Source of the DNA: Streptomyces sp. NBC_01216 | GTDB lineage: Bacteria; Actinomycetota; Actinomycetes; Streptomycetales; Streptomycetaceae | DNA: 64,000 nucleotides | Assembly (NCBI RefSeq): GCF_035994945.1 | Contig: NZ_CP108677.1 | Coordinates: forward strand, 7,063,402-7,127,401 | Reading direction: 5' to 3' | Part shown: positions 1-64,000 of the stretch, one piece after another | Numbering within the stretch: position 1 is the stretch's first letter | Layout of the letters: each line of letters starts with the position of its first letter | Program-made: the position numbers and the translations under genes | The notes under the pieces: generated by a model | What the model saw: the letters and a program-made list of their open reading frames with translations, nothing else | Database searches by the model: none | Told to the model about the DNA's origin: nothing

Positions 1-431
1 ATGACGCCGATCCGGCGCCGCAACAGGCATTGTTGCTGCGCACGGGTGATCTTGTCGCGGTTGCGGTCGGTGCGGACCAGGCGGAACTCCGCCTCGGGCA
101 GCACGTGGACCAGGCGCCCGGACCAGGGGTACCAGGCCCACCTGCCGTACGTGTCCGGCCGGCCCGATACGACCTGCTCGACCTCCCGGTCAAGGTCCTG
201 GGGGCCGAAGCTCTCGCCAGGTGCCCGACAACGCACGAGTTCGGCGACCTGGTCCTCGATGCGGCCGTGCACCTCGCGCAGGACGGTCGAGCCACGCAGC
301 GCCGACAGAGCCTGGGCGTCGGCAGGCCGCGACGGGTCCAGCAGCACAGGTCGAAACGATTCCTCGGCCTGGCGCGGCGAAGGAAGGACGAAGGAGTCCG
401 GCTCCAGGCCGGAAGACAGCGACTGAGACAC
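1..431 (-). CDS. ThiF-family adenylyltransferase-like protein (partial, N-terminal part)
   Basis: About 143 residues are visible before the gene runs off the left edge, so the catalytic domain is missing. The reading frame is open from a GTG at 431 to base 1 with strongly GC-rich third positions. The segment WAWYPWSGRLVHVLPEAEF followed by RLVRTDRNRDKITRAQQQ and RRRIGV resembles the stretch just before the Rossmann ATP-binding loop in actinobacterial Rv1355c-like ThiF/E1 adenylyltransferases. These adenylate the C-terminus of a small protein or a related acyl substrate. No clear Shine-Dalgarno precedes the GTG, but an upstream in-frame stop leaves few alternatives. The family call comes from remembered resemblance to one segment and cannot be confirmed without the missing part. 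Confidence 0.6.
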   Translation of the reverse strand, partial: MSQSLSSGLEPDSFVLPSPRQAEESFRPVLLDPSRPADAQALSALRGSTVLREVHGRIEDQVAELVRCRAPGESFGPQDLDREVEQVVSGRPDTYGRWAWYPWSGRLVHVLPEAEFRLVRTDRNRDKITRAQQQCLLRRRIGV

Positions 432-480
432 GACGGCGACGCTAACAATCCAAGATCACTGAAGCGGGCAGGTCACCCGT

Positions 481-521
481 GGGGGCGCACTCGAATTGAT
501 CTTCTAGCTGAATGCGCCCCC
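481..521. promoter_or_regulatory. Inverted repeat in divergent intergenic region
   Basis: Perfect 9-bp arms GGGGGCGCA (481-489) and TGCGCCCCC (513-521) flank a 23-nt AT-richer centre. It lies between the divergent genes starting at 431 (minus) and 659 (plus), so it could be an operator or a hairpin in a 5' leader. Function is inferred from position only. Confidence 0.3.
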
Positions 522-658
522 TGCGGACTCGGGGCGGTGCAGGCCGGGTTGGCCGGGGGCGCGGTCACCGCGCAAGCCCCCCGAACGGGTGACTGTGGGC
601 GCCCAGTCGATCTCGTTGGTCCCGGGCGCGTCAACAGCATCCCTGGACCGGAGGAATC

Positions 659-1096
659 GTGGATCGAAGCACCGGAAGCACCGTCCGCCGGCTGCGCAGA
701 CATGGTTTCGTGGCCTCGTTGGTCGCGCTCTTCACGCTGCTCGTCCCGGCCGTGGCGCACGCCGGCGCCAACGCGAACGTGCGCTACACCTCGCCCCCGT
801 ACGACGCGGCCATCCACGAGATCAGGGAGTCCCGCAGCCGGCAGTGCCTGTTCATCCGCGGCGCGTCCACCAATACCGGGGCAGTCATCCAGACGTTCGA
901 CCGCAAGGGCCGGCACCACCAGCGCTTCGATTCACCGGCCTCGTCCCGGCCACCGCCGGCCGCAGCGTCGTCGCCGCGGCGACCAGGGGTGTGCCGAAGA
1001 CACCCACGAACTCCCCCTCACGGCCGGGGGCGCTTCCCGGCGGGCGCGACTGTACCGAGCCACATCCCCGGCACCCAGGTCCACATCCGTGGGTGA
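659..1096 (+). CDS. Small secreted protein, probably frameshifted downstream
   Basis: The start is well supported: GGAGGAA lies 2-8 bases before a GTG at 659. Residues ~9-36 form a Sec-type signal peptide with a basic n-region, a hydrophobic core VASLVALFTLLVPA and an AHA-G cleavage site. The mature part up to about residue 92 (ANVRYTSPPYDAAIHEIRES, then QCLFIRGASTN) looks like ordinary protein and faintly recalls ricin-type lectin repeats. After RFD (about base 930) the sequence becomes Pro/Arg/Ser-rich low complexity. This suggests a frameshift, or decay, and translation out of frame to the stop at 1096. I do not recognise the family, and the product may be non-functional. Confidence 0.45.
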   Translation: MDRSTGSTVRRLRRHGFVASLVALFTLLVPAVAHAGANANVRYTSPPYDAAIHEIRESRSRQCLFIRGASTNTGAVIQTFDRKGRHHQRFDSPASSRPPPAAASSPRRPGVCRRHPRTPPHGRGRFPAGATVPSHIPGTQVHIRG

Positions 1097-1543
1097 CGCG
1101 GAGTCGACGCTCGGTCTGGTGACGCGGTGGTCCGGGTCAGGACCGTCGGGGCCCACCGTGAGCAACTCCCGGGTGAGCTGTTCAACTCTTGTGCTGAAAG
1201 GAACCGTTGATGACCGGCATCCAGGCCGGGGGGCGCTGTGAGTGGGCGGGCGCCGTGGATGACGGGCGGGTCGCCGAGCCGGTGGCCCAGGCTCAGGCCG
1301 GTGGGCTCCTCCCGCACCACCACGGGCGGACCGATGGCATCGGCGTCGGCACCCGCGCCAGACGGATCACGAGGCAGACGCCCGGCCGTGCGGGCTTCGA
1401 CCTCCTCCGCCACCGCACCCTCCTGCACTGACCGTCACCCCTCGTGGGCTCGTTCCGCTGTGACGGAACGTCTGGTGTGTCCCGGCCCGCTTGTCGCGGA
1501 CCCCGTGAGCAATCGATGACAACCCCGTACGCAGGAGGCGTCG
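1097..1543. other. Gap without a confident gene
   Basis: About 450 bases. A minus-strand frame beginning with GTG near 1428 is GC-rich at third positions for some 75 codons, then loses that signature. I could not recognise any family in it, so it is left unannotated. Sequence just before 1544 contains the Shine-Dalgarno AGGAGG of the next gene. Confidence 0.4.
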
Positions 1544-2257
1544 TTGTGCTTGCATGGTGATCGAGGACACACCGAGGCGTCGAGCCGGGGGGCGGTGAGT
1601 TCGCTGCGACTGTGGGCAGCGTGGTCATGGAGTCAGGCGGGGTCGATCATCTTGGCGGCGATGGCCGTCGTCGCCGTCGTCCTTCTGTACCGTGCGCTAC
1701 GCCGGGCCCGGCGGACGTCGGCCGCGACCGTGGACCGGCTCCGGAAGGCGGGCGACGCGGTGGTGGCGGGTGCCGAGTCCTTGACGGCGCTGTCCCGCAG
1801 CCTTGAGGCGATCACCGAGGAGTTCCGCTCGCGACGCGAACAGGACGCGTCCGCGCAGGCCCGGAGGGTCGGGTTCAGCAAGGGCGAAGTCTTCGCGGGG
1901 GAGGCGTCCTCCGGCGTCGGGGGGATCGCCATGGTCGTCGTCAGGAATCTCAGCAGTGAGATCATCTACGACCTGCAGGTCACCCCTCTCGCCGCGGGCC
2001 GCGACGATCCGGACCTCGAGCAGCGGGGCGCGGATGTGCTCGATCCGGGTCAGCTGCTCAACCTCGCCTTCCCACTGAACACCCACGACGGCTCCTCCCA
2101 GGGGGACAGGGAGTTCTCGCTGCTGTTCACCGACGCCTGGGGCCGGCCCTGGCGGCGGCTCACCTCTGACCCGGTCCCGTACCGGGCGGACGCCGATCCC
2201 GGCACCGACCGGTCTTCTGCCTCGGTGCGCGACCCGGCCGAGGAGGGAGGAGCCTGA
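1544..2257 (+). CDS. Membrane-anchored hypothetical protein, partner of the giant NTPase
   Basis: This 237-residue protein has one transmembrane segment (about residues 32-50, SIILAAMAVVAVVLLYRAL). A charged, probably coiled-coil stretch follows (residues ~50-105), then a mostly beta soluble domain (~110-205) containing GGIAMVVVRNLSSEIIYDLQ. With the short N-terminus it should be anchored with the C-terminal domain probably cytoplasmic. A TTG at 1544 has AGGAGG five bases upstream. A GTG at about 1592 is a possible later start. The stop overlaps the next start by one base (TGATG at 2255-2259), so it is translationally coupled to the 2097-residue protein and is likely part of the same system, perhaps as a membrane receptor or anchor. 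I recognise no named family. Confidence 0.75.
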   Translation: MCLHGDRGHTEASSRGAVSSLRLWAAWSWSQAGSIILAAMAVVAVVLLYRALRRARRTSAATVDRLRKAGDAVVAGAESLTALSRSLEAITEEFRSRREQDASAQARRVGFSKGEVFAGEASSGVGGIAMVVVRNLSSEIIYDLQVTPLAAGRDDPDLEQRGADVLDPGQLLNLAFPLNTHDGSSQGDREFSLLFTDAWGRPWRRLTSDPVPYRADADPGTDRSSASVRDPAEEGGA

Positions 2258-5200
2258 TGACGGCGCGTGACCGTCGGCTGGTTGAGATCACCTGTGGTGC
2301 GGGGACCGCGCTCTCACGGGGCACCGGGTATGTGGTGAGCGCGGGCGTCGTGCTGACCGCCGCCCACGTGGTCGTCGACTCGTGCGACAAGCCGCACGAG
2401 ATCCGCCTGCGCAGGGCGCCGGACACCGGCCCCGAGGACTGGTTCTCGCCGACCGCTGTCGTGCTCGGCGGAGAGGCGACGGACGCGGCGCTACTGCTCT
2501 TCGCAGCCGGGCACGGTGAACCGAGCGACGTCCCCCCATGGGTCGTCCATCTGGACATCGACCAGCCTCTGCCGTTCCACGCTCCCGGATTCCCACGTGT
2601 CCAGCGGGAGGGGGAGGAGCGGGACATCGAGGTGGTGCGCGGGCTGACGGCCCAGGGGACCACCGCCCGGCGTGGCGCGCTCTCCCTGAACATCGATTCG
2701 GCGACCCCTCCCGGCGTCCCCGCCGCCCGACCCGGTACGGCCGAGACGGATGCGGCACCGTCCCCGTGGGCGGGACACTCGGGCGCACCGGTCCTTACCC
2801 TCGGTGGGTCGCTGGTCGGCATGGTCGTGGAACACCATCAGGGCTTCGGCGGTTCTCGGCTGGAGGCCCTCGCGGTGACCGAGATCCGCGACGACCCCGC
2901 CTTCGACGGAATCCTGCCCGACGCCTGGTCCGGGAGCCGGCTCCGCCCCGCCAGCAGCCTGGTCTCCTTCGCCATCGGTGACACCCGCATCCGGGTCGAT
3001 CCCCCGTTTCAGAGCCTGGGGGAACAGGAACGCGCGATGCTTCAGCGTTCCACCGCCCTGCCCCTGCGGGCGCGATACCGCGTCGTACCCTTCACCGGCT
3101 CCGACCGCGGACTGGCGGAGCTCGCGCGGTGGTGCACCGGCGACACGAGCTCGGGCCACCCGGCGGGTTCCGGAAGCGTCGGGTACGCGCTGGTCTCGGG
3201 CGCCGGCGGTAGCGGCAAGTCCCGGCTGGCAGCGGAGGTGTGCCGCCTGGCCCTCGAGGCGGGGCTGGTGGCCGGTACGGCCACGGAGATCACCGGGACG
3301 GCAGGGACGTCCGGGATGGCCGAGCTCACCGAGCTCGGTGCTCGGGCACTACTGGTCTTCGACTACGTCGACTACCGCGCGGAGTTCGTCGCCACCGTCC
3401 TCGACGACTGCCGAGCCCGGGGCGCCGATGTCAGGCTGCTGGTACTCGCCCGGGACGGCGAGACGTTCCGCCGTCACCTCGACGCCCAGCTCGGGCTCGG
3501 CATGCTGAAACCGGATGTGGACATCACTCTGGACGACGGTGATCTCACACCGGAACTGCGCAGCGCGCACTACACGGCGGCGGCCGCCGCGTACCGGCGC
3601 CTGCACGCACCGGCGCAGCAGCGGGTCGAGCTCCCGGCCTCCGCAGCCGTCGACGCCTCCCCTGCGTTGGACAGTTGCACGACCCCGTTGCTGGTGCACG
3701 CCCGCGCCCTGCTCGACGTCCTGGGCGAGGCCGCAGGCCCCGACGCAGAGGACGACGACCCGCAGACGCCCGTGCGGACGCCCGGCGCCGAAGGTGTTCT
3801 GGCCGCCGTCGTCCACCGGGAGGCACGGCACTTCTGGGCTCCCGCCACCGAAGGACTCGGGCTCGGTCTTGAGACGCTGCACGACCTGATGGCCGTCACC
3901 ACCCTGGCCGGGGCCGATACGCGCCTTGACGCCCTGGAGCTTCTGCGGGCGGTGCCGGAACTGGCCGACACCTCAGCAGACCGGCGCACGCGTGTCCTCA
4001 ACGCCGTGCAGGGGATCTACCCGGGTTCCGCGGTGGTGCCCCTGGTCGAGCCGGACCTCCTGGGCGAGTACCTCGTTGCGACACGGCTGCTCCTGGCCGG
4101 GCCGTTGCCCGAGGTCTTCCGCCGGGCCGCAGCGCCCGCCCAGCGCTCCCGCATGCTCGAAGTGCTGCTGCGCATGGGTGACTCCCCGTTCCCGGCCGTG
4201 CGATCCGCGGTAGCCGTGGCGATCCGCGACCGCCTGGACGAGGTGCTGCCCGACCTGGTGGTGCAGGCCGACGAAGCGGCGGCCCGGACCGGGACGCCGG
4301 ACGAGCGGCTGCTGCCCGCTCGTCTCGCCGCCGCCCTCGCCATCACCGACGTTCCCTCCGCGGCTGCCCGTGCCGAGGAGCGGCACCCGGAGTTCTCCAC
4401 CAGCAGCGCCGTGCAGCCCTTGGCTGCCATTCTCTACCGGCAGGCCGCCGCGCACTGGCAGGCGCAGGGCGACGAAGGCCGGGCCGTGCGGTTGCTCTCC
4501 GCCGCGAGCCAGGCCCTGGTACGCCTCAACCGGCCCGACGCCGCGTTCGGGTTGCTCGATGAGGCGACCTCGGTCCTCTCCCGCACCCCGGACTTCAGCA
4601 CCAGCCCCCAGCTCGGCCGGATTCTCAGCACCAGTGCTCTGGCCCGCCTGGAGACCGGCAACCACGAGTGGGCGATCAGTGCCGCCCGAGACGCGGTCGG
4701 CATCGCCCGCGGCGCCGCGGAGAGGGAACCCGCGGTCCATCAGGAGCAGTACACGGAGGCGCTGGTCAGCCTGTTGCTGGCGGAGTTGAGCGCTGCCGAT
4801 CACACCGGTGCGCTGGGGACGGCAGTCGAACTCGTCCAGGCAGTCGCGGAGCTGGGTCCCCAGCGCCGAGCCACGGCCCTTCTGCTGCAGTGCCAGGTGC
4901 AGCTCGCCGGCGGCGACACCGAGGCGGCCGAGCAGGCGATGTCCACCGCCGAAGCTCTGCTGAGCGAGCTTCCCGACGAGGCGGCGCCCCGCGAACTGGC
5001 AGCCGCTCAAGCCGCCTTGTCCCTTGTCCTCGGTGCCTCCCCCGACGGCCTGCCGGCCGCGCGCGACCTGGCCCGCTCGGCTCTCGAACTGGCGGACCGG
5101 TTGCCCGACCCCGGTCACGAACAGTCCCGCCTCACGCGGGGGACCGTGCGCTTGCAGGTCGCCATGGTCCTGGAGCCCGACGACGGACTCCAGACGGTGG

Positions 5201-8200
5201 AAGAGGCCCATCGGCTCTTCGTCGGCCTCCGCGAGGAATACCCGGATATCTACGAGTTCTATCCCACCATCACGGCCTTGATGCGCGCCGAGCTGACCGC
5301 CGCCCAGGGCGACCTGGGCCGTGCGGCCCGGCTCGCCCAGCGCGCGGAGCGGGACGTGGCCGCCCTCTACCGAGTGAGGCCGAAACAGTACTACCCCTGG
5401 ACCGCGGTGGCCGCGCTCACCTCGGCCTCGATCCTGTCCACGGCGGGTCGCACCGGCGAAGCCGTCGCTTCTCTGGAACAGGCGGTCCAGCGCTTCGAGC
5501 GACTGGGCGCCGAATCGGCGCTTCCTCTGCTCGCCAGGTTACGCACCGCTCGCTCCGTGGTGCTCATCGACGCCGGCCGACACGCGGAGGGAGCCGAGGC
5601 CGCACGCGAGGCGGTGGCCGACTACGAGTCTCTGGCCGAGCGCTCCGGTACCTGGCTGCCCGATCTCCTCGGCGCGCACCTCGTCAACATGGTCGGCCTG
5701 GTCTGCTGTGGCCAGGAGGAGGCCGCCCGCGCGGCGGGGGACGAAGCGGTGCGGATCGTACGCCGTGACGCCGAGGAGCACGACACCCCGGACACGCGCA
5801 GACTACTGGCCAGGGTTCTCGCCGCACGTGGCCAGTGGCTCCGGGAGATGCGCCGCTTCGCCGACGCCCTGGAGTCGTTCCGGGAGAGCAGCCGTGTCTA
5901 CGGCACGTTCCGGCACACCAGGGAGGACGAGGCGGACCTGATGCTGCTGAGCGTGTGGACCGAGGAGTGCCGGGCGGAGATCGGCACCGGAACGGCGATG
6001 CCGGGGGTCGCCGACGCTCCTTCGCTTGATTCCCTGACCCTGGACCCCGCGTCTGACGCGATGACCGCGGCCCCGTCCGAGGCCGTGTCCGGAGCCGAGA
6101 CGGAGGCCACGCCGCACAACGCCCGGTGGCGTATCGTCCTCGGACGGCGCGGCGGCAAGTTGGTGGCAGCCGCGCCCTTTCGTCCGGTGCTGGTCCTGGG
6201 GCCACAGCGTAGCCGCAAGACCACCGGCGTGGTGATTCCCTCCCTCCTGGAGTGGGACGGACCCGCCCTCGTCACCTCGGTCCGCACAGATGTCCTGGCC
6301 GGCACCGCCACCCGCCGCCGCGGCATGGGCGACATCTCGGTGTTCGAACCGACCGGCCGCCTGCACACCCACGGCGAACCGACCACGACCTGGAACCCGT
6401 TGGAGGTGTGCGACACCTGGGACGGCGCGGTCGCCACCGCCCGGTCACTCGCGGAGACGGCACAGCTCACCGGCGACAACAGGCGACTGAACGACCAGTT
6501 CTGGACGACGATGGCCGAACAGCTCCTCCAGTCCCTCACGTTCGCGGCCGGAGCCACCGGACAGACCATGGAGAAGGTCAGCCAGTGGGTGAAGTCGATG
6601 GACTCCGCGGAGGTCCGGGCACGCCTCAGCGTCGCCGGAAGCGCTGAGGCCATCCGGACCTTCCAGGGGATGCGGCAGCTGGCCGACGTCACCCTCTCCA
6701 GCGTCTACGCGACAGCCGGCACCCTCCTGCGCGCCTATGACTCGGCCGAGGTCCGGGCCCGTTCGGTGTCCGGCTTCCAGGTCGACGACTTCTTCAACGG
6801 CGCAGCCAACACGCTCTACCTGTGTGCGCCGCCCGAACAGCAGGAGCTGATGGCCCCGATCTTCACCGCACTCATCCGGCGAGTGATCAATGAGGCGTAT
6901 CGGCGCCACGAGGCGGGAGAACGGACCCGACTGCTTCTGCTGCTCGACGAGGCGGGCAACATCGCGAAGATCGAGAATCTCGACACCCTCGCCACCACGG
7001 CCGCCGGTACCGAGATCCAGCTGGTCACGGTTTTCCACGACGTGGCCCAGGTCGAGGCGCTGTACGGGGCCCAGCGAGCACAGAGCATCATCAACAACCA
7101 CTCGGCGATGCTCATTCTGCCCGGCAACCGGGACCCGCGCACCGGACAGCTCGTCCGGGACCTCCTCACCGGCGAACCCGTGCACGCCCTCAACCGCCGC
7201 CCGGTACGCCGGCTGCAGCCGGGGACCGCGCTCTGCGTCTACGAACACCTGCCCGCGGAGGTGATCGCCCTCCGGTCGGCCACCCACGACCAGGACCTCC
7301 TGGACATCGCCGCCCTCCCCGGCCCCGGCCCCCGAGTACCTCCTGCCGCTCCGCCGTCGGACTCCGTCACGACACTGGTCCTGCTCGCGGAGAAGCACGC
7401 CGCCGCCGGGCGCCTGGAAGAGGCGCTGGCCGCCGCCGACCGGGCCGTGGAGCTCGCCCCCGACGACACGATGGCGCGCCTGCGCCGCTCCAGCACCCGA
7501 CTCTCCGCGCAGCGCCCGGGTGACGCCGCCGCCGACATCGACCACGTGCTCGCGAACAGCCCCCACGCCGCACTGGAGCTCGTCCTCGTCGCGGCGACCC
7601 TGCACCGTTGCGCGGGGGAGGACGAGAAGGCGCTGAGCGGCTACGCGCGCGCCCTGGAAGCCGACCCCGACAACCAGGAGGCGCTGATCGGACGCGCCAC
7701 GGTCCTCTACTCGAACAACCAGAGGGAGCAGGCCCTCGCCGACCTCGACCGGGTCCTTCACCTCGCTCCCGAGAACGCCGAGGCATTGGCCGCTCGCGGT
7801 GAGATCCACCGAGTCGACGGGCGCCTCGAGCCGGCACTGGCGGACCTCGACCACGCCCTGAGACTGGAGCCCGACAACGCCTTCGCCCTGCGCGGTCGCG
7901 CAGACGTGCACCACCTGGCCGGGCGGTATGAGGAAGCCGTCGCGGACTTCGACGGTGCCCTGCGTCTGGAGCGCGACAACGTCTTCGCGCTGACGCGTCG
8001 GGGGGAGAGTCACCGTATGGTCGGGCGGTATGAGGAAGCCGTCGCGGACTTCGACGGTGCCCTGCGTCTGGAGCGCGACAACGTCTTCGCGCTGACGCGT
8101 CGGGGGGAGAGTCACCGTATGGTCGGGCGGTATGAGGAAGCCGTCGCGGACTTCGACGGTGCCCTGCGTCTGGAGCGCGACAACGTCTTCGCGCTGACGC

Positions 8201-8550
8201 GTCGGGGGGAGAGTCACCGTATGGTCGGGCGGTATGAGGAAGCCGTCGCGGACTTCGACGGTGCCCTGCGTCTGGAGCCCGACAACGTCTTCGCGCTGAG
8301 CAGCCGCGGTGAGCTCCACCGTGAGCGGGGGCGACTGGAGGAAGCGTTGACCGACTTGAATCACGCGCTGCGTCTGGAGCCCGAGCACGCCTTCGCGTTG
8401 GGCGTCCGTGGCCGCGTGCACCGGAGCGCGCAACGCTACGCGGAGGCCCGGGCCGATCTGGAACGCGCCCTGGAACTGAGCCCCGGATTCCAGTGGGTGC
8501 GGCGCGAACTCAACCGCGTTCCCCGGGGTTCGAAGAAGCGCCGCCCCTGA
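2257..8550 (+). CDS. Giant fusion: trypsin-like protease, P-loop STAND-like NTPase, helical repeats, VirD4/TraG-like coupling ATPase, TPR array
   Basis: 2097 residues; start ATG with GGAGGGAGG upstream. Residues 1-240 form a trypsin-like domain: His37 in LTAAHVV, Asp76 in ATDAALLL, Ser175 in GHSGAP, so the triad looks intact. Residues ~295-640 carry a P-loop NTPase: Walker A GAGGSGKS at 315-322, Walker B around Asp369/Asp372. Residues ~650-1230 are alpha-helical repeats, then an acidic linker. Residues ~1290-1690 resemble type IV coupling proteins: Walker A-like GPQRSRKT (1315-1322), NPLEV, Walker B LLLLLDEAG (Asp1564/Glu1565) and VFHDVAQ. The Gly before the Walker Lys is Arg. Residues ~1709-2097 are TPRs, several identical. 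Trypsin-NTPase-TPR architectures are known in bacterial conflict systems, where the protease or a partner acts as effector after NTPase-dependent sensing. The coupling-ATPase fusion suggests DNA or protein translocation or conjugation sensing; that role is inferred. Neighbours are the coupled membrane protein and the Trypco2-like gene. Confidence 0.9.
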   Translation: MTARDRRLVEITCGAGTALSRGTGYVVSAGVVLTAAHVVVDSCDKPHEIRLRRAPDTGPEDWFSPTAVVLGGEATDAALLLFAAGHGEPSDVPPWVVHLDIDQPLPFHAPGFPRVQREGEERDIEVVRGLTAQGTTARRGALSLNIDSATPPGVPAARPGTAETDAAPSPWAGHSGAPVLTLGGSLVGMVVEHHQGFGGSRLEALAVTEIRDDPAFDGILPDAWSGSRLRPASSLVSFAIGDTRIRVDPPFQSLGEQERAMLQRSTALPLRARYRVVPFTGSDRGLAELARWCTGDTSSGHPAGSGSVGYALVSGAGGSGKSRLAAEVCRLALEAGLVAGTATEITGTAGTSGMAELTELGARALLVFDYVDYRAEFVATVLDDCRARGADVRLLVLARDGETFRRHLDAQLGLGMLKPDVDITLDDGDLTPELRSAHYTAAAAAYRRLHAPAQQRVELPASAAVDASPALDSCTTPLLVHARALLDVLGEAAGPDAEDDDPQTPVRTPGAEGVLAAVVHREARHFWAPATEGLGLGLETLHDLMAVTTLAGADTRLDALELLRAVPELADTSADRRTRVLNAVQGIYPGSAVVPLVEPDLLGEYLVATRLLLAGPLPEVFRRAAAPAQRSRMLEVLLRMGDSPFPAVRSAVAVAIRDRLDEVLPDLVVQADEAAARTGTPDERLLPARLAAALAITDVPSAAARAEERHPEFSTSSAVQPLAAILYRQAAAHWQAQGDEGRAVRLLSAASQALVRLNRPDAAFGLLDEATSVLSRTPDFSTSPQLGRILSTSALARLETGNHEWAISAARDAVGIARGAAEREPAVHQEQYTEALVSLLLAELSAADHTGALGTAVELVQAVAELGPQRRATALLLQCQVQLAGGDTEAAEQAMSTAEALLSELPDEAAPRELAAAQAALSLVLGASPDGLPAARDLARSALELADRLPDPGHEQSRLTRGTVRLQVAMVLEPDDGLQTVEEAHRLFVGLREEYPDIYEFYPTITALMRAELTAAQGDLGRAARLAQRAERDVAALYRVRPKQYYPWTAVAALTSASILSTAGRTGEAVASLEQAVQRFERLGAESALPLLARLRTARSVVLIDAGRHAEGAEAAREAVADYESLAERSGTWLPDLLGAHLVNMVGLVCCGQEEAARAAGDEAVRIVRRDAEEHDTPDTRRLLARVLAARGQWLREMRRFADALESFRESSRVYGTFRHTREDEADLMLLSVWTEECRAEIGTGTAMPGVADAPSLDSLTLDPASDAMTAAPSEAVSGAETEATPHNARWRIVLGRRGGKLVAAAPFRPVLVLGPQRSRKTTGVVIPSLLEWDGPALVTSVRTDVLAGTATRRRGMGDISVFEPTGRLHTHGEPTTTWNPLEVCDTWDGAVATARSLAETAQLTGDNRRLNDQFWTTMAEQLLQSLTFAAGATGQTMEKVSQWVKSMDSAEVRARLSVAGSAEAIRTFQGMRQLADVTLSSVYATAGTLLRAYDSAEVRARSVSGFQVDDFFNGAANTLYLCAPPEQQELMAPIFTALIRRVINEAYRRHEAGERTRLLLLLDEAGNIAKIENLDTLATTAAGTEIQLVTVFHDVAQVEALYGAQRAQSIINNHSAMLILPGNRDPRTGQLVRDLLTGEPVHALNRRPVRRLQPGTALCVYEHLPAEVIALRSATHDQDLLDIAALPGPGPRVPPAAPPSDSVTTLVLLAEKHAAAGRLEEALAAADRAVELAPDDTMARLRRSSTRLSAQRPGDAAADIDHVLANSPHAALELVLVAATLHRCAGEDEKALSGYARALEADPDNQEALIGRATVLYSNNQREQALADLDRVLHLAPENAEALAARGEIHRVDGRLEPALADLDHALRLEPDNAFALRGRADVHHLAGRYEEAVADFDGALRLERDNVFALTRRGESHRMVGRYEEAVADFDGALRLERDNVFALTRRGESHRMVGRYEEAVADFDGALRLERDNVFALTRRGESHRMVGRYEEAVADFDGALRLEPDNVFALSSRGELHRERGRLEEALTDLNHALRLEPEHAFALGVRGRVHRSAQRYAEARADLERALELSPGFQWVRRELNRVPRGSKKRRP
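7921..8299 (+). repeat. Tandem 102-bp identical TPR-coding repeats
   Basis: Three copies identical at every base (7921-8022, 8023-8124, 8125-8226) and a fourth (8227 on) matching to 8299 with one G-to-C difference at 8279. Each unit encodes one 34-residue TPR beginning GRYEEAVADFDGALRLE. Perfect identity at synonymous sites points to very recent expansion or gene conversion, so copy number may vary between strains. Confidence 0.95.
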
Positions 8551-8572
8551 CGCCCGAGCCTCCGCCCCGGCC

Positions 8573-8920
8573 TCACCCGCGGTCGGCGACCCGCACCCGC
8601 CTCCTGGGAGCCGGGCTCTGGGAGTCCTCGTGGTTCGCGGAGTTCTCGACGAACTGCGGCTCCAGCGTGAGCGTGACCCGATGCGTGGCGGCCGAGGCCC
8701 GCTCCGCACCCCCGCCCAGGGATACCACGTTCCACAGAGCGACCTTCGCCTCGCCCTTGAGCGCGGTGGTCACGGTCAGTTGCAGCTCCACCTGTATCGA
8801 CTGCACATCGAAGACCAGGTCCTTCCCCTCGGCGGTTGCCACAGCCTCCCTGATCTGTTTCCGCAGACTCGCCAATGCGTCGGGAATACTCAGCCCCGAC
8901 TCAGGGTCAATTTCTGGCAT
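8573..8920 (-). CDS. Trypco2-like domain protein
   Basis: This 115-residue protein sits tail to tail with the giant protease-NTPase gene (22-bp gap). ATG at 8920 follows GGAGGAAGG. Residues ~10-90 show the pattern I associate with the trypsin-co-occurring domain 2: an N-terminal amphipathic helix (LASLRKQIREAVATAEGK), strands FDVQSIQVELQLTVT, a VVSLGGG turn and THRVTLTLEPQ. A basic, disordered tail follows. Such domains are reported beside trypsin/STAND conflict modules and are thought to be effector-coupling or regulatory adaptors. Its position beside a trypsin-like protease strengthens the call. It is likely cytoplasmic, with no signal peptide or membrane segment. Whether it is the protease substrate, an activator or an effector cannot be told. 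Confidence 0.7.
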   Translation of the reverse strand: MPEIDPESGLSIPDALASLRKQIREAVATAEGKDLVFDVQSIQVELQLTVTTALKGEAKVALWNVVSLGGGAERASAATHRVTLTLEPQFVENSANHEDSQSPAPRRRVRVADRG

Positions 8921-9329
8921 ACCGTGACCTTCCTCCGTCTGTCGGTAGTCTTCTCTCGCGGCCTACCCCCTTGGGCGCCACCATGCACCCGAGGGGCTTC
9001 ACCAGTCGGCGCTCGGCCGGCTCCTCGGCCGGTTCGGCCAAGCCGCGGACGGCCTGGTGGCCGAGGATCGGCGACGAGCCCTTGCCGGCGCGATCTCCCG
9101 CTCCGACTCGGTGGCCGCTCCGCGATCAGTGCCTCCGGCCCCGTCGAGCGGGCCGCGCCGAGCGCCGCCGCTCTTTGGGCGCGTGGGACGTGTGACCGGG
9201 GCGCGTGTGAGCGGGTGGAAGGGGACGGCGCCATTCCCCATATGCCCTCGTATGGCATGCAACCGTCCGGTGCGGTGAGTTGTCTCATCTGGTATCAGAG
9301 TTACGCGACCAGGAGCGAACAAAGGGGAC
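8921..9329. other. Intergenic region, nothing recognised
   Basis: About 410 bases between the divergent genes at 8920 and 9330. It should hold both promoters. Open frames here are Arg/Pro/Ser-rich shadows without protein-like composition. Confidence 0.4.
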
Positions 9330-9908
9330 ATGATGCGGCGTATCGGAGCGGCGGTGGCGGTGCTCGTGCTCGCGGGCGGCACGCTGGGGATGGCGGGGAG
9401 TGCCGCGGGCGCGGCCCCGGCGGAGGGATCGCGTGGGGCGGCGGCCTGCCCGACGGGCTGGGGCAGCGGTGCCAAAGGCGGTGCCGCCATGGGGGCCGAT
9501 CATCTGGTGGACATCAGGACCGGACGGCACGACTGCTACGACCGCATCGTGTTCGACGTGCCCGGCGGCGGTGACCGGATCGGCTACCAGGTCCAGTACG
9601 TGGACCGGTTCCACTCGGACCCCGTGGGCGAGGACATACCGGTCGCCGGCGGGGCGATCCTCGACATCCGCGTCGGCGCGTGGAGCTACGACCTGGAGGC
9701 CGGCGCGCCGACCTACCCGGGCGAGGTGGGTGAGCCCCTGCCCGGTGTGAACGTCAGCGGGTACAGCACCTTCCGGGACACTCGGTTCGGTGGCACTTTC
9801 GAGGGCCAGACGCAGGTCGGTCTCGGTGTGCGCGCCCGGCTGCCGTTCCGTGTGATCCAGTTGGACGACCGGGTCGTGGTCGACGTGGCCCACAGCTGGG
9901 CGAGCTGA
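9330..9908 (+). CDS. Secreted AMIN-like domain protein
   Basis: 192 residues. A signal peptide (about 1-29, hydrophobic AAVAVLVLAGGTLGMAG and an Ala-rich cleavage region) is followed by a domain with DIRTGRHDCYDRIVFDVPGG, YQVQYV and GAILDIRVGAW, then FRDTRFGGTFEGQTQVGLGV and RVVVDVAHSW. This is the pattern of the actinobacterial AMIN-like proteins. Two Cys in the mature part (CPTGWGSG and HDCYDR) could form a disulfide. ATGATG at 9330/9333 is preceded by AAAGGGG. The AMIN-like fold is linked to cell-envelope or polysaccharide binding, but no enzymatic role is evident. It is a single-gene unit with no clear operon partner. Confidence 0.7.
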   Translation: MMRRIGAAVAVLVLAGGTLGMAGSAAGAAPAEGSRGAAACPTGWGSGAKGGAAMGADHLVDIRTGRHDCYDRIVFDVPGGGDRIGYQVQYVDRFHSDPVGEDIPVAGGAILDIRVGAWSYDLEAGAPTYPGEVGEPLPGVNVSGYSTFRDTRFGGTFEGQTQVGLGVRARLPFRVIQLDDRVVVDVAHSWAS

Positions 9909-10081
9909 GGGCCGGCAGACCACCTGTGTGTCGACCCGGCCCACCCGGCCGAACCAGGTAGCGCGCTCGGGCGGGGGTCAGGACGTCCCACAGCCGGTCG
10001 CAGTGGTCTGTGACCGCGCTTCCGGAGGTACCACGACGGGCCTCAAGGGAAATGACTTCGTCGTGGGGGCCTGGTAAGGGC

Positions 10082-11176
10082 ATGATTACCACCGTGCTCG
10101 ATGACGAGGACCATCGCGGGCGAACGCGGTACGCGCTGGCCGAGACGGAGCACGGGCATGCCTGGGGCGTCTGCGTCGAGGTGGAGGGGTTGTTCGGGGA
10201 ACCCCGGCGCGGGATCTACGAGCTGTTCGGCTGGGTTCCGCGAGCAGAGGTGGGCGGCTGGGTCGGCAACCGGGTTTGGCTGGTGCCGGACGACGAGACA
10301 CTCGACCCCTGGCTGCTGGAGGACGCGGAGAGCCCGGGGCAGCCCCTCGGGACAGGCAGTCTCGTGCTCACCGGCCTGGATGACCACGAAGGCCCGCCCG
10401 AGGGCCACAGGGGCCGTGTTCGGGTGCATGACGGGCACCGATGGCTGGGCGCCTGCCGGGAATTCGCCCGTGTACTGCCGTCCAATCGGCCGACGCCCCC
10501 GCTCGTCCTGCGGGGGCTAGCCGAGAGCGTTCAGCTGCGGTCGGCACGGGCGAAGGGCACCCGGCGGACACCCGTCCAGGAGCAGGCCGCACTGGAGATA
10601 CGGGATGACCGGGGCGAGCTGCTTGCCGAACGCCTGCTCTGGGCCAGAGTCACTGCCTCGCGCCCCTCCTCCTACGGGACGGACCTGATCGACCTGGAGC
10701 TCGATGGAGAGCTCTTCACTCCCATTCCTGAGTACGCCCGGTCCATCTGGGAGCGGTGGCTCGCCGGGCCGCCGGACACCCTGGGTGCCTGGGCCGGCCT
10801 CGACAGCCGACGCCGCTGGGCCTGGCACGATCTCGTCCGAGACCGAGCTGCCTATCGTGCCCGCTGTGACCGGCCGCCCGGTCACGCCTACGAGCTCGAC
10901 GGCCGGTACGTCACCGATGAACCGGGCCTCTATCTGGCGCTCGGTGAGGCGGTGAACGGGCCGGGTGGCTATTTCGGCGGCTGTCTGAACGCCCTCGATG
11001 ACTGCCTGGGTGGCACCTTCGGCTGCACCGCTCCCGCAACTCTGCTCTGGCGGGACGCTGCCATCGCACGCGAGCACCTGTCCCAGGTCCTGACACCGGA
11101 CGGCCGGCCTTACGACCTGTTCGGTGTGGTCCTCAAGGTCCTGGCCGAGGGCGGCATGCACGTCACCCTGGCGTGA
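10082..11176 (+). CDS. Barstar-domain protein with a long N-terminal extension
   Basis: 364 residues from an ATG at 10082; a longer in-frame ATG at 10010 has a less protein-like leader. The last ~90 residues resemble barstar, the barnase inhibitor: LYLALGEAVNGPGGYFGGCL, then NALDDCLGG, the loop and helix that plug the RNase active site. The first ~270 residues are not part of classical barstar (90 residues) and include an N-terminal domain with YELFGWVPR and WLVPDD motifs and several Trp. Barstar-family proteins in Streptomyces are often immunity proteins for secreted or polymorphic-toxin RNases. No toxin gene lies next to it here, so it may be an orphan immunity gene or have another role. 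It ends convergently with the sugar transporter operon. Confidence 0.7.
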   Translation: MITTVLDDEDHRGRTRYALAETEHGHAWGVCVEVEGLFGEPRRGIYELFGWVPRAEVGGWVGNRVWLVPDDETLDPWLLEDAESPGQPLGTGSLVLTGLDDHEGPPEGHRGRVRVHDGHRWLGACREFARVLPSNRPTPPLVLRGLAESVQLRSARAKGTRRTPVQEQAALEIRDDRGELLAERLLWARVTASRPSSYGTDLIDLELDGELFTPIPEYARSIWERWLAGPPDTLGAWAGLDSRRRWAWHDLVRDRAAYRARCDRPPGHAYELDGRYVTDEPGLYLALGEAVNGPGGYFGGCLNALDDCLGGTFGCTAPATLLWRDAAIAREHLSQVLTPDGRPYDLFGVVLKVLAEGGMHVTLA

Positions 11177-11309
11177 GCCGCGGTCCGCCGGCCGGGGACA
11201 GGTCCCGCTTCGACAGGGGGTGGACAGCCATACCGGGCCCGGAGGCCAGGCACCCCGTTTCGGGGCCACGGAAATGGTGTCGGGGCGATGCCGTGCCGCA
11301 CCCGTGACG

Positions 11310-12296
11310 CTATTTCACGGAGCCCGCCATCACCCCTTGGACGAAGTGCCGTTGGAACGCGAAGAAGACGACCAGCGGGACCACCAGTGACAGGAACGCC
11401 CCCGGTGCGAGGACGCCGATGTTGCTTCCGAACTGCCTCATCTGGGACTGCAGGGCGACGGTGAGCGGCTGCGACCCGGTGTCCGCGAAGAGCAGTGCCA
11501 CGAGCATGTCGTTCCAGACCCAGAGGAACTGGAAGATGGCCAGGCTGGCGATGGCCGGACGGCCGAGTGGCAGGACGAGCCGGGAGAAGATCCGCCACTC
11601 GCTGCCGCCGTCCATCCGGGCGGCCTCCAGCATCTCGCGCGGGATCTCGGCGAAGTAGTTGCGCAGGAGGAAGACCGCGAACGGCAGTCCGTAGGCGACA
11701 TGGAAGAGGACGACGCCCGCGACCGTCCCGAACAGGCCCACCGCGCCGAAGAGTTTGGCGACGGGCAGCAGCCCGATCTGCACAGGCACCACGAGGAGCC
11801 CGACGACGACGAGGAAGATGACGTCCCGGCCGGGAAACTCCAGCCAGGCGAAGGCGTAGCCGGCGAGGGCCGCGATGACCACCACCAGGACGGTGGTCGG
11901 CACGGAGATCAGGACGGTGTTCCAGAAGGCCGTCCCGATCCCGGAATCCTCCAGCAGCGCGCTGTAGTTGTCCAGGGACAGCTGCGAGGGATCGGTGAGC
12001 GCGGTCCACCAACCGTCCGTGGCGTTGTCCTGCTCGGAGCGCATGGAGGACAGGAGCAGGCCCGCCAGCGGCGTGATCCAGACGAGGGCGACCAGGATCA
12101 GGACGCCTTGGACGACGGAGCTGCTCAGCAGGCGCGAGATCCCGCCCACGCGCCGCGGCCCGGGTGCGGATCCGCGAGGCGTCGCGGAAGGCGGCGACGA
12201 GGAGGACGGGGACGAGGACGGGGATGAGGCGGCGGGCGGGACCGTCGCCGTCCGCCGGGACGGGTCGTGCCGCTGGACGGTGCTGTGGCCGCTCAT
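11310..12296 (-). CDS. Carbohydrate ABC transporter permease (MalG-type)
   Basis: 328 residues, six predicted membrane spans, and the EAA loop EAARMDGGSEWRIFSRLVLP that docks on the ATPase. The ~50-residue N-terminus is Ser/Pro-rich and disordered. The C-terminal QRHFVQGVMAGSVK is typical of MalG-type permeases. ATG at 12296 overlaps the preceding permease stop by 4 bp and follows GAAGGAG. It is the last gene of the operon glycosidase, binding protein, permease, permease. No ATPase is encoded, so it presumably uses a shared MsiK-like ATPase elsewhere, as is usual for Streptomyces sugar transporters. Confidence 0.92.
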   Translation of the reverse strand: MSGHSTVQRHDPSRRTATVPPAASSPSSSPSSSSPPSATPRGSAPGPRRVGGISRLLSSSVVQGVLILVALVWITPLAGLLLSSMRSEQDNATDGWWTALTDPSQLSLDNYSALLEDSGIGTAFWNTVLISVPTTVLVVVIAALAGYAFAWLEFPGRDVIFLVVVGLLVVPVQIGLLPVAKLFGAVGLFGTVAGVVLFHVAYGLPFAVFLLRNYFAEIPREMLEAARMDGGSEWRIFSRLVLPLGRPAIASLAIFQFLWVWNDMLVALLFADTGSQPLTVALQSQMRQFGSNIGVLAPGAFLSLVVPLVVFFAFQRHFVQGVMAGSVK

Positions 12297-13642
12297 GCTC
12301 CACTCCTTCGGAAACGCCGGACGTTGAAGACCATCGCCGGGACGACGAGCAGCAGGAGCACCATGCTGAGCGCGCTGCCGAGCCCTTGGTCGTTGCCGCC
12401 GCCGAAGGAGACCATCCACATACGGGTGGCCAGTACGTTCGCCTCTTCCTGCACCGGTCCGGGCGCGATGATCCAGACCAGGTCGAAGACCTTCATCACG
12501 TTGATCACCAGGGTCACGAAGACCACGGTGAGCACCGGTGCGAGCAGCGGCACGGTGATCTTGCGGAAGATCTGGCCCTCGGTGGCGCCGTCCATGCGCG
12601 CGGCCTCCAGGGCGTCGCGCGGGATGGCGGCGAGGCCGGCGCCGATCAGGACCATGGAGAAGCCGGTCCATACCCAGAGGTAGGCGCCGATGATCGCGGG
12701 CGTCACCAGCGCGGGACCGAGCCAGTTCACGCCCGGGTAGGGGGCGTCGAAGTTGGCCGCGGGCAGCCGGACGGCGTAGTCACCGTCGGGCAGCCCGGCG
12801 AAACGGAACGAGCCGTCAGCCGCCGTGGTGGCGGTCGCGGTCACCCGGCCGTCGCGTACGGCCTCGACCGTCATGCCGGGCAGTCCCTTCTCGCCCGGGT
12901 CGACCCTGCCCGGGGTGCCCGCGCCACCGGGGGCGAAGTCGAGGTAGACGACGCCCCCGATCGCGTCGCTGCCGGGCGTCGCGCCGCCCGGGGCGGCCGC
13001 GTCGGACGCGGGCTTCGCACCGGCCGGTATCGCGTCGGGTGCGACCCCGATGAACCCGAGGCTGAGCGAGTCCCCGGGCCGTACCGTCGCCGCCGTGCTG
13101 TACGGGCCGCCCGCACCGCCCGTCAGGCCGTGGCCCTCCCGGGCGCGGGCCGTCGGATACGCGGCGGCGTCGTCGAAGCTGTCGTGGACGGCGACGACGG
13201 CGGCGTTGAGCACGCCCCGGTCCGGGTCCTGTTCGTAGGCGAGCCGGAAGATGATGCCCGCGGCGAGGAAGGACACGGCCATCGGCAGGAACAGCACCAG
13301 CTTGAACGCGGTCGCCCAGCGCACCTTCTCGGTGAGCACGGCGAGCAGCAGCCCGAGTCCGGTGAGCAGGGTGGGGGCGACGACGACCCAGACGGCGCTG
13401 TTGCGGATCGCCTTGAGGGTGGCCGGGTCCCGCACGATGGCCGCGTAGTTCGCGGCTCCGACGAACCGGTCGCCGTCGGCGTCGAACAGGCTGCGGCCGA
13501 AGGAGAAGAGGACGGGATAGACGACCAGCGCGCCGAGCAGCAGCAGCGCGGGCAGGACGAAGACGACCGCGAGGCAGCGCTTCTTGCGCTGGGCCCGGCG
13601 CCGCCCGTCGGCCGCCGACCGGACGGTGATGGTGTCAGCCAT
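12293..13642 (-). CDS. Carbohydrate ABC transporter permease (MalF-type) with an inserted extracytoplasmic beta domain
   Basis: 449 residues, versus about 300 for ordinary permeases. Membrane spans before residue ~150 and after ~305 and the EAA loop EAARMDGATEGQIFRKI define the MalF-like core. Between them, about residues 150-300, is an insertion with no membrane segments. It contains GGVVYLDFAPGG, GEKGLPGMTVEAV and TTAADGSFRFAGLPDGDYAV, the signature of a SdrD-B/carboxypeptidase-regulatory-like Ig fold. By topology the insert should lie outside the membrane, where it could contact the binding protein, recalling the large P2 loop of E. coli MalF though of different fold. It lies 10 bp after the binding-protein stop and overlaps the next permease by 4 bp. 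Confidence 0.92.
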   Translation of the reverse strand: MADTITVRSAADGRRRAQRKKRCLAVVFVLPALLLLGALVVYPVLFSFGRSLFDADGDRFVGAANYAAIVRDPATLKAIRNSAVWVVVAPTLLTGLGLLLAVLTEKVRWATAFKLVLFLPMAVSFLAAGIIFRLAYEQDPDRGVLNAAVVAVHDSFDDAAAYPTARAREGHGLTGGAGGPYSTAATVRPGDSLSLGFIGVAPDAIPAGAKPASDAAAPGGATPGSDAIGGVVYLDFAPGGAGTPGRVDPGEKGLPGMTVEAVRDGRVTATATTAADGSFRFAGLPDGDYAVRLPAANFDAPYPGVNWLGPALVTPAIIGAYLWVWTGFSMVLIGAGLAAIPRDALEAARMDGATEGQIFRKITVPLLAPVLTVVFVTLVINVMKVFDLVWIIAPGPVQEEANVLATRMWMVSFGGGNDQGLGSALSMVLLLLVVPAMVFNVRRFRRSGA

Positions 13643-13652
13643 GGCGGTCGCC

Positions 13653-14984
13653 TCAGTTCCGGTAGGCCTTGGCGGCCTCGGTCTCGAGCTTCGCGGCGGT
13701 CCCCCGCGGGTTCGAGGGGTCGCGCAGGAAGTCCTGGAGGAGTTTCCACTCGCCCGCGCCCTTGGTGCCGCCGAACGCGGCCGGGGCCTGGTCGGACATG
13801 TCGAAGCGGATCGAGTTGCCCGCCGCGATCAGAGAGCCGGCGGTGCTGCGCGTGGTGTCGTCGCCGTACGAGGCGAAGTCGACGTCCTTGTTCGGGGAGA
13901 GGAAGCCGCCCGCGCCGGCCCAGACCTCGGCTGCCTCGGAACTCGCCAGGAACTCGACCAGCTTCATGCCGGCCTCGCCGTTCTTGCCCTCCTTCAGGAC
14001 GACCGCCGCGTCACCGCCGCTGACCACCGGCGCCCGGCCGCCGTCGACCGGGGGGAAGGGGAAGAACTTGGCGTCCTGCCCGAGCGTCCTGCCGAACTGC
14101 CCCTGGGCGATGCCGCCGACGAAGTCACCCTCGTAGACCATCCCCGCCTTGGGCTCCGGGCCGAAGACCTGCGCGACCGAGGAGGGGAAGTCGGTGCCCA
14201 GTGCCGCCTGCGCGCCACCGGCGACGAGCTGCTTGTCCTTGAACAGTTCCCCGAGGGTGGTCAGTGACCGCACGACGCTCTCGTCGGTCCACTTCAGCTC
14301 GTGCTGGGCGAGTCGGTCGTACTTCTCGGGTCCGGCCTGGGAGAGGTAGATGTTCTCGAACCAGTCGGTGAGGGTCCAGCCGTCCTCGCCGGCTATGGCG
14401 AACGCCGGGCGGCCGGAGTCCGCGAGGGTGCGGCCGGTCTTCAGCATGTCGCTGTAGCTCTTGGGCTCGCCGACGCCGGCCTGGGCGAAGGCATCGGGGG
14501 AGTACCAGACGGTCGACTTGTGGGCGGCCTTGAAGTAGAGGCCGTAGTACGTGCCGTCGACGGTGCCGTAGTTCTTCCACACCGGGGCGAGGGAGGACCC
14601 GGCGGTCTGGGCGGTCTGGGCGGACAACGGCTGGAGCCAGCCCTCCTTCGCGAACTGCTGGAGCACGCCCACCTGGGGAACCATCACCACGTCGGGCGCG
14701 TTGCCGCCTTCGATCTTGCTGCCGACGAAGGTGGAGACGTTGTCGCCGGACGGTACGAAGACGGTCTTGGCGCCGGTCTTCTGGGTGAAGGCGTCGAGGA
14801 CCTTCTTGAAGCTCTGCTGCTCGGCGCCGGTCCAGACGCCCGCCACGGTGACGGTCTGGCCGCTGAGCTCGCCGCCGCTCGTGGGTCCGGTGGCGCTGCC
14901 GCAGGCTGTGGTGCCGAGGGCGAGGAGGAGGGCTGCCGTCGCGGTGGAGGCACTTCGGCGGGTCGCCTTGCCGGGTCGTCGCAT
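13653..14984 (-). CDS. Sugar ABC transporter substrate-binding lipoprotein
   Basis: 443 residues. A signal peptide ends in the lipobox LGTTAC with Cys28 as the lipidation site. The mature protein has the family-1 solute-binding pattern: TVTVAGVWTGAEQQSF, then FTQKTGAKTVF, APDVVMVPQVG, GTYYGLYFKAA and a C-terminal EFLASSEAAEVWA. It captures an oligosaccharide outside the membrane and delivers it to the two downstream permeases. Given the GH13 enzyme in the same operon, an alpha-glucoside such as maltose, trehalose or isomaltose is a reasonable guess, but specificity is not visible. The start ATG at 14984 has AAAGGA upstream. Confidence 0.92.
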   Translation of the reverse strand: MRRPGKATRRSASTATAALLLALGTTACGSATGPTSGGELSGQTVTVAGVWTGAEQQSFKKVLDAFTQKTGAKTVFVPSGDNVSTFVGSKIEGGNAPDVVMVPQVGVLQQFAKEGWLQPLSAQTAQTAGSSLAPVWKNYGTVDGTYYGLYFKAAHKSTVWYSPDAFAQAGVGEPKSYSDMLKTGRTLADSGRPAFAIAGEDGWTLTDWFENIYLSQAGPEKYDRLAQHELKWTDESVVRSLTTLGELFKDKQLVAGGAQAALGTDFPSSVAQVFGPEPKAGMVYEGDFVGGIAQGQFGRTLGQDAKFFPFPPVDGGRAPVVSGGDAAVVLKEGKNGEAGMKLVEFLASSEAAEVWAGAGGFLSPNKDVDFASYGDDTTRSTAGSLIAAGNSIRFDMSDQAPAAFGGTKGAGEWKLLQDFLRDPSNPRGTAAKLETEAAKAYRN

Positions 14985-15077
14985 GAGGAGTCCTTTCGGG
15001 GATGTCCGGGGCTGGGGAGGGGATGTCCGGAGCTGCGGGTGGGGAGACTGCGGCTGGAGGCCGCGGGACCTAGGGGG

Positions 15078-16781
15078 CTACGGCTGCCGGACCGCCGGGT
15101 CGGGAGCCGGGTACTCGCCCGCCCACCAGGCCGCGGTCGCCGCGGGGAGCACACCGTCGGGACAGGGGCCGCTGGCGAGCAGCGGAGTACCGGCGACCGG
15201 CGCGGGCACCGGTTCCGTGCCGAAGTTCACCGCGCAGATCAGGCCCTCGCCGCGGGCCATGGTCAGGACCTGCGCGGGCGCGTCCAGCCAGCGCAGGGCG
15301 CCTTCGCCGAGTTGCGGCAGGGTGCGCCGCAGCTGGAGACCGTCGCGGTAGAGGTGCCAGAAGGAACGGGTGTCGGCCAGGGCGCGGTCCGTCGCGTGCT
15401 CGGCGAACCACTCGGGCTGCGGCAGCCACGGTTTGACGCCGGCCGTCTCCTGGCTGAAGCCGAAGGGGGAGGCGTGCCCGGACCAGGGCAAGGGCACGCG
15501 GCAGCCGTCCCGTACGTGCTTGCGGCTGCCCGTACGGCGGAAGATCGGGTCGGTGAGGACCTCGTCGGGCAGGTCGAGTACCTCGGGCAGGCCGAGCTCC
15601 TCGCCCTGGTACACGTAGGCGGCGCCGGGAAGGGCGAGCATCAGGAGGGCCGCGGCGCGGGCGCGGGCGGCTCCCAGCCCGCTGCCCTCGATGCCGGGCT
15701 CGCCCGCGTAGCGGGTGACCGTGCGGACCTGATCGTGATTGTTGAGGACCCAGGTGACGGTCGAGCCTGTGCCGGCGATGTCGCGTATCGCCTCGGTGAT
15801 CGTCGCACGGAATGCCTCGGCGTCCCAGGGCGCGCTGAGCAGGTCGAAGAAGAACGCCTGGTGGAGTTCGTCGGGGCGGACGTACTCGGCGTGCTCGCGT
15901 GCGGTAGGCACGGACACCTCGCCGACCAGCAGCCGCTCGTGACCGTCCTGGGCGGTGTACTCCTCGCAGACCGAGCGCCAACGGCGCCACACCTCGTGTA
16001 CTTCGGGCTGGTTCCAGGCCAACTGGTTGACGGCGTCGCGGGCCCGTTCGTCCGCCCCGGGGTCGTCCGAGTCGGGCAGCTCGGGGTGCTTGAACAGCCC
16101 GGCGGCGACGTCGATGCGGAATCCGTCGACGCCTCGGTCGAGCCAGAAGCGCAGCACGCGCTCGAAGTCGTCGCCCACGGCGGGGTCGCGCCAGTTCAGG
16201 TCCGGCTGCTCGGGCGTGAACAGGTGCAGGTACCACTCCCCGGGGGCGCCGTCGGCCCCGGTGGTCCGGCTCCAGGCCGGGCCGCCGAACATGGCGCGCC
16301 AGTTGTTGGGCGGCTCCTCGCCGTCCGGACCGCGTCCCGGCGCGAAGTGGAAGCGGGAGCGCGGCGCGCTGCCAGGCGCCGCGTCGAGCGCCTCGCGGAA
16401 CCACGGGTGCTCGCTGGAGCAGTGGTTGGGGACGATGTCGAGCAGCAGCTTGAGCCCGAGCCGGTGCGCGTCGGACACCAGCCGGCCGAACTCCGCGAGG
16501 TCGCCGTAGACCGGGTCGACGCCGCAGTAGTCGGCGACGTCGTAGCCGTGGTCGTGCTGCGGCGACGGGTAGAAGGGGCTGAGCCAGATGCCGTCGACAC
16601 CGAGCTTCCTGAGGTAGGGGAGCCCGGCGCGCACGCCGGCGAGGTCGCCGACGCCGTCCCCGGTGCTGTCGAGGAAGCTGCGGACGTAGACCTGGTAGAT
16701 CACCGCGTCGCGCCACCAGGGGGCGGAAGGGGCGGCACTGGGGGAGGGGTGACCGGTAGCGGCCGGAAGGGTGCTGAGCAT
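15078..16781 (-). CDS. GH13 alpha-glucosidase-type glycoside hydrolase
   Basis: 567 residues from ATG 16781; longer in-frame starts would overlap the promoter elements. All four GH13 regions are present: I DIVPNH, II GFRIDVAAG (Asp nucleophile), III LLVGEV (Glu acid/base) and IV VLNNHD. The opening WWRDAVIYQVYVRSF and YGDLAEFGRL are typical of intracellular oligo-alpha-glucosidases. There is no signal peptide, so it acts in the cytoplasm on the oligosaccharide brought in by the transporter, releasing glucose. It is the first gene of a four-gene operon and its promoter carries an operator-like palindrome. The exact linkage specificity (maltose, isomaltose or trehalose type) is not decided. Confidence 0.92.
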   Translation of the reverse strand: MLSTLPAATGHPSPSAAPSAPWWRDAVIYQVYVRSFLDSTGDGVGDLAGVRAGLPYLRKLGVDGIWLSPFYPSPQHDHGYDVADYCGVDPVYGDLAEFGRLVSDAHRLGLKLLLDIVPNHCSSEHPWFREALDAAPGSAPRSRFHFAPGRGPDGEEPPNNWRAMFGGPAWSRTTGADGAPGEWYLHLFTPEQPDLNWRDPAVGDDFERVLRFWLDRGVDGFRIDVAAGLFKHPELPDSDDPGADERARDAVNQLAWNQPEVHEVWRRWRSVCEEYTAQDGHERLLVGEVSVPTAREHAEYVRPDELHQAFFFDLLSAPWDAEAFRATITEAIRDIAGTGSTVTWVLNNHDQVRTVTRYAGEPGIEGSGLGAARARAAALLMLALPGAAYVYQGEELGLPEVLDLPDEVLTDPIFRRTGSRKHVRDGCRVPLPWSGHASPFGFSQETAGVKPWLPQPEWFAEHATDRALADTRSFWHLYRDGLQLRRTLPQLGEGALRWLDAPAQVLTMARGEGLICAVNFGTEPVPAPVAGTPLLASGPCPDGVLPAATAAWWAGEYPAPDPAVRQP

Positions 16782-16832
16782 CTCGCGTCGACCTGTCTGC
16801 TGAATGCGAGAGCGCCCTGGAGCAGGTGCGCT

Positions 16833-16874
16833 GTTATGCATGCATGTTAAGTAGCAGCGACGGGAAGATGTCAA
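16833..16874 (-). promoter_or_regulatory. Promoter and palindromic operator of the GH13/ABC operon
   Basis: On the minus strand TTGACA (16874-16869) is followed after 19 bp by TAACAT (16849-16844). The perfect 10-bp palindrome ATGCATGCAT lies within 16835-16846, inside the near-palindrome TTAACATGCATGCATAA (16850-16834), covering the -10. That is where a LacI-family sugar repressor would bind. No such regulator gene is in the window. Confidence 0.5.
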
Positions 16875-16933
16875 CGATGGGTCCAGAAACAGGCAAAAGC
16901 TGGGGTTGTTTATCCCTTAAAGTCCGATACATG

Positions 16934-16974
16934 CCAGAGGGCCTCTACTTAACATGTAAGTAGAGGCCCTCTGG
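16934..16974 (-). terminator. Perfect 17-bp hairpin
   Basis: Arms 16934-16950 and 16958-16974 are exact complements around the loop AACATGT. It lies 20 bp beyond the stop of the minus-strand binding-protein gene and upstream of the glycosidase promoter, so it should insulate the two. There is no T-run, as is common in Streptomyces terminators. The apex CTACTTAACATGTAAGTAG also echoes the operator core at 16844-16855. Confidence 0.75.
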
Positions 16975-16994
16975 GAGAGATGAGAGAAGTACGC

Positions 16995-18272
16995 TCAGTC
17001 CTTGCGGGACACGGCTCCGAGCTCGCGCGAGAGCCGCGCCACCGCTTCATCCGGCCCCTGGCGCAGCGCCATCAGGTCCTGCCCCACGGCCTGCACGGCG
17101 AGGCTCACCTGGTCGTAACGCGGGCTCTTGGGGCGCGGCACCGCCGACAACACGCTCTCGCGCAGGGTGGACAGGTACGGATACGCCCGTACCAGCTCGG
17201 GATCCTCGTACAGCGCGGCCCGCACCGGGGGCAGCGAGCCCTCGGTGAGGACCCGCCGCTGCACCTGTTCACTGGTGAGGTATGAGATCAGATCGGCCGC
17301 CGACTCCGGGTGCCGCGCGTGGCTGCTGACGGCGAGGTTCGAGCCGCCCAGCACGCTGCTGCCGGGCCCGTCGGCTCCCGGCAGCGGCACCGCGCCGAAC
17401 CTGCCCGCGACCTTCGAGCCGGCCGCGCTCGCGGCCTCGTACACGTAGGGCCAGTTCCGCAGGAAGAGCAGCCGGCCGTCCTGGAACGCCTTCCGGGACT
17501 CCTCCTCCTTGTAGTCGAGCGCCTCGCGGGAGATCCAGCCGTCCCGCACGCCGTCCGCGAGGAACCGCAGGCCGGTGCGCGCCCCGTCGGAGTCCACGGT
17601 GACGCGGGCGCCGTCGTCGCCCAGGATCGAACCGCCGGCCGAGTGCACCGCCTCGGTGATGTTGACGGTGAGCCCCTCGTAGGGGAGGAACTGCCCGGCG
17701 TAGCCGTCCAGCCCGTGCTCCGGGGCGATCACGCGTGCCTGACGGGCCAGCTCGGACCAGGTCCGCGGCGGCTGCTCGCCCTCCAGGTCCAGGATGTCCT
17801 TGCGGTAGTACAGCAGGCCGGCGTTGGTGACGTACGGGACCGCGTACAGCCGGCCGTCGAAGGTCGCGGTGTCCACGACCGGCCGCAGGAAGGCATCCAA
17901 CGGGAAACGGTCCCGTTCGAGCCGGGAGATCCATCCGGCGGCCGCGAACTCGGACGTCCAGGCGACGTCGATGTTCAGGACGTCGAACCGGTCGCGACCC
18001 GAGCGCAGTTCGCTGATCATCTGGGCCCGGGTCTCGTCGGCCGAGTCGGGCAGCTCGACGAGGGTGACGCGTTCGTCGGGACGGCTCTGGTTCCAGTCGT
18101 CGAGGAGAGGGCCGAGGTAGTCGGTCAGGTCGCCCGCCGTCACCAGCGTCAGAGGACCGCGGGCGTCAGAGGCGGCGGCGCCCCCGCCGGGGCGTACGCC
18201 GAGACCGGCGTACCCCGCCAGCAAGACCGCCACCACCAGGAGAGCCCTACCCGCGGCACGCATCCACCGCAT
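16995..18272 (-). CDS. ABC transporter extracellular solute-binding protein (sugar, LpqY/ThuE-like)
   Basis: 425 residues from ATG 18272, chosen because GGGAGGAA lies five bases upstream; the longer frame to 18314 lacks this. A hydrophobic N-terminal segment (ALLVVAVLLAGYAGLGV) lacks a Cys lipobox, so the protein is either secreted or anchored by an uncleaved signal. Family-1 features are present: LTLVTAGDLTDYLGPLLDDW, then FDVLNIDVAWTSEFAAAGW, YAVPYVTNAGLLYYRKD and a C-terminal DLISYLTSEQVQRRVL. The closest remembered relatives are trehalose/maltose-type binding proteins. No permease genes adjoin it, so it is orphaned from its transporter. It is separated from the GH13 operon by a strong hairpin. 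Confidence 0.85.
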   Translation of the reverse strand: MRWMRAAGRALLVVAVLLAGYAGLGVRPGGGAAASDARGPLTLVTAGDLTDYLGPLLDDWNQSRPDERVTLVELPDSADETRAQMISELRSGRDRFDVLNIDVAWTSEFAAAGWISRLERDRFPLDAFLRPVVDTATFDGRLYAVPYVTNAGLLYYRKDILDLEGEQPPRTWSELARQARVIAPEHGLDGYAGQFLPYEGLTVNITEAVHSAGGSILGDDGARVTVDSDGARTGLRFLADGVRDGWISREALDYKEEESRKAFQDGRLLFLRNWPYVYEAASAAGSKVAGRFGAVPLPGADGPGSSVLGGSNLAVSSHARHPESAADLISYLTSEQVQRRVLTEGSLPPVRAALYEDPELVRAYPYLSTLRESVLSAVPRPKSPRYDQVSLAVQAVGQDLMALRQGPDEAVARLSRELGAVSRKD

Positions 18273-18440
18273 AGATTCCTCCCAGGTGCACGATCCGGCT
18301 GCGCCGCCGACCATCGTGGCCTATATATACCCGTTAGGCATGGGCGATACTAGACGTCCAGGCAGACAGGACGGACCTCGGCGACATCCGGCCGTGTGTC
18401 AGTGAACGGTTGACTACTGAGCGGGAAGGAGGGGGAGCGA

Positions 18441-18947
18441 GTGCGGCTGGCGCTCCTTGCGCTCCTCACCCGTAGCCCTGCGCACGGTTACGAGCTCAAG
18501 CAGGACCTTGAGAAGCTCCTGGGCACCGCGTACCCTCAGCCCAACGTAGGCCAGATCTACGTCACCCTCGGCCGGCTGGAGAAGAGCGGCCTGATCGAGG
18601 GCGAGGACGTCGAACAGTCAGGCCGGCCCAACAAGCGCACGTACAAGCTCACGGACGCCGGGCGCGAGGCCGTCCTGGCCTGGTTCGAGAACACCGCGGA
18701 GGAACCCCGGGTACGGGACGAGTTCTTCATGAAACTGGCGCTCGCACCGCAGTCCGGTCTGGCCGATCCGATCGCCCTGATCAACAAGCAGCGGCGCCAG
18801 TACCTCAACACCATGCGGGACCTGTCGAAGCTGGCCGCGGCAGAGGACCGCGACAACAAGATCTCGCAACTGCTGATCGAGGGCGCCATGCTGCACCTGC
18901 AGGCCGACCTCGACTGGCTGGAACGCTGTCAGGAGGAGCTGGAATGA
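18441..18947 (+). CDS. PadR-family transcriptional regulator
   Basis: 168 residues. The N-terminal winged helix (LLALLTRSPAHGYELKQDL, then VGQIYVTLGRLEKSGLIEGE and RRP-like GRPNKRTYKLTDAGREAV) is diagnostic for PadR. The C-terminal half is helical (Vir_act_alpha-like) for dimerisation. GTG start with GGAAGGAGGGGGAGCGA upstream. It overlaps the ABC ATPase start by 4 bp, so it is the first gene of a three-gene operon and probably represses it. A weak inverted repeat TCAGT-N12-ACTGA (18399-18420) just upstream is a possible autoregulatory site. Confidence 0.93.
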   Translation: MRLALLALLTRSPAHGYELKQDLEKLLGTAYPQPNVGQIYVTLGRLEKSGLIEGEDVEQSGRPNKRTYKLTDAGREAVLAWFENTAEEPRVRDEFFMKLALAPQSGLADPIALINKQRRQYLNTMRDLSKLAAAEDRDNKISQLLIEGAMLHLQADLDWLERCQEELE

Positions 18948-19711
18948 GCGACGACGCCACCGCCGCTCCAGCCGTGCCCATCGTCCGCGCCGAGGGCCTG
19001 AACAAGACGCATCGCGGCGAGGGCGCGCCAGTGCCCGCCGTCCGCGGCGTGGACCTGTCCGTCCAGCCCGGCGAGTTCGTCGCGGTCACCGGACCCTCCG
19101 GAGCCGGCAAGTCCACCCTGCTGCACCTGATCGGCGGCCTTCAGCGGCCCGACAGCGGCAGGCTGTGGCTCGACGGGGAGCGGGTCGACCAATACCGGGA
19201 GGCGCGCTGGGCCGTCCTCAGACGCCGCAGCATCGGCGTCGTCTTCCAGTTCTTCAACCTCGTCTCCAACCTCACCGTCGCCGACAACGTCGAACTGCCC
19301 GCCCTGCTCGCCGGCGTCTCCCCGAAGGCCGCCCGCGACTCCCGCGCCGAACTGCTCGCCGAACTCGGCCTCGAGGGCCGTGAACGGTCCATGCCCGGAG
19401 AGCTGTCCGGCGGCGAACAGCAGCGGGTCGCGCTCGCCCGCGCCCTGGTCAACCACCCCGCACTGCTGCTCGCCGACGAACCGGCCGGCAGCCTGGACAG
19501 CAAGGGCACCCGTGACGTGCTGCGGCTGCTCACGCGGTTCCACCAGCGCGGCCAGACGATCGTGATGGTCACCCACGATGCCCGGATGGCCAGCGCCGCC
19601 GACCGCGTCATCAGCTTCTTCGACGGCCGCATAGCCGACGACGCACAGCTCGACGGCGGACGCGCCGGGCCGGCCGGCGGTGTCTCCGGCGTCCTCGAAC
19701 TGAAGGAGTGA
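18944..19711 (+). CDS. ABC transporter ATP-binding protein (LolD/MacB-type)
   Basis: 255 residues with Walker A GPSGAGKST, Q-loop FQFFNLV, signature LSGGEQQRVA, Walker B LLLADEPAG and H-loop MVTHD, all intact. LolD-like ATPases work with FtsX-type permeases and drive export or mechanotransmission rather than import. It is translationally coupled to PadR upstream and to the FtsX permease downstream. The function of the pump is unknown. PadR-controlled ABC/FtsX pairs are often drug or lipid exporters. Confidence 0.95.
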   Translation: MSDDATAAPAVPIVRAEGLNKTHRGEGAPVPAVRGVDLSVQPGEFVAVTGPSGAGKSTLLHLIGGLQRPDSGRLWLDGERVDQYREARWAVLRRRSIGVVFQFFNLVSNLTVADNVELPALLAGVSPKAARDSRAELLAELGLEGRERSMPGELSGGEQQRVALARALVNHPALLLADEPAGSLDSKGTRDVLRLLTRFHQRGQTIVMVTHDARMASAADRVISFFDGRIADDAQLDGGRAGPAGGVSGVLELKE

Positions 19712-19713
19712 CC

Positions 19714-22074
19714 GTGCGGGCCACCCTGCGCTGGGCGCAGGCCGATTTCCGCGCACACCGCGGCGAAGCGCTCTTCGTCGTCCTGGCCAGCGCCGGGGTC
19801 ATCGCCTCGCTCCTGCTGGCCGGCGCCCTTTTCGGCTACGCAGCGAACCCCTGGCAGCGGGTCTTCAACCAGTCTCACGGCGCGCACATCTGGTTGCACA
19901 CCCGCGCCGGTGCGGACACGGACGCCCTGTCGGGCGTGGACGGGGTCGCTGCGCTGTCCGGCCCCTACCGCACGGCCGCGACCACGGTCGAGTCCCGGGG
20001 CGCGCGGGCCGGGGTGACGCTCCGCGCCGCCCCGGTGGAGCCCCCGCAGACCGGACGCCCGCTCATCGGCGCCGGCAGCTGGCTCGCCGCGCCGGATGGC
20101 GATGGCGCCAACGGGACGGGCTCCGGGACGGCCACCGGCACCGGCACGGGCTCCGTCGTGCTGGAGACCTCGGTCGCACGAGCCCTCTGGGCGGAGCCCG
20201 GCGACACCGTACGCGTCACCGGGCCGGACGGCGTCACACACCAGCTGCGGGTGAGCGGGACAGCCGACGCGGCCGAACCCCGCTACCAGCCGGGCGGCGC
20301 CGCGGGCATCGGCTGGGTCCTCCCCGCCACACTCGACGAGATAGCCCGCGGAGACTCAGGACAGAGTGTGGGGCTGCGTCTGGAGGACCCGGAGGACACG
20401 GACTTCATCGTCCAGCGCGCGGTCACCGTACTCGGCGCCGACCGTGTGGCCGAGGTCACCAAGTGGCAGCAGGCACGCGCCGACGCGGGCGGCGACGACC
20501 GGCTGCTCGGCGCGATGTTCGCCGTCTTCGGCCTCGGAGCCCTGCTCGCGGCGGCCCTGGCCGCCTCCGGCGCGATCGGCGCCCGCGTCCGGGGCCAGCT
20601 GCGGGACATCGCCATCCTGAAGGCGATCGGCTTCACTCCTGGCCAGGTCACCCGCGGCTTCCTCGTACAGCACCTGGCCTTCGCGTTCCTCGGCGTGGCC
20701 CTCGGCACGACGGCGATCGCACTGCTCGGTGCCCGGATACCCGGGCGGATCGGGGATGCCGCCGCCCTGTGGCAGGACCTGCCCGGTCACACCGCCCTGA
20801 TGATCGGCATCCCCGTCGGGGCGGTACTGCTGATCGCCGCCTCCACCGGGCTGTCGGCCTGGAGGGCCGGCCGGGTGCCACCGGTACCGGTGGCCCGGGG
20901 CGCGCTGCCTTCCGCCGCGCCGATGACCGCGTTCGGCAGGCGGGCACTCGGCGTACGGGTGCCTCCCGCTCTCGTCCTGGGGTGGCGCGCGGCGTTCCCC
21001 CGACGTGGCCGGACGCTCGTACCGGTGGCCCGCCTCGCGCTGCCGCTGGTCCTCATCACGGTCGCTCTGGTCGCCTGGTCGACCCTGGACCAGTTCCGCA
21101 GTCGGCCCGCGCAGGTGGGACTGGCCGCGGCACTGACCGTACGGGCCGAGCGGCCCGCCGGAGTGTCGGACGCGGAGTTGGGGAAGACCCTCGCGACGGT
21201 CCGGGACATCGCGGCCGTCCATCCGGGCGTGGAGATGGCGGCGCTCGTGCCCGGACAGACCGGAACCATCACGCTGCGCGGACTCGGCACGGTCCGGCAG
21301 CCGTACCCCTCCGCGGTGGTGGAAGGACGCGCGATCGCCGGAGCGGACGAGGCGGTGGCGGGGCAGGGACTGCTGGACCTCCTCGGCGTCCGGGTCGGCG
21401 ACTGGGTGCGGATGACGGTCGGTGGACGACCGCAGATCCTGCATCTGGTCGGCCGCACCATCGAGCCCGAATCGGGCGGCCGGGTGATCACCACGACCCT
21501 GGACGCACTGCGCGAGCGCGACCCGCAGCTCCGACCCGCCTACCACGCGCTGGAACTGCGCGAGGGGGCCGACCCCCGGGCTGTGAGAGACGCCCTCGCG
21601 ACGCGGGCCGGCGGAACCCTCGAGATCCGTGAAACGCCCAACCCGGCCGACCGGCTGGAACCGGCACGCGGGGTGATCGGCGCACTGATCGCCGTACTGG
21701 CCCTCATCGGGCTGATCGAACTGCTGACCTTGATCGGCACGGGAGTTCGTGACCGGGGTCGTGACCTGCTCGCCCTGAAGGCGATAGGGCTGACGCCCCG
21801 GCAGATCGGGGCGATGATCGTGACGGCCGTCGGGCTGACCACGCTCGTCGCCGCACTGGCGGGGACGGCGGTGGGCGTCCTGTCCGGGACCTGGCTCGTG
21901 GATACGCAGGGGGCATCGAGCGGGATCGGGGCGGGCATCGCGCGACTGCCTCCGCCACAGGCGCTGTTGACGGTGATTGCCGGGGCGGTGCTGGGCGCGG
22001 TATCGGCGGCGGCGCTCCCCGCGACCCGGGCGGCACGACGGAGGCTCGCGGACTCGCTCAGCGAAACACTCTGA
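19714..22074 (+). CDS. FtsX-like ABC transporter permease
   Basis: 786 residues. I chose the GTG at 19714 because GAAGGA is spaced six bases before it; a GTG at 19708 would abut the Shine-Dalgarno. The layout is N-terminal membrane helix, ~220-residue extracytoplasmic domain, three helices, a second extracytoplasmic domain and a last set of helices. FtsX motifs are present twice: IAILKAIGFTPGQV and LLALKAIGLTPRQIGAMI. The two FtsX cores suggest a MacB/LolCE-like duplicated permease that forms a complex with the upstream ATPase. The substrate is not apparent. It ends convergently with the symporter-phosphatase gene. Confidence 0.92.
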   Translation: MRATLRWAQADFRAHRGEALFVVLASAGVIASLLLAGALFGYAANPWQRVFNQSHGAHIWLHTRAGADTDALSGVDGVAALSGPYRTAATTVESRGARAGVTLRAAPVEPPQTGRPLIGAGSWLAAPDGDGANGTGSGTATGTGTGSVVLETSVARALWAEPGDTVRVTGPDGVTHQLRVSGTADAAEPRYQPGGAAGIGWVLPATLDEIARGDSGQSVGLRLEDPEDTDFIVQRAVTVLGADRVAEVTKWQQARADAGGDDRLLGAMFAVFGLGALLAAALAASGAIGARVRGQLRDIAILKAIGFTPGQVTRGFLVQHLAFAFLGVALGTTAIALLGARIPGRIGDAAALWQDLPGHTALMIGIPVGAVLLIAASTGLSAWRAGRVPPVPVARGALPSAAPMTAFGRRALGVRVPPALVLGWRAAFPRRGRTLVPVARLALPLVLITVALVAWSTLDQFRSRPAQVGLAAALTVRAERPAGVSDAELGKTLATVRDIAAVHPGVEMAALVPGQTGTITLRGLGTVRQPYPSAVVEGRAIAGADEAVAGQGLLDLLGVRVGDWVRMTVGGRPQILHLVGRTIEPESGGRVITTTLDALRERDPQLRPAYHALELREGADPRAVRDALATRAGGTLEIRETPNPADRLEPARGVIGALIAVLALIGLIELLTLIGTGVRDRGRDLLALKAIGLTPRQIGAMIVTAVGLTTLVAALAGTAVGVLSGTWLVDTQGASSGIGAGIARLPPPQALLTVIAGAVLGAVSAAALPATRAARRRLADSLSETL

Positions 22075-22204
22075 TACGTGAGACGTGCCGGCACACCGAT
22101 CGCGGGGTCTCGCCCGCGGACGGCCGCCGCCGGTCGGCCAGGCGCCCGCACTCCGTCGGGGGGGACGGCGTTCCGGCGGGTGTTCGCCGGCGCGGGTCGC
22201 TCAC

Positions 22205-25200
22205 TCACACCGGCGGGTCGGGGACTGCCTGCTCGGTCCAGATGATCTTTCCCGTCTTGGTATAGCGCGTGCCCCAGCGCCGGGCGAGCTGTGCGACGAT
22301 CAGCAGACCCCGCCCTCCCTCGTCCATGGTCCGGGCATGGCGCAGGCGGGGCGAGGTGTTGCTGGCGTCGGACACCTCGCAGATCAGGGCGCGGTCCCGG
22401 ATCAGCCGCAGGACGATCGGGCCGGTGGCGTGACGGATGGCGTTGGTGACCAGCTCGCTGACGATCAGCTCCGTGGTGAAGGTCAGGTCTTCCAGGCCCC
22501 ATGCCGACAGTTGCCGCGCGGCGACGCTACGGGCGTCCGCGACGGTGGCGGGGTCCGAGAGGAGGTCCCAGGACGCGACCCGGTCGGATCCCAGCAGGCG
22601 GGTCCGGGCGAGGAGCAGGGCGGCGTCGTCACGCGGCGGGACAGCCAGCAGCGCGTCAACGACGTTGTCGCCAGTCTCCCGCAGCGACGGGCGGGGCGCC
22701 CTGAGCCCTTCCTTCAGCCGGGAGAGGCCGACGTCGATGTCCCGGTCCGCGGCCTGGATAAGGCCGTCGGTGTAGAGCCCGATCAGGCTGCCCTCGGCCA
22801 GTTCCAGTTCCACGGACTCGAAAGGCAGGGAGCCGAGGCCGATCGGCGGTCCGGCGGGCAGGTCCAGGAACTCGACGGTGCCGTCGGGGCGGACGATCAC
22901 TGGCGGGAGGTGACCGGCCCTGGCCATGCTGCACATCCCGGCGACCGGGTCGTACACGGCGTACAGGCAGGTGGCACCCAGCATCGCGGCGCTCACGCTC
23001 TCGTGATCGGCCGACGTCGCCCCTTCGCTGCCGGGCGACTCCATGAGGCCGATGACCAGGTCGTCCAGGTGGGCCAACAGTTCGTCAGGGGGAAGGTCCA
23101 GATTGGCGAGCGTGCGCACCGCCGTGCGGAGGCGCCCCATCGTCGCCGCGGAGTTGATGCCGTGCCCGACCACGTCCCCGACGACCAACGCCACCCGTGC
23201 TCCGGACAGGGGGATCACGTCGAACCAGTCGCCGCCGACGCCGGTCGGCGCATCCGCCGGGCAATACCACGACGCCACGTCCAGCGCCGATCCGCCGGTC
23301 ACTTCCTGCGGCAGTAGATAGCGCTGCATCGACCGGGCAGCGGTTCGCTCACGGGTGAAGCGGCGCGCGTTGTCGACGGACACGGCGGCGCGGGAGACGA
23401 GTTCCTCCGCGAGACGTACGTCGTCCTCCCCGAAGGGCCATGCGCGGCGCCCGGACCGGACGAACGTCGCCGCGCCCAGCGTGACGCCACGGGCCCGTAC
23501 CGGCACCACCATCACCGAGCGGAGGTCGAACCGGCGGATGGCGGGGCCCAGCGACGGATCCATGGCCACCCATGCCTCGGGTGAGTGCTCCAGGTCCTCC
23601 ACCAGAGTCCGGCTCTCCAGAAGGCAGCGGGCGACGGGCGAGGACGGGGCGCGCTGGACCACTTCCCCCACGGCCAGCCGCGCCTCCGGGTTGCCCTTGC
23701 GGACGGACCTCTGCCCCGCGCGGCGGATGACCGGACCGAGGTCGACCGGCCCGGGAGCGGGCTCCTCGCCGCTTATCACCGAATCCAGCAGGTCGACGGC
23801 GACGAAGTCGGCGAGAGCGGGCACGGTGTTGTCGGCCAGTTCCTGCGCGGTCAGCTGCACATCCAGCACGCTGCCGATGCGCGCGCTCGCCTCGTTCAGC
23901 AGGGCGAGCCGCTCCTGTGCCCGTCGGCGCTCAGTGACGTCGATGATCATGTACCAGACACCCACCTGACGGCCGCGCCGGTCCTTCATGCCGAAGAACG
24001 AGGCCGAGTACGCCCGATCCCGGTAGGGCGCGCGATGACCGACGGAGCGGAACTCGTGGTCCATCACCGGAGCCCCGGTCCGCAGGACGCGCCGCATCCT
24101 CTCCTCGAAAGCCTCTGCCTCGGGCTTCGGCAGCACCTCCCTCACCTGGCGACCCAGCCTTCGGTCCTCAGGGATCAGCCGCCCCAGCACCTTGTTCACC
24201 CAGACGTAGCGCAGGTCGGTGTCGAGGACCGCCACACCGACCGGAGCGTCGGACAGGAACGGTACGAGCAGCAGCTGACTGACCCCACCCCCCGGCATCC
24301 GCCAGAAGGCTCGTTGCGGCGGCCGGCCGACAAACCTGCCGAAGACGAGGGCGGCGAGCGTGGCGACGAGCACGCCCGGAACCATCTCGTAGATGTCCGA
24401 CTCGAGCGGCCCCAGCAGTGGATTGATCCTGTCCCACAGGAGCACCGTGGCCGCGCCCGACACGATCGAGGCCATGGCCCCCGCCCAGGTCATCCGCGGC
24501 CAGTACAGCGACAGCAAGACGACCGGCCCGAACGCGGCGCCGAAACCGGCCCAGGCGTAGGCCACGATATTCAGTACCCCGCCTCCCCCGAGCGCGATCA
24601 CGCAGGCGACGACGATCACCACCACCACGGCCCCGCGCCCCACCCACAGCAGCGTCCGGTCGGACGCGCGCCGGTTGAGGAACGCGCGGTAGAAGTCCTC
24701 CGTGAGGGCGACGGACGACACCAGCAGCTGACTGTCCGCCGTCGACATGATCGCGGCCAGTACGGCGACCAGCATCAGCCCGGCGACCCAGGGGTTGAGC
24801 AGGGTCTCGCTCAGGACGATGAACACCGTCTCCGGGTTGTTCAGAGGCGTGTCGAGCTGAGCGATCCCCACAAGGCCGACGAGGGTGGCACCGGCGAGCA
24901 CGACCACCACCCAGAGTGTTCCGATGCGCCGGGCCGCCGGGACCGCCCGGGTACTGCGGATGCCCATGAAGCGGGCCAGGATGTGCGGCTGGCCGAAGTA
25001 GCCGAGGCCCCAGGCAAGCAGCGACACGATCGCCACTGCGCCGAGCGACCCGCCCGCCGTCCACCGGCCGTCGACGAAACCGGCCTCCGCCCCGACGTCC
25101 AGCAGGCTCGGCGTCTTGCCGTCGAGGGATTCCTTCAGGGAACCGAAGCCCCCGAGCGCCGCGACGCCGACCAGGGGGAGCACCAGCAGGGCGACGAACA

Positions 25201-25783
25201 TCAGAATGCCCTGCATGACGTGCGTCAGGCTGACGGCGAGGAAGCCGCCGAGACACGCGTAGACCACTATGACCAGGGCAGTCAGCACCACCCCGAGTCC
25301 GAAGGGGACATCGAAGACCTGCTCGAACAGTAGTCCTCCGGCCACCAGACCGCTGGCGACGTAGACGGTGAAGAACACGACGGTCACGGCGGCCGAGACC
25401 ATCCGCAGGCTCCGGGTGCGGTCCTCGAAACGCTCCTCCAGATAGGCCGACAGGCTGACAGCGTTGCCGGCCCGCTCGGTATACGTACGCAGTCTCGGGG
25501 CGACGAGCAGCCAGTTCAGGTAAGTTCCGGCCGCCAGGCCCACGGCGATCCATCCCGCGCCGATGCCGGCCGCGTAGACGGCTCCGGGGAGGGCGAGGAA
25601 CAGCCAGCCGGACATGTCGCTCGCACCGGCGGAGAGCGCCGCGACCGGCGCGCTGAGCCTGCGGCCGCCCAGCGCGAAGTCGGCGAAGCTTCGGGTCCGA
25701 GCGTACGCCCACACTCCCACCGCGACCAGGGCCATCACATAGACGATGAACGTGGCCAGGACCGGCGCGATCAGATCGGGCAT
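22205..25783 (-). CDS. PutP-type sodium/solute symporter fused to PAS-GAF-SpoIIE phosphatase-HATPase
   Basis: 1192 residues from ATG 25783 (GAGGGAG upstream; a GTG about 45 bases earlier is an alternative). Residues ~1-495 form a 12-13-helix sodium:solute symporter resembling PutP, with GASDMSGWLFLALPGAVY and STADSQLLVSSVALTEDF. A PAS domain follows (~510-620, VGVAVLDTDLRYVWVNKVLG). Then come a GAF-like domain (~625-800) and a PP2C/SpoIIE phosphatase (~815-1055, with the metal-binding Asp in GVGGDWFDVIPL and VGDVVGHG). A RsbW-like HATPase closes it (~1075-1190, SELVTNAIRHA and EGGRGLLIV). It likely couples transport or membrane state to an anti-sigma/anti-anti-sigma partner switch. Both a kinase-like and a phosphatase module reside in one chain. 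No sigma or STAS partner is adjacent. Confidence 0.92.
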   Translation of the reverse strand: MPDLIAPVLATFIVYVMALVAVGVWAYARTRSFADFALGGRRLSAPVAALSAGASDMSGWLFLALPGAVYAAGIGAGWIAVGLAAGTYLNWLLVAPRLRTYTERAGNAVSLSAYLEERFEDRTRSLRMVSAAVTVVFFTVYVASGLVAGGLLFEQVFDVPFGLGVVLTALVIVVYACLGGFLAVSLTHVMQGILMFVALLVLPLVGVAALGGFGSLKESLDGKTPSLLDVGAEAGFVDGRWTAGGSLGAVAIVSLLAWGLGYFGQPHILARFMGIRSTRAVPAARRIGTLWVVVVLAGATLVGLVGIAQLDTPLNNPETVFIVLSETLLNPWVAGLMLVAVLAAIMSTADSQLLVSSVALTEDFYRAFLNRRASDRTLLWVGRGAVVVVIVVACVIALGGGGVLNIVAYAWAGFGAAFGPVVLLSLYWPRMTWAGAMASIVSGAATVLLWDRINPLLGPLESDIYEMVPGVLVATLAALVFGRFVGRPPQRAFWRMPGGGVSQLLLVPFLSDAPVGVAVLDTDLRYVWVNKVLGRLIPEDRRLGRQVREVLPKPEAEAFEERMRRVLRTGAPVMDHEFRSVGHRAPYRDRAYSASFFGMKDRRGRQVGVWYMIIDVTERRRAQERLALLNEASARIGSVLDVQLTAQELADNTVPALADFVAVDLLDSVISGEEPAPGPVDLGPVIRRAGQRSVRKGNPEARLAVGEVVQRAPSSPVARCLLESRTLVEDLEHSPEAWVAMDPSLGPAIRRFDLRSVMVVPVRARGVTLGAATFVRSGRRAWPFGEDDVRLAEELVSRAAVSVDNARRFTRERTAARSMQRYLLPQEVTGGSALDVASWYCPADAPTGVGGDWFDVIPLSGARVALVVGDVVGHGINSAATMGRLRTAVRTLANLDLPPDELLAHLDDLVIGLMESPGSEGATSADHESVSAAMLGATCLYAVYDPVAGMCSMARAGHLPPVIVRPDGTVEFLDLPAGPPIGLGSLPFESVELELAEGSLIGLYTDGLIQAADRDIDVGLSRLKEGLRAPRPSLRETGDNVVDALLAVPPRDDAALLLARTRLLGSDRVASWDLLSDPATVADARSVAARQLSAWGLEDLTFTTELIVSELVTNAIRHATGPIVLRLIRDRALICEVSDASNTSPRLRHARTMDEGGRGLLIVAQLARRWGTRYTKTGKIIWTEQAVPDPPV

Positions 25784-26008
25784 GTCTCCCTCGATCAGGA
25801 GGCGAATGACCACAGGCAGCGTTGTCACCTGAGACTGCGGCTCCTCCTTGTATAAATGTACCGACTTCGGGCCCGCGAGGGCTGCTGGGGAGAATGCCCG
25901 AGTGGAACCCTCGATGTCGTGCGTCCCGTGGCGATGCACGACATCGGGTGGAGCCCGCTCGGTGCACTGGCTCCGCCGCGGTGCGGGAATGGAGCCTCAC
26001 AGTCTCGA

Positions 26009-26488
<480 letters not shown>

Positions 26489-28087
26489 TCAGGCGCGCTC
26501 CGCCGCCTTCGTGTCCGGGTCGGTTTCGGGGCCGGGCCTGGGTCCGCCCGGCCCGCGGGCCTCCAGCCGGGTGTCCTTCAGTAGCAGGGCCAGGACCAGC
26601 CCGACCACGAGCACCGGGACCGCCGAGGCGAAGACCGTACCCAGGGCGTCGCCGTACGCCTGGGCGACCGCGTCGACCGTCTCGGGTGGGAAGGAGTCGA
26701 CCTTCGCCGGGTCCCAGTCGCCCTCGGTCACGCTCCGCGCCGTGTCCGCGGGCAGCAGTCGGGCGGCCTCTGCGGCGAGCCGGGTGTTGAGGATCGAGCC
26801 GAAGACCGTCGCGCCGAAGGCGGTGCCGAGGTTGCGGGCCAGGCCGACCGTGGAGGTGCTGACGCCGATGTGCTCGCGAGGGGCGGTGCTCTGCGCGACC
26901 AGTGTCGTGACCTGGGAGGAGAGGCCGACCCCGATGCCCATGAGGGCCAGCAGCAGCGCCACCGTGGTGGGGCCGGTGCCGACCGGGTCGAGTGACAGGG
27001 CGCCCGCGGCGACCGCGGCCAGTGCCGTGCTCGCCACCGGGAACCACTTGTAGCGGCCGGTCTTGCCGATGACCTGGCCGGCCACCACGGTCGCCACGGC
27101 CAGGCCGATCATCGCGGGCAGGAAGAGCAGTCCGGTCCGCGAGGCGCTCACGCCGTCCACCGTGTGCAGGTACAGCGGAACGAAGTTGACGCAGCCGAAG
27201 AAGGCGAAGCTCACCGCGAACGCCACCGCCACGCAGATGGTGAAGGTGCGGTCGGCGAACAGGCCCAGCGGCACGACGGGCTCGGGCGCGGACCGCTCGC
27301 GCAGTACCCACGCCATGGCCAGCAGCACGGCCGCCACGCCGAACCCGATCACCAGGGGGTCGCTCCAGCCGCTGCGGCCGGCGAGGTCGGTCGACAGGAC
27401 CAGGGCGGCGATGAGCAACGTGAGCAGTACGATGCCGAGGTGGTCCAGGCGCGGCCGGGCCGCCGCGCGGTCGTCGGCGGGCAGAAGCGCGCGGATTCCC
27501 ATGAGGGCTGCCAGGCCGAGCGGGATGTTGACGTAGAAGATCCACCGCCAGCCGAGCTGGTCGGTGAGCACCCCGCCGACCAGCGGTCCGGCCAGGTTGG
27601 CCAGCACCATCACCCCCGCGAACCATCCCTGGTACTTGGCTCGTTGCCGGGGCGGCATGAGGTCGCCGAGGACCGAGAAGGCGCTGACCTGGAGTCCGCC
27701 GCCGCCGAGGCCCTGGAGCGCCCGGAAGACGATCAGCTGGCTCATCGAGTCGGCCGCACCGCACGCGATCGAGCCCGCCAGGAAGATGGCGATCGCGGTG
27801 AGGTAGACCGTCCGGCGACCGAAAAGGTCGCCGAGTTTGCCGTAAATCGGCATGGCGACGCTGAAGCTGAGCATGTACGCGGTGAAGGTCCAGCTGTACA
27901 GGTCGAGGGCGCCCAGCTCGGCGGTGATCCGGGGGCCCGCGGTCGCGACGATCGACTGGTCGAGCATCGACATCGCGCTGGTCAGCAGAAGCGCGGCGAG
28001 GAGCAGGGGGAAGCGTGGTGGCAGGGGGTGCTCGGTCGCGGCGGCGGGAGTCCGCCCCCGGGGGCCGTCCGCGCGGGGTCCGAACAT
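26489..28087 (-). CDS. MFS drug exporter, DHA2 (EmrB/QacA, 14-TM) type
   Basis: 532 residues. The core is preceded by a ~25-residue polar N-terminus and carries the DHA2 motifs SMLDQSIVATAGP (motif D1-like), YGKLGDLFGRRTVYL (motif A) and GPLVGGVLTDQLGWRWIFYVN (motif C). Fourteen hydrophobic segments are countable. It would export a hydrophobic compound by proton antiport. It is divergent from the SARP gene, with ~215 bp between them, so it is most likely the self-resistance or efflux gene of the polyketide cluster. ATG at 28087 follows GGAGGAA. Confidence 0.93.
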   Translation of the reverse strand: MFGPRADGPRGRTPAAATEHPLPPRFPLLLAALLLTSAMSMLDQSIVATAGPRITAELGALDLYSWTFTAYMLSFSVAMPIYGKLGDLFGRRTVYLTAIAIFLAGSIACGAADSMSQLIVFRALQGLGGGGLQVSAFSVLGDLMPPRQRAKYQGWFAGVMVLANLAGPLVGGVLTDQLGWRWIFYVNIPLGLAALMGIRALLPADDRAAARPRLDHLGIVLLTLLIAALVLSTDLAGRSGWSDPLVIGFGVAAVLLAMAWVLRERSAPEPVVPLGLFADRTFTICVAVAFAVSFAFFGCVNFVPLYLHTVDGVSASRTGLLFLPAMIGLAVATVVAGQVIGKTGRYKWFPVASTALAAVAAGALSLDPVGTGPTTVALLLALMGIGVGLSSQVTTLVAQSTAPREHIGVSTSTVGLARNLGTAFGATVFGSILNTRLAAEAARLLPADTARSVTEGDWDPAKVDSFPPETVDAVAQAYGDALGTVFASAVPVLVVGLVLALLLKDTRLEARGPGGPRPGPETDPDTKAAERA

Positions 28088-28171
28088 CGTCGTTCCTCCA
28101 TATAGGTAGGTCGCATGTAGGGTTGTTTATCAATTACATGCTTTTCTCATATGATTGCCCTGTGTAGCGTA

Positions 28172-28189
28172 ACCTCGAAACCGGCTCCA
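28172..28189 (-). promoter_or_regulatory. Possible SARP half-site pair upstream of the MFS gene
   Basis: On the minus strand TGGAGCC (28189-28183) and TCGAGGT (28178-28172) are 11 bp apart, matching the heptamers found elsewhere in the cluster. No third heptamer or matching -10 follows, so this is the weakest of the set. An inverted repeat CGAAACC/GGTTTCG (28176-28202) overlaps it and could be a repressor site. Confidence 0.35.
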
Positions 28190-28227
28190 TGGGGAGGTTT
28201 CGGAAGTTCCCTGGTGGGTGGCGCTTG

Positions 28228-28270
28228 TTGAGTGCACCTCAAGCGAAGTTCAAGTGATCCACCTCACGCT
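28228..28270 (+). promoter_or_regulatory. SARP-type promoter of the SARP gene (autoregulation)
   Basis: Three direct heptamers step by exactly 11 bp: TTGAGTG (28228), TCAAGCG (28239), TCAAGTG (28250). Eight bases later is CACGCT (28265-28270) as the -10. Eleven-bp heptamer repeats with the last one 8 bp from the -10 are the known layout of promoters activated by SARPs such as ActII-ORF4 and DnrI. The gene thus appears to activate itself. Confidence 0.7.
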
Positions 28271-28304
28271 CACGAAGCGCATCAGGCCGTAGGAGATGCA
28301 AGCC

Positions 28305-30101
28305 ATGGGAGGGACAGTGCTGCAGATCGGGTTGCTGGGCACCCTGCAAGTCGTGCACGACGGCGTGAATGTCACGCCCTCCGCTCCAAAGGTTCGTCAG
28401 GTACTCGCGCTGCTCGCACTGCGGGCCAACAGCACCGTTCCACTGCATCAGCTGGTCGAGGAGCTCTGGGAGGAACGACCGCCTTCCAGTGCGGCCACCA
28501 CGCTGCAGACCTACATCTACCAACTGCGCAAGCTGCCCGGCCTCAGTCTGGAGACGACGCCCGGCGGCTACCGCCTCGCGCTGCCCCCGGGATGCCTGGA
28601 CAGCCTGCGTTTCACCAAGCTCGCCGCGCTCGGTCGCAAGGCCATGGAGGAAGGAGCCGTCGGCGAGGCCGCCGACCTGCTGCACCAGGCGCTCGACGTC
28701 TGGCGGGGCCCTGCCCTCAGTGACCTGACCCCCGGGCCGGTCGTGGGCATCGACGCGCTGCGCCTCGCGGAGCAGCGGTACGAGGTTCTGGAAGAACGCC
28801 TGGACGCCGATCTGCTGCTCGGCCGACACCACCGCCTGATCAGCGAACTGACCGCCCTGGCGGCGGACAACCCCACCCGGGAGGGCCTGCACGCCAAGCT
28901 GATGCTCTCGCTCTACCGGGCCGGCCGGCGGCCGGACGCCCTGGAGGCGTTCCAGCGCATCCGCCGGGTCCTCATCCGGGAACTGGGCCTGGAGCCCTGT
29001 TCCGAACTCCAGTGGCTGCACCAGCAGGTGCTCGCCGGTGACCGTGGCCTGGACCTGCCCACCGGGCGGGTCGCCGCGCAGGCTTCGCCGGCCGGTCGCT
29101 CGCCGGTGCCGCTTCCCGCGGACACGCCGCTGATCGGCCGCGAGGCCGACCTCGCCCGCGTGGGGCGGATGCTGGCGGAGCCCGCCGTCCAGGGCCCGAG
29201 GTGCGTCTGTGTGGCCGGCGAGCCCGGCGTGGGCACCACCGCCTTCACTGTCGCCCTCGCGCACCGGCTCGCCGACACCTTCCCCGACGGCCGGTTCTAC
29301 GTCTCGTTCGGCGACCCCGCCGCCTCACGCCCGGTCGAGGAGGTGCTCGCGGACCTGTTAGAGGCGGTCGGGCACGCGCGGGCCACGCTGCCGGCCGACC
29401 GCGCTGAGCGGGCCGCGCTGTTCCGCGGCTGGACCGCGGGCCGACGGGTCCTCCTGGTCGTCGACGATGTGGCGGCGGCACACCAAGTGACCGACCTGCT
29501 CCCGGAGGGCACCGGTTCGGCCGTCCTGGTGGCCGGCTACCGACGCCTGTACGGCGGCCAGTTCGGAGCTCCGGTCGACCTGGCCCCGATCGGGCCCGAG
29601 CAGTCGCTGGAGCTGTTCCTCGGGGCCCTCGACCGGGACCGGCTGCTCGGCGAGGGGTCCTCGCGCGCCCTGCTCGACCTGTTCGGCGGCCTGCCGGGAC
29701 CGATGGCCGAGGCGGTGGGACTGCTCGAACTGCGCCCGCACTGGTCGGTGCGGCAGCTCGTCGACTGGATGAGCCGCGACCGGCCGGCCGCACCCGCCCA
29801 CGAGCGCCCGCACCCCTTCCACCACGTGCGCCGCCGCTGCGGCGGACTCGCCCTGCGGGGCAGCGACGCCCTCGCCAAGCTGGCCGGTGAGGGCGAGGAG
29901 GTGGTGACGGTGGAGCGGGCGGCCCGGATCCTCGGTCTCGGCCCGGACGCCACCGAGGAACTCCTGGAGGAGCTGGTCGAGTTCTTCCTGCTGCAGGTGG
30001 ACCCGGTGCGCGACGACTCCTCCGAGCGCTTCTTCCAGTACCGGATGCCGCCGTTGCTGCGCATGGCGCTCCGCACGGCGCCGGTGGGGGTGCTGGTCTG
30101 A
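28305..30101 (+). CDS. SARP-family pathway activator with BTAD and NB-ARC-like domains
   Basis: 598 residues from ATG 28305, nine bases after AGGAG; an ATG at 28296 abuts the Shine-Dalgarno. Residues ~5-95 form an OmpR-like winged helix (VRQVLALLALRANSTVPLHQ, then TTLQTYIYQLRKL). Residues ~100-245 are the bacterial transcriptional activation domain (YEVLEERLDADLLLGRHHRL, GLHAKLMLSLYRAGRRPDAL). Residues ~265-500 resemble an AfsR-type NTPase, but the P-loop reads GEPGVGTT, with Thr replacing the Lys of GVGKT. A helical C-terminus follows without TPRs, making it shorter than AfsR (about 990 residues). It is expected to activate the type II polyketide cluster through the heptamer repeats upstream of its transcription units. 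Confidence 0.93.
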   Translation: MGGTVLQIGLLGTLQVVHDGVNVTPSAPKVRQVLALLALRANSTVPLHQLVEELWEERPPSSAATTLQTYIYQLRKLPGLSLETTPGGYRLALPPGCLDSLRFTKLAALGRKAMEEGAVGEAADLLHQALDVWRGPALSDLTPGPVVGIDALRLAEQRYEVLEERLDADLLLGRHHRLISELTALAADNPTREGLHAKLMLSLYRAGRRPDALEAFQRIRRVLIRELGLEPCSELQWLHQQVLAGDRGLDLPTGRVAAQASPAGRSPVPLPADTPLIGREADLARVGRMLAEPAVQGPRCVCVAGEPGVGTTAFTVALAHRLADTFPDGRFYVSFGDPAASRPVEEVLADLLEAVGHARATLPADRAERAALFRGWTAGRRVLLVVDDVAAAHQVTDLLPEGTGSAVLVAGYRRLYGGQFGAPVDLAPIGPEQSLELFLGALDRDRLLGEGSSRALLDLFGGLPGPMAEAVGLLELRPHWSVRQLVDWMSRDRPAAPAHERPHPFHHVRRRCGGLALRGSDALAKLAGEGEEVVTVERAARILGLGPDATEELLEELVEFFLLQVDPVRDDSSERFFQYRMPPLLRMALRTAPVGVLV

Positions 30102-30135
30102 TCCGGCGCCGCTGATCCGGTCGGGCGCCTGGCCG

Positions 30136-30160
30136 GTCCGCCCCCTCGGCCGGGGCGGAC
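30136..30160. terminator. Hairpin between convergent SARP and amidotransferase genes
   Basis: Perfect 9-bp arms GTCCGCCCC and GGGGCGGAC with a 7-nt loop, placed between the converging stops at 30101 and 30208. It can terminate both directions. Confidence 0.6.
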
Positions 30161-30207
30161 GGGCCCCGTGGGGCCGGGGCGCCCCGGCCAAGGGCGCCCC
30201 CTCCCGT

Positions 30208-32088
30208 TCACAGGTCCACGTTCTCCCCGTGCTCCGTGAGCCAGGTGTTCACCTGCAGGGCCATCTCGATGTTCATCCGGTGCAGCCAGTCCTGTGCGGT
30301 GGCCTGGCCCTCGGGACCGACCACCGCGCGCGCCTTCCCCAGGTCGAGCAGCGGCAGCACGGGGGACGAGGGGTCCGCGAGCACCTCGGCGAACTCCGCG
30401 TGCAGCGCCTTGGTGTACGTCGCGTCCTGGCTCACCGGGAAGGGGGCTTTGGGGCGTTCCAGGACCTGCTCGGGCAGCAGGTCGGCCACGGCCGCCCGCA
30501 GCAGGGACTTCTCCCGGCCGTCGAAGGTCTTCAGCTTCCAGGGGATGTCGTACGCGTACTGCACCAGGCGGTGGTCGCAGAACGGCACCCGGACCTCCAG
30601 GCCGGAGATCATGCTGAGCCGGTCGTTGCGTTCCAGCAGGCGCGGCAGCCAGTGCGTCAGGTGGAGGTGGCAGATCTCCCGGGCGCGGCGGGCCTCCGGC
30701 GGCTCTCCGGGCAGCCGCGGGATGTCCGCCATCGCCTGGGAGTAGCGCTCGGCGTAGTAGGCGGGCATGTCCAGCCGGGCGGCGAACGCCGGCGAGAGTA
30801 GGCCCTGCCCCAGTCCGTCGCGGGTGCCGGGGTGCCACTGCTCGAAGGCGACCCAGGGGAAGTGGTTCTCCTCGGCGAGGTCCGGGATGTGCACCCAGCT
30901 GTAGCCGCCGAAGATCTCGTCGGCGCTCTCGCCGGTCAGCGCCACCTTGGAGTGTCGGCTCACCCCGGCGAAGGCCCGGTAGGTCGAGGTGTCCATGTCG
31001 CCGAAGGGCGCGGGCACGTCCTGGGCCCGTAGCACGCTGCGGCGGGCCGCCGGATCGATGAGGTCGGCCGTGGTGAGCTCGACCTCCAGGTGGTCCGCCC
31101 CGATGTGCTCGGCCACCGCGCGGGCGTAGGGGGCGTCGGGTGCGCTGCGCACCAGGTCGGGTCGGAAGTCGTCGCTGTAGCCGCTGTAGGTGACGGTGGT
31201 GGTCCGGATGGGCTCGCCGCCCGAGAGGCGGCGGGCGCGGGCGGCCAGCGCGGCGACGGCACTGGAGTCCAGGCCGCCGGAGAGCAGGACGCTGAGCGGA
31301 ACGTCGGCGACCAGCTCACGGGTGACGCTGCTCTCCAGCAGTTCCCGCACGGTCCGTACGGTCGTGTCGAGATCGTCCTCGTGCGGGTGGGCCTCCAGCC
31401 GCCAGTACCGGCGCACGGAGAGCCCGCCGTCGGGGCGGTAGGTCAGGGTGTGGCCGGGCGGCAGGTCGCGGATGTCGCGGTAGACGCTCTCGCCCGGGGC
31501 ACGGGCCATCGAGAACAGCACCCGCAGGCCGTCGAGGTCGACGGCGGGCCGCACCGCCGGGTGGGCGAGCAGTGTCTTGGGCTCGGAGCCGAAGACCAGG
31601 CCCTCCGCGGTCGCGGCGTAGTACAGGGGTTTGATGCCGAAGCGGTCCCGGGCCAGGAACAGGGTGCGCCGGCGCGGGTCCCACAGGGCGAAGGCGAACA
31701 TGCCCTCCAGGTGCTCCACGCATGCCTCGCCCCACTCCAGGTAGGCGCGGAGTACCACCTCAGTGTCGCACCGGGTGCGGAACCGGTGTCCGCGGCCGGT
31801 CAGTTCGGAGCGCAGCTGCGGGAAGTTGTAGACCTCGCCGTTGTACGTGAGGACCGCGGGATCCGCGTCCTCGGAGGCCCCGGGGGGCGGTGCGGCCATC
31901 GGCTGGATGCCGCCGGGGACGTCGATCACCGCCAGCCTGGTCTGGATGAGGGTGGCCGGACCGGCCACCCTGACGCCTTGCCCGTCCGGACCGCGGCAGG
32001 CCATGGTGTGCGCCATCCTCTTCGCGAGCCCGGGATCCTCCGTGACCGGGCCGCCCTCGCGGCGGACCCAGCCTGCGATACCGCACAT
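30208..32088 (-). CDS. Glutamine-dependent asparagine synthetase-like amidotransferase
   Basis: 626 residues from ATG 32088 (AAGGAG upstream), so that Cys2 of MCGIAGW is the N-terminal glutaminase nucleophile. The N-terminal Ntn-hydrolase half has YNGEVYNF and RDRFGIKPLYY. The C-terminal ATP-pyrophosphatase half has the PP-loop SGGLDSS, then GESADEIFGGY. In type II polyketide clusters such enzymes (for example OxyD, FdmV-type) transfer ammonia from glutamine to a carboxylate, giving either a malonamate starter or a late-stage carboxamide. Here it adjoins the regulator and a small membrane protein rather than the core genes. With a KSIII also present, either a modified starter unit or amidation of the finished carboxylate is plausible. 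This role is inferred. Confidence 0.92.
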   Translation of the reverse strand: MCGIAGWVRREGGPVTEDPGLAKRMAHTMACRGPDGQGVRVAGPATLIQTRLAVIDVPGGIQPMAAPPPGASEDADPAVLTYNGEVYNFPQLRSELTGRGHRFRTRCDTEVVLRAYLEWGEACVEHLEGMFAFALWDPRRRTLFLARDRFGIKPLYYAATAEGLVFGSEPKTLLAHPAVRPAVDLDGLRVLFSMARAPGESVYRDIRDLPPGHTLTYRPDGGLSVRRYWRLEAHPHEDDLDTTVRTVRELLESSVTRELVADVPLSVLLSGGLDSSAVAALAARARRLSGGEPIRTTTVTYSGYSDDFRPDLVRSAPDAPYARAVAEHIGADHLEVELTTADLIDPAARRSVLRAQDVPAPFGDMDTSTYRAFAGVSRHSKVALTGESADEIFGGYSWVHIPDLAEENHFPWVAFEQWHPGTRDGLGQGLLSPAFAARLDMPAYYAERYSQAMADIPRLPGEPPEARRAREICHLHLTHWLPRLLERNDRLSMISGLEVRVPFCDHRLVQYAYDIPWKLKTFDGREKSLLRAAVADLLPEQVLERPKAPFPVSQDATYTKALHAEFAEVLADPSSPVLPLLDLGKARAVVGPEGQATAQDWLHRMNIEMALQVNTWLTEHGENVDL

Positions 32089-32195
32089 GCGGTGCTCCTT
32101 CCGTGGCTTTCGGTTGACCTCGGCCCCAAGTTCCCGGGGGGCGCTCGAAGTCGTGTGGAGCGGCGCTGGACCGCCGGGGGGTGCCCCGGCCTTGC

Positions 32196-32618
32196 TCAGG
32201 CGGTCGCGGTGCTCCGGCGGAAGGCCGGGACGAGGATCGCGCCGACCGTCAGATGCAGCAGCACCAGGGTGATCTTGTTGCCCGTGGTCAGGCCCGCGCC
32301 GAACAGCGGCGCGAACAGCGAGAGCGCCAGGACCACCAGGGCCACGACGGTCCAGACCGTCCGGGCGCGTCCGGCGGTGAACTTCTCCAGGAGTGAGAGC
32401 AGGCCCCAGCCGAGCAGGGCCACCACGCCGGAGCCGATGACGACGGCCGGGAGGTAGAGCGGGCTGCTGGTGGTGGTTCCCGGACCATCCGGGATCCGCA
32501 GGTCGATGTCGAGGGCGGAGTGGGCGAGCAGCCAGATCAGCGAGTCGACCACCACGGCGGCCACGACGGCGAGCGCACGGACGCGCGTCGGGCTCTGGGG
32601 GCTGGATGTCGTGTTCAT
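32196..32618 (-). CDS. Four-helix membrane protein (DUF6069-like)
   Basis: 140 residues with about four membrane spans (VVAAVVVDSLIWLLAHSAL; YLPAVVIGSGVVALLGWGLL; TVVALVVLALSLFAPLF; ITLVLLHLTVGAILVPAF). ATG at 32618 follows GGAGG. The span pattern and LLEKFTAGRARTVWT resemble DUF6069 proteins common beside MarR or TetR regulators. It is upstream of and co-oriented with the amidotransferase (107-bp gap) and divergent from the MarR gene, so MarR likely controls it. Biochemical role unknown. Confidence 0.75.
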   Translation of the reverse strand: MNTTSSPQSPTRVRALAVVAAVVVDSLIWLLAHSALDIDLRIPDGPGTTTSSPLYLPAVVIGSGVVALLGWGLLSLLEKFTAGRARTVWTVVALVVLALSLFAPLFGAGLTTGNKITLVLLHLTVGAILVPAFRRSTATA

Positions 32619-32670
32619 CTCGAAGCCTCCTGGGCGTCTCGGACGCCAGTAGTTGATTGACGGAAATATA

Positions 32671-32685
32671 TGCGTGACTTACGCA
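32671..32685. promoter_or_regulatory. Candidate MarR operator
   Basis: TGCGT-N5-ACGCA inverted repeat in the 126-bp gap between the divergent membrane-protein and MarR genes, within an AT-richer stretch (GGAAATATATGCGTG). Placement suggests the MarR protein represses both directions. Ligand unknown. Confidence 0.5.
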
Positions 32686-32744
32686 CATGATGTTCTCACG
32701 TCAAAGAATGTCTCGTCCAGTCACATGCAGGTAACCTGGAAGTC

Positions 32745-33290
32745 GTGAGCGCTCCGGAGACGATCGACGAGACCCACCCCGAGCGGGGGACCGAGCACGG
32801 CGGCGCCGCGGGCGCGTCCGCGGTCGAAGTCACGGTGCTCGACGCCGTGGAGTCCGCGATGATCCGCATCCGCCGCAGGCAGTCCCGCCGCAGCCTGGCC
32901 AGACCCGTCGTCATGGGCCTGGCCGAGCCGGTCGACCTCAACACCCTCGCGGTCGTCGACGTCGTCGACGAGGGCGCCGGCGAAGGAGGCCGCGACGTCA
33001 CGGTCGGCTTCGTCGCCGACCGCCTGGCCATAGACCCGTCCCGGGCCAGCCGGATCGTCGCCGAGGCGGTCCGCTCCGGATTCGTCCGCCGGGTCGCCTC
33101 CCAGGAGGACGGGCGCCGCAGCTGCCTGGAGCTCACCGGGCTCGGACACGAGGCGGTGTCCGCCGCCCACCGCACCCGGCAGGGTTTCTACTCGGTCGTG
33201 CTCGGCGACTGGGGTCCCGAGGAGCAGCGGGACTTCGCCCGGCTCCTCACCAAGTTCGTCCGCTCCCTGGACGACGCCGAGCGCCGCTGA
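32745..33290 (+). CDS. MarR-family transcriptional regulator
   Basis: 181 residues, GTG start. A winged-helix core at ~60-150: LNTLAVVDVVDEG, VGFVADRLAIDPSRASRIVAEA, then SGFVRRVASQEDGRRSCLELT, the recognition helix and wing with the conserved D-x-R-R. It is larger than minimal MarR owing to a ~35-residue polar N-terminus. It is divergent from the membrane protein/amidotransferase pair and probably senses a phenolic ligand, perhaps the pathway product or an intermediate. A candidate operator lies at 32671-32685. Confidence 0.92.
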   Translation: MSAPETIDETHPERGTEHGGAAGASAVEVTVLDAVESAMIRIRRRQSRRSLARPVVMGLAEPVDLNTLAVVDVVDEGAGEGGRDVTVGFVADRLAIDPSRASRIVAEAVRSGFVRRVASQEDGRRSCLELTGLGHEAVSAAHRTRQGFYSVVLGDWGPEEQRDFARLLTKFVRSLDDAERR

Positions 33291-33411
33291 CGGCCGCCGC
33301 GTCCCCAGGCCCCTGAGCCCGTCCTTCCCCAGGCGTCTGCGCCTGTGCTTCCTCGGCCCCCGGGGCTCGGCAACCCCCTCGGGCCCCCGCGTCCGTACCC
33401 CCTCGGGGCCG

Positions 33412-33454
33412 TCCACCGGCCTTCGAGGGGCCTTCGAGCCGCCCCGGTGACGCT
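33412..33454 (+). promoter_or_regulatory. SARP-type promoter for the membrane protein/KSIII unit
   Basis: Heptamers TCCACCG (33412), TCGAGGG (33423), TCGAGCC (33434) step by 11 bp; 8 bp later GACGCT (33449-33454) is the -10. Confidence 0.65.
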
Positions 33455-33540
33455 GGGCCCACCAGAACCCCGCAACCGACGGCGCTCCGAAGCCCCCGCA
33501 GCCGTGGGGAGCCCGCGCCTGTCTTGAAGGAGGCGCGACG

Positions 33541-34581
33541 GTGAGTACCACCGACCGGACAGACCAGCGATCCCCGGCCGGACCGGGCGGCGGGGAACCT
33601 ACCCCCGCCCGCGCGGGGGCGACCGGGGACCCCGCGGCGCCGCCCCGTCCCCCGGCCGCCGTCGGTTGGGCCTACGCCATGGTGATCGTGGCCACCCTCG
33701 CGGCGATCGCCAGCAACGTCTTCGAGATCGCCCACCAGGTGGAGACCGGCGTCGCCGGCGCGGCGACCACCGGTGACCTGGCCCTCACGATCGCCTTCTG
33801 CGCCCTGTTCGGCTTCTTCGCCGAGATGCTGCGGGCCGGCCGCCAGTGGGGACGGGTGCTGCTGACCGTCTTCACCGCGCTCGGGCTGCTCTTCACCGGC
33901 CTCGGACTCGCCGGACTCGGCGGCCGGCCCCTGGTCGGACCGCTGCAGGCGAGTCTCGCGGTGGCCAGCCTCATCCCCTCCGTCATCGGCCTCGTCCTGC
34001 TCTTCGTTCCCTCGGTCAACGCCTGGATGTCCGAGGTGCGGGAGAGCAGCCGGATAATCTCCCAGCGCCTGCGGAAGCTGGTCCTCACCTGCCACGTGGC
34101 CATCTCGGTCGGCTGGCTCGGACTGGTCACCGGCATGTTCGCCATGTCGGTGGCGGGCGCCACCACCGGCGACGCCGAACAGCAGGCCGCGATGTACCGC
34201 ACCATGTCCATGCTCGACGAGATCTTCCTCGGCATGACCAGCATGTTCGCCCTGATCACCGGCATCGTCGTCGGTGCTGGCACCAAGTGGGGCCTGCTGC
34301 GGCGCCGTTGGGTCGCGGTGAAGTTCTACTGGACGATGGGCGTGATGGTGCTCGGCTTCTCCGTCATCCACCAGCTCATCCTCCAGGCCAATGAACTCGT
34401 CGACGCGGGCGCGCCGGTGCGCGGCGGCGAACTCGACACCGTCGGCTGGTCCATGGCCGGCTCGGCCGCCCTCGCCGTGCTCAGCCTCGTCTTCATGACG
34501 GCCGTCTCCACCTACAAGCCCTGGGGCCTCACCCGCCGCGGCCGCGCGGCCGCCCCCGCCGCTCGCGGCGCGGCCCGCTGA
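33541..34581 (+). CDS. Polytopic membrane protein (DUF2269-like) in polyketide cluster
   Basis: 346 residues. The N-terminal 40 residues are polar and Pro/Gly-rich. Eight or so hydrophobic spans follow, including YAMVIVATLAAIASNVFEIA and CHVAISVGWLGLVTGMFAMS. The second half (histidine near a membrane face, MLDEIFLGMTSMFALITGIV and KWGLLRRRWVAVKFYWT) resembles DUF2269-type proteins. GTG start with GGAGG nearby. It is the first gene after a SARP-type promoter and is followed by KSIII in the same direction. It may be a transporter component or a membrane-bound redox partner; nothing decides between these. Confidence 0.75.
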   Translation: MSTTDRTDQRSPAGPGGGEPTPARAGATGDPAAPPRPPAAVGWAYAMVIVATLAAIASNVFEIAHQVETGVAGAATTGDLALTIAFCALFGFFAEMLRAGRQWGRVLLTVFTALGLLFTGLGLAGLGGRPLVGPLQASLAVASLIPSVIGLVLLFVPSVNAWMSEVRESSRIISQRLRKLVLTCHVAISVGWLGLVTGMFAMSVAGATTGDAEQQAAMYRTMSMLDEIFLGMTSMFALITGIVVGAGTKWGLLRRRWVAVKFYWTMGVMVLGFSVIHQLILQANELVDAGAPVRGGELDTVGWSMAGSAALAVLSLVFMTAVSTYKPWGLTRRGRAAAPAARGAAR

Positions 34582-34656
34582 CGCCCCGTGCCCGGACCGG
34601 TTCCCGCGCCCCGAGCGCCCCGCATGCCCGCAAGCCCGAAAGGACCAACGGCCACC

Positions 34657-35667
34657 ATGACCAGCATCCCCGCCATCCGGGACACCCAGGAACTGCGACA
34701 CAGCCGCCTGTGGGGCCTCGGTGTGTACCGGCCCGAACGGTCGGTGCCCAACACCGAGATAGCCGAGCGGACCGGACTCGACCCGGCCTGGATCGAGAGC
34801 CGCTCCGGGATCCGCTCCCGCAGATACGCCTCACCCGAGGAGACCCTGCCGACCATGGCGGCCACGGCCGCCGAGAAGGCGCTCGCCGCGGCGGGCATCG
34901 GCGCCGACCGGATCGGCACCGTCATCGTCGCGACCATCACCTCCATGGAGCAGATGCCCGCGGTGGCCGTCGAGGTCGCCCACCGGATCGGCGCCCGACA
35001 GGCCACCGCCTTCGACGTCTCGGCCGCCTGCGCCGGGTTCTGCCACGCCCTCGCGCTCGCGAACGACCTGGTCCGGCTCGGCCGCTCCGACTACGTTCTG
35101 GTGATCGGCGCGGAGCGGATGACGGACATCCTGGACCACTCGGACCCGGACACCGCCTTCCTGTTCGCGGACGGCGCCGGCGCGGTGGTCGTCGGTCCCG
35201 GGGACGAGGCGGGCATCGGCCCGGTGGTGTGGCAGGCCGACGGCTCCCGCAACGCGGCCCTGAAGATGACCAACCCCTGGCACGACGGCACCGGGGAGCG
35301 CCCGGACGACCGGCCCGCCATCACGATGGCCGGCTGGAAGGTCTACCGCTGGGCCACCAACGAACTGGTCCCCGCCGCCCGCCGGATGCTCGACGCTGCG
35401 GGCGTCACCGTGGAGCAGCTCGACGCGTTCGTCCCACACCAGGCCAACATGCTCATCACCGACGTCGTCGTCGAACAGCTCGGTCTGACCGAGCGGACCG
35501 CGGTCGCCCGGGACATCGTCACCAGCGGCAACAGCTCCGCGGCCTCCATCCCGCTGGCGATGGAGGAACTGCTCTCCTCCGGTCGCGCGTCGAGCGGCGA
35601 CCTCGCCCTGCTGATCGGCTTCGGCGCCGGTCTCGTCCACGCGGGCCAGGTGGTCCGGCTGCCCTGA
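34657..35667 (+). CDS. Ketoacyl-ACP synthase III (FabH-like)
   Basis: 336 residues from ATG 34657; a longer frame to 34588 is Pro-rich with no ribosome site. The thiolase-fold triad is intact: Cys125 in DVSAACAGF, His in FVPHQAN and Asn in SGNSSAASIP. KSIII enzymes condense an acyl-CoA starter with malonyl-ACP. Their presence in a type II polyketide cluster usually signals a non-acetate starter, as in frenolicin, R1128, benastatin and fredericamycin. No dedicated ketoreductase/dehydratase or second ACP for building a reduced starter is adjacent, although two SDR genes occur in the cluster. The next features downstream are strong hairpins. Confidence 0.93.
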   Translation: MTSIPAIRDTQELRHSRLWGLGVYRPERSVPNTEIAERTGLDPAWIESRSGIRSRRYASPEETLPTMAATAAEKALAAAGIGADRIGTVIVATITSMEQMPAVAVEVAHRIGARQATAFDVSAACAGFCHALALANDLVRLGRSDYVLVIGAERMTDILDHSDPDTAFLFADGAGAVVVGPGDEAGIGPVVWQADGSRNAALKMTNPWHDGTGERPDDRPAITMAGWKVYRWATNELVPAARRMLDAAGVTVEQLDAFVPHQANMLITDVVVEQLGLTERTAVARDIVTSGNSSAASIPLAMEELLSSGRASSGDLALLIGFGAGLVHAGQVVRLP

Positions 35668-35682
35668 CCCGGTCGGCTGCCC

Positions 35683-35732
35683 CGAAGCGGCGGGCGCCCG
35701 GAGCCACTCGGCTCCGGGCGCCCGCCGCTTCG
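35683..35732. terminator. 23-bp perfect hairpin after KSIII
   Basis: Arms 35683-35705 and 35710-35732 are perfectly complementary with a 4-nt loop ACTC, 15 bp after the KSIII stop. A very stable rho-independent-type structure without a T-run. Confidence 0.9.
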
Positions 35733-35807
35733 CTCCGGCGGCACCCGGCGGGGTGGCCCGCCGTGAGGTCCGCCCCCTTCGGCCGGCCCGGACCGAAGGC
35801 GCCGCCG

Positions 35808-35859
35808 CCCTCGGCCGCCGCCCTCGGCCGCCGCCCTCGGCCGCCGCCCTCGGCCGCCG
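35808..35859. repeat. Four perfect 13-bp tandem repeats
   Basis: Unit CCCTCGGCCGCCG repeated four times head to tail in the ~394-bp gap (35668-36061) between convergent operons. Otherwise this gap holds only terminator hairpins and GC-rich sequence. Likely a slippage-prone spacer. Confidence 0.9.
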
Positions 35860-36010
35860 GCCCCCCCGTACGCCGCCCGCCGCCCCGGGACCGCTCCTGG
35901 GCCGTTCCCCCGCCCCTGGTCCGGAGGCGACGCCCACGCTGCCCATCCCGGTACCCGCCCGCCGGAGCCGGTGGCCGGGCAGCGGCCCAGGAGCCTCGCG
36001 CACACGCGGA

Positions 36011-36045
36011 GGCGCCGTGGGAGCCCGGCGGCTCACCACGGCGCC
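36011..36045. terminator. Hairpin ending the minus-strand tailoring operon
   Basis: GGCGCCGTGG (36011-36020) pairs with CCACGGCGCC (36036-36045). Inside, GAGCC pairs with GGCTC, giving a 15-bp stem with a one-base bulge. It lies 16 bp beyond the stop at 36062. Confidence 0.8.
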
Positions 36046-36061
36046 TCGTCCGGCCTCCGGC

Positions 36062-36379
36062 TCAGTACGTCGCGACCACCTCGAACAGGGAGAAGGGACT
36101 GGGGCGTTCGGTGTCCTGGTACGGCCGCAGCGGGGAAGTCGTCCCCCGATGGGCCGAGCCGGCCTCCCAGTCCCGGAAGGCGGCCATGCTCTCCCACTCG
36201 CTGAGCACCGCGTAGGCGCCCTCGTCGGTGATCACGCGCAGCAGCTCGTTGCCCAGCAGACCCGGCGTGCCGTCCAGGTCCTTGCTGATCCGGTGGTACG
36301 CCTCCGCGACCGCCGCGTCCTCGCCGGGAGTCGGCCGCAGGTGCAGCATGACGCGTACCCCGCCCGCGGCCCCGCTCAT
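36062..36379 (-). CDS. Antibiotic-biosynthesis monooxygenase-like (ABM, ferredoxin-like fold)
   Basis: 105 residues from ATG 36379, overlapping the previous stop by 4 bp. The ABM dimeric alpha-beta barrel pattern is present: VRVMLHLRPTPGEDAAVAEA, LLGNELLRVITDEGAYAVLSEW and AAFRDWEAGSAHR. Members include ActVA-Orf6, TcmH and SnoaB, cofactor-free oxygenases that turn an aromatic ring (anthrone) into a quinone. Others in the family act as cyclases or have unknown roles. It is the last gene of a five-gene operon with another ABM directly upstream, perhaps forming a heterodimer. Confidence 0.85.
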   Translation of the reverse strand: MSGAAGGVRVMLHLRPTPGEDAAVAEAYHRISKDLDGTPGLLGNELLRVITDEGAYAVLSEWESMAAFRDWEAGSAHRGTTSPLRPYQDTERPSPFSLFEVVATY

Positions 36380-36705
36380 CCGGCGACCTCCACCAGGCAC
36401 ATCATCGCCAGCGAACCGCCGGTCCGGTACGGGTGCAGCTTCTCGCGGTGCGCCACGTGCTCCGGGCTGCGCTCGAAGGTCAGGAAGGACTCCTGGTCCG
36501 TCCAGTCGCTCACCACGTAGTACACCGACTCCTCGCCGGGCTTCGCGCTGCGCGCCAGGGTGTGCCCGAGGTTCGCCGCCTGCGCGGTGACCTCCTTGCT
36601 GCCCTCCGTCCACACGCGTTCGAAGTCGGCCTCCATGCCCGGCGTCACCTGGACGGTCAGCAGCACCCGGAACGACCCGGCCCGCGCCCCCACCTCAGAC
36701 ACCAC
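36376..36705 (-). CDS. Antibiotic-biosynthesis monooxygenase-like (ABM)
   Basis: 109 residues. GTG at 36705 (or 36702) overlaps the SDR stop. Pattern: FRVLLTVQVTPGMEADFERV, GHTLARSAKPGEESVYYVVS, then DWTDQESFLTFERSPEH. The conserved Trp-Thr region and helix match the ABM family. It is similar in design to the ABM at 41.3 kb, with shared DWTD and F-E-x-S-P-E features. That suggests duplication within the cluster and a role in ring oxidation to a quinone. Confidence 0.87.
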   Translation of the reverse strand: MVSEVGARAGSFRVLLTVQVTPGMEADFERVWTEGSKEVTAQAANLGHTLARSAKPGEESVYYVVSDWTDQESFLTFERSPEHVAHREKLHPYRTGGSLAMMCLVEVAG

Positions 36706-37444
36706 CGTCGACGTGCAGCGTCTCGCCGTTGACGTACGTGGACAGGTCGCTGGCCAGGAACAGCACCGCGCCCGCGATCTCCTCCGGGCGGCCGAACCGG
36801 CCCAGCGCCATCATCCGCAGGTAGCGCTCGTTGTACGCCGCCCGCTGCTCCTCGGTCAGCTCGTCCGGCTCCGAGGTGTCGATCACGCCGGGCGCGACCA
36901 CGTTGAAACGGATGCCCTTGCCGCCGAGCTCCTTGCACAGCGAGCGGGTCAGGCCGACCAGACCGGCCTTGGAGGCGGTGTAGTGGCCGCGCAGCGGGAT
37001 GCCGGCCATCGCGCCCCGGGAGCCGATGTTGATCACCGAGGAGCCCTCGCGGAGCAGTGGGAGCGCCTTGCTGATCACCATGAAGGGGCCGGTGAGGTTG
37101 GTGGTGACGATCCGCTCCCACTCCTCGAACGGCAGCTGCGCGAACGGGACCTGGCTGATCACCCCGGCGTTGTTGACCAGGATGTCCAGCGTCTCGAAGC
37201 GGTCGCGGCAGGCCTGCAGCACGAGCTCCACGCCCTCCGCGGTGCCGACGTCCGCGCGGACCAGGGCGTGGTCGCCGCCGATCTCCTTCAGCTCCCGGGC
37301 GAGGCTGTCCACGGCCTCGCCCTCCTGCCGGTAGCAGGTCACCACCGTGGCGCCGGCCTTCGCCAGGGCCAGCACCGTGGCCCGGCCGATGCCCCGGCTG
37401 CCGCCGGTGACCAGTGCGTTCTTGCCGACCAGTCGCAGTTCCAT
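36695..37444 (-). CDS. SDR-family ketoreductase (FabG-like)
   Basis: 249 residues. NAD(P) loop GGSRGIG (14-20), NNAG (91-94), catalytic Ser142, Tyr155 and Lys159 in HYTASKAG, and C-terminal VNGETLHVDGGV. Typical of polyketide or fatty-acid ketoreductases acting on a ketone of the bound chain or of a cyclised intermediate. It sits between the O-methyltransferase and two ABM oxygenases, so it may be a tailoring reductase rather than the C9-type reductase of minimal PKS chains. No aromatase dedicated to a reduced first ring is adjacent. ATG start at 37444. Confidence 0.92.
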   Translation of the reverse strand: MELRLVGKNALVTGGSRGIGRATVLALAKAGATVVTCYRQEGEAVDSLARELKEIGGDHALVRADVGTAEGVELVLQACRDRFETLDILVNNAGVISQVPFAQLPFEEWERIVTTNLTGPFMVISKALPLLREGSSVINIGSRGAMAGIPLRGHYTASKAGLVGLTRSLCKELGGKGIRFNVVAPGVIDTSEPDELTEEQRAAYNERYLRMMALGRFGRPEEIAGAVLFLASDLSTYVNGETLHVDGGV

Positions 37445-37492
37445 GTCGTCTTCTCCGTCCTCGCGCGACCGTGGCCGCAGGGGTTCAGGGAC

Positions 37493-38548
37493 TCAGCGGG
37501 CCGCCGGCGCGGGGCGGCACTCCAGGACCGCCCAGCGTCCGGCGACCGGTTCGTTCACGAGCTCGAGGCCCGCGGTCGCAAGCAGCGCGCGCCACTGCTG
37601 CTCGGAGCGTTCGCGTCCGCCGAAGCGGACCAGCATGTCCAGGTCGAGGAGCTTGCCCCGGTCCCATTCGTTGGCCGGGCCGACCAGGAACTCGCAGATC
37701 AGGAGGGTGCCGTCGGTGCCGAGCGCCTCGCGGACCCGGCCGAGGATCGCCGCCGCCTTCGCGTCGTCCCAGTCGTGCAGGACGGCCTTGAGGACGTACG
37801 CGTCCGCGCCCTGGGGCAGCTCCTCGAAGAAGTCGCCCGCCACCGCCTCCGCACGGTCCTCCACGCCCGCCTCGCGGAAGGTCTTGTCCGCCTCCGCCAC
37901 CACCGAGGGACGGTCGACGAGCGTGCCGCACACCTCCGGGTGCCGGGCCAGCAGCTCGGCGAGGAACAGTCCGCGGCCGCCGCCGACGTCCGTGATCAGA
38001 CCGAACCGCCCGAAGTCGTAACTGTCCAACAGCATCTGCGCGGTGGCCCGGCTCATCCCGGTCATCGCCCGGTCGAACAGCGCGCCCGCCCGCGGGTCCT
38101 GCTCCAGGTGTTCGAAGAAGGTGTGGCCGTAGGCGGCCTCGAAGGCCGGCTCGCCGGTCCTCACGGTGTGCATCAGCCGCCCGTACGAGCGCCACAGCAT
38201 CTCGTCGCCGTTGTAGAGCACCATGTCCCGCTGGCTGCCCGGCACGCCCGACCGCAGACAGGCGCCCATCTCACCGAGCGCGTAGCGCCCGTCGGCCTCC
38301 TCGGTGAACACCCCGAACGCCGAGGCGACCCGCAGCACCCGGCCGAGCGCGTCCGCGTGCGCGTCGGTCCGCGCGGCCAGCTCGGCGACGGTGAGCGGGC
38401 CGTCCGACAGTTCGTCGGCGACGCCCAGCTCGGCGAGCACGTGCAGCACCCGGGATATCCGTTTGCCGTCGGTCAGCAGCAGCAGCCGTACGTGGGGCGG
38501 CAACGCGGCGGTCATCGCCGGGCCGACCACACCGGTCATGGTGTCCAC
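37493..38548 (-). CDS. SAM-dependent O-methyltransferase (AcrB-like/TcmN-TcmO class)
   Basis: 351 residues. An N-terminal dimerisation/winged-helix domain (VLHVLAELGVADELSDGPL, AALGRVLRVAS-like) is followed by the Rossmann domain with the SAM loop ITDVGGGRGLFLAELL and catalytic HDW in VLKAVLHDWDDAKA. Family members methylate phenolic hydroxyls of aromatic polyketides. GTG at 38548 has GAGGAG upstream; ATG 38539 is an alternative. It is the second gene of the operon starting at 39061. Confidence 0.93.
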   Translation of the reverse strand: MDTMTGVVGPAMTAALPPHVRLLLLTDGKRISRVLHVLAELGVADELSDGPLTVAELAARTDAHADALGRVLRVASAFGVFTEEADGRYALGEMGACLRSGVPGSQRDMVLYNGDEMLWRSYGRLMHTVRTGEPAFEAAYGHTFFEHLEQDPRAGALFDRAMTGMSRATAQMLLDSYDFGRFGLITDVGGGRGLFLAELLARHPEVCGTLVDRPSVVAEADKTFREAGVEDRAEAVAGDFFEELPQGADAYVLKAVLHDWDDAKAAAILGRVREALGTDGTLLICEFLVGPANEWDRGKLLDLDMLVRFGGRERSEQQWRALLATAGLELVNEPVAGRWAVLECRPAPAAR

Positions 38549-38593
38549 ACCTTCTCCTCGGTCCAGGGGCAGTGCTGGGGGTGGTAGCGGGGG

Positions 38594-39061
38594 TCAGATC
38601 AGTACGGCGGCCACGCCGACGTTCGCCAGCAGCGCGGTGACGGCCAGCGCGCCCCGCACCCGGTTCCAGCGGATCCAGCGCTCGCGCGGGTCGCGCCGCT
38701 CGAAGTCCGCGGGCAGCGCCTGCGGGTCGAGCGTCGAGAGCCAGCGGTTGATCGGCACGTTCTTGGTCAGCGACACCGTCACCGCGGCGGCCAGCAGCAC
38801 CGCGCCGGAGCCGGCGAGCACCCGCACCGCGGCCGTCGGCCCGGTAGCCACCAGACCCAGGTCGCACAGCAGGCAGCTCAACAGCGAGATCGGCATGAAC
38901 GGGTCGAAGCGGGTGACGAGCCCCTTGTGCACCGGGACGTACATGCCGGTGGGCAGGGTGGTGAAGAGGGGTGCCGCGAGCACCGAGATGGCGAGACCGC
39001 CGGCCGCGAGACCGCCGGCCAGCAGCGCCAGGGGCACCAGTATCCGCATCGGCTCCACCAC
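38594..39061 (-). CDS. DUF1772-type membrane protein
   Basis: 155 residues, four spans. Conserved DUF1772 features: N-terminal ISVLAAPLF, YVPVHKGLVTRFDPFMP and the central TKNVPINRWLSTLD, followed by RWIRWNRVRG. It is the first gene of the minus-strand tailoring operon and is divergent from a second DUF1772 gene at 39264. DUF1772 proteins such as the anthrone-oxygenase homologue HypC act in ring oxidation in fungal and bacterial aromatic polyketide pathways. An oxygenase role is therefore plausible though not established here. Confidence 0.87.
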   Translation of the reverse strand: MVEPMRILVPLALLAGGLAAGGLAISVLAAPLFTTLPTGMYVPVHKGLVTRFDPFMPISLLSCLLCDLGLVATGPTAAVRVLAGSGAVLLAAAVTVSLTKNVPINRWLSTLDPQALPADFERRDPRERWIRWNRVRGALAVTALLANVGVAAVLI

Positions 39062-39113
39062 ACATCACCCTTCCGGAGCTGCCGCCGCGCCGCACGGCGG
39101 GACCACTGCGACG

Positions 39114-39156
39114 ACTCTCGGTTCCGCAGGTCGAAGCCGACTCGAAGACGGCTCGA
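39114..39156 (-). promoter_or_regulatory. SARP-type promoter for the tailoring operon
   Basis: Minus-strand heptamers TCGAGCC (39156-39150), TCGAGTC (39145-39139), TCGACCT (39134-39128) at 11-bp steps, 8 bp, then GAGAGT (39119-39114) as -10. Confidence 0.65.
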
Positions 39157-39187
39157 CGGGCGCAGGCCGGGCCGTGAAGGACCGCCG

Positions 39188-39230
39188 TCGAGCACCGCTC
39201 CACAGCGATTCGAGCAGGTGGCAGAAGGGT
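39188..39230 (+). promoter_or_regulatory. SARP-type promoter for the DUF1772/SchA unit
   Basis: Plus-strand heptamers TCGAGCA (39188), TCCACAG (39199), TCGAGCA (39210) at 11-bp steps, 8 bp, then AAGGGT (39225-39230). Confidence 0.6.
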
Positions 39231-39263
39231 GTCCGGGACATCAACCGTGAGCCGGGAGTCGTG

Positions 39264-39710
39264 ATGCTTGAGGAAGTACTGAGCGGGGTCGTGCTGATCG
39301 GGACGGGGATCGTCACGGGAATCTTCGTGGCTGTCCTGGTCAGCGTGGTTCCCGCCATGTCGGCCATGGGACGCGCCGACTACCTCCGCGCCCATGTCCT
39401 GCTGGGCCGGGGCTACCACCCGCTGATGCCGATCCTGGTCAACCTGGTGACCGTCAGCGGGTTCGTGCTCGGCTGGCTCGCCGAGTCGCCGGGCAACGCG
39501 CTGTTCCCCCTGGTGGCCGTGCTGCTCATCGGCGTGCAGGCGGTCTCGCACCTCGGCAACGTGCCGATCAACCGCTCCCTGAGCGGACTTTCCGAGGACG
39601 GCCCCTGGGACGACCCGCGGCCGCTCTGGCGGGCCTGGCACCGCCTGCGCACGACGCTCGCCGCGCTCGCGCTGACGGCCGCCACCGTCGCGGTGCTCGC
39701 CGCCCCCTGA
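39264..39710 (+). CDS. DUF1772-type membrane protein (second copy)
   Basis: 148 residues, four spans. GNVPINRSLSGL matches the NVPINRWLSTL of the divergent gene at 39061, as does the C-terminal WRAWHRLRTTLAAL. The N-terminus GIVTGIFVAVLVSVVPAM places it in the same family, so the two are likely diverged paralogues. ATG 39264 (or GTG 39261) follows GGGAG. It is followed 31 bp later by the SchA/CurD-like gene. Confidence 0.85.
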   Translation: MLEEVLSGVVLIGTGIVTGIFVAVLVSVVPAMSAMGRADYLRAHVLLGRGYHPLMPILVNLVTVSGFVLGWLAESPGNALFPLVAVLLIGVQAVSHLGNVPINRSLSGLSEDGPWDDPRPLWRAWHRLRTTLAALALTAATVAVLAAP

Positions 39711-39741
39711 ATCACCTCAAGCCCGAGGAGAAGGAACCGCC

Positions 39742-40482
39742 ATGCCACTCGACGCCATTACCTACCGGGTCCGTCCCGGATGCGAGGAGGACCTGCAGGA
39801 GGTCTTCTCGCCGCACAACTTCACCCGGATCGACTCGCCCGTCATCAAGGACGACGAGGGCACGACCGTCGGAATGCTGCTCGGCACCGGCCTGTTCGTG
39901 CAGGGCGAGACGGTGATCCGGGTGATCCACCACGACGGGGTCAGCGCAGCCCGGGTCGCCCGGCACATGTCCGTGCAGAAAGGGGTCCACGAGGCCGAAC
40001 GGGCGATCCTGCCGTTCCTCGTCGAGCCGCGTGACACCGAGACCCCCCAGGGTTTCCGGCAGCACTTCCACCGCAGCCTGATGACCGCCCTGGAACAGCA
40101 CAGCCCCGACGAGCGGCCCGCGGCCGGCACCGTGGCGCTGCGCCACCAACTGCGCAAGGGTGCTGGACTCGCGCTGGAACGGGAGCGCGGGACGGTCAAC
40201 CGCAAGGCGTCGCTGCTGCTCTCCCCGGACCACCCGACGATCATCCGCACGGCGCTCTTCCTGCACGAGGACACCCTCGTCCGGGTTGTCCAGTACGACG
40301 GGCACCCGTACGACGTCGTCGGCTACCTGACCGACCGCGGCTTCGGACAGGATGCCGACGCCTGGCTCGAGCCCTACGTGGAGGACTCCAAGCGGCCCGA
40401 CCACCCGGACGCCTACCTGGCCCTCGTGCACGAGCAGGCCATGCTGTCCGTCGCGCACATGTCCGTGCTCGGCGTGGACTGA
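39742..40482 (+). CDS. SchA/CurD-like domain protein
   Basis: 246 residues made of two related halves: ITYRVRPGCEEDLQEVFS and MLLGTGLFVQGETVIRVIH in the first, and ASLLLSPDHPTIIRTALFLH with ETLVRV-like and DVVGYLTDRGF in the second. SchA/CurD proteins occur in type II polyketide clusters for spore pigments and pentangular polyphenols and have a dimeric ferredoxin-like fold. Their exact role is unsettled, perhaps hydroxylation or cyclisation. ATG at 39742 follows GAGGAGAAGG. It ends before a strong bidirectional terminator. Confidence 0.85.
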   Translation: MPLDAITYRVRPGCEEDLQEVFSPHNFTRIDSPVIKDDEGTTVGMLLGTGLFVQGETVIRVIHHDGVSAARVARHMSVQKGVHEAERAILPFLVEPRDTETPQGFRQHFHRSLMTALEQHSPDERPAAGTVALRHQLRKGAGLALERERGTVNRKASLLLSPDHPTIIRTALFLHEDTLVRVVQYDGHPYDVVGYLTDRGFGQDADAWLEPYVEDSKRPDHPDAYLALVHEQAMLSVAHMSVLGVD

Positions 40483-40501
40483 CCGGCGGGCACCACCAGA
40501 G

Positions 40502-40543
40502 GACGAAACCGCCGCCGGGACAGGTCCCGGCGGCGGTTTCGTC
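40502..40543. terminator. Bidirectional terminator between convergent operons
   Basis: 20-bp perfectly complementary arms (40502-40521 and 40524-40543) around AG; the outer part GACGAAACC/GGTTTCGTC gives a short T-rich tail on each side. Separates the stops at 40482 and 40560. Confidence 0.9.
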
Positions 40544-40559
40544 GCTGTGTGCCGTCCTG

Positions 40560-40994
40560 TCACACCTCGGGGTGGTCGAACCACTCGCCTAGCTTGGTGC
40601 CCATCAGCGGGCTGCCGCGCAGCTTCAGCTTGCCGGTCAGGAACGCCTTCGCACCGGGCAGCTTGCCGACGCCCATCGCCAGCATGTCGGGGAACTTGAT
40701 CCCGATGGTGATGTCCGGGCTGTCGTGCCGCCCCTTGTCGGTGCGGCACTCACCCGCCTCGACCTCGACGTAGTGGAGCTTCTGGCCCTCCGAGGAGGCG
40801 ATGTCGAACTGGAAGACGCCCTTCTGTCCGGCCGCCTTCTCCGGGTTGAACTCCGAGACGAGGAGCTCGAAGATCAGCGTCAGTGCCGCGTCCAGACCGC
40901 CGTCCCGTTCGACGACGGCCGCCTCCAGCTGCTTGGCGGGCACCGACTCGACGAGCTCGATCAGCTCGGTCACCTGTTCCTGCTGCACACTCAC
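40560..40994 (-). CDS. SCP2 sterol-binding-domain protein
   Basis: 144 residues. An N-terminal helix (TELIELVESVPAKQLEAAV) is followed by an SCP2 fold: FQFDIASSEGQKLHYVEVEA, then DITIGIKFPDMLAMGVGKL and KAFLTGKLKLRGSPLMGTKL. SCP2 folds bind hydrophobic ligands in a tunnel. In this cluster it could hold the polyketide intermediate or a tailoring substrate. It is the last gene of the core operon, 31 bp after the ABM gene. Confidence 0.87.
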   Translation of the reverse strand: MSVQQEQVTELIELVESVPAKQLEAAVVERDGGLDAALTLIFELLVSEFNPEKAAGQKGVFQFDIASSEGQKLHYVEVEAGECRTDKGRHDSPDITIGIKFPDMLAMGVGKLPGAKAFLTGKLKLRGSPLMGTKLGEWFDHPEV

Positions 40995-41025
40995 CGGTTC
41001 CTCCTGGAACTCGAGGTCTGGGGAC

Positions 41026-41358
41026 TCACGGTCCGGCCGCGACGGCCGGCGCGCTTTCGTGGAGGGGTTCGAGCAGGTGCATCTCGCCGCCCTCCCGCAT
41101 CGGCCACAGCCGCTGCAGATAGGTCTGCTGCTCCGGGCTCTTCTCGAACGCCCGGAAGGCGGGCTCGTCGGTCCAGTCGGTCAGCACGGTGAAGCCGCCC
41201 GGCTCGCCGCTCTCCCGCAGCAGCTGCTGGCCGTGGTTGTCGGGGAAGGTCCGGACGGTTTGGGAGTGCGCGAGCCACAGCTCCTCGAACTCCGCCTCGT
41301 GCCCGGGCTTGATCCGGATCCGGAGCAGCACCCGCAGCCCCGGCCCCGGGCGGGTCAC
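41026..41358 (-). CDS. Antibiotic-biosynthesis monooxygenase-like (ABM)
   Basis: 110 residues. GTG 41358 overlaps the cyclase stop by 4 bp. Pattern: LRVLLRIRIKPGHEAEFEEL, FPDNHGQQLLRESGEPGGF, TVLTDWTDEPAFRAFEKSPE. It is the third ABM of the cluster and sits inside the core PKS operon right after the cyclase. This is the expected place for a TcmH/ActVA-6-type quinone-forming oxygenase. Confidence 0.88.
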   Translation of the reverse strand: MTRPGPGLRVLLRIRIKPGHEAEFEELWLAHSQTVRTFPDNHGQQLLRESGEPGGFTVLTDWTDEPAFRAFEKSPEQQTYLQRLWPMREGGEMHLLEPLHESAPAVAAGP

Positions 41359-41825
41359 GGGCGCACCGCTTCCGGCCGGCCGGCCGCCGCCTGCTCCACC
41401 AGCCCCTTGATCCGGGCCATCTCCCGGCGGGTGTTGGTGTTCAGACGCTCGGCCATCTCCACGTCGCCGAACGGCAGGCCCGGGTGGACCGTGAACTCCT
41501 GCCGCCAGCACATCTCGACGCCGGCCTCGGTCTGCTCGTACGACCAGTACAGGTCCATGAACTCGAACGGCCCGGTCTCGATCCGGCGGGCCCGCACGGT
41601 CCGGGTCGCCGGATCGGGGGTGCGCTCGGAGACCCAGCTCCAGACCTGGCCGTTCTCGTCCGGGCGGAGTGTGAGCCGGAAGCGCAGGGTGGCGCCGTCC
41701 CGCTCCAGGATCTCGGCCGCGGCGTACTCGGAGAACAGCTCGGGCCACGACTCCACGTCGTTCGTCATGTCCCACACCAGGTCCATCGGCGCCGCGATGA
41801 CGATGCTGTTGTCGATGACGGTCAT
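41355..41825 (-). CDS. Polyketide aromatase/cyclase, SRPBCC family (TcmN N-terminal/WhiE-VI type)
   Basis: 156 residues with the START/Bet v1 fold of first-ring cyclases: IDNSIVIAAPMDLVWDMTND, VESWPELFSEYAAAEILER, RARRIETGPFEFMDLYWSYE and the closing helix EMAERLNTNTRREMARIKG. Single-domain members set the regiospecificity of first-ring closure on unreduced chains (C7-C12 or C9-C14). A single-domain enzyme of this class fits a chain that is not C9-reduced, as in tetracenomycin-type, pigment-type or pentangular backbones. It immediately follows ACP in the operon. Confidence 0.93.
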   Translation of the reverse strand: MTVIDNSIVIAAPMDLVWDMTNDVESWPELFSEYAAAEILERDGATLRFRLTLRPDENGQVWSWVSERTPDPATRTVRARRIETGPFEFMDLYWSYEQTEAGVEMCWRQEFTVHPGLPFGDVEMAERLNTNTRREMARIKGLVEQAAAGRPEAVRP

Positions 41826-41826
41826 G

Positions 41827-42081
41827 TCAGGCCGCCGCGAGGCTGTTGTTGACGTAGTCGATCACGGCCTGCGGCGAGTTCATCTCCTCGATGGCCTCGT
41901 CCGGGATGTGCAGGCCGTACTCGCGCTGGATCTGGCTGGCGATCTCCAGCACCGCGAGGGAGTCGTAGCCGATGTCGGTGAAGTCGGTCGCCAGGTGCTC
42001 CTCGGAGAGTTCCTCGGTGTCACCGGTGCACCGGCTCATAATCTCCTTGAGGTCGCCGAAGGTCATGGTGGTGCTGCTCAT
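41827..42081 (-). CDS. Type II PKS acyl carrier protein
   Basis: 84 residues. The phosphopantetheine site is Ser41 in DIGYDSLAVLE, and the acidic helices SEEHLATDF and HIPDEAIEEM are typical. It carries the growing chain for KS-alpha/KS-beta. It lies directly after KS-beta with an 81-bp gap and is followed by the cyclase. No phosphopantetheinyl transferase is in the window. Confidence 0.96.
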   Translation of the reverse strand: MSSTTMTFGDLKEIMSRCTGDTEELSEEHLATDFTDIGYDSLAVLEIASQIQREYGLHIPDEAIEEMNSPQAVIDYVNNSLAAA

Positions 42082-42162
42082 CTGTTCCTCCTGGGGACGG
42101 GGATGCTGCTGTGCGAGCGGTGGGCAGAGGGAAAGGAAGAGGGAACGGGCGCAGGCCGGTCC

Positions 42163-43386
42163 TCAGACGGAGCGCAGGACCAGCGCGGCGTTGAAACCGC
42201 CGTAGCCGCGGCTGAGGACCAGAGCGGTGCGCAGCCGCGCCTCGCGCGGCCAGTCGGTGACCAGGTCGAGCCGGTGGGCCCGGTCCGGGCGGGTGTGCAC
42301 CGACGGGGGGATGACCTGGTCGCGCAGGGCCAGCGCGGCCGCCGCCGCGTCGAGCGCCGCGCCTCCGGCGTACAGCCGCCCGGTCATCGTCTTCGGCACG
42401 CTCACCGGCACCCCGGCCGGACCGAAGACCGAGGTGATCGCCTCGGCCTCCTCCCGGTCGAGCTCCGGGACGCCGTAACCGTCCGCGAAGACCACGTCGA
42501 CGTCGCCGGGCGCCGCGCCCGCCTCGGCGAGCGCCAGCTCGGCCGCCCGTCGCAGCCCCGGCGGCCGGCCCGAGCCCGGCCGCGGGTCCATGGTGGCCGC
42601 GTAGCCGGCGATCTCGGCGTACAGCCGCGGGGCCCCGCGGCGCTCCGCCTCGGCCCGGCTCTCCACGGTGAGGATCGCGCCGCCCTCGCCCGGCACGTAT
42701 CCGGCGGCCGAGGGGTCGAAGGGCAGGAAGGCCCGGTCAGGCCGCTCCTCCACACTGAGCCGCCCGTTGCTGATCTGGCACACCAGCCCGTACGGGGACA
42801 GCGAGGCGTCCGTGCCGCCGGAGACCACCAGTCGGGTGCCCTTGGCCAGCACCCGGCGGGCCTGCGCCAGCGCGTCCAGTCCGCCGGCCTGCTCCGAGCA
42901 GACCACACTGCACGGACCGCGCATGCCGTGCCGGATGGAGAGCTGTCCGGTCGTCGCCGCGTAGAACCAGGCGATGGCCATGTACGCGCCGACCGCCTGC
43001 GGTCCCTCCGCGTAGAGCTTCTGCAGCTCGCGCTGGCCGAACTCGACGCCGCCGGAGGAGTTGGCGGTGATGACCGCCGTGTCCAGGTCGGCGAAGGCCG
43101 TGGTGTCCACGCCCGCGTCGGCCAGCGCCTCGTTGGTCGCCGCGAAGGCGTACTGGGTCATCGCGTCGGTCTCGCTGACCAGCCGCTGCGGCGCGTGGTC
43201 CGCCGGTTCGAAGCCGTCCGCCTCGCCGGCCACCCGCACCGGGTAGCGCGCCGGGTCGAAGCGGGTGATGGGGCCGATGCCGGACTTGCCGTCCAGGGTG
43301 GCCTGCCACCACGCCTCCCGGTCCAAGCCGTTGGGCGCGACGACGCCGAGCCCGGTGATGACGGGGGAGCTCGTCTCTGCGGTCAC
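42163..43386 (-). CDS. Ketosynthase beta / chain length factor
   Basis: 407 residues from GTG 43386, overlapping the KS-alpha stop by 4 bp. The same frame is open upstream through KS-alpha but that part is antisense-like noise. The active-site Cys is replaced by Gln in VVCSEQAGGLDAL (about residue 162), the hallmark of chain length factors. Other KS-like blocks are GLGVVAPNGLDREAW, SSGGVEFGQRELQKLY and the C-terminal SRGYGGFNAAL. It forms the heterodimer with KS-alpha and sets chain length; the length itself cannot be read reliably by eye. Confidence 0.96.
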   Translation of the reverse strand: MTAETSSPVITGLGVVAPNGLDREAWWQATLDGKSGIGPITRFDPARYPVRVAGEADGFEPADHAPQRLVSETDAMTQYAFAATNEALADAGVDTTAFADLDTAVITANSSGGVEFGQRELQKLYAEGPQAVGAYMAIAWFYAATTGQLSIRHGMRGPCSVVCSEQAGGLDALAQARRVLAKGTRLVVSGGTDASLSPYGLVCQISNGRLSVEERPDRAFLPFDPSAAGYVPGEGGAILTVESRAEAERRGAPRLYAEIAGYAATMDPRPGSGRPPGLRRAAELALAEAGAAPGDVDVVFADGYGVPELDREEAEAITSVFGPAGVPVSVPKTMTGRLYAGGAALDAAAAALALRDQVIPPSVHTRPDRAHRLDLVTDWPREARLRTALVLSRGYGGFNAALVLRSV

Positions 43387-44648
43387 TGGGCCCTCCGCGG
43401 TGAGGTGAGGACGACGGCGCTCTGGAAGCCGCCGAAGCCGCTGCCGACGCTCAGCACCACGTCGAGCTCCGCCTCGCGCGCGGTGCCCGGCACGTAGTCC
43501 AGGTCGCACTCGGGGTCCGGCTCCTCGTAGTTGGCGGTCGGCGGGATCGCGCCCCGGTCCATGGCGAGCGCACTCGCCGCGATCTCGATCGAGCCGATCG
43601 AGCCGAGCGAGTGCCCGACCATCGACTTGATCGAGCTGACCGGGATCCCGTACGCGTGGTGACCGAGGCTGCGCTTGTAGGCGGCCGTCTCGTGCCGGTC
43701 GTTCTGCTTGGTGCCGCTGCCGTGGGCGTTGGCGTAGTCGATCTCCTCCGGGTTGATCCGGGCCTCGTCGAGCGCGGCGGTGATCGCCTCGCCCATCTCC
43801 CGGCCGTCCGGACGCAGCCCGGTCATGTGGTAGCCGTTGGCGCGGGCCGCGTAGCCGGCCACCTCGCAGTAGATCCGGGCGCCGCGGCGCAGCGCGCGCT
43901 CGCGCTCCTCGATCACGAAGACCGCCGAGCCCTCGCCCAGCACCAGGCCGTTGCGCCGCCGGTCGAACGGCCGGCAGGCGTGCTCCGGGTCGTCGTTGCT
44001 GGTGGAGGAGGCGCGCAGGGTGTCGAAGCAGGACACGGTGATCGGGTAGATCGGGGCGTCGGTGGCGCCGGCCACCATCACGTCCGCCGAGCCCTCGCGG
44101 ATCAGGTCCACCGCGTACCCGACGGCGTCGATGCCCGCGCAGCAGCCGGAGCTGACCACCGTCGCCGGACCCTCGGCGCCCGCCGCCCAGGCCACCTCCG
44201 TGGCAAGCGAGCTGGACATCACGTACGAGTACAGGTGCGGCTTCATGTAGCCCTGGTCGACCAGCCACTGGCGCCCGTTGTCGCTGACCGTGCGGTACTC
44301 CTGCTCCATCGAGATGGCGTTGCCGACGCCGTTGCCGACGCTGACGCCGACCCGGTGCGGGTTTTCCGCCGCCATGTCGATCCCGCTGTCGGCGAGTGCC
44401 TCCCGGGTGGCGACCAGCGCGAACTGGCCGGCCCGGTCGGTGCGCCGGATCTCCTGGTAGGACAGCCCGGACACCTCGGGGTCGAAGTCGCACTCCGCCC
44501 CGATCCGGCTGCGGAACGGCGCCGGGTCGAACAGGGTGATCCGCCGGGTCGCCGTACGCCCCTTGACGATCATCTCCCAGAATGCCTCGCGGCCCGGCTG
44601 CCCCGGGGCCACGACGCCTATCCCGGTGATGACTGCTCTGCCCGTCAT
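43383..44648 (-). CDS. Ketosynthase alpha
   Basis: 421 residues. Catalytic Cys in VVSSGCCAGIDAVG (about residue 169), with both active-site His in NAHGSGTKQND and KSMVGHSLGSIG. The CCAG context differs slightly from the common GCTSG, but the nucleophile is kept. It performs decarboxylative condensation with malonyl-ACP. ATG at 44648 overlaps the upstream cupin stop by 4 bp, so the chain TcmI-like cyclase, cupin, KS-alpha, KS-beta, ACP, cyclase, ABM, SCP2 forms one tightly coupled operon. Confidence 0.97.
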   Translation of the reverse strand: MTGRAVITGIGVVAPGQPGREAFWEMIVKGRTATRRITLFDPAPFRSRIGAECDFDPEVSGLSYQEIRRTDRAGQFALVATREALADSGIDMAAENPHRVGVSVGNGVGNAISMEQEYRTVSDNGRQWLVDQGYMKPHLYSYVMSSSLATEVAWAAGAEGPATVVSSGCCAGIDAVGYAVDLIREGSADVMVAGATDAPIYPITVSCFDTLRASSTSNDDPEHACRPFDRRRNGLVLGEGSAVFVIEERERALRRGARIYCEVAGYAARANGYHMTGLRPDGREMGEAITAALDEARINPEEIDYANAHGSGTKQNDRHETAAYKRSLGHHAYGIPVSSIKSMVGHSLGSIGSIEIAASALAMDRGAIPPTANYEEPDPECDLDYVPGTAREAELDVVLSVGSGFGGFQSAVVLTSPRRAQ

Positions 44649-45070
44649 CCGGCGCCCCCCACCTCGGGCAGGGTGCCCTCGCCGGGCAGCGGCTCGCAGT
44701 CGACGTGCCCGAGTTCGGGACGCGGGGCGAGCGGGCTGAGGAAGAAGGCGACGAACGCCTGTTCGTCCCCCGGGTTCTCGATCCGGTGCCGCACGCCGAT
44801 CGGTACCATGAAGGACTCGCCCGGCTTCAGGACCAGCTCCTCGCCGTCGACCCGGAGCAGGATCCGGCCCCGGATCGTGTGGAAGAACTCCTCGGAGTAC
44901 GGGTGGTAGTGCTCGGAGACGAACTCCCCGGGCTCCAGCGTGCCGACGCCCATGAACCCCGAGGTCGCGCCACAGGTCTTCGGGCTGAGCAGGACACGCA
45001 GATCGCCGCCGCGCTTGCGGTTGGGCGGCACGTCGTCGATGGCGACCTTGATGAGGTCGGTGGTCTGCAT
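44645..45070 (-). CDS. Cupin (TcmJ/WhiE-II-like)
   Basis: 141 residues from ATG 45070 (GGAG upstream). Cupin motif 1 (G-X5-H-X-H: GEFVSEHYHPYSEEFF) and motif 2 (PIGVRHRIENPG) are intact and bind a metal. TcmJ-like cupins next to KS-alpha are found in tetracenomycin, spore-pigment and pentangular clusters and improve or direct later ring closures. Position between the TcmI-like cyclase and KS-alpha matches that pattern. Confidence 0.9.
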   Translation of the reverse strand: MQTTDLIKVAIDDVPPNRKRGGDLRVLLSPKTCGATSGFMGVGTLEPGEFVSEHYHPYSEEFFHTIRGRILLRVDGEELVLKPGESFMVPIGVRHRIENPGDEQAFVAFFLSPLAPRPELGHVDCEPLPGEGTLPEVGGAG

Positions 45071-45108
45071 TGGGTGCTCCACAGATGGGGGACGGTGCGG
45101 CGGACTGC

Positions 45109-45429
45109 TCAGGGGGTCCAGGTGTAGAAGGCCTCGGCCATCGAGTCCTTCGGCTCCCGCCAGTCGGGGGAGTAGGGCGTCATGAACTCCTGGAGGCGCG
45201 TGTTGATGTCCTCGTAGAGCGGGTGGCTGCGGGCCCGGTAGAGGTTGCCGTTGATCGGCTGCTCCGCCTCGACCAGGTGGAAGTAGAGTCCGTGGAAGCG
45301 GAAGAGGGTGCGTCGCTGGACCCCGATCATGTGCGGGAGGTCGGTCGCGTCGGACTCGGCGAACAGCGCGGCCACCTTCTCCGCGTCGTCGTGGTCCATG
45401 CGCGCGACGATGAGGGTGCGATGAGACAC
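45109..45429 (-). CDS. TcmI-type polyketide cyclase
   Basis: 106 residues from GTG 45429 with AAGGAG upstream. The ferredoxin-like TcmI fold shows as RTLIVARMDHDDAEKVAALF, DLPHMIGVQRRTLFRFHGL, YFHLVEAE and RLQEFMTPYSPDWREPKDSM. TcmI-type enzymes close the last rings of the polycyclic scaffold. It is the first gene of the core PKS operon, downstream of a SARP-type promoter. Confidence 0.94.
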   Translation of the reverse strand: MSHRTLIVARMDHDDAEKVAALFAESDATDLPHMIGVQRRTLFRFHGLYFHLVEAEQPINGNLYRARSHPLYEDINTRLQEFMTPYSPDWREPKDSMAEAFYTWTP

Positions 45430-45503
45430 GGGCACTCCTTGTGAATGTCGCCCGGAGCGGTCGGGCTTGCGGTGGCCGTGAGCGGTGCGGCCTGCCGAGA
45501 GAG

Positions 45504-45546
45504 ATGATTCAGGCGGCGGCTTGAGACGGTGTCCAGCCCAACTCGA
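45504..45546 (-). promoter_or_regulatory. SARP-type promoter of the core PKS operon
   Basis: Minus-strand heptamers TCGAGTT (45546-45540), TGGACAC (45535-45529), TCAAGCC (45524-45518) at 11-bp steps, 8 bp, then AATCAT (45509-45504). The -35 side touches the end of the upstream exporter gene. Confidence 0.65.
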
Positions 45547-45548
45547 CG

Positions 45549-47075
45549 TCATATTCGAGCCGTTCCGGGTCCGGAAGCGAGTGGCGCGGCGCCCGGCCCG
45601 CGCCGGTCCTCGCGCGGCAGCAGTACGGCCGTCACGGCGGCCACGACGGCGAAACCCGCCAGGTAGCTCCACAGCGGCAGCACCCCCACCAGCCGGGAGA
45701 GCTGGCCGCCCAGGCCCGCGCCCAGCGCGGCCCCGAGGTAGAACAGGCCCATCATCCGGCCGCGGTGGCCCTCCGGCGCGGTCTCCGCCGTGGTGCTCAG
45801 ACCCACCGGCCCGAAGACCAGCTCGCCGCAGGCCACCCAGAGGAACGCGGTCAGCAGCCAGACCGGGGAGACCGGCCCGTCGTCGGCCGCCAGCCAGGCC
45901 CCGGTGGCGAGCACCGAGAAGCCGACCGCCGCGAATCCCAGGCCCACCGCGAACTTCCGCCCCCCGTCCGTACGCGCGCCCATCCGCAGCCACAGCCAGG
46001 CGAACCCCGGGGCGAGCAGCAGCAGGAACAGGGGGTGAGCCGACTGGAACCAGCTCGCCGGCACCAGGAAGCCGCCGATCCCGCGGTCGGTGTGTTCCCG
46101 GGCGAACAGGCTGAACACCGAACCGAGCTGCCCGAACATCGCCCAGAACAGCACCGACGGCACGAACACCCGCAGATAGCCGCGGACCCGTACCCGCTCG
46201 GCGGTCCCGAGCTCACCGCCCCGCAGCAGCCGCCGGAAGTACCAGACGGGAGCGATCAGCGAGCCCAGGCCGCACAGCGCGAGGACCGGGTGCAGCGCCG
46301 CCCCGCCGACCGCCAGCGCCCCGGCGGCGAGCAGGACCGCGAGGGCCAGTCCGGCCCAGGCCCCGCGCACCAGCCGGCGCATCGCCTCGGGCGGCAGCGG
46401 GCGGCTGGGGCCGGTCCGGGCGCCGCGCAGGCTCGGCGCGCCGTGCAGGTACTGCAGCACGCCGATGACCATGCCGACGGCCGCCGCCCCGAAGCCCAGG
46501 TGCCAGGCCACCCGCTCCCCGAGCGCACCGGTGACCAGCGGCCCGAGCAGGGCGCTCACCTGGACGCTCATGTAGAAGAGGGAGAACGCCGCCTGCCGTT
46601 GCGCGCTCGAGGCCCCCGGGTTCATCTGGTCGAAGATCACCGGAAGGTTCGGCTTCAGCATCCCGGTGCCGCAGGCCACCAGCATCAGCCCGCAGTAGAA
46701 GGAGGTCTGCGCGGGTACCGCCATGCAGGCGTGCCCGGCCGCGATCACCAGTGCGCCGCTCAGCATCGCCCGGTGCGTACCGAGCACTCGGTCGCCCAGC
46801 CAGCCACCGGGCATCGCCGCCAGGAAGGAGGCCGAGACGTACAGGCCGAAGAGGGCGCCCGCGGTGCCGTCCGACAGGCCGAGGCCGCCCTCCGACCGGG
46901 GCGCGGTCGCGTACAGGAAGAGCAGTGCCTGCATGCCGTAGAAGCTGAACCGCTCCCACATGTCGGTCAGGAACAGCGTGCTGAACCAGCGTTCGCGGAA
47001 CATCGCCCGCAGCGGCCGCTCCGGACCGTCGGGCGGCCGCTCCGGGGCGTCGGCGGCGGTGCCGTGTGCGCTCAT
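45549..47075 (-). CDS. MFS transporter of the POT/peptide-transporter type
   Basis: 508 residues, about 14 spans. FLTDMWERFSFYGMQALLFLY is the POT signature in helix 1, and GWLGDRVLGTHRAM is the motif A region. In antibiotic clusters POT-like proteins frequently serve as product exporters instead of peptide importers. It lies upstream of the core PKS operon in the same direction and 10 bp after the FabG-like SDR gene, so the two are probably co-transcribed from 47.9 kb. Confidence 0.9.
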   Translation of the reverse strand: MSAHGTAADAPERPPDGPERPLRAMFRERWFSTLFLTDMWERFSFYGMQALLFLYATAPRSEGGLGLSDGTAGALFGLYVSASFLAAMPGGWLGDRVLGTHRAMLSGALVIAAGHACMAVPAQTSFYCGLMLVACGTGMLKPNLPVIFDQMNPGASSAQRQAAFSLFYMSVQVSALLGPLVTGALGERVAWHLGFGAAAVGMVIGVLQYLHGAPSLRGARTGPSRPLPPEAMRRLVRGAWAGLALAVLLAAGALAVGGAALHPVLALCGLGSLIAPVWYFRRLLRGGELGTAERVRVRGYLRVFVPSVLFWAMFGQLGSVFSLFAREHTDRGIGGFLVPASWFQSAHPLFLLLLAPGFAWLWLRMGARTDGGRKFAVGLGFAAVGFSVLATGAWLAADDGPVSPVWLLTAFLWVACGELVFGPVGLSTTAETAPEGHRGRMMGLFYLGAALGAGLGGQLSRLVGVLPLWSYLAGFAVVAAVTAVLLPREDRRGPGAAPLASGPGTARI

Positions 47076-47085
47076 GGCCGTCCCC

Positions 47086-47826
47086 TCACAGCGCTATGCC
47101 GCCGTCGATCTGGACGACCTGCCCGGTGATGTAGTCGGCGGCGTCGGACAGCAGGAAGGCGACCAGTTCGGCCACGGACCCGGCGCTGCCGAAGCGGCCC
47201 ATGGCCACCTTCCCCAGCGCCGCCTCCCGGGCCTTGGGCGACATCCCGTCGAGCATGTCCGTCTCGATGAACCCCGGCGCCACGGCGTTGACCCGCACCC
47301 CGTAGGGGGCGACCTCCTTGGCCAGCGCACGGGTGAGCCCGTTCAGACCGGCCTTGGCGGTGGCGTAGTTCGTCTGTCCCGGATTGCCGTACACCCCGAT
47401 CACCGACGAGACGTTCACGATCGCGCCCGCCCTGCGGGTGATCAGCCCGCGCACCACCGCGCGGGTCGTGTGGAACGCGCCGTCCAGGCTGGTGCCGACC
47501 ACCGTGTGCCAGTCCAGGGCCGACATCAGTGCCATCGGGCGGTCCTTCAGGACCCCGGCCGAGTTGACCACGGCGTACGGCGCGCCCAGCTTCTCCTCCA
47601 CCTCCGTGACGAAGGCGGCGACCGCCTCCTGGTCGGTGACGTCGCAGACCACGTGGTGCACCGCCGCTCCCTCCTCGGCGACCAGACGGGCCGTCTCCAG
47701 GGCCGCCTCGTCCGCCGAGCGGGAGCAGAACCCGATGTCGTGGCCCGCCTGTGCGAGCCGGACCGCGACGGCCCGGCCGATGCCCCGCGAGCCGCCGGTC
47801 ACCAGCGCAACGCGCCTTTCGGTCAT
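47086..47826 (-). CDS. 3-oxoacyl-ACP reductase-like SDR (FabG type)
   Basis: 246 residues. GGSRGIG (11-17), NSAG (88-91), catalytic Ser140/141, Tyr154 and Lys158, and the C-terminal ITGQVVQIDGGIAL are classic FabG. It could reduce the beta-keto group of the KSIII-made diketide starter or a ketone on the main chain. The strong FabG resemblance favours the former, but this is inference. ATG 47826 lies downstream of a SARP-type site shared with the divergent multicopper oxidase. Confidence 0.93.
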   Translation of the reverse strand: MTERRVALVTGGSRGIGRAVAVRLAQAGHDIGFCSRSADEAALETARLVAEEGAAVHHVVCDVTDQEAVAAFVTEVEEKLGAPYAVVNSAGVLKDRPMALMSALDWHTVVGTSLDGAFHTTRAVVRGLITRRAGAIVNVSSVIGVYGNPGQTNYATAKAGLNGLTRALAKEVAPYGVRVNAVAPGFIETDMLDGMSPKAREAALGKVAMGRFGSAGSVAELVAFLLSDAADYITGQVVQIDGGIAL

Positions 47827-47880
47827 CTTCACGTTCCCTTCGCGCAGCCGCGGCCGGGGCGGCTGCCGCGGCCGGCGGCG

Positions 47881-47929
47881 AGCATCGTCCAGTGGCCTCG
47901 AGGCAGACTCGAATGCCTCCCGCCACGCT
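47881..47929. promoter_or_regulatory. Divergent SARP-type promoters of SDR/POT and multicopper oxidase units
   Basis: Plus strand: TCGAGGC (47898) and TCGAATG (47909), 8 bp, CACGCT (47924-47929), then ATG only 6 bases on at 47936. Minus strand: TCGAGTC (47912-47906) and TCGAGGC (47901-47895), 8 bp, GATGCT (47886-47881). The TCGA cores are palindromic, so one cluster can read both ways. Confidence 0.6.
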
Positions 47930-47935
47930 GGCCGC

Positions 47936-50323
47936 ATGGTGGAGAACCTCTTCGAACAGAACCTGTTGTGGGCCGTGCTGGCCGCGGTCTTCTGGGGCTT
48001 CGCGGCCCGCGGCGCCCGGACCCTGGCGACCCGGCGCACCACGCGCTCGCTCCGGCGCCGTGCGCGTCTCGGTCTCGTGCTGGTGTCCGTGTGCCTGCTG
48101 CTCCTCGCCCTGCGGGTGGGCCTCGCCGTCGCGCTGGGCGGTGCGGCCGAGTGGCGGGCCGCCGCCGACTTCCTCCTGTTCGCGGCCGTGCCGCTGACCC
48201 TCGCGGGCAGCGCCGTGGCGGCGTTGGCACTGCCCGCGTACCTGCGCGTCGTCCGCCTGGCGGTCCGGCCGGGACCCGCGCCGGCGGCCGCCGGGCGCGG
48301 GCCGCTCACGGACGCCGCGGGCGCGCGGCCGGTGCCGGTCGCGGCCGGCCGGGAGGCGGCGTCGGCCACGGCCGGGGCGTCCCCGCCCGCTGCCGGACCG
48401 TCGGTGCCGCCTGTGGCCGGCCGCGAACCCGGACCGGCCGCCGGCGGGCCGGCCGCGCCCGCCGCGTTGCGGCAGGCCGCCGCCGACCCCCGGCTGGTCG
48501 TGCCGGTACGGGCCTGCTTCGCCGTGACCGTCGTCACCGGCGCGCTCACCCTCCACCCGCCCGCCCCCTCGTGGACCGGCCCGTTCCTCCTCGAACTCGC
48601 CCTGCTCGCCGTGGTGGCGGGCGCGCTGCTCCTCTTCCAGCAGCGACGCCGCACCGACCTCGCCGCCCCCGGCTGGAAGCGGCCGTCCTGGCCACGCCGG
48701 GCGGTGCGCCCGACCGCGCTGCTCGGCGCGGTCGTCCTGCTGTGCACCGCGGGTGGCGCCGTGATGCAGCGGGAGAGCCGGCTGCCCGCCACCCTCGCCC
48801 ACCACCAGCACCGCTACGACACCGGCGGCGGCCCGGACGCCGGCCGGGCCCCCGCCCGGGACCTCACCACCCTCGCCGGGCCGCGCGACGAACGCCCGGC
48901 CCAGCGGATCACGCTCACCGCCACGAGCCGCACCATGACCCTGACCTCCGGCGAGAAGGTGCACGCCCTCGCCTTCAACGGCTCGCTGCCCGGACCCGAA
49001 CTACACCTGGTACGCGGCGAGCTGACCGAGGTCGTGCTGGTCAACGAGAACGTCGATGACGGTGTCACGCTGCACTGGCACGGCGTCGACGTCCCGAACG
49101 CCGAGGACGGCGTCGCGGGCGTCACCCAGGACGCCGTCAGACCCGGCGGGCGGCACGTCTACCGGATCCGTCCGACCCGCGCCGGCACCTTCTGGTACCA
49201 CTCCCACCAGCAGTCCAGCACCGTCGTCGTCCGCGGCCTGTTCGGCGCGCTCGTCGTCGAGGAGCCCGGCGCCCGGCCCGCGGGTGTCGACCGCACGGTC
49301 GTCGCCCACGCCTGGCCCGTCGCCGACACCGACACCGACGGCGGGGAGCGGACGGCGGGCGGACCGCCCCGGGGCTCCGGTGGCGCGCTCAGCGGCCGGA
49401 ACGGCCTCGGCGGCCTGCTGCGCACGGCGTTCGGCGACGACACGCGTCGCCGGACCGAGCGGGTCGCCGCGGGCACGCCGGTGCGGCTGCGCCTGGTCAA
49501 CGCCGACAACTGTCCCCGAACCTACTCGCTGGCCGGTACCCCGTTCCGGGTCGCCGCGATCGACGGCAACGAGGTGAACCGCCCCACCGAACTCACCGGC
49601 CGCCAGGTGCGCGTCGCCGGCGGCGGCCGGATCGACCTCGCCTTCGTACAGCCCGCCGCACCGGTGCACCTGACCGTCGTCGGCGACGCCAACGCCTCCG
49701 CGGGCAGCCACGGCTTCGAGGGCTGCGGCGAGGACGGCGCCTACGGGGCCGGCCGCGTCGAGACCGCCTCACTGCTGCTTGTCCCGCCCGGGGTTCCCGC
49801 CACCGAAGCCCCGGCCGCGGACGGGCCGCTGTTCGACCCGCTGCACTACGGCACGCCCGCCGCGGCGCCGTTCGGCCCCGACACCCGCTACGACCGGGAG
49901 TTCCACCTCGTCCTCGGCAACAGCGTCGGCTTCTTCGACGGTCGCCCGATGATGCTGTGGACCATCAACAACGCGGTCTACCCGGACATCCCGGCCCTGC
50001 TGGTGGCCGAGGGCGACACGGTGCGCACCACCTTCGTCAACCGCAGCCTCGACGACCATCCGATGCACCTGCACGGGCATCGCATCCTGGTGCTCTCCCG
50101 CGACGGCGAGCGGGCCACCGGCAGCCCCTGGTGGACCGACACCCTCAACGTCGCGCCCGGCGAGCGCTACGAGGTCGCCTTCCGGGCCGACAACCCCGGG
50201 GTCTGGATGGACCACTGCCACAACCTCGACCACGCCCGCGACGGCATGGTGCTGCACCTCGCCTACGACGGGGTGACCAGCCCCTACCGGGCCGGCAGGT
50301 CGACGGGCAACGTGCCCGAGTGA
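47936..50323 (+). CDS. Membrane-anchored multicopper oxidase
   Basis: 795 residues. About six hydrophobic spans in residues 1-265 (for example LLWAVLAAVFWGFAARG, then LVLVSVCLLLLALRV), broken by a long Pro/Ala-rich segment (~120-175). A laccase-like domain (~310-790) follows with all four copper motifs: TLHWHGVDVP, FWYHSHQQSS, HPMHLHGHRI and HCHNLDHARDGM. The Met four residues after the last His is the usual T1 axial ligand. The catalytic part likely faces outward and could oxidise or couple phenols of the exported polyketide. No Shine-Dalgarno precedes ATG 47936 and a -10 sits 6 bp away, suggesting a leaderless transcript. Its 3' end overlaps the convergent acyltransferase gene by 40 bp. Confidence 0.93.
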   Translation: MVENLFEQNLLWAVLAAVFWGFAARGARTLATRRTTRSLRRRARLGLVLVSVCLLLLALRVGLAVALGGAAEWRAAADFLLFAAVPLTLAGSAVAALALPAYLRVVRLAVRPGPAPAAAGRGPLTDAAGARPVPVAAGREAASATAGASPPAAGPSVPPVAGREPGPAAGGPAAPAALRQAAADPRLVVPVRACFAVTVVTGALTLHPPAPSWTGPFLLELALLAVVAGALLLFQQRRRTDLAAPGWKRPSWPRRAVRPTALLGAVVLLCTAGGAVMQRESRLPATLAHHQHRYDTGGGPDAGRAPARDLTTLAGPRDERPAQRITLTATSRTMTLTSGEKVHALAFNGSLPGPELHLVRGELTEVVLVNENVDDGVTLHWHGVDVPNAEDGVAGVTQDAVRPGGRHVYRIRPTRAGTFWYHSHQQSSTVVVRGLFGALVVEEPGARPAGVDRTVVAHAWPVADTDTDGGERTAGGPPRGSGGALSGRNGLGGLLRTAFGDDTRRRTERVAAGTPVRLRLVNADNCPRTYSLAGTPFRVAAIDGNEVNRPTELTGRQVRVAGGGRIDLAFVQPAAPVHLTVVGDANASAGSHGFEGCGEDGAYGAGRVETASLLLVPPGVPATEAPAADGPLFDPLHYGTPAAAPFGPDTRYDREFHLVLGNSVGFFDGRPMMLWTINNAVYPDIPALLVAEGDTVRTTFVNRSLDDHPMHLHGHRILVLSRDGERATGSPWWTDTLNVAPGERYEVAFRADNPGVWMDHCHNLDHARDGMVLHLAYDGVTSPYRAGRSTGNVPE

Positions 50324-51312
50324 CCGCCGGCGTCCGCCGTACCGAGCAGCCGGTCCCGCGCCGCGCGCACGCTCCGCCGGTCCTCCTCGGGCCCCGCGGC
50401 CCGGGCGGGCAGCGTCGGCAGGACCACGCTGCGGCCCGCGCGCACCGCTTCGTGCGCGCGGGCCAGCACCGTCAGGCTCTGTGACGGGCCGGCCTCCACA
50501 AGGACCCGGTCCCGGTCGGCGAGGAGCCGGTCCAGGGTCGCCCAGAACAGCACCGGAGCGGTCGGCTGCCCGGCCCAGAACTCCGCGGACACCGCCTCCG
50601 CCGGGTCCAGCGGCCCGGTGGTGTACGCCGAGTGCAGCGGCGTCCGGGGAGCGCGTAGCCGCATCGTGCGCAGCAGCTCCGCCGTCGGCGCGACGAGCGG
50701 CGCGAGCGCGGGGCTGTGGTACGGGGTGCGCGAGGCCAGCTTCCGGAAGGTACGCCCGTCCGCCGCCAGGCGCCGCGCGACCGCTTCCAGCGGTGTGTCC
50801 GGCCCGGACAGCACCGTGTGCCGGGGCGCGTTCACCGCGGCCACCACCACGCCGGAACCGAGGTAGCCCGCCAGCTCCGGCGGGGCGGCGGCGACCGCGA
50901 GCATCCCGCCGCGCGGGGTGCCGCGCTGCAGCCGTACCCGTTCCCACAGCAGCCGCACCGCGTCCGGCAGTGGGAACACCCCCGCCAGCACGGCGGCCGC
51001 GAACTCCCCCATGCTGTGGCCGAGATAGGCGTCCGGGCGCACCCCCCAGCTCTCCACCAGCCGTCCCATGGCGTAGTCGACCGCGAAGAGCAGCGGGGCG
51101 GAGCGGGCGTCGGCCTCCATCGACACCGCCGGGTGCGTCGCCAGCCAGTCCGCGCGGGCGTCCGCGCCCTCCGGACCGAGCAGGGCGAGCACCTCGTCCA
51201 GTGCCGCGGTGAAGACCGGCTCGCGCCGGTAGAGCCCGGCCGCCATCCGGGCGTGCTGCGCGCCGGTCCCGGGGAACATCAGGACGACGGATCGGCGGTG
51301 AGGAAGAGTCAT
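50284..51312 (-). CDS. Malonyl-CoA:ACP acyltransferase-like (FabD/trans-AT)
   Basis: 342 residues from ATG 51312. MFPGTGAQHARMAAGLY opens the domain; the nucleophile Ser100 is in YLGHSMGEFAAAV; ASRTPYHSPALAPLV holds the second catalytic His, and the distal VEAGPSQSLTVLA is typical. It loads malonyl (or the starter) onto ACP. Many type II clusters borrow the primary-metabolism enzyme, so a dedicated copy suggests special starter loading together with KSIII. No Shine-Dalgarno is seen, and a CACGCT -10 lies 7 bases upstream of the ATG, consistent with leaderless translation. Confidence 0.93.
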   Translation of the reverse strand: MTLPHRRSVVLMFPGTGAQHARMAAGLYRREPVFTAALDEVLALLGPEGADARADWLATHPAVSMEADARSAPLLFAVDYAMGRLVESWGVRPDAYLGHSMGEFAAAVLAGVFPLPDAVRLLWERVRLQRGTPRGGMLAVAAAPPELAGYLGSGVVVAAVNAPRHTVLSGPDTPLEAVARRLAADGRTFRKLASRTPYHSPALAPLVAPTAELLRTMRLRAPRTPLHSAYTTGPLDPAEAVSAEFWAGQPTAPVLFWATLDRLLADRDRVLVEAGPSQSLTVLARAHEAVRAGRSVVLPTLPARAAGPEEDRRSVRAARDRLLGTADAGGHSGTLPVDLPAR

Positions 51313-51319
51313 GCCGCCC

Positions 51320-51402
51320 AGCGTGGTCCGCACCGATCGAGCCGTTCTCCAGTGCCCCGTGGAGAAGCGTTCGAGCCCGCCTTGAGCAGGGCGGCGCATC
51401 CT
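51320..51402. promoter_or_regulatory. Divergent SARP-type promoters of acyltransferase and carboxylase genes
   Basis: Plus strand: TGGAGAA (51360), TCGAGCC (51371), TTGAGCA (51382) at 11-bp steps, 8 bp, CATCCT (51397-51402), 7 bp, ATG. Minus strand: TGGAGAA (51351-51345) and TCGATCG (51340-51334), 8 bp, CACGCT (51325-51320), 7 bp, ATG, with an additional 11-bp series TCAAGGC/TCGAACG/TCCACGG further up. The two sides are nearly mirror images. Confidence 0.7.
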
Positions 51403-51409
51403 GCACCGC

Positions 51410-53026
51410 ATGACCGTTGTCGAGGAAACGCCCCCGAGACCAGGGAACACCACCGGCGCCGTGACCTCCGCGGACGGCTGTCTGCGCGACCGGGCGGCGG
51501 AGCTCGCCGTCCTGCACGAACGGGTGCGCCGGGGTCCCGGTGAACGGGCCACCGAAGCACAGCACGCCAAGGGGAAACTGACCGCGCGCGAGCGCATCGC
51601 CCTGCTCTTCGACGAGGGAACCTTCTCCGAGATCGAGGAACTGCGCCGGCACCGGGCGACCGGTTTCGGCCTGGAGGACCGCCGCCCGCACACCGACGGC
51701 GTCGTCACCGGCTGGGGCAAGGTGCACGGCCGCACCGTGTTCGCCTACGCCCACGACTTCCGGATCTTCGGCGGCGCCCTCGGCGAGGCGCACGCCCAGA
51801 AGATCCACAAAGTGATGGACCTGGCCGAGGCCGCCGGCGCGCCGATCGTCGGTCTGTGCGACGGCGCCGGCGCCCGCATCCAGGAGGGCGTCACCGCCCT
51901 CGCCGGCTACGGCGGCATCTTCACCCGCAACGTGCGCAACTCCGGGGTGATCCCGCAGATCAGCGTGATCCTGGGGCCGTGCGCCGGCGGCGCCGCCTAC
52001 TCGCCCGCGCTCACCGACTTCGTGTTCATGGTGCGCGGCACGGCCCAGATGTTCATCACCGGACCCGACGTGGTGCAGGCCGTCACCGGCGAGGTCATCA
52101 CCCACGACGCGCTGGGCGGCGCCGACGCCCACGCCCAGGTCTCCGGTGTCGCGCACTTCGCCTGCGACGACGAGGAGTCCTGCCTGGAGGACGTGCGCCA
52201 CCTGCTGTCGATGCTGCCGGCGAACAACCGCGAGCTGCCGCCGGAACTGCCCTGCGACGATCTGCCGGACCGGCGCGCCGAGGCGCTGCTGGACCTGGTG
52301 CCGGCCGAGCCGGGGCGCGCCTACGACATGCGTGCGGTGATCGAGGAGATCGTCGACGACGGCGACTTCCTGGAGATCCAGGAGGGCTGGGCGACGAACA
52401 TCGTGTGTGCCCTGGCCCGGCTCGACGGCCGGGTGGTGGGCGTGGTGGCCAACCAGCCGTCCGCGTTCGCCGGGGTCCTGGACATCCACGCCTCGGAGAA
52501 GGCGGCCCGGTTCGTGCAGACCTGCGACGCCTTCAACATCCCGCTGGTCACCCTGGTCGACGTGCCGGGCTTCCTGCCGGGCGTCGACCAGGAGCACGGC
52601 GGCATCATCCGGCACGGCGCCAAGCTGCTGTACGCGTACTGCAACGCGACCGTGCCGCGGGTGCAGCTGATCCTGCGCAAGGCGTACGGAGGCGCCTACA
52701 TCGTGATGGACTCGCGCTCCATCGGCACGGACGTCTCGCTGGCCTGGCCGAGCAACGAGATCGCGGTGATGGGCGCGGAGGGCGCGGCGAACGTGGTCTT
52801 CCGGCGCGAGATCGCGGCGGCGGCCGACCCGGAGACGACCCGGGCCCGGCTGGTGAAGGAGTACCGAACCGAGCTCATGCACCCGTACTACGCGGCCGAG
52901 CGCGGCCTGGTCGACAGCGTCATCGACCCGGCCGACAGCCGGGCCCGGCTGATCGACGCGCTGGCCATGCTGCGGGCCAAGCACGCGCCGCTGCCGAGCC
53001 GCAAGCACGGGAACCAGCCGCAGTGA
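51410..53026 (+). CDS. Acyl-CoA carboxylase carboxyltransferase (beta) subunit
   Basis: 538 residues of the AccB/PccB class: N-terminal LTARERIALLFDEGTFSEIE, oxyanion-site GYGGIFTRNVRNSGVIPQIS, GPCAGGAAYSPALTDFVFM, and the C-terminal half with VPGFLPGVDQEHGGIIRHGA and KAYGGAYIVMDSRSIG. It transfers carboxylate from biotin to acetyl- or propionyl-CoA to make malonyl- or methylmalonyl-CoA extender units. The biotin carboxylase/BCCP alpha subunit is not in the window and is presumably the housekeeping one. It has an apparently leaderless start with the SARP-type -10 at 51397 and is overlapped by the small epsilon-like gene. Confidence 0.96.
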   Translation: MTVVEETPPRPGNTTGAVTSADGCLRDRAAELAVLHERVRRGPGERATEAQHAKGKLTARERIALLFDEGTFSEIEELRRHRATGFGLEDRRPHTDGVVTGWGKVHGRTVFAYAHDFRIFGGALGEAHAQKIHKVMDLAEAAGAPIVGLCDGAGARIQEGVTALAGYGGIFTRNVRNSGVIPQISVILGPCAGGAAYSPALTDFVFMVRGTAQMFITGPDVVQAVTGEVITHDALGGADAHAQVSGVAHFACDDEESCLEDVRHLLSMLPANNRELPPELPCDDLPDRRAEALLDLVPAEPGRAYDMRAVIEEIVDDGDFLEIQEGWATNIVCALARLDGRVVGVVANQPSAFAGVLDIHASEKAARFVQTCDAFNIPLVTLVDVPGFLPGVDQEHGGIIRHGAKLLYAYCNATVPRVQLILRKAYGGAYIVMDSRSIGTDVSLAWPSNEIAVMGAEGAANVVFRREIAAAADPETTRARLVKEYRTELMHPYYAAERGLVDSVIDPADSRARLIDALAMLRAKHAPLPSRKHGNQPQ

Positions 53027-53244
53027 GCGGGGACGTGATCCGGGTGCTGCGGGGGGCACCGACGCCGGAGGAACTGGCCGCCTGCGTGCTCGTCCTCCAG
53101 ACGCTGGTCGCCCGGCGGGGCGGCGCGGGACCGGGCGACGGCGGCGGTCCGTCCGCGGCGGGCTGGCCCCGGGCGGCCGAGCCGCTCGCCGTTCCCGCGC
53201 CGTCCTGGTCGTCCCGGCGGCCGCCTGCCTGGCGGGGCGCGTGA
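53023..53244 (+). CDS. Acyl-CoA carboxylase epsilon subunit-like
   Basis: 73 residues, GTG overlapping the carboxylase stop by 4 bp. DVIRVLRGAPTPEELAACVL and VLQTLVARR is the N-terminal helix motif of actinomycete AccE/PccE subunits, which bind and stabilise the beta subunit. The rest is Gly/Pro/Trp-rich and ends in WSSRRPPAWRGA, a usual ending for the family. It appears to be the last gene of the polyketide cluster; mobile-element debris starts just beyond. Confidence 0.9.
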   Translation: MSGDVIRVLRGAPTPEELAACVLVLQTLVARRGGAGPGDGGGPSAAGWPRAAEPLAVPAPSWSSRRPPAWRGA

Positions 53245-53299
53245 GGGCGGAACCTCGGCGTCGGGGAGGCCCTCAGGGGCTTTCCCCAAGGCCGGGTGG

Positions 53300-53688
53300 T
53301 TAGCGTTTTCGCAGGTTACGCCAGGGGGGGGGGCCGTTTCCTGTGTGACTGACGCGTAGCGTCCCGTACGGACCCTCTTGATCATTCCTTTCTCGGTCCA
53401 GCGGGCGAGTTGTCGGTGGGCGGCGGTGAGGGTGACGTCGCCGAGGCGTTCGGCGATCTCCCTTGAGCGCCGGAGCGGTTCGGGTTCTGCCTGCAGGATG
53501 GCCAGGAGGCGTGTCATGCGGTTGCTGGTCTGGCCGGGGCCGGCGTACTGGGGGATCGTGGTCGTGGGCCGTGCGGGCTCCGGTGCCGGCGGCGGCAGGA
53601 GAGTGATCACCGTCGAGGTCACGGCCTTGCTGGCGTCGGGGCGGCCGTCCCGTTTCCTTTCCGCGTAGCGGGAGATGGGGGACTTCAC
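53300..53688 (-). CDS. Winged-helix domain protein with a homopolymer near its end
   Basis: Minus-strand frame from GTG 53688 (AAGG upstream). Residues ~60-115 look like a winged helix: MTRLLAILQAEPEPLRRSRE, IAERLGDVTLTAAHRQLARW and TEKGMIKRVRTGRYASVT. At 53324-53333 the plus strand has ten consecutive G. With the tract as written, the frame runs on as antisense through the carboxylase to 52888. With one base more or less it would stop at 53300 after PPWRNLRKR. I give the shorter end as the likelier. This could be a sequencing slip or a real phase-variable tract. Function unknown, possibly a small regulator at the cluster border. Confidence 0.45.
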
Positions 53689-53760
53689 CTTGTGAGGCCC
53701 CCTGTGACCTGGACGGCCTGATACTGGGACGGATGGTCCCGGAGGAAGTAGTCACAGGTA

Positions 53761-53952
53761 GTGAGCCGGAAGAGCAACACGAGTAAGCGGTACACGGCCG
53801 AGTTCAAGCGGGACGCGGTCGCGCCGGCGCTGCCGTCGGACAAGACCGTCACCGAGGTTGCCCGGGACCTGGGCGTGAGCCCGGAGGGCCTGCGGAACTG
53901 GGTCAAGCAGGCGAAGAGGTGCGCCACGAACGCGGGAGGCCGCAATGGGTAG
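53761..53952 (+). mobile_element. IS3-family OrfA fragment
   Basis: 63 residues. SKRYTAEFKRDAVAPALPSD and VTEVARDLGVSPEGLRNWVK form the N-terminal HTH of IS3-family OrfA transposases. It breaks off after KQAKRCATNAGG, short of the leucine zipper and the OrfB overlap. No OrfB follows, so it is a remnant. Confidence 0.85.
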
Positions 53953-54053
53953 TTGAGCGGCTGAACGCGATGCTCTGCGAGTGATGAAGGAAGGCCCTTC
54001 GGAGCCGCCCCGCAGGGCAGGGTCATTGCGTGAAGTGATCTTGTCCGGGTTCG

Positions 54054-54318
54054 TCAGGTGAGGCCGAGGGTGGTCAGGGGGCGACGGTAGTCGCGGGCGG
54101 CCTGGCGGAGGGCGGCGGCCATGTTGGTCTGGCCGTTCTGGTGGTGGACGCCGACGGCGAGGTTTCGCAGGGAGGGCATGGTGCGGGGCAGGTGGCCGGT
54201 GCGGATCTTGGAGTCGTCCTCGCGGAAGGTCCGGTCACGGACGTGGTGCAGGAGGTTTTCGATGCCCCAGTGCCTTCTGGTCCAGGAGGCGAGTTCGGTG
54301 CGGTCGCGGGAGGGAGAA
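54054..54318 (-). mobile_element. ISAs1-family transposase C-terminal fragment
   Basis: About 88 residues: TELASWTRRHWGIENLLHHV, RDRTFREDDSKIRTGHLPR, SLRNLAVGVHHQNGQTNMAA and the end of the protein at 54054. These match the conserved C-terminal end (HWGIEN, D-x-F-x-E-D, SLRN) of ISAs1 transposases. Upstream sequence is scrambled in all frames, so the rest is lost. Confidence 0.8.
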
Positions 54319-54556
54319 CGTCTGGTGTCCGGTGCCCCTGAACCTCGACCATCTGCCACTGAAGTTTGACCAGAGACCGCCGGTGCCACCGCGGGCGCGA
54401 CTACCGTCTTGTGCGGGCGGTTCTTGAAGGTTGGCCTCGCGCCACCTGATTGATCTATAAATGCCTGGAGCGGGGCGCGGGTGGTCCTGCGGCAAAGATC
54501 TCTAGCGGGTGGGATCGATCGGGCGTGCGTCACCACTATCAGATCAGGAACGTGCC

Positions 54557-55576
54557 ATGAGAGTGCCGACAAGAGGCCGGATATCCGGTTTGACCAAGGC
54601 TGCACTCATTTGCGCCGCACTGGCGGTGGCGGGATGCACCGCCGAAGGTGATGTCGAGACGGTAAGCGGGATGACGCCGAAGGCAAGCGCCTACCTGACT
54701 TCCGCGCTGGATGTGATGGAGAAGCACTCCCTCGTCACAGCAGACGTGGACTGGCCGAAGGTCCGTCGGAACGCCGTTGCTCGTGCCCGGAAAGCGCAGA
54801 CACCTGCCGAGACCTATGGAGCGATCCGGCAGGCGCTGAGAGACCTAGACGACCGGCACAGCACCTTTTTCGACCCCCAGGAAGCGTCCCAAGCCCTGAA
54901 TGCGCCGGCTGACGACCTGATGCTCCCCGAAGGCCGCCACCTCGCGGGCGCCATCGGCTATCTGACGCTCCCACCAGTCCCGTCCGACCGTGTTGCAGCC
55001 CCGTACGTCCGCGCGGCACGTTCGACCGTCAGCGCGCTCGACGAACAGGGCACCTGCGGCTGGGTCATCGACATGCGGAGCAACAGTGGCGGAGACATGT
55101 GGGGGCCGCTCGCCGCCGTGGGGCCTATCCTCGGCGACGGGACGGTCGGCGAAGCTGTCTACGCGGACGGCGAGAAGGCTCCATGGGTGATCGAGAACGG
55201 CACCCCCCGCCAGTACATTGACGAATGGGGCTCCACTCCGTCTCTCGCACGGCCGATGCCGCCGGTGGCCGTGCTGACCAGCCGGAGGACTGCGAGCGCC
55301 GCGGAGGCAGTCACCATCGCGTTCCAAGGTCGGCCCAACACCCGCACGTTCGGGCAGCCGACCGCCGGTGTCCCTACCGCGAACGCCCCGTACCAGCTCT
55401 CCGACGGCGCGCTGGTCATCCTGACCGTGGCCCGCGAGGCTGACCGGAATGGGTACCTTTACAACGGTCCCATCGCCCCCGACGTGAATGTCCCGATTAC
55501 GCACGGACACGACCAAGTGTTGACGACGGCCACGGACTGGCTCAGAACTCAAGACGGCTGCCGCAAGGCTCCGTGA
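54557..55576 (+). CDS. S41-family peptidase lipoprotein
   Basis: 339 residues from ATG 54557 (AGGAA upstream). A lipoprotein signal ends in LAVAGC (Cys27). The peptidase core has GTCGWVIDMRSNSGGDMWGP and the nucleophile region VLTSRRTASAAEAVTIAF, where the Ser of TASAAE is the expected catalytic residue, followed by TFGQPTAGVPTANAP. No PDZ domain is visible, unlike CtpA proteins; it resembles the short Streptomyces S41 lipoproteins. It should act outside the membrane on unknown peptides. It lies intact among IS remnants. Confidence 0.9.
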   Translation: MRVPTRGRISGLTKAALICAALAVAGCTAEGDVETVSGMTPKASAYLTSALDVMEKHSLVTADVDWPKVRRNAVARARKAQTPAETYGAIRQALRDLDDRHSTFFDPQEASQALNAPADDLMLPEGRHLAGAIGYLTLPPVPSDRVAAPYVRAARSTVSALDEQGTCGWVIDMRSNSGGDMWGPLAAVGPILGDGTVGEAVYADGEKAPWVIENGTPRQYIDEWGSTPSLARPMPPVAVLTSRRTASAAEAVTIAFQGRPNTRTFGQPTAGVPTANAPYQLSDGALVILTVAREADRNGYLYNGPIAPDVNVPITHGHDQVLTTATDWLRTQDGCRKAP

Positions 55577-55665
55577 CTACCGGGTGCTGGGCCTTGACCC
55601 CGGCTTCAGCGCCAGGTGAGGGAGTGTTCAATGATCGGCGGATCCGATGATCAAGGAGACGCCAG

Positions 55666-56954
55666 ATGAGCGACACGACCATCGAGCAGATACCGGGCAG
55701 CGAGCCGACGGCGGGGGCCGTGGCGGCGAGTGACGAGCAGTTGGTTGCGATGCTGGTGGATCGGGCCCGGTCGGAGGGTCTGCAGCTGACTGGGGAGGGT
55801 GGGCTGCTGCAGCAGCTGACCAAGCGGGTGCTGGAGTCCGCCCTGGAGGGCGAGATCACCGATCACCTCGGATACGAGAAGCATGACGCCGAAGGTCGGG
55901 GCAGTGGCAACAGCCGCAACGGGACGCGGGCGAAGACGGTGCTGACCGATGTCGGCCCGGTCGAGGTCAAGGTCCCCCGGGACGTGGCGGGCACGTTCGA
56001 GCCGGCCATCGTCAAGAAGCGGCAGCGGCGCCTGTCCGGGGTGGACGAGATGGTGCTGTCGCTGTCCGCGAAGGGACTGACGCACGGTGAGATCTCCGCG
56101 CACCTGGCCGAGGTCTACGGGGCGAGCGTGTCCAAGGCGACCATCTCCACGATCACCGACAGGGTGATGGACGGGATGGCGGAATGGTCCAACCGCCCCC
56201 TGGACCGCGTCTATCCGGTGCTGTTCGTGGATGCGATCAACGTGAAGATCCGGGATGGTCAGGTGGCGAACCGTCCGATCTACGTCGTCATGGCCGTGAC
56301 CGCCGAGGGACACCGCGACATCCTGGGGATCTGGGCCGGTGACGGTGGCGAGGGCGCGAAGTACTGGCTGAGCGTGTTCACGGACCTGAAGAACAGGGGC
56401 TTGATGATGTCCTGATGCTGGTCTGCGACGGGCTGAAGGGCCTGCCCGAGGCGGTGGAGGCCGTCTGGCCTCGAACGATTGTGCAGACCTGTGTCGTTCA
56501 TCTGCTGCGGAACTCCTTCCGGCACGCGGCCCGACAGGACTGGGACAAGATCGCCAAGGCGTTGAAGCCCGTCTACACGGCGCCGAACGAAGCCGCCGCG
56601 ACCGAGCGGTTCGGCGAGTTCCAGGAAGCCTGGGGCAAGAAGTACCCGGCGGTCATCCGGCTCTGGGAGAACGCCTGGGCCGAGTTCGTGCCCTTCCTCT
56701 CCTTCGACGTCGAGATCCGCAAGGTCATCTGCTCGACGAACGCGATCGAGTCCGTCAACGCCCGCATCCGCAAGGCCGTACGTGCCCGCGGCCATTTCCC
56801 CAGCGAGGCCGCGGCCATGAAGTGCGTCTACATGGCCCTCATGTCGCTGGACCCGACCGGCAAGGGCCGCAAGCGGTGGACCATGCGCTGGAAGGCGCCC
56901 CTGAACGCCTTCCAGATCGCCTTCGAAGGCCGGCTCACCCCGGCCGCCAACTGA
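55666..56954 (+). mobile_element. IS256-family transposase, frameshifted
   Basis: Two consecutive frames (55666-56415 and 56415-56954) rebuild one ~430-residue Mutator-type transposase. DDE residues are present: Asp in VLFVDAINVKIRDGQ, Asp in MLVCDGLKGLPEAV and Glu in STNAIESVNARIRK. Near 56405 the expected continuous reading ...NRG-[L/V]DDVLMLVCDG is broken by one missing base, so it ends early in the first frame. The gene is probably inactive unless a programmed frameshift operates. I did not find matching terminal inverted repeats by eye, so element ends are unset. Confidence 0.88.
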
Positions 56955-57458
56955 CCCCTACAAAAACTGGATCAGCCGTCTACTGGACACACCCGACCCA
57001 CGGCTACTCGATCTGGCCACGGTCAGACCGCGGACAAGGGGGGCCGTGCACGCTGCTCCTTCGCCCCGACTACCCCGGCTGGGGCAGCGAAGGAGACCAG
57101 ACGATGACGAGCACTCACCCGAGGGCCGGGCAGCGGCACCGCTCGGGCCGATCCTCCTGGAAGGCCGGCCCGCGTTGGGCAAGCCCAAGGGGCCTCCCTG
57201 GGTGCCCCCTTTGGAGGGCCCTTGGGAACTCCCTTTGGTGCCCGGCACCCGAGGCCGGAGGAAAACCCCCCTTGTCAGGGCCGCAATCGGCGCGAAAACT
57301 GCGCCGTCACAACCCTCTTCTCTCCTCTACATGTCCGTGGTGGAGGAGAGCATCGGGTTCCGGGGGGCCCGGACGCCCTCCCAGGCCGGGCGCGGCCAGC
57401 GCCCGCAGCGGCGCCGGTCGGCCGGCGGCCGGTCGCGAGCAACGAGGGAGCAGAGCTG
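56955..57458. other. Gap of scrambled sequence
   Basis: About 500 bases with no protein-like frame. A GC-rich run with repeated CCCTTTGG/CCCTTGGG motifs (57185-57245) is present. It is probably debris from several insertions. A good Shine-Dalgarno (GAGGGAG) for the next gene ends it. Confidence 0.5.
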
Positions 57459-58706
57459 GTGGCGGGGAAGCGGAAGACCAACCCGGCGGGGTCGACGAAC
57501 AACTACCGCGGCGACGTGCTGCGCGTGCTCGGAGCGCTGAAGGTCGCGACAACGGATCAGATCCAGCGGATCGGCGCTCCGCACCTGACGTTCCGGCACG
57601 CCGACAAGGAGACCCCGTCGAAGCAGAAGCAGGCCCGTACCGCCTCGCACACGGCCGCGCTCTCCGACCAGCGGGGGCACGGCCTGTCCGAGAACGGCGG
57701 CTCCACCGAGACCGGCGAGACCCTGCGCAACCTGACCCCCAGGGGGCCTGCAGGCCGCCTCCTACGAGCTGAACCGGCCGGCGGGGGAGAGAGATGGGCT
57801 CCACCGCGCGCGGCGCGGGCTCGTCAGGGGCCTCCGACCCGATGGCCGTCAACGAGACGGTGATCGCGATGCTGCGCCCGAAGCCGAACATGGCCAGGCT
57901 CACCGTCGACCCGCCGCACGTCCAGGCCGCCGTCGACTATCCGGACGGCATCGGCACGATCGCCTCGCTCTGGACCGAGGTCCCGCTCCCGGCGACCGGC
58001 ACGTGGAACGCGCCCGGCAAGGGCGGCGCCCAGGCCGACATCGTGCTCACCGCCCCGCAGGACGAGGTGCCGCTGCTGTTCATCGAGGTCGACAACTGCC
58101 ACGAGACCGCCGAGGAACTCGCCGACAAGCTGGAGAAGTACGCCCGCTTCTTCAACCGGAAGGTGAAGGACACCGACGGCCGCGAGCGCCCGATGTGGCG
58201 TACGCGCTGGACGGTCCCCGAGGGCCGGTACGGCGATACGCCGCATCCGCCACGTGCTGCTGGTGTTCAACCGCGTCGGCGAGCGCAACCCCAACCACAC
58301 CGTCCCGCGCCTGCAAGAGCTGACCCGCCACCTGTGGCAGGGGGAGCGGCAGCGCGGCGGTCACCACTTCTACGACGGGAAGATCCCGATCATCGCGACC
58401 GGGCTGAATCAACTGTGCCAGCATGGTCCGGCCGGCCCGGTGTTCTTCCGCTTCGGACGCGACCATCCGCAGCCGCTCCTGGAGGCGATCGGCAACCCGC
58501 GCCGCGAGGCCGCCGACATCCGCGAGCAAGAGGAGGACCAAGCCCGGGCGGCGCAGTACCAGGCGCAGGTGTGGCGGGCAGCCCAGGAGCCGGCCGCGAA
58601 GCAGGCAGCCGAGCGCGAGGCCCGCCGTCCCTTCTGCACCGGCTGCGGGACGCCCGGCTGCGACCGGCCGGGGACGCGGTCCACGCCGCGGTCCTCACCG
58701 CGCTGA
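57459..58706 (+). pseudogene. Replication-relaxation-family protein, frameshifted
   Basis: Start GTG 57459. Three frame segments read in order: residues VAGKRKTNPAGS through VATTDQIQRIGAPHLTFRH to ETLRNLTPRG (to ~57745); then MAVNETVIAMLRPKPNMARL, GIGTIASLWTEVPLPATGTW, EVPLLFIEVDNCHETAEELA and MWRTRWTVPEGRYGD (to ~58240); then LLVFNRVGERNPNHTVPRLQ, KIPIIATGLNQL and a long charged tail. Two frameshifts (near 57745 and 58245) break it. Such proteins are common on Streptomyces plasmids and integrative elements and contain a helix-turn-helix. The C-terminal end meets an IS110 fragment. Confidence 0.75.
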
Positions 58707-59320
58707 AGAGCCTCGCCCGGCGCGTCAAGGAACTCACCGCCGAACATCAGGCCCTGACCCGGGCCCTGGACAGTGAGGTCACCGCCAACAACTCCGGGCT
58801 GCGGGCCGCCTACGGCGTCGGTCCCGACACCGCTGCCCAGCTGCAGGTCACGGCCGGAGGCAATCCCGAACGCCTGCGGACCGAGGCGTCCTTCGCCGCC
58901 CTCTGCGGAGTCGCCCCCGTTCCCGCCTCCAGCGGCCGCACGAACCGGCACCGCCTCTCACGAGGCGGCGACCGGGCAGCCAACGCCGCCCTCTACCGCA
59001 TCGCCCTGGTCCGCATGTCCAGCGATCCCCGCACCCGCGACTACGTGGCACGGTAGACCGCCGCCGGCCGAACCAAGAAGGAGATCATCCGACTGTTGAA
59101 GCGGGCCATCGCCCGGGAGATCTTCCGCTGCCTGACCACCACGGTCACCGTCCCGGGCATCGCCGACCTGCGTCCCTTGAGGCAGTCGAAGAACATCACC
59201 CTCACTGCGGCGGCCCGCCACTGCGGCGTCTGGCCCGCCACGATCTCCACCCTCGAACGCGGACTCCGCCGAGACAACGACCTCGCCAACACCTACCGCG
59301 ACTGGCTCACCGCCGCTTGA
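58687..59320 (+). mobile_element. IS110-family transposase C-terminal remnant
   Basis: The Transposase_20 part is present: SGLRAAYGVGPDTAAQLQVT, ERLRTEASFAALCGVAPVPA, then RGGDRAANAALYRIALVRM. It stops at a TAG after DYVAR (59054-59056). In-frame continuation TAAGRTKKEIIRLLKRAIAR and an HTH-like tail with LRQSKNITLTAAA follow, indicating a nonsense mutation in an otherwise continuous 3' part. The N-terminal RuvC-like DEDD domain is missing. Confidence 0.85.
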
Positions 59321-59489
59321 CAGCCAATAGGAGCATCAGCGGCGGCCAGTTGGGTCATCTCGGAGCAGGCGGCGGTGAGCCGTGCCAGGAGATCGTGATG
59401 TTCGGCCTTTGCCCGCCGGGTGGGTGTATCCAACAGCGCGGGCTCGCTGTGGTTCATCAAGGCTGGACGCATGCTCCTGCCGGACAAGC

Positions 59490-59680
59490 TCATCGACGAC
59501 CGCTACCTCACGCAGGACGACCGCATTGCGATCGCCGAAGGACTGCTTGCCGGCCGTACTCCCGGGCCGATCAGCCAGGAGATCGGCAAGCACCGCTCCA
59601 CCGTCTACCGGGAGCTTCGCCCCCCCGACATCGGCTTCACGGCCGCCGCGAACACGACGGTCGCGACGGCGGTGGCATGT
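59490..59680 (+). mobile_element. IS30-family transposase N-terminal remnant
   Basis: RYLTQDDRIAIAEGLLAGRT, then QEIGKHRSTVYRELR is the HTH of IS30-type transposases. After RELRPP the expected frame is lost (FTAAANTTVATAVAC). Short remnant only. The 170 bases before it (59321-59489) hold no recognisable gene. Confidence 0.7.
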
Positions 59681-59749
59681 ACGGCAAGAGCGCGGCGGAC
59701 GCCGTTCCCGCCGCGTTCCGGGAGCCGGGGGCTCCCCGGGGTCGTCTGA

Positions 59750-60053
59750 CGCAGTGCGGCCCGGAGTCGGCCGATCCGCCGCCTCCGGGCCATGTCAGTG
59801 GAGAGGCGCGACCTGTGCCGCACGCATGGATGGTTGACCGCGCGAGGGTGTCGGCAAGGCGAGGTGCCGACGCCGATCTGAGTGGCCGTCAGTGGCAGGC
59901 GCACTCCAGAGAGATCAATTGTGTATATGATGATATATTAAGAGATATGTCGGGGTAGGGAATTCTCTGCGGATGAGGCGGTGTGCGCTTGTCCTGCCGC
60001 CCCGGGGCCTCGTACCGCCGCTGGGACCATTCCTCAGGAGAAAGGCCCTCGTT
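59750..60053. other. Intergenic stretch with an AT-rich island
   Basis: Mostly degenerate IS-like sequence. From about 59918 to 59952 the DNA turns AT-rich (TGTGTATATGATGATATATT), unusual for this replicon, and may hold the promoter of the secreted glycine-rich gene. AGGAGAAAGG lies 8 bases before its GTG at 60054. Confidence 0.4.
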
Positions 60054-61271
60054 GTGACGTGTAGTGACCCGGAAACCTGGCCGCGGGTCAGGCGCAGGTG
60101 GCCCAGCCCCCGCCGCGCGAAGACTCCGCCCGTACCGGTCGTCCCGGAACCCCTCGTGTGCTCACGTGCCACGCCCGCGTGGGAGAACCGCCGGAACGGC
60201 CGGCGTATCGGGGTGACAGCAACAGTGTGCGCTGTTCTCGTCGGCGCGGCGGCGCTGCCCGCCACCGCCTATTCCGCGGCCGCTCCACCCCCTTCCGGCA
60301 GGCAGGTGGCCCCGTCCGGAACCTACACGTTCGACTACACCGGGACGCCCCAGACCCTGGCGGGCGTCCCTGCCGGAGCCATCGTCACCGTTACCGCAGA
60401 CGGAGCCGGTGGCGGCTCGTGCTTCGCCGGTACGGGCGGCACGGGAGCCCGGGTCACGACGACGCTACGGACCGCGTCAGTCACCACGTACACCATCAGG
60501 GTCGGTGGAACCGGTCAGCGATGCATCTTCGGCCCGGAGGGCGGCTTCAACGGTGGCGGGAGCAGTGGAGGCGGGAGCGGTGGCCCGCGAGGCTCGAGTG
60601 GAGGCGGCGCCTCCAGCGTCACTGCCGGCACGACCCTCCAGGTTGTTGCGGGCGGGGGCGGCGGGAGCGGCGGGGGGAGTGGCAGCGGCCGTGCGGGCGG
60701 GAGCGGCGGACAGCCGGACGGTGGGGCCGGAGGCGCCGGAACCGGCGAGGCCCCCGGCTCGGGCGGTGGCGGCGGTCTGACCAGCACCGGTGCCCCCGGC
60801 CCGGGGGGAGCCGGGGCGGGTGTCCAGGAGAACTGCACCAGCTTTTCCGGGGACGCTGGGACCGGTTTCGACGCGGCGACCGGCGTGGTCGGCACGGGCG
60901 GGCGCGGCGGTGACCTCGCGGGCGGATGCGCCGGAGGTGGCGGTGGAGGCGGCGGTGGAGGCGGCTACTTCGGCGGTGGCGGCGGCGGAGGAGGAGGGGA
61001 CGACACGGGCGGCGGCGGTGGCGGGGGCAGCAGCTTCAGCAGCGGGACGGACACCAGCTACGGCCTGTCGACCGTCGGCACCCCGAGCAGCAACGGTCAG
61101 GTGACCGTCACCGTCACGGCCTTCCCCAGCCTGACGATCGCCAACGAGCACACCGGCCACTTCACCCATGGCAGGAACGGCGCCTACACCCTCACCGTCA
61201 CGAACATCGGCAGCGCCCCCGACACCGCCGCCGACCCCACCACGATCAGGTGCGGGCGGGGCGGACTGTGA
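60054..61271 (+). CDS. Secreted glycine-rich protein with truncated DUF11-like end
   Basis: 405 residues from GTG 60054 (AGGAGAAAGG at good spacing). A twin-Arg-rich stretch and hydrophobic segment TATVCAVLVGAAALPATAYS (about 52-75) form a long signal region. Residues ~80-160 are a beta-rich module (FDYTGTPQTLAGVPAGAIVT), and ~160-355 are Gly-rich, reaching runs such as GGGGGGGGGG, with Cys at intervals. The end FPSLTIANEHTGHFTHG and YTLTVTNIGSAPDT starts a DUF11 cell-surface repeat but stops after ~45 residues, where mobile-element sequence begins. The family would be a surface-exposed adhesin-like protein. The 3' end was probably removed by insertion. Confidence 0.75.
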   Translation: MTCSDPETWPRVRRRWPSPRRAKTPPVPVVPEPLVCSRATPAWENRRNGRRIGVTATVCAVLVGAAALPATAYSAAAPPPSGRQVAPSGTYTFDYTGTPQTLAGVPAGAIVTVTADGAGGGSCFAGTGGTGARVTTTLRTASVTTYTIRVGGTGQRCIFGPEGGFNGGGSSGGGSGGPRGSSGGGASSVTAGTTLQVVAGGGGGSGGGSGSGRAGGSGGQPDGGAGGAGTGEAPGSGGGGGLTSTGAPGPGGAGAGVQENCTSFSGDAGTGFDAATGVVGTGGRGGDLAGGCAGGGGGGGGGGGYFGGGGGGGGGDDTGGGGGGGSSFSSGTDTSYGLSTVGTPSSNGQVTVTVTAFPSLTIANEHTGHFTHGRNGAYTLTVTNIGSAPDTAADPTTIRCGRGGL

Positions 61272-61334
61272 ACCGTTCCGGGTTTGGTAGAGATCTCAGA
61301 GGGCATTTGATCTAGACGTATTGCCCTGTATGCC

Positions 61335-61415
61335 CTAATAGGTTCCTCGCCAGGTTGGTGTGGTCTCGTCCGTTATGCGCTTGGCGAGGTTGTCGATCGA
61401 GGCGATGTGGATCAT
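61335..61415 (-). pseudogene. Possible transposase C-terminal scrap
   Basis: Minus-strand MIHIASIDNLAKRITDETTP followed by TWRGTY and a TAG at 61335. It looks like the end of a DDE transposase cut off by the IS5-family insertion at 61416. The match is from memory of similar endings and is weak. Confidence 0.3.
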
Positions 61416-61471
61416 TGAGCCTTTTCCAAGCTGGTTTCGTTGACCGCGAGCTGGACAGTCCTGCGCAACGA

Positions 61472-61529
61472 CGAAGCTCCTGGTAGACGGGTTCTCGACC
61501 AAGATCACCCGTGTCTGCCAGGAGCTTCG
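61472..61529 (+). promoter_or_regulatory. Hairpin that can hide the transposase ribosome-binding site
   Basis: CGAAGCTCCTGG (61472-61483), part of the left terminal repeat, is complementary to CCAGGAGCTTCG (61518-61529). The latter includes the AGGAG just before GTG 61531. Further pairing (TAGACGGG with CCCGTGTCTG) extends the stem imperfectly. A read-through transcript would fold and block translation, as known for other IS elements. Confidence 0.65.
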
Positions 61530-61530
61530 C

Positions 61531-61917
61531 GTGCTTGTCTATCCGTCTTCGATCGATCTGTCCAGCCGCACCTTGCGGTTCCTGACCGGGCGGCTGACCG
61601 CCAGACGGCAGGAGATCGGCACGCGGTGGCGGCGGCTTCCCGCCTCGCGACAGGCTCTGCTGGCCCTGGCCCACCTGCGGTGCGGTGACACCTACGCCCA
61701 ACTCGCGGCCGGTTTCGGCATCGGGATCGCGACCGCCTTCCGCTACATACGCGAGGCCGTCGACATCCTGGCCGCTCTGGCCCCGTCCCTGGCCGAGGCG
61801 ATGAGGACGATCCGGACGAAGGCGTTCGTCATCCTCGACGGCACACTCTGCCGCCGATCGACCGCATCGCCGCTGACACCCCCTACTACTCGGGGAAGCA
61901 CAAGCGCCATGGCATGA
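61531..61917 (+). CDS. IS5-family transposase, first frame
   Basis: 128 residues from GTG 61531. RTLRFLTGRLTARRQEIGTR, LRCGDTYAQLAAGFGIGIAT and AFRYIREAVDILAALAP form the N-terminal helix-turn-helix of IS5/DDE_Tnp_4 transposases. FVILDGTL holds the first catalytic Asp. After GTL the frame departs: the expected IDRIAADTPYYSGKHKRHGM is readable in the next frame. Hence either a frameshift mutation near 61850 or a programmed shift joins the two frames. Confidence 0.8.
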   Translation: MLVYPSSIDLSSRTLRFLTGRLTARRQEIGTRWRRLPASRQALLALAHLRCGDTYAQLAAGFGIGIATAFRYIREAVDILAALAPSLAEAMRTIRTKAFVILDGTLCRRSTASPLTPPTTRGSTSAMA

Positions 61918-62288
61918 ACGTCCAGGTCCTCACCGACCCGTTCGGACGGTTGCTCTGGGCCTCGCCGGCGCTGCCCGGATCGACTCACGACCTCACCGCC
62001 GCACGACAGCACGGCATCATCGAAGCCCTCACCGAAGCAGGACTCAAATGCTGGGCCGACAAGGCGTATCAAGGCGCCGGCGGACCCGTCCGGGTACCGT
62101 TTCGCGGCCGTCGCCTCAAGCGATGGAAGCGCCGCCACAACACCACCCATGCCAAGATCCGCTGCCTCGGCGAGCAGGCCATGGCCACCCTCAAGGGCTG
62201 GCGCCTCCTGCGGAAGCTCCGCTGCAGCACCAACCGCATCACCGACGTGGTGAAGGCCGTCCTCGTCCTTCACCACGCATCAGCGTGA
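61914..62288 (+). CDS. IS5-family transposase, second frame
   Basis: 124 residues, overlapping the first frame by 4 bp. MNVQVLTDPFGRLLWASPAL, GSTHDLTAARQHGIIEAL, CWADKAYQGAGGPVRVPF (second catalytic Asp) and the C-terminal HAKIRCLGEQAMATLKGWRL (Glu) complete the DDE domain. It is non-functional alone, and makes a full enzyme only if fused to the first frame. Confidence 0.82.
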   Translation: MNVQVLTDPFGRLLWASPALPGSTHDLTAARQHGIIEALTEAGLKCWADKAYQGAGGPVRVPFRGRRLKRWKRRHNTTHAKIRCLGEQAMATLKGWRLLRKLRCSTNRITDVVKAVLVLHHASA

Positions 62289-62469
62289 GGTTGGAAAACG
62301 CTCAGTACCGCCAGCCGACCTACCAGCTCACAGCCATATACGGGACAGCCCTTACCAGGAGCTTCGTCGTTGCGCAGGACTGTCCAGCTCGCGGTCAACG
62401 AAACCAGCTTGGAAAAGGCTCATTCTCGAAAAGCCGTCTTCTGGTCAACCTGGTGTTCTCGGAGCTGAA

Positions 62470-62943
62470 TCACACCGATTTCCTTTTCCTCTTCCCACCC
62501 CGCACCAGCAGGCTTCGCCATCGGCCCGTTCTTGTATGCGACAGGCTCCCCGAGGGTGACGGCAGGGGGTAGCGATCCCTGCCCCCGTGGGCCGGCAGTT
62601 CGTCCTCGCAGTCACACGCCGCTACAGCCTTCCACCCTCCACGCCGCAGTGTCTCCAGCACGTCCGTGACCGCGGCCACCACCGCACCGGACTCCACTCC
62701 CGCGGGCGCTTCGCACTCCAGCACGGTCGACCACTCGAGGAACTCGAAAGGGTGCGCCTTCCTGCCCGTGGAGTAGTCATTGCAGACGCTGCTCACCCGC
62801 AGCGGCCCCACCACCAGGCCGTGGCCCTCCTCTTCGGGGCCGAGACGCTCCTTCAGCCAGGCGATGACCGTCGAGCTGTCTGCGGCATCCACATAGATCG
62901 AGCAGTCCTCGTACGAAACTCCGGCGTTCTCCGTCACCGACAC
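62470..62943 (-). CDS. Hypothetical protein, possibly immunity-like
   Basis: 157 residues, GTG 62943 with GGAG and GGGG upstream. The first ~115 residues look like a normal folded protein: YEDCSIYVDAADSSTVIAWL, VVGPLRVSSVCNDYSTGRKA, PFEFLEWSTVLECEAP and GAVVAAVTDVLETLRRGGWK. The C-terminal ~40 residues are basic and low-complexity, so the natural end may have been replaced near the IS5 insertion. The size and acidic core recall polymorphic-toxin immunity proteins, but I recognise no family and no toxin is adjacent. Confidence 0.55.
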   Translation of the reverse strand: MSVTENAGVSYEDCSIYVDAADSSTVIAWLKERLGPEEEGHGLVVGPLRVSSVCNDYSTGRKAHPFEFLEWSTVLECEAPAGVESGAVVAAVTDVLETLRRGGWKAVAACDCEDELPAHGGRDRYPLPSPSGSLSHTRTGRWRSLLVRGGKRKRKSV

Positions 62944-63023
62944 CCACCCCTCTCCAGCCCGTCATCAGCACACTGCGGACGGTCCGCCCTACCGCTCAGC
63001 CCCCGTTCTTGTTCAGCTGTTCT

Positions 63024-63459
63024 TCACCAGCCGTGCTCCCCAGGCCCTATGACGTCGTGTCCGATCTGCTGGGCGAGGTGCTGCGCCCGTTCGTCCTCCC
63101 CGGGCCGGACGTGGACGTACACGGTGTTGCCCGGGGCTGGCTCGTGGTTGGCGTCGGTCCTGAAGCACGCTTGTACTCCGGTCCGCGCATGCTCCGGACC
63201 GGCTGAGTTCGGGCACAGCCGGCCAACTGAGTGCCATCCACGCGATCTGTCCCCACCCTGCCTGACGCAGCACCTCCGGCGCTCTGTCCAGCAGATCACC
63301 CTCTACCGGCTCCTCGACCGAGAGCATCATCGGCAGCAGACGAGCCAGCACCGCGGCGTTATCCGGAAGGTCGACCCCACGGAAGTGCTCGCCGCCTCCC
63401 GAGAACCAGCCCTGCGGGAACACCTCGCGGGACCTCACGACGTCCTCGACCCGAAGCAA
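63024..63459 (-). pseudogene. Frameshifted hypothetical gene near the telomere
   Basis: Protein-like sequence LRVEDVVRSREVFPQGWFSG, then DNAAVLARLLPMMLSVEEPV, LDRAPEVLRQAGWGQIAWMA and LSWPAVPELSRSGAC (63459 to ~63195). It continues in another frame as GPEHARTGVQACFRTDANHE, NTVYVHVRPGEDERAQHLAQ and IGHDVIGPGEHGW to the stop at 63024. One frameshift near 63195 breaks it. There is no good start codon and an in-frame stop at ~63508, so the 5' end may also be lost. Family not recognised. Confidence 0.5.
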
Positions 63460-63808
63460 CTCGGCATCGAGGTCGACACTCGCCCCCTCCCACAGCTCCC
63501 CACATCAGACCAGAGACACGGACACGGCGATTACCGCCGCTACATCCCCGTCCTCGCTCCGGTAGACCGGATATGCCCTCGCATTACCCACAGAGATCCC
63601 CTACCTTCCACACAGGGCACCAAACGGGGTATCCCTATCTTCTACCAACTGTACATGCTGCATCACTCTGAAACAGCTCCCGCAAACCCAAGCCGGCACC
63701 ACCCTCCAGCCAGCCAGGCCCGCGACAGCAGGCCCAGACGGTCCTGGAGGCGTAGCCGGAAGGGCCGTTGAGGCGGGGGAGCGCAGCGGACCCGCCAGCT
63801 TGGGCAGA

Positions 63809-63997
63809 GCGAAGCGAAGCCCCAAGCGTAGGACGAAGTCCTATCCGCTTCGGAAGCACAGCGGACGAAGCCTCACTTCCCCTGCGAAGCAGGGGAAGTG
63901 AGCGGGCCGCGTAGCGGCCCACCAGAGCTCCCGCGGAGCGGGAGCGCAACACCCGCGCGCAGCGCGGGTGTTCGCTTGCACATCGCGCAGCGATGTG
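63809..63997. repeat. Telomeric palindrome ladder of a linear replicon
   Basis: Successive palindromes with three-base GNA loops: TAGGAC-GAA-GTCCTA (63829-63843); 13-bp arms with GAA (63873-63901); GGGCCGC-GTA-GCGGCCC (63904-63920); GCTCCCGC-GGA-GCGGGAGC (63927-63945); 11-bp arms with GCA (63948-63972); CACATCG-CGCAG-CGATGTG (63979-63997). Order, spacing and loops match archetypal Streptomyces telomeres, whose 3' overhang folds into such hairpins and is capped by Tap/Tpg. Read from the end inward it begins TACCACATCGCTGCGCGATG, which in known telomeres lies about 13 bases from the extreme end. The first palindrome thus appears to be just outside the window. Confidence 0.9.
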
Positions 63998-64000
63998 GTA

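Follow-up and report, generated by a model that had tools for sequence, protein, structure and literature searches.

A Streptomyces protein joining a trypsin-like protease, a STAND-type NTPase and a soluble VirD4-like ATPase: a candidate variant of Trypco-linked conflict receptors

Overview

The window analysed here, a stretch of 64,000 nucleotides from Streptomyces sp. NBC_01216, encodes a single chain in which a trypsin-like protease, an nSTAND-type NTPase, helical repeats, a VirD4/TraG-like ATPase and a TPR array follow one another in this order. The chain most likely works as a protease receptor switched by NTP, to which a ring that engages DNA or protein adds a further sensor or effector. 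It can probably be counted among the predicted Trypco-linked trypsin-STAND conflict proteins, as a variant in which the repeats are followed by a soluble VirD4-like ring ATPase and, in this strain, a young TPR array. If the ATPase indeed senses or acts, a relative of conjugation motors and a protease-armed immune receptor are united in one chain. The finding also draws attention to a small set of VirD4-like proteins that are soluble and that Pfam assigns only to the general conjugation family.

Organisation of the locus

The features of the locus, in window positions, are the following.

1533..1538, forward strand: AGGAGG resembling a Shine-Dalgarno sequence, ahead of the start codon TTG1544, read from the sequence
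1544..2257, forward strand: gene of a 237-residue protein with one TM segment (hydrophobicity, AF2, S. griseus homologue)
2257..8550, forward strand: gene of the 2097-residue fusion protein (single open frame, S. griseus homologue)
2320..2823, forward strand: trypsin-like protease domain, residues 22-189 (Pfam Trypsin_2; triad H37/D76/S175)
3139..4176, forward strand: NTPase region of nSTAND type, approximately residues 295-640 (K321 in Walker A, D369 in Walker B)
4414..5856, forward strand: helical repeats, about residues 720-1200 (AF2 alpha-alpha repeats)
6118..7311, forward strand: VirD4/TraG-like ATPase domain without TM anchor, residues 1288-1685 (Pfam, alignment, tree)
7375..8487, forward strand: C-terminal TPR array, about residues 1707-2077 (Pfam TPR families)
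7840..8299, forward strand: 102-bp tandem repeat of 4.5 copies within the TPR array (TRF)
8573..8920, reverse strand: Trypco2 gene, 115 residues, convergent with the fusion gene (Pfam E 3e-19)

The single open frame, the Pfam matches and the even coding statistics (GC3 of 0.82-0.91 in 11/11 600-bp blocks) support the claim of the first-pass annotation that all five parts belong to one chain. That annotation had also named an assembly error as the outcome that would undo the fusion, and this did not materialise. The separately sequenced genome of Streptomyces griseus NRRL WC-3645 encodes the same domain order with 39% identity over residues 7-1688, that is, across the joints, which refutes the idea that unrelated genes were joined by an error of assembly or frame; rarity is all that speaks for such an artefact, and its probability is close to nil. 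Identity to the S. griseus protein is highest in the ATPase (57%), and the C-terminal TPR array is absent there. In S. griseus, Trypsin_2 scores 27.5 bits, just under the cut-off of 27.6, and the STAND match is also under the Pfam cut-off. One other fusion was found among 392 genomes of the genus; only two fused copies are known, and the distribution is rare and patchy.

As for the membrane-protein gene, its stop overlaps the fusion gene's ATG at 2257 by one base. A TM-protein gene also lies directly upstream of the S. griseus fusion, which bears out the proposed coupling of the two genes; the S. griseus protein matches that of the window with BLASTP E 6e-6 and 26% identity over 95 residues. 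According to hydrophobicity, the 237-residue protein has one TM-like segment at about residues 33-52, and its low-confidence AF2 model (pLDDT 53) has a predicted coiled coil and beta-sandwich. Foldseek with this model reported one match with E <0.001 and poor superposition, followed by generic beta-sandwiches. For kinship with the TM proteins encoded next to three operons of soluble VirD4 proteins, hhalign gave a probability of 0.3%, and none is proposed.

Protease, NTPase and repeats

The protease domain matches Trypsin_2 with E 4e-7 and 31.4 bits, above the cut-off of 27.6. Its triad H37/D76/S175, described as intact in the first-pass annotation, is indeed identical in 12/12 aligned sequences, and so are Walker A K321 and Walker B D369 of the NTPase. 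The latter is STAND-type, with a Pfam match below the cut-off: nSTAND_NTPase5 covers residues 304-402 with E 9e-6 and 26.1 bits against a cut-off of 34. The region can, however, be aligned with relatives, 2 of 8 of which pass this cut-off (L051 with 35.4 bits and L052 with 39.9 bits).

The long helical repeats are recovered by AF2 as an alpha-alpha repeat, but with fair confidence at about residues 900-1170 only. Across residues 640-1290, 100 relatives gave TPR-like matches only, in two other genomes. From two sequences, AF2 yielded no usable model of the protease or the STAND module within residues 1-1200, and the two-sequence N-terminal profile returned four weak, uninterpretable matches against PDB (best E 0.014). 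Regarding the C-terminal TPR array, it is present in the window protein, with family matches at about residues 1707-2077 reaching E 1e-48, but is not shared with S. griseus. Three adjacent 102-bp units differ by 0-1 base; on the repeat sequence itself, the array of this strain is young.

The Trypco2 gene, 22 bases from the end of the fusion gene, is real and convergent as first proposed. It is nevertheless weak as a fixed partner, since it stands just upstream on the same strand in 10/10 sampled relatives of the protease-NTPase half, unlike the downstream, convergent arrangement in the window, and is not found on the contig of the S. griseus fusion. The protease-NTPase half does belong to a family of which all ten sampled members adjoin Trypco2. 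The VirD4 domain is absent from all 8 of the protease-NTPase relatives scanned, and together these two results mark the fusion as a probable variant of the predicted Trypco2/trypsin-STAND conflict proteins.

A soluble VirD4-like ATPase

The profile check of residues 1290-1690 against coupling proteins gave a strong result (Pfam T4SS-DNA_transf at residues 1299-1630, E 6e-38), with PDB profile matches to TrwB and Cag5. The motifs K1321-T1322, D1564-E1565 and Q1598 are present. The family assignment as a coupling ATPase thus stands, but the likeness to anchored coupling proteins does not. No strong TM segment occurs in the 2097 residues (highest 19-residue hydrophobicity mean 1.62), whereas 22/24 VirD4 loci compared have a TM-like segment ahead of the domain, the exceptions being L002 and the truncated L027. 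In the tree, the window domain groups with that of S. griseus and with four soluble proteins that are not fused (100/100), apart from the sampled anchored proteins. The missing anchor and this placement rule out an ordinary coupling protein.

Three of the four unfused soluble proteins are encoded in an AAA+/unknown/VirD4 operon, and one unfused relative adjoins an integrative element. A PDB search with two unknown partner proteins gave 0 matches for one and a single chance-level match for the other. Four further long frames from the phylum sample that match VirD4 (G558, G239, G207 and G432) were read again, and on this reading none is a fusion. The first three are proteins of 595-760 residues with TM-like segments. 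G432, which was left out of the VirD4 tree, is a predicted 379-residue protein with motifs GPTRSGKT and TSVK and no strong TM segment, although its start may be wrong; the missing anchor is therefore not unique to the six-member group. The viral-contig match L106 was likewise rejected as a group member, being a TM-bearing VirD4 with an ordinary motif beside a relaxase-like ORF (by eye). Among phages, 5 records match, with at most 37% over a short piece. Among plasmids, 1508 records match, the 12 matches listed being conjugation types at about 30%; a search with the whole chain gave no record with 80% coverage.

The P-loop Gly preceding Lys is Arg in both fused ATPases and in G740. Plant receptors carry integrated decoys, and by analogy the VirD4-like domain could be a bait for invader proteins that bind coupling proteins, its ATPase activity being unneeded. 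The substitution fits such a bait, but the domain retains its Lys-Thr, Asp-Glu and Gln motifs, and the same Gly varies in other sampled coupling proteins too (Ser, Met, Ala, Phe). Moreover, the nearest kin are unfused soluble proteins rather than the anchored coupling proteins to be mimicked, which leaves this explanation quite improbable. Somewhat less improbable, yet still unlikely, is that the domain is an effector rather than a sensor, namely a DNA translocase ring released by the protease or activated by STAND and acting on invading DNA. Since unfused members exist, the ATPase can function without the receptor, and other conflict systems are listed with FtsK-type ATPases, both active and inactive ones, among their effectors (PMC7159879, PMC8195603, both cited, like PMC12799240 below, from excerpts). 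Against this, the ATPase lies behind repeats and, in the window, before a further array, the N-terminal effector place is taken by the protease, and no nuclease is fused or adjacent among the genes scanned.

Proposed conflict role and mechanism

Neighbouring genes scanned with Pfam include no defence or transfer genes, except one Barstar-domain gene, and no relaxase or T4SS genes. PADLOC found no whole-protein match of the fusion to any defence family; partial matches are mad8 (E 9e-7, residues 1396-1642, the VirD4 part), presumably a component of the MADS defence family, and Avs1b (E 0.004, residues 12-82, the protease part). The ordinary neighbours, as well as the integrative element beside one unfused relative, would suit a protease complex under regulation that serves cell physiology or the transfer control of an integrative element. 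The patchy distribution, the young repeats, the lack of transfer genes among the scanned neighbours and the published family associations (PMC7159879, in the excerpted text) argue against such a non-defence role, which ranks marginally below the bait in probability.

The receptor reading is favoured by the same order in two species, the motifs kept in 12/12 sequences, Trypco2 upstream of ten relatives, the TM-protein gene upstream in both fused loci, the young TPR array, the patchy distribution, the TM-less VirD4 group and the weak mad8 and Avs1b matches. In the excerpted literature, trypsin, Trypco and STAND parts are predicted to be components of conflict systems (Kaur et al. 2020, PMC7159879), and known defence systems include related cases in which a fused trypsin domain activates a partner (PMC12799240). 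Counted against it are the absence of a whole PADLOC match, the ordinary neighbours, Trypco2 off the S. griseus contig, the sub-cut-off STAND matches in both species and Trypsin_2 match in S. griseus, Gly to Arg in both fused P-loops, the lack of a usable AF2 model of protease or STAND, and the existence of only two fused copies.

By analogy with the family, the fusion is expected to switch by oligomerisation and to serve in conflict, and a defence role is what we infer for it. At rest, the STAND module would hold the protease inactive. An invader ligand might bind the repeats and/or the VirD4-like ring, upon which NTP-driven oligomerisation would cluster the chains, and the clustered trypsin domains would be switched on and cleave a partner. 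The most likely target of the ATPase is DNA or a DNA-protein complex, a contact that would tie activation to foreign material near the membrane, and the co-encoded one-TM protein may be the tether that the ATPase lacks or a substrate of the protease. The task of the ATPase, the ligand and the substrate are proposed here as conjecture, less likely than not to be right. More broadly, and only tentatively, the soluble VirD4-like ATPases may be a conjugation motor recruited into bacterial immunity as a movable module, occurring as receptor fusion, AAA+/unknown/VirD4 operon and cargo pair by an integrative element; the fused form would then recognise invading DNA-protein complexes at the membrane, or process them, and set off the protease.

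Comparison with known systems

With the conjugation coupling proteins VirD4, TraG and TrwB the fusion shares the whole cytosolic ATPase domain (Pfam) and the TrwB and Cag5 profile matches. In contrast to them, it has no TM anchor, has distinct motifs, lies within a protease chain and has no T4SS or relaxase gene among its scanned neighbours. We place its VirD4-like domain, as an assumption, in the FtsK-HerA-VirD4 kind of pumping ATPases. A pumping ATPase within a conflict protein is also found in the vWA-MoxR ternary systems, where, in the excerpted text, FtsK is either joined to the vWA component in one chain or listed under the iSTAND2/TERNS3 systems (PMC7159879, PMC8195603). Here, the ATPase is of the VirD4/TraG type on a trypsin-STAND chain, and no vWA, MoxR or VMAP/iSTAND domain was seen in the fusion (25 of 28 families shown) or in the scanned neighbours. 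The literature search found no description of VirD4/TraG fused to trypsin-STAND, and the word VirD4 does not occur in PMC7159879, PMC8195603 or PMC10907252.

The trypsin-nuclease pairs in Hachiman, AVAST, Lamassu and DRT, as excerpted (PMC12799240), differ in that their upstream gene is an MBL nuclease rather than a TM protein, and in their NTPase. In the NucA system, a STAND NTPase carries trypsin at its N-terminus, together with a Death-like domain (PMC7159879, excerpted). Relative to the Trypco-linked trypsin/STAND systems, as excerpted from the same paper (PMC7159879), the present locus has a fused VirD4-like ATPase, a TM-protein gene in the upstream place, and Trypco2 convergent downstream or, in S. 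griseus, off the contig. What it shares with them is a trypsin-like peptidase, in the window with a Trypco2 gene nearby, a STAND NTPase and superstructure-forming repeats.

The fusion gene and its surroundings

The first-pass annotation described one chain that joins a trypsin-like protease, a P-loop NTPase, helical repeats, a VirD4/TraG-like ATPase and a TPR array. This observation is confirmed by a single ORF, the order of Pfam domains, coding statistics that are even over the whole length of the frame, and a homologue in Streptomyces griseus. TPR families are also matched in the protein by Pfam. The locus comprises the following features.

Features of the fusion locus in the window
2257-8550, + strand: fusion protein, ORF, 2097 aa
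fusion protein residues 22-189: Trypsin_2 (Pfam)
fusion protein residues 304-402: nSTAND_NTPase5 (Pfam, below cut-off)
fusion protein residues 1299-1630: T4SS-DNA_transf (Pfam, E 6e-38)
directly upstream of the fusion gene: gene for a 237-aa TM protein, one TM-like segment, good Shine-Dalgarno
8573-8920, opposite strand to the fusion gene: Trypco2 gene (Pfam)

The stop of the TM-protein gene and the ATG of the fusion gene overlap by one base. The genome has 7.7 Mb in 4 contigs, and the window lies at the end of the one of 7.13 Mb. Two genes downstream of Trypco2, a gene with a C-terminal Barstar domain (10010-11176, +) perhaps encodes an immunity-type protein. An odd combination is found at 12293-13642 (-), where a sugar-type ABC permease contains matches to CarboxypepD_reg and SdrD_B-like domains (residues ~228-299).

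A second fusion in S. griseus

A scan with a 411-aa piece of the coupling part found no relative in a genome-contig collection, which by its description holds one genome per species for 84,980 species. The pattern GPQRS[RSG]KTTG, searched over the same collection, gave 5 loci: one fused homologue (S. griseus NRRL WC-3645), three unfused VirD4-like genes (S. neyagawaensis, S. torulosus, and Catellatospora coxensis), and one encoding no relative. The S. griseus chain has 39% identity to the fusion protein across residues 7-1688 (57% in the ATPase domain) and the same Pfam domain order, with Trypsin_2 (27.5 bits) and nSTAND5 (22.3 bits) both below cut-off. It stops shortly after the ATPase, so only the window strain shows the C-terminal TPR array, which contains near-identical 102-bp units.

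A TM-protein gene also lies directly upstream of the S. griseus fusion gene (highest 19-residue mean of the product 2.35). Direct comparison of the two TM proteins gives E 6e-6 and 26% identity over 95 aa. Trypco2 is absent from the 60-kb S. griseus contig carrying the fusion, and the three Trypco2 genes of that genome are all on other contigs. The link between the fusion and Trypco2 is weaker than proposed.

Relatives of the protease-NTPase half

Residues 1-640 are matched in 10 of 199 genus genomes at E 1e-15 or better, the NBC_01216 genome counted; that genome also has a second, weaker copy of this half (E 4e-9). The ten relatives, namely those of nine other genomes and this second copy, all have Trypco2 directly upstream on the same strand. 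Among the eight of these ten proteins scanned, Trypsin_2 and nSTAND5 occur in 8/8, TPR-named families in 5/8 (at E up to 0.001), and the VirD4 family in 0/8. All 12 aligned sequences have the same triad residues, the same Walker A lysine and the same Walker B aspartate. The window TM protein gave no tblastn match at E up to 1 near the ten relatives, a search that misses the S. griseus stretch too, where the likeness is shown by direct comparison only. The second Trypco2 and trypsin-STAND pair of NBC_01216 (G000:C1:688478-692437, in locus L045) is arranged as usual, and the genome has one more Trypco2, its third, at G000:C1:3979613-3979846.

A soluble VirD4-like ATPase group

The ATPase of the fusion is a member of a distinct soluble VirD4-like group of two fused domains and four unfused proteins, which have in common GPQRS[RG]KT, TSVRxDV, FHD, and LPGNxDP; the complete set is absent from all 23 remaining VirD4 rows of the alignment. 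In a midpoint-rooted maximum-likelihood tree of 29 rows, for which the program warned of long branches, a branch with 100/100 support separates the six members from the rest, the fused domains are sisters (98/96), and the unfused protein of genome G740 adjoins them (94/92). The other five members have no strong TM segment (highest 1.29-1.77; window 1.62), while a TM segment precedes the domain in 22 of 24 VirD4 loci compared. Anchor loss is not unique to the group, because the NBC_01216 protein of locus L002 and a predicted protein of genome G432, both outside it, also have no strong anchor. The G432 gene, predicted to encode a 379-aa VirD4-like product that lacks a TM segment, lies behind a 733-aa gene (L074 2412-5749, +). 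On L106, listed as a viral contig, a VirD4 with a TM anchor is accompanied by a relaxase-like ORF, and this part of the contig therefore resembles a conjugative element.

Loci of the unfused members
L070 9457-13182, - strand: operon of AAA+ ATPase, uncharacterised ~340-aa protein and VirD4
L071 4918-8641, + strand: the same operon
L072 6652-10000, + strand: the same operon
L105 10096-12967, - strand: G740 soluble VirD4-like ATPase and uncharacterised 478-aa partner

The operon, shared by three unfused members and conserved in two Streptomyces and Catellatospora, has a TM-protein gene on the opposite strand at its far side and is possibly a new system of its own. Kinship of the window TM protein with TM proteins beside unfused members was tested and none was demonstrated. 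The L105 pair resembles integrative-element cargo: the DNA around it is low in GC (56-57%), and genes of the integrase, FtsK and NUDIX families lie close by.

The genome sets searched are overlapping samples, and scoring was limited to the leading few candidates of each genome. In these sets, a five-row profile at 1e-45 matches 13 of 392 genus genomes: the window, S. griseus and G740, plus ten more at 7.5e-55 to 2.2e-48, which their scores place outside the group. The same profile finds the window and twelve matches of the weaker kind in 293 order genomes, and among 384 class genomes the window is the sole match passing 1e-80. With the single VirD4-like domain as query, 14/199 genus and 33/396 phylum genomes match, and no frame exceeds 1109 aa except that of the window; none of the best remaining matches, with identities of up to 43% and 44%, is a fusion.

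Possible function and comparison with known systems

Judged by sequence, a conflict protein is a plausible role for the fusion, which fits the trypsin-STAND/Trypco2 family. By analogy with that family, the chain would be an NTP-switched receptor in which the repeats sense and the protease fires. The most plausible task of the VirD4-like ring would be to tie this receptor to DNA, or to complexes of DNA and protein, of foreign origin, and the TM protein would serve as the tether or be the substrate. This is a conjecture of low confidence. Against this reading are the ordinary genes among the neighbours scanned, the lack of a whole-protein PADLOC match for the fusion protein, and a changed P-loop glycine. 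More broadly, and only tentatively, the soluble VirD4-like ATPases might be a conjugation motor taken into bacterial immunity as a movable module, which in the fusion would detect or process invading DNA-protein complexes at the membrane and fire the protease. The G432 protein, VirD4-like and without a TM segment yet not a group member, makes anchor loss less telling and slightly lowers the odds of this immune-module reading.

No description of VirD4/TraG fused to trypsin-STAND was found in the literature searched, PMC10907252 included. Kaur et al. 2020 (PMC7159879) give Trypco1 and Trypco2 as neighbours of trypsin, report a system whose STAND NTPase bears an N-terminal trypsin, and describe VMAP systems with FtsK domains that are predicted to be inactive. 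A 2021 paper (PMC8195603) lists active and inactive FtsK copies, and PMC12799240 reports defence systems in which a trypsin domain activates a partner nuclease.
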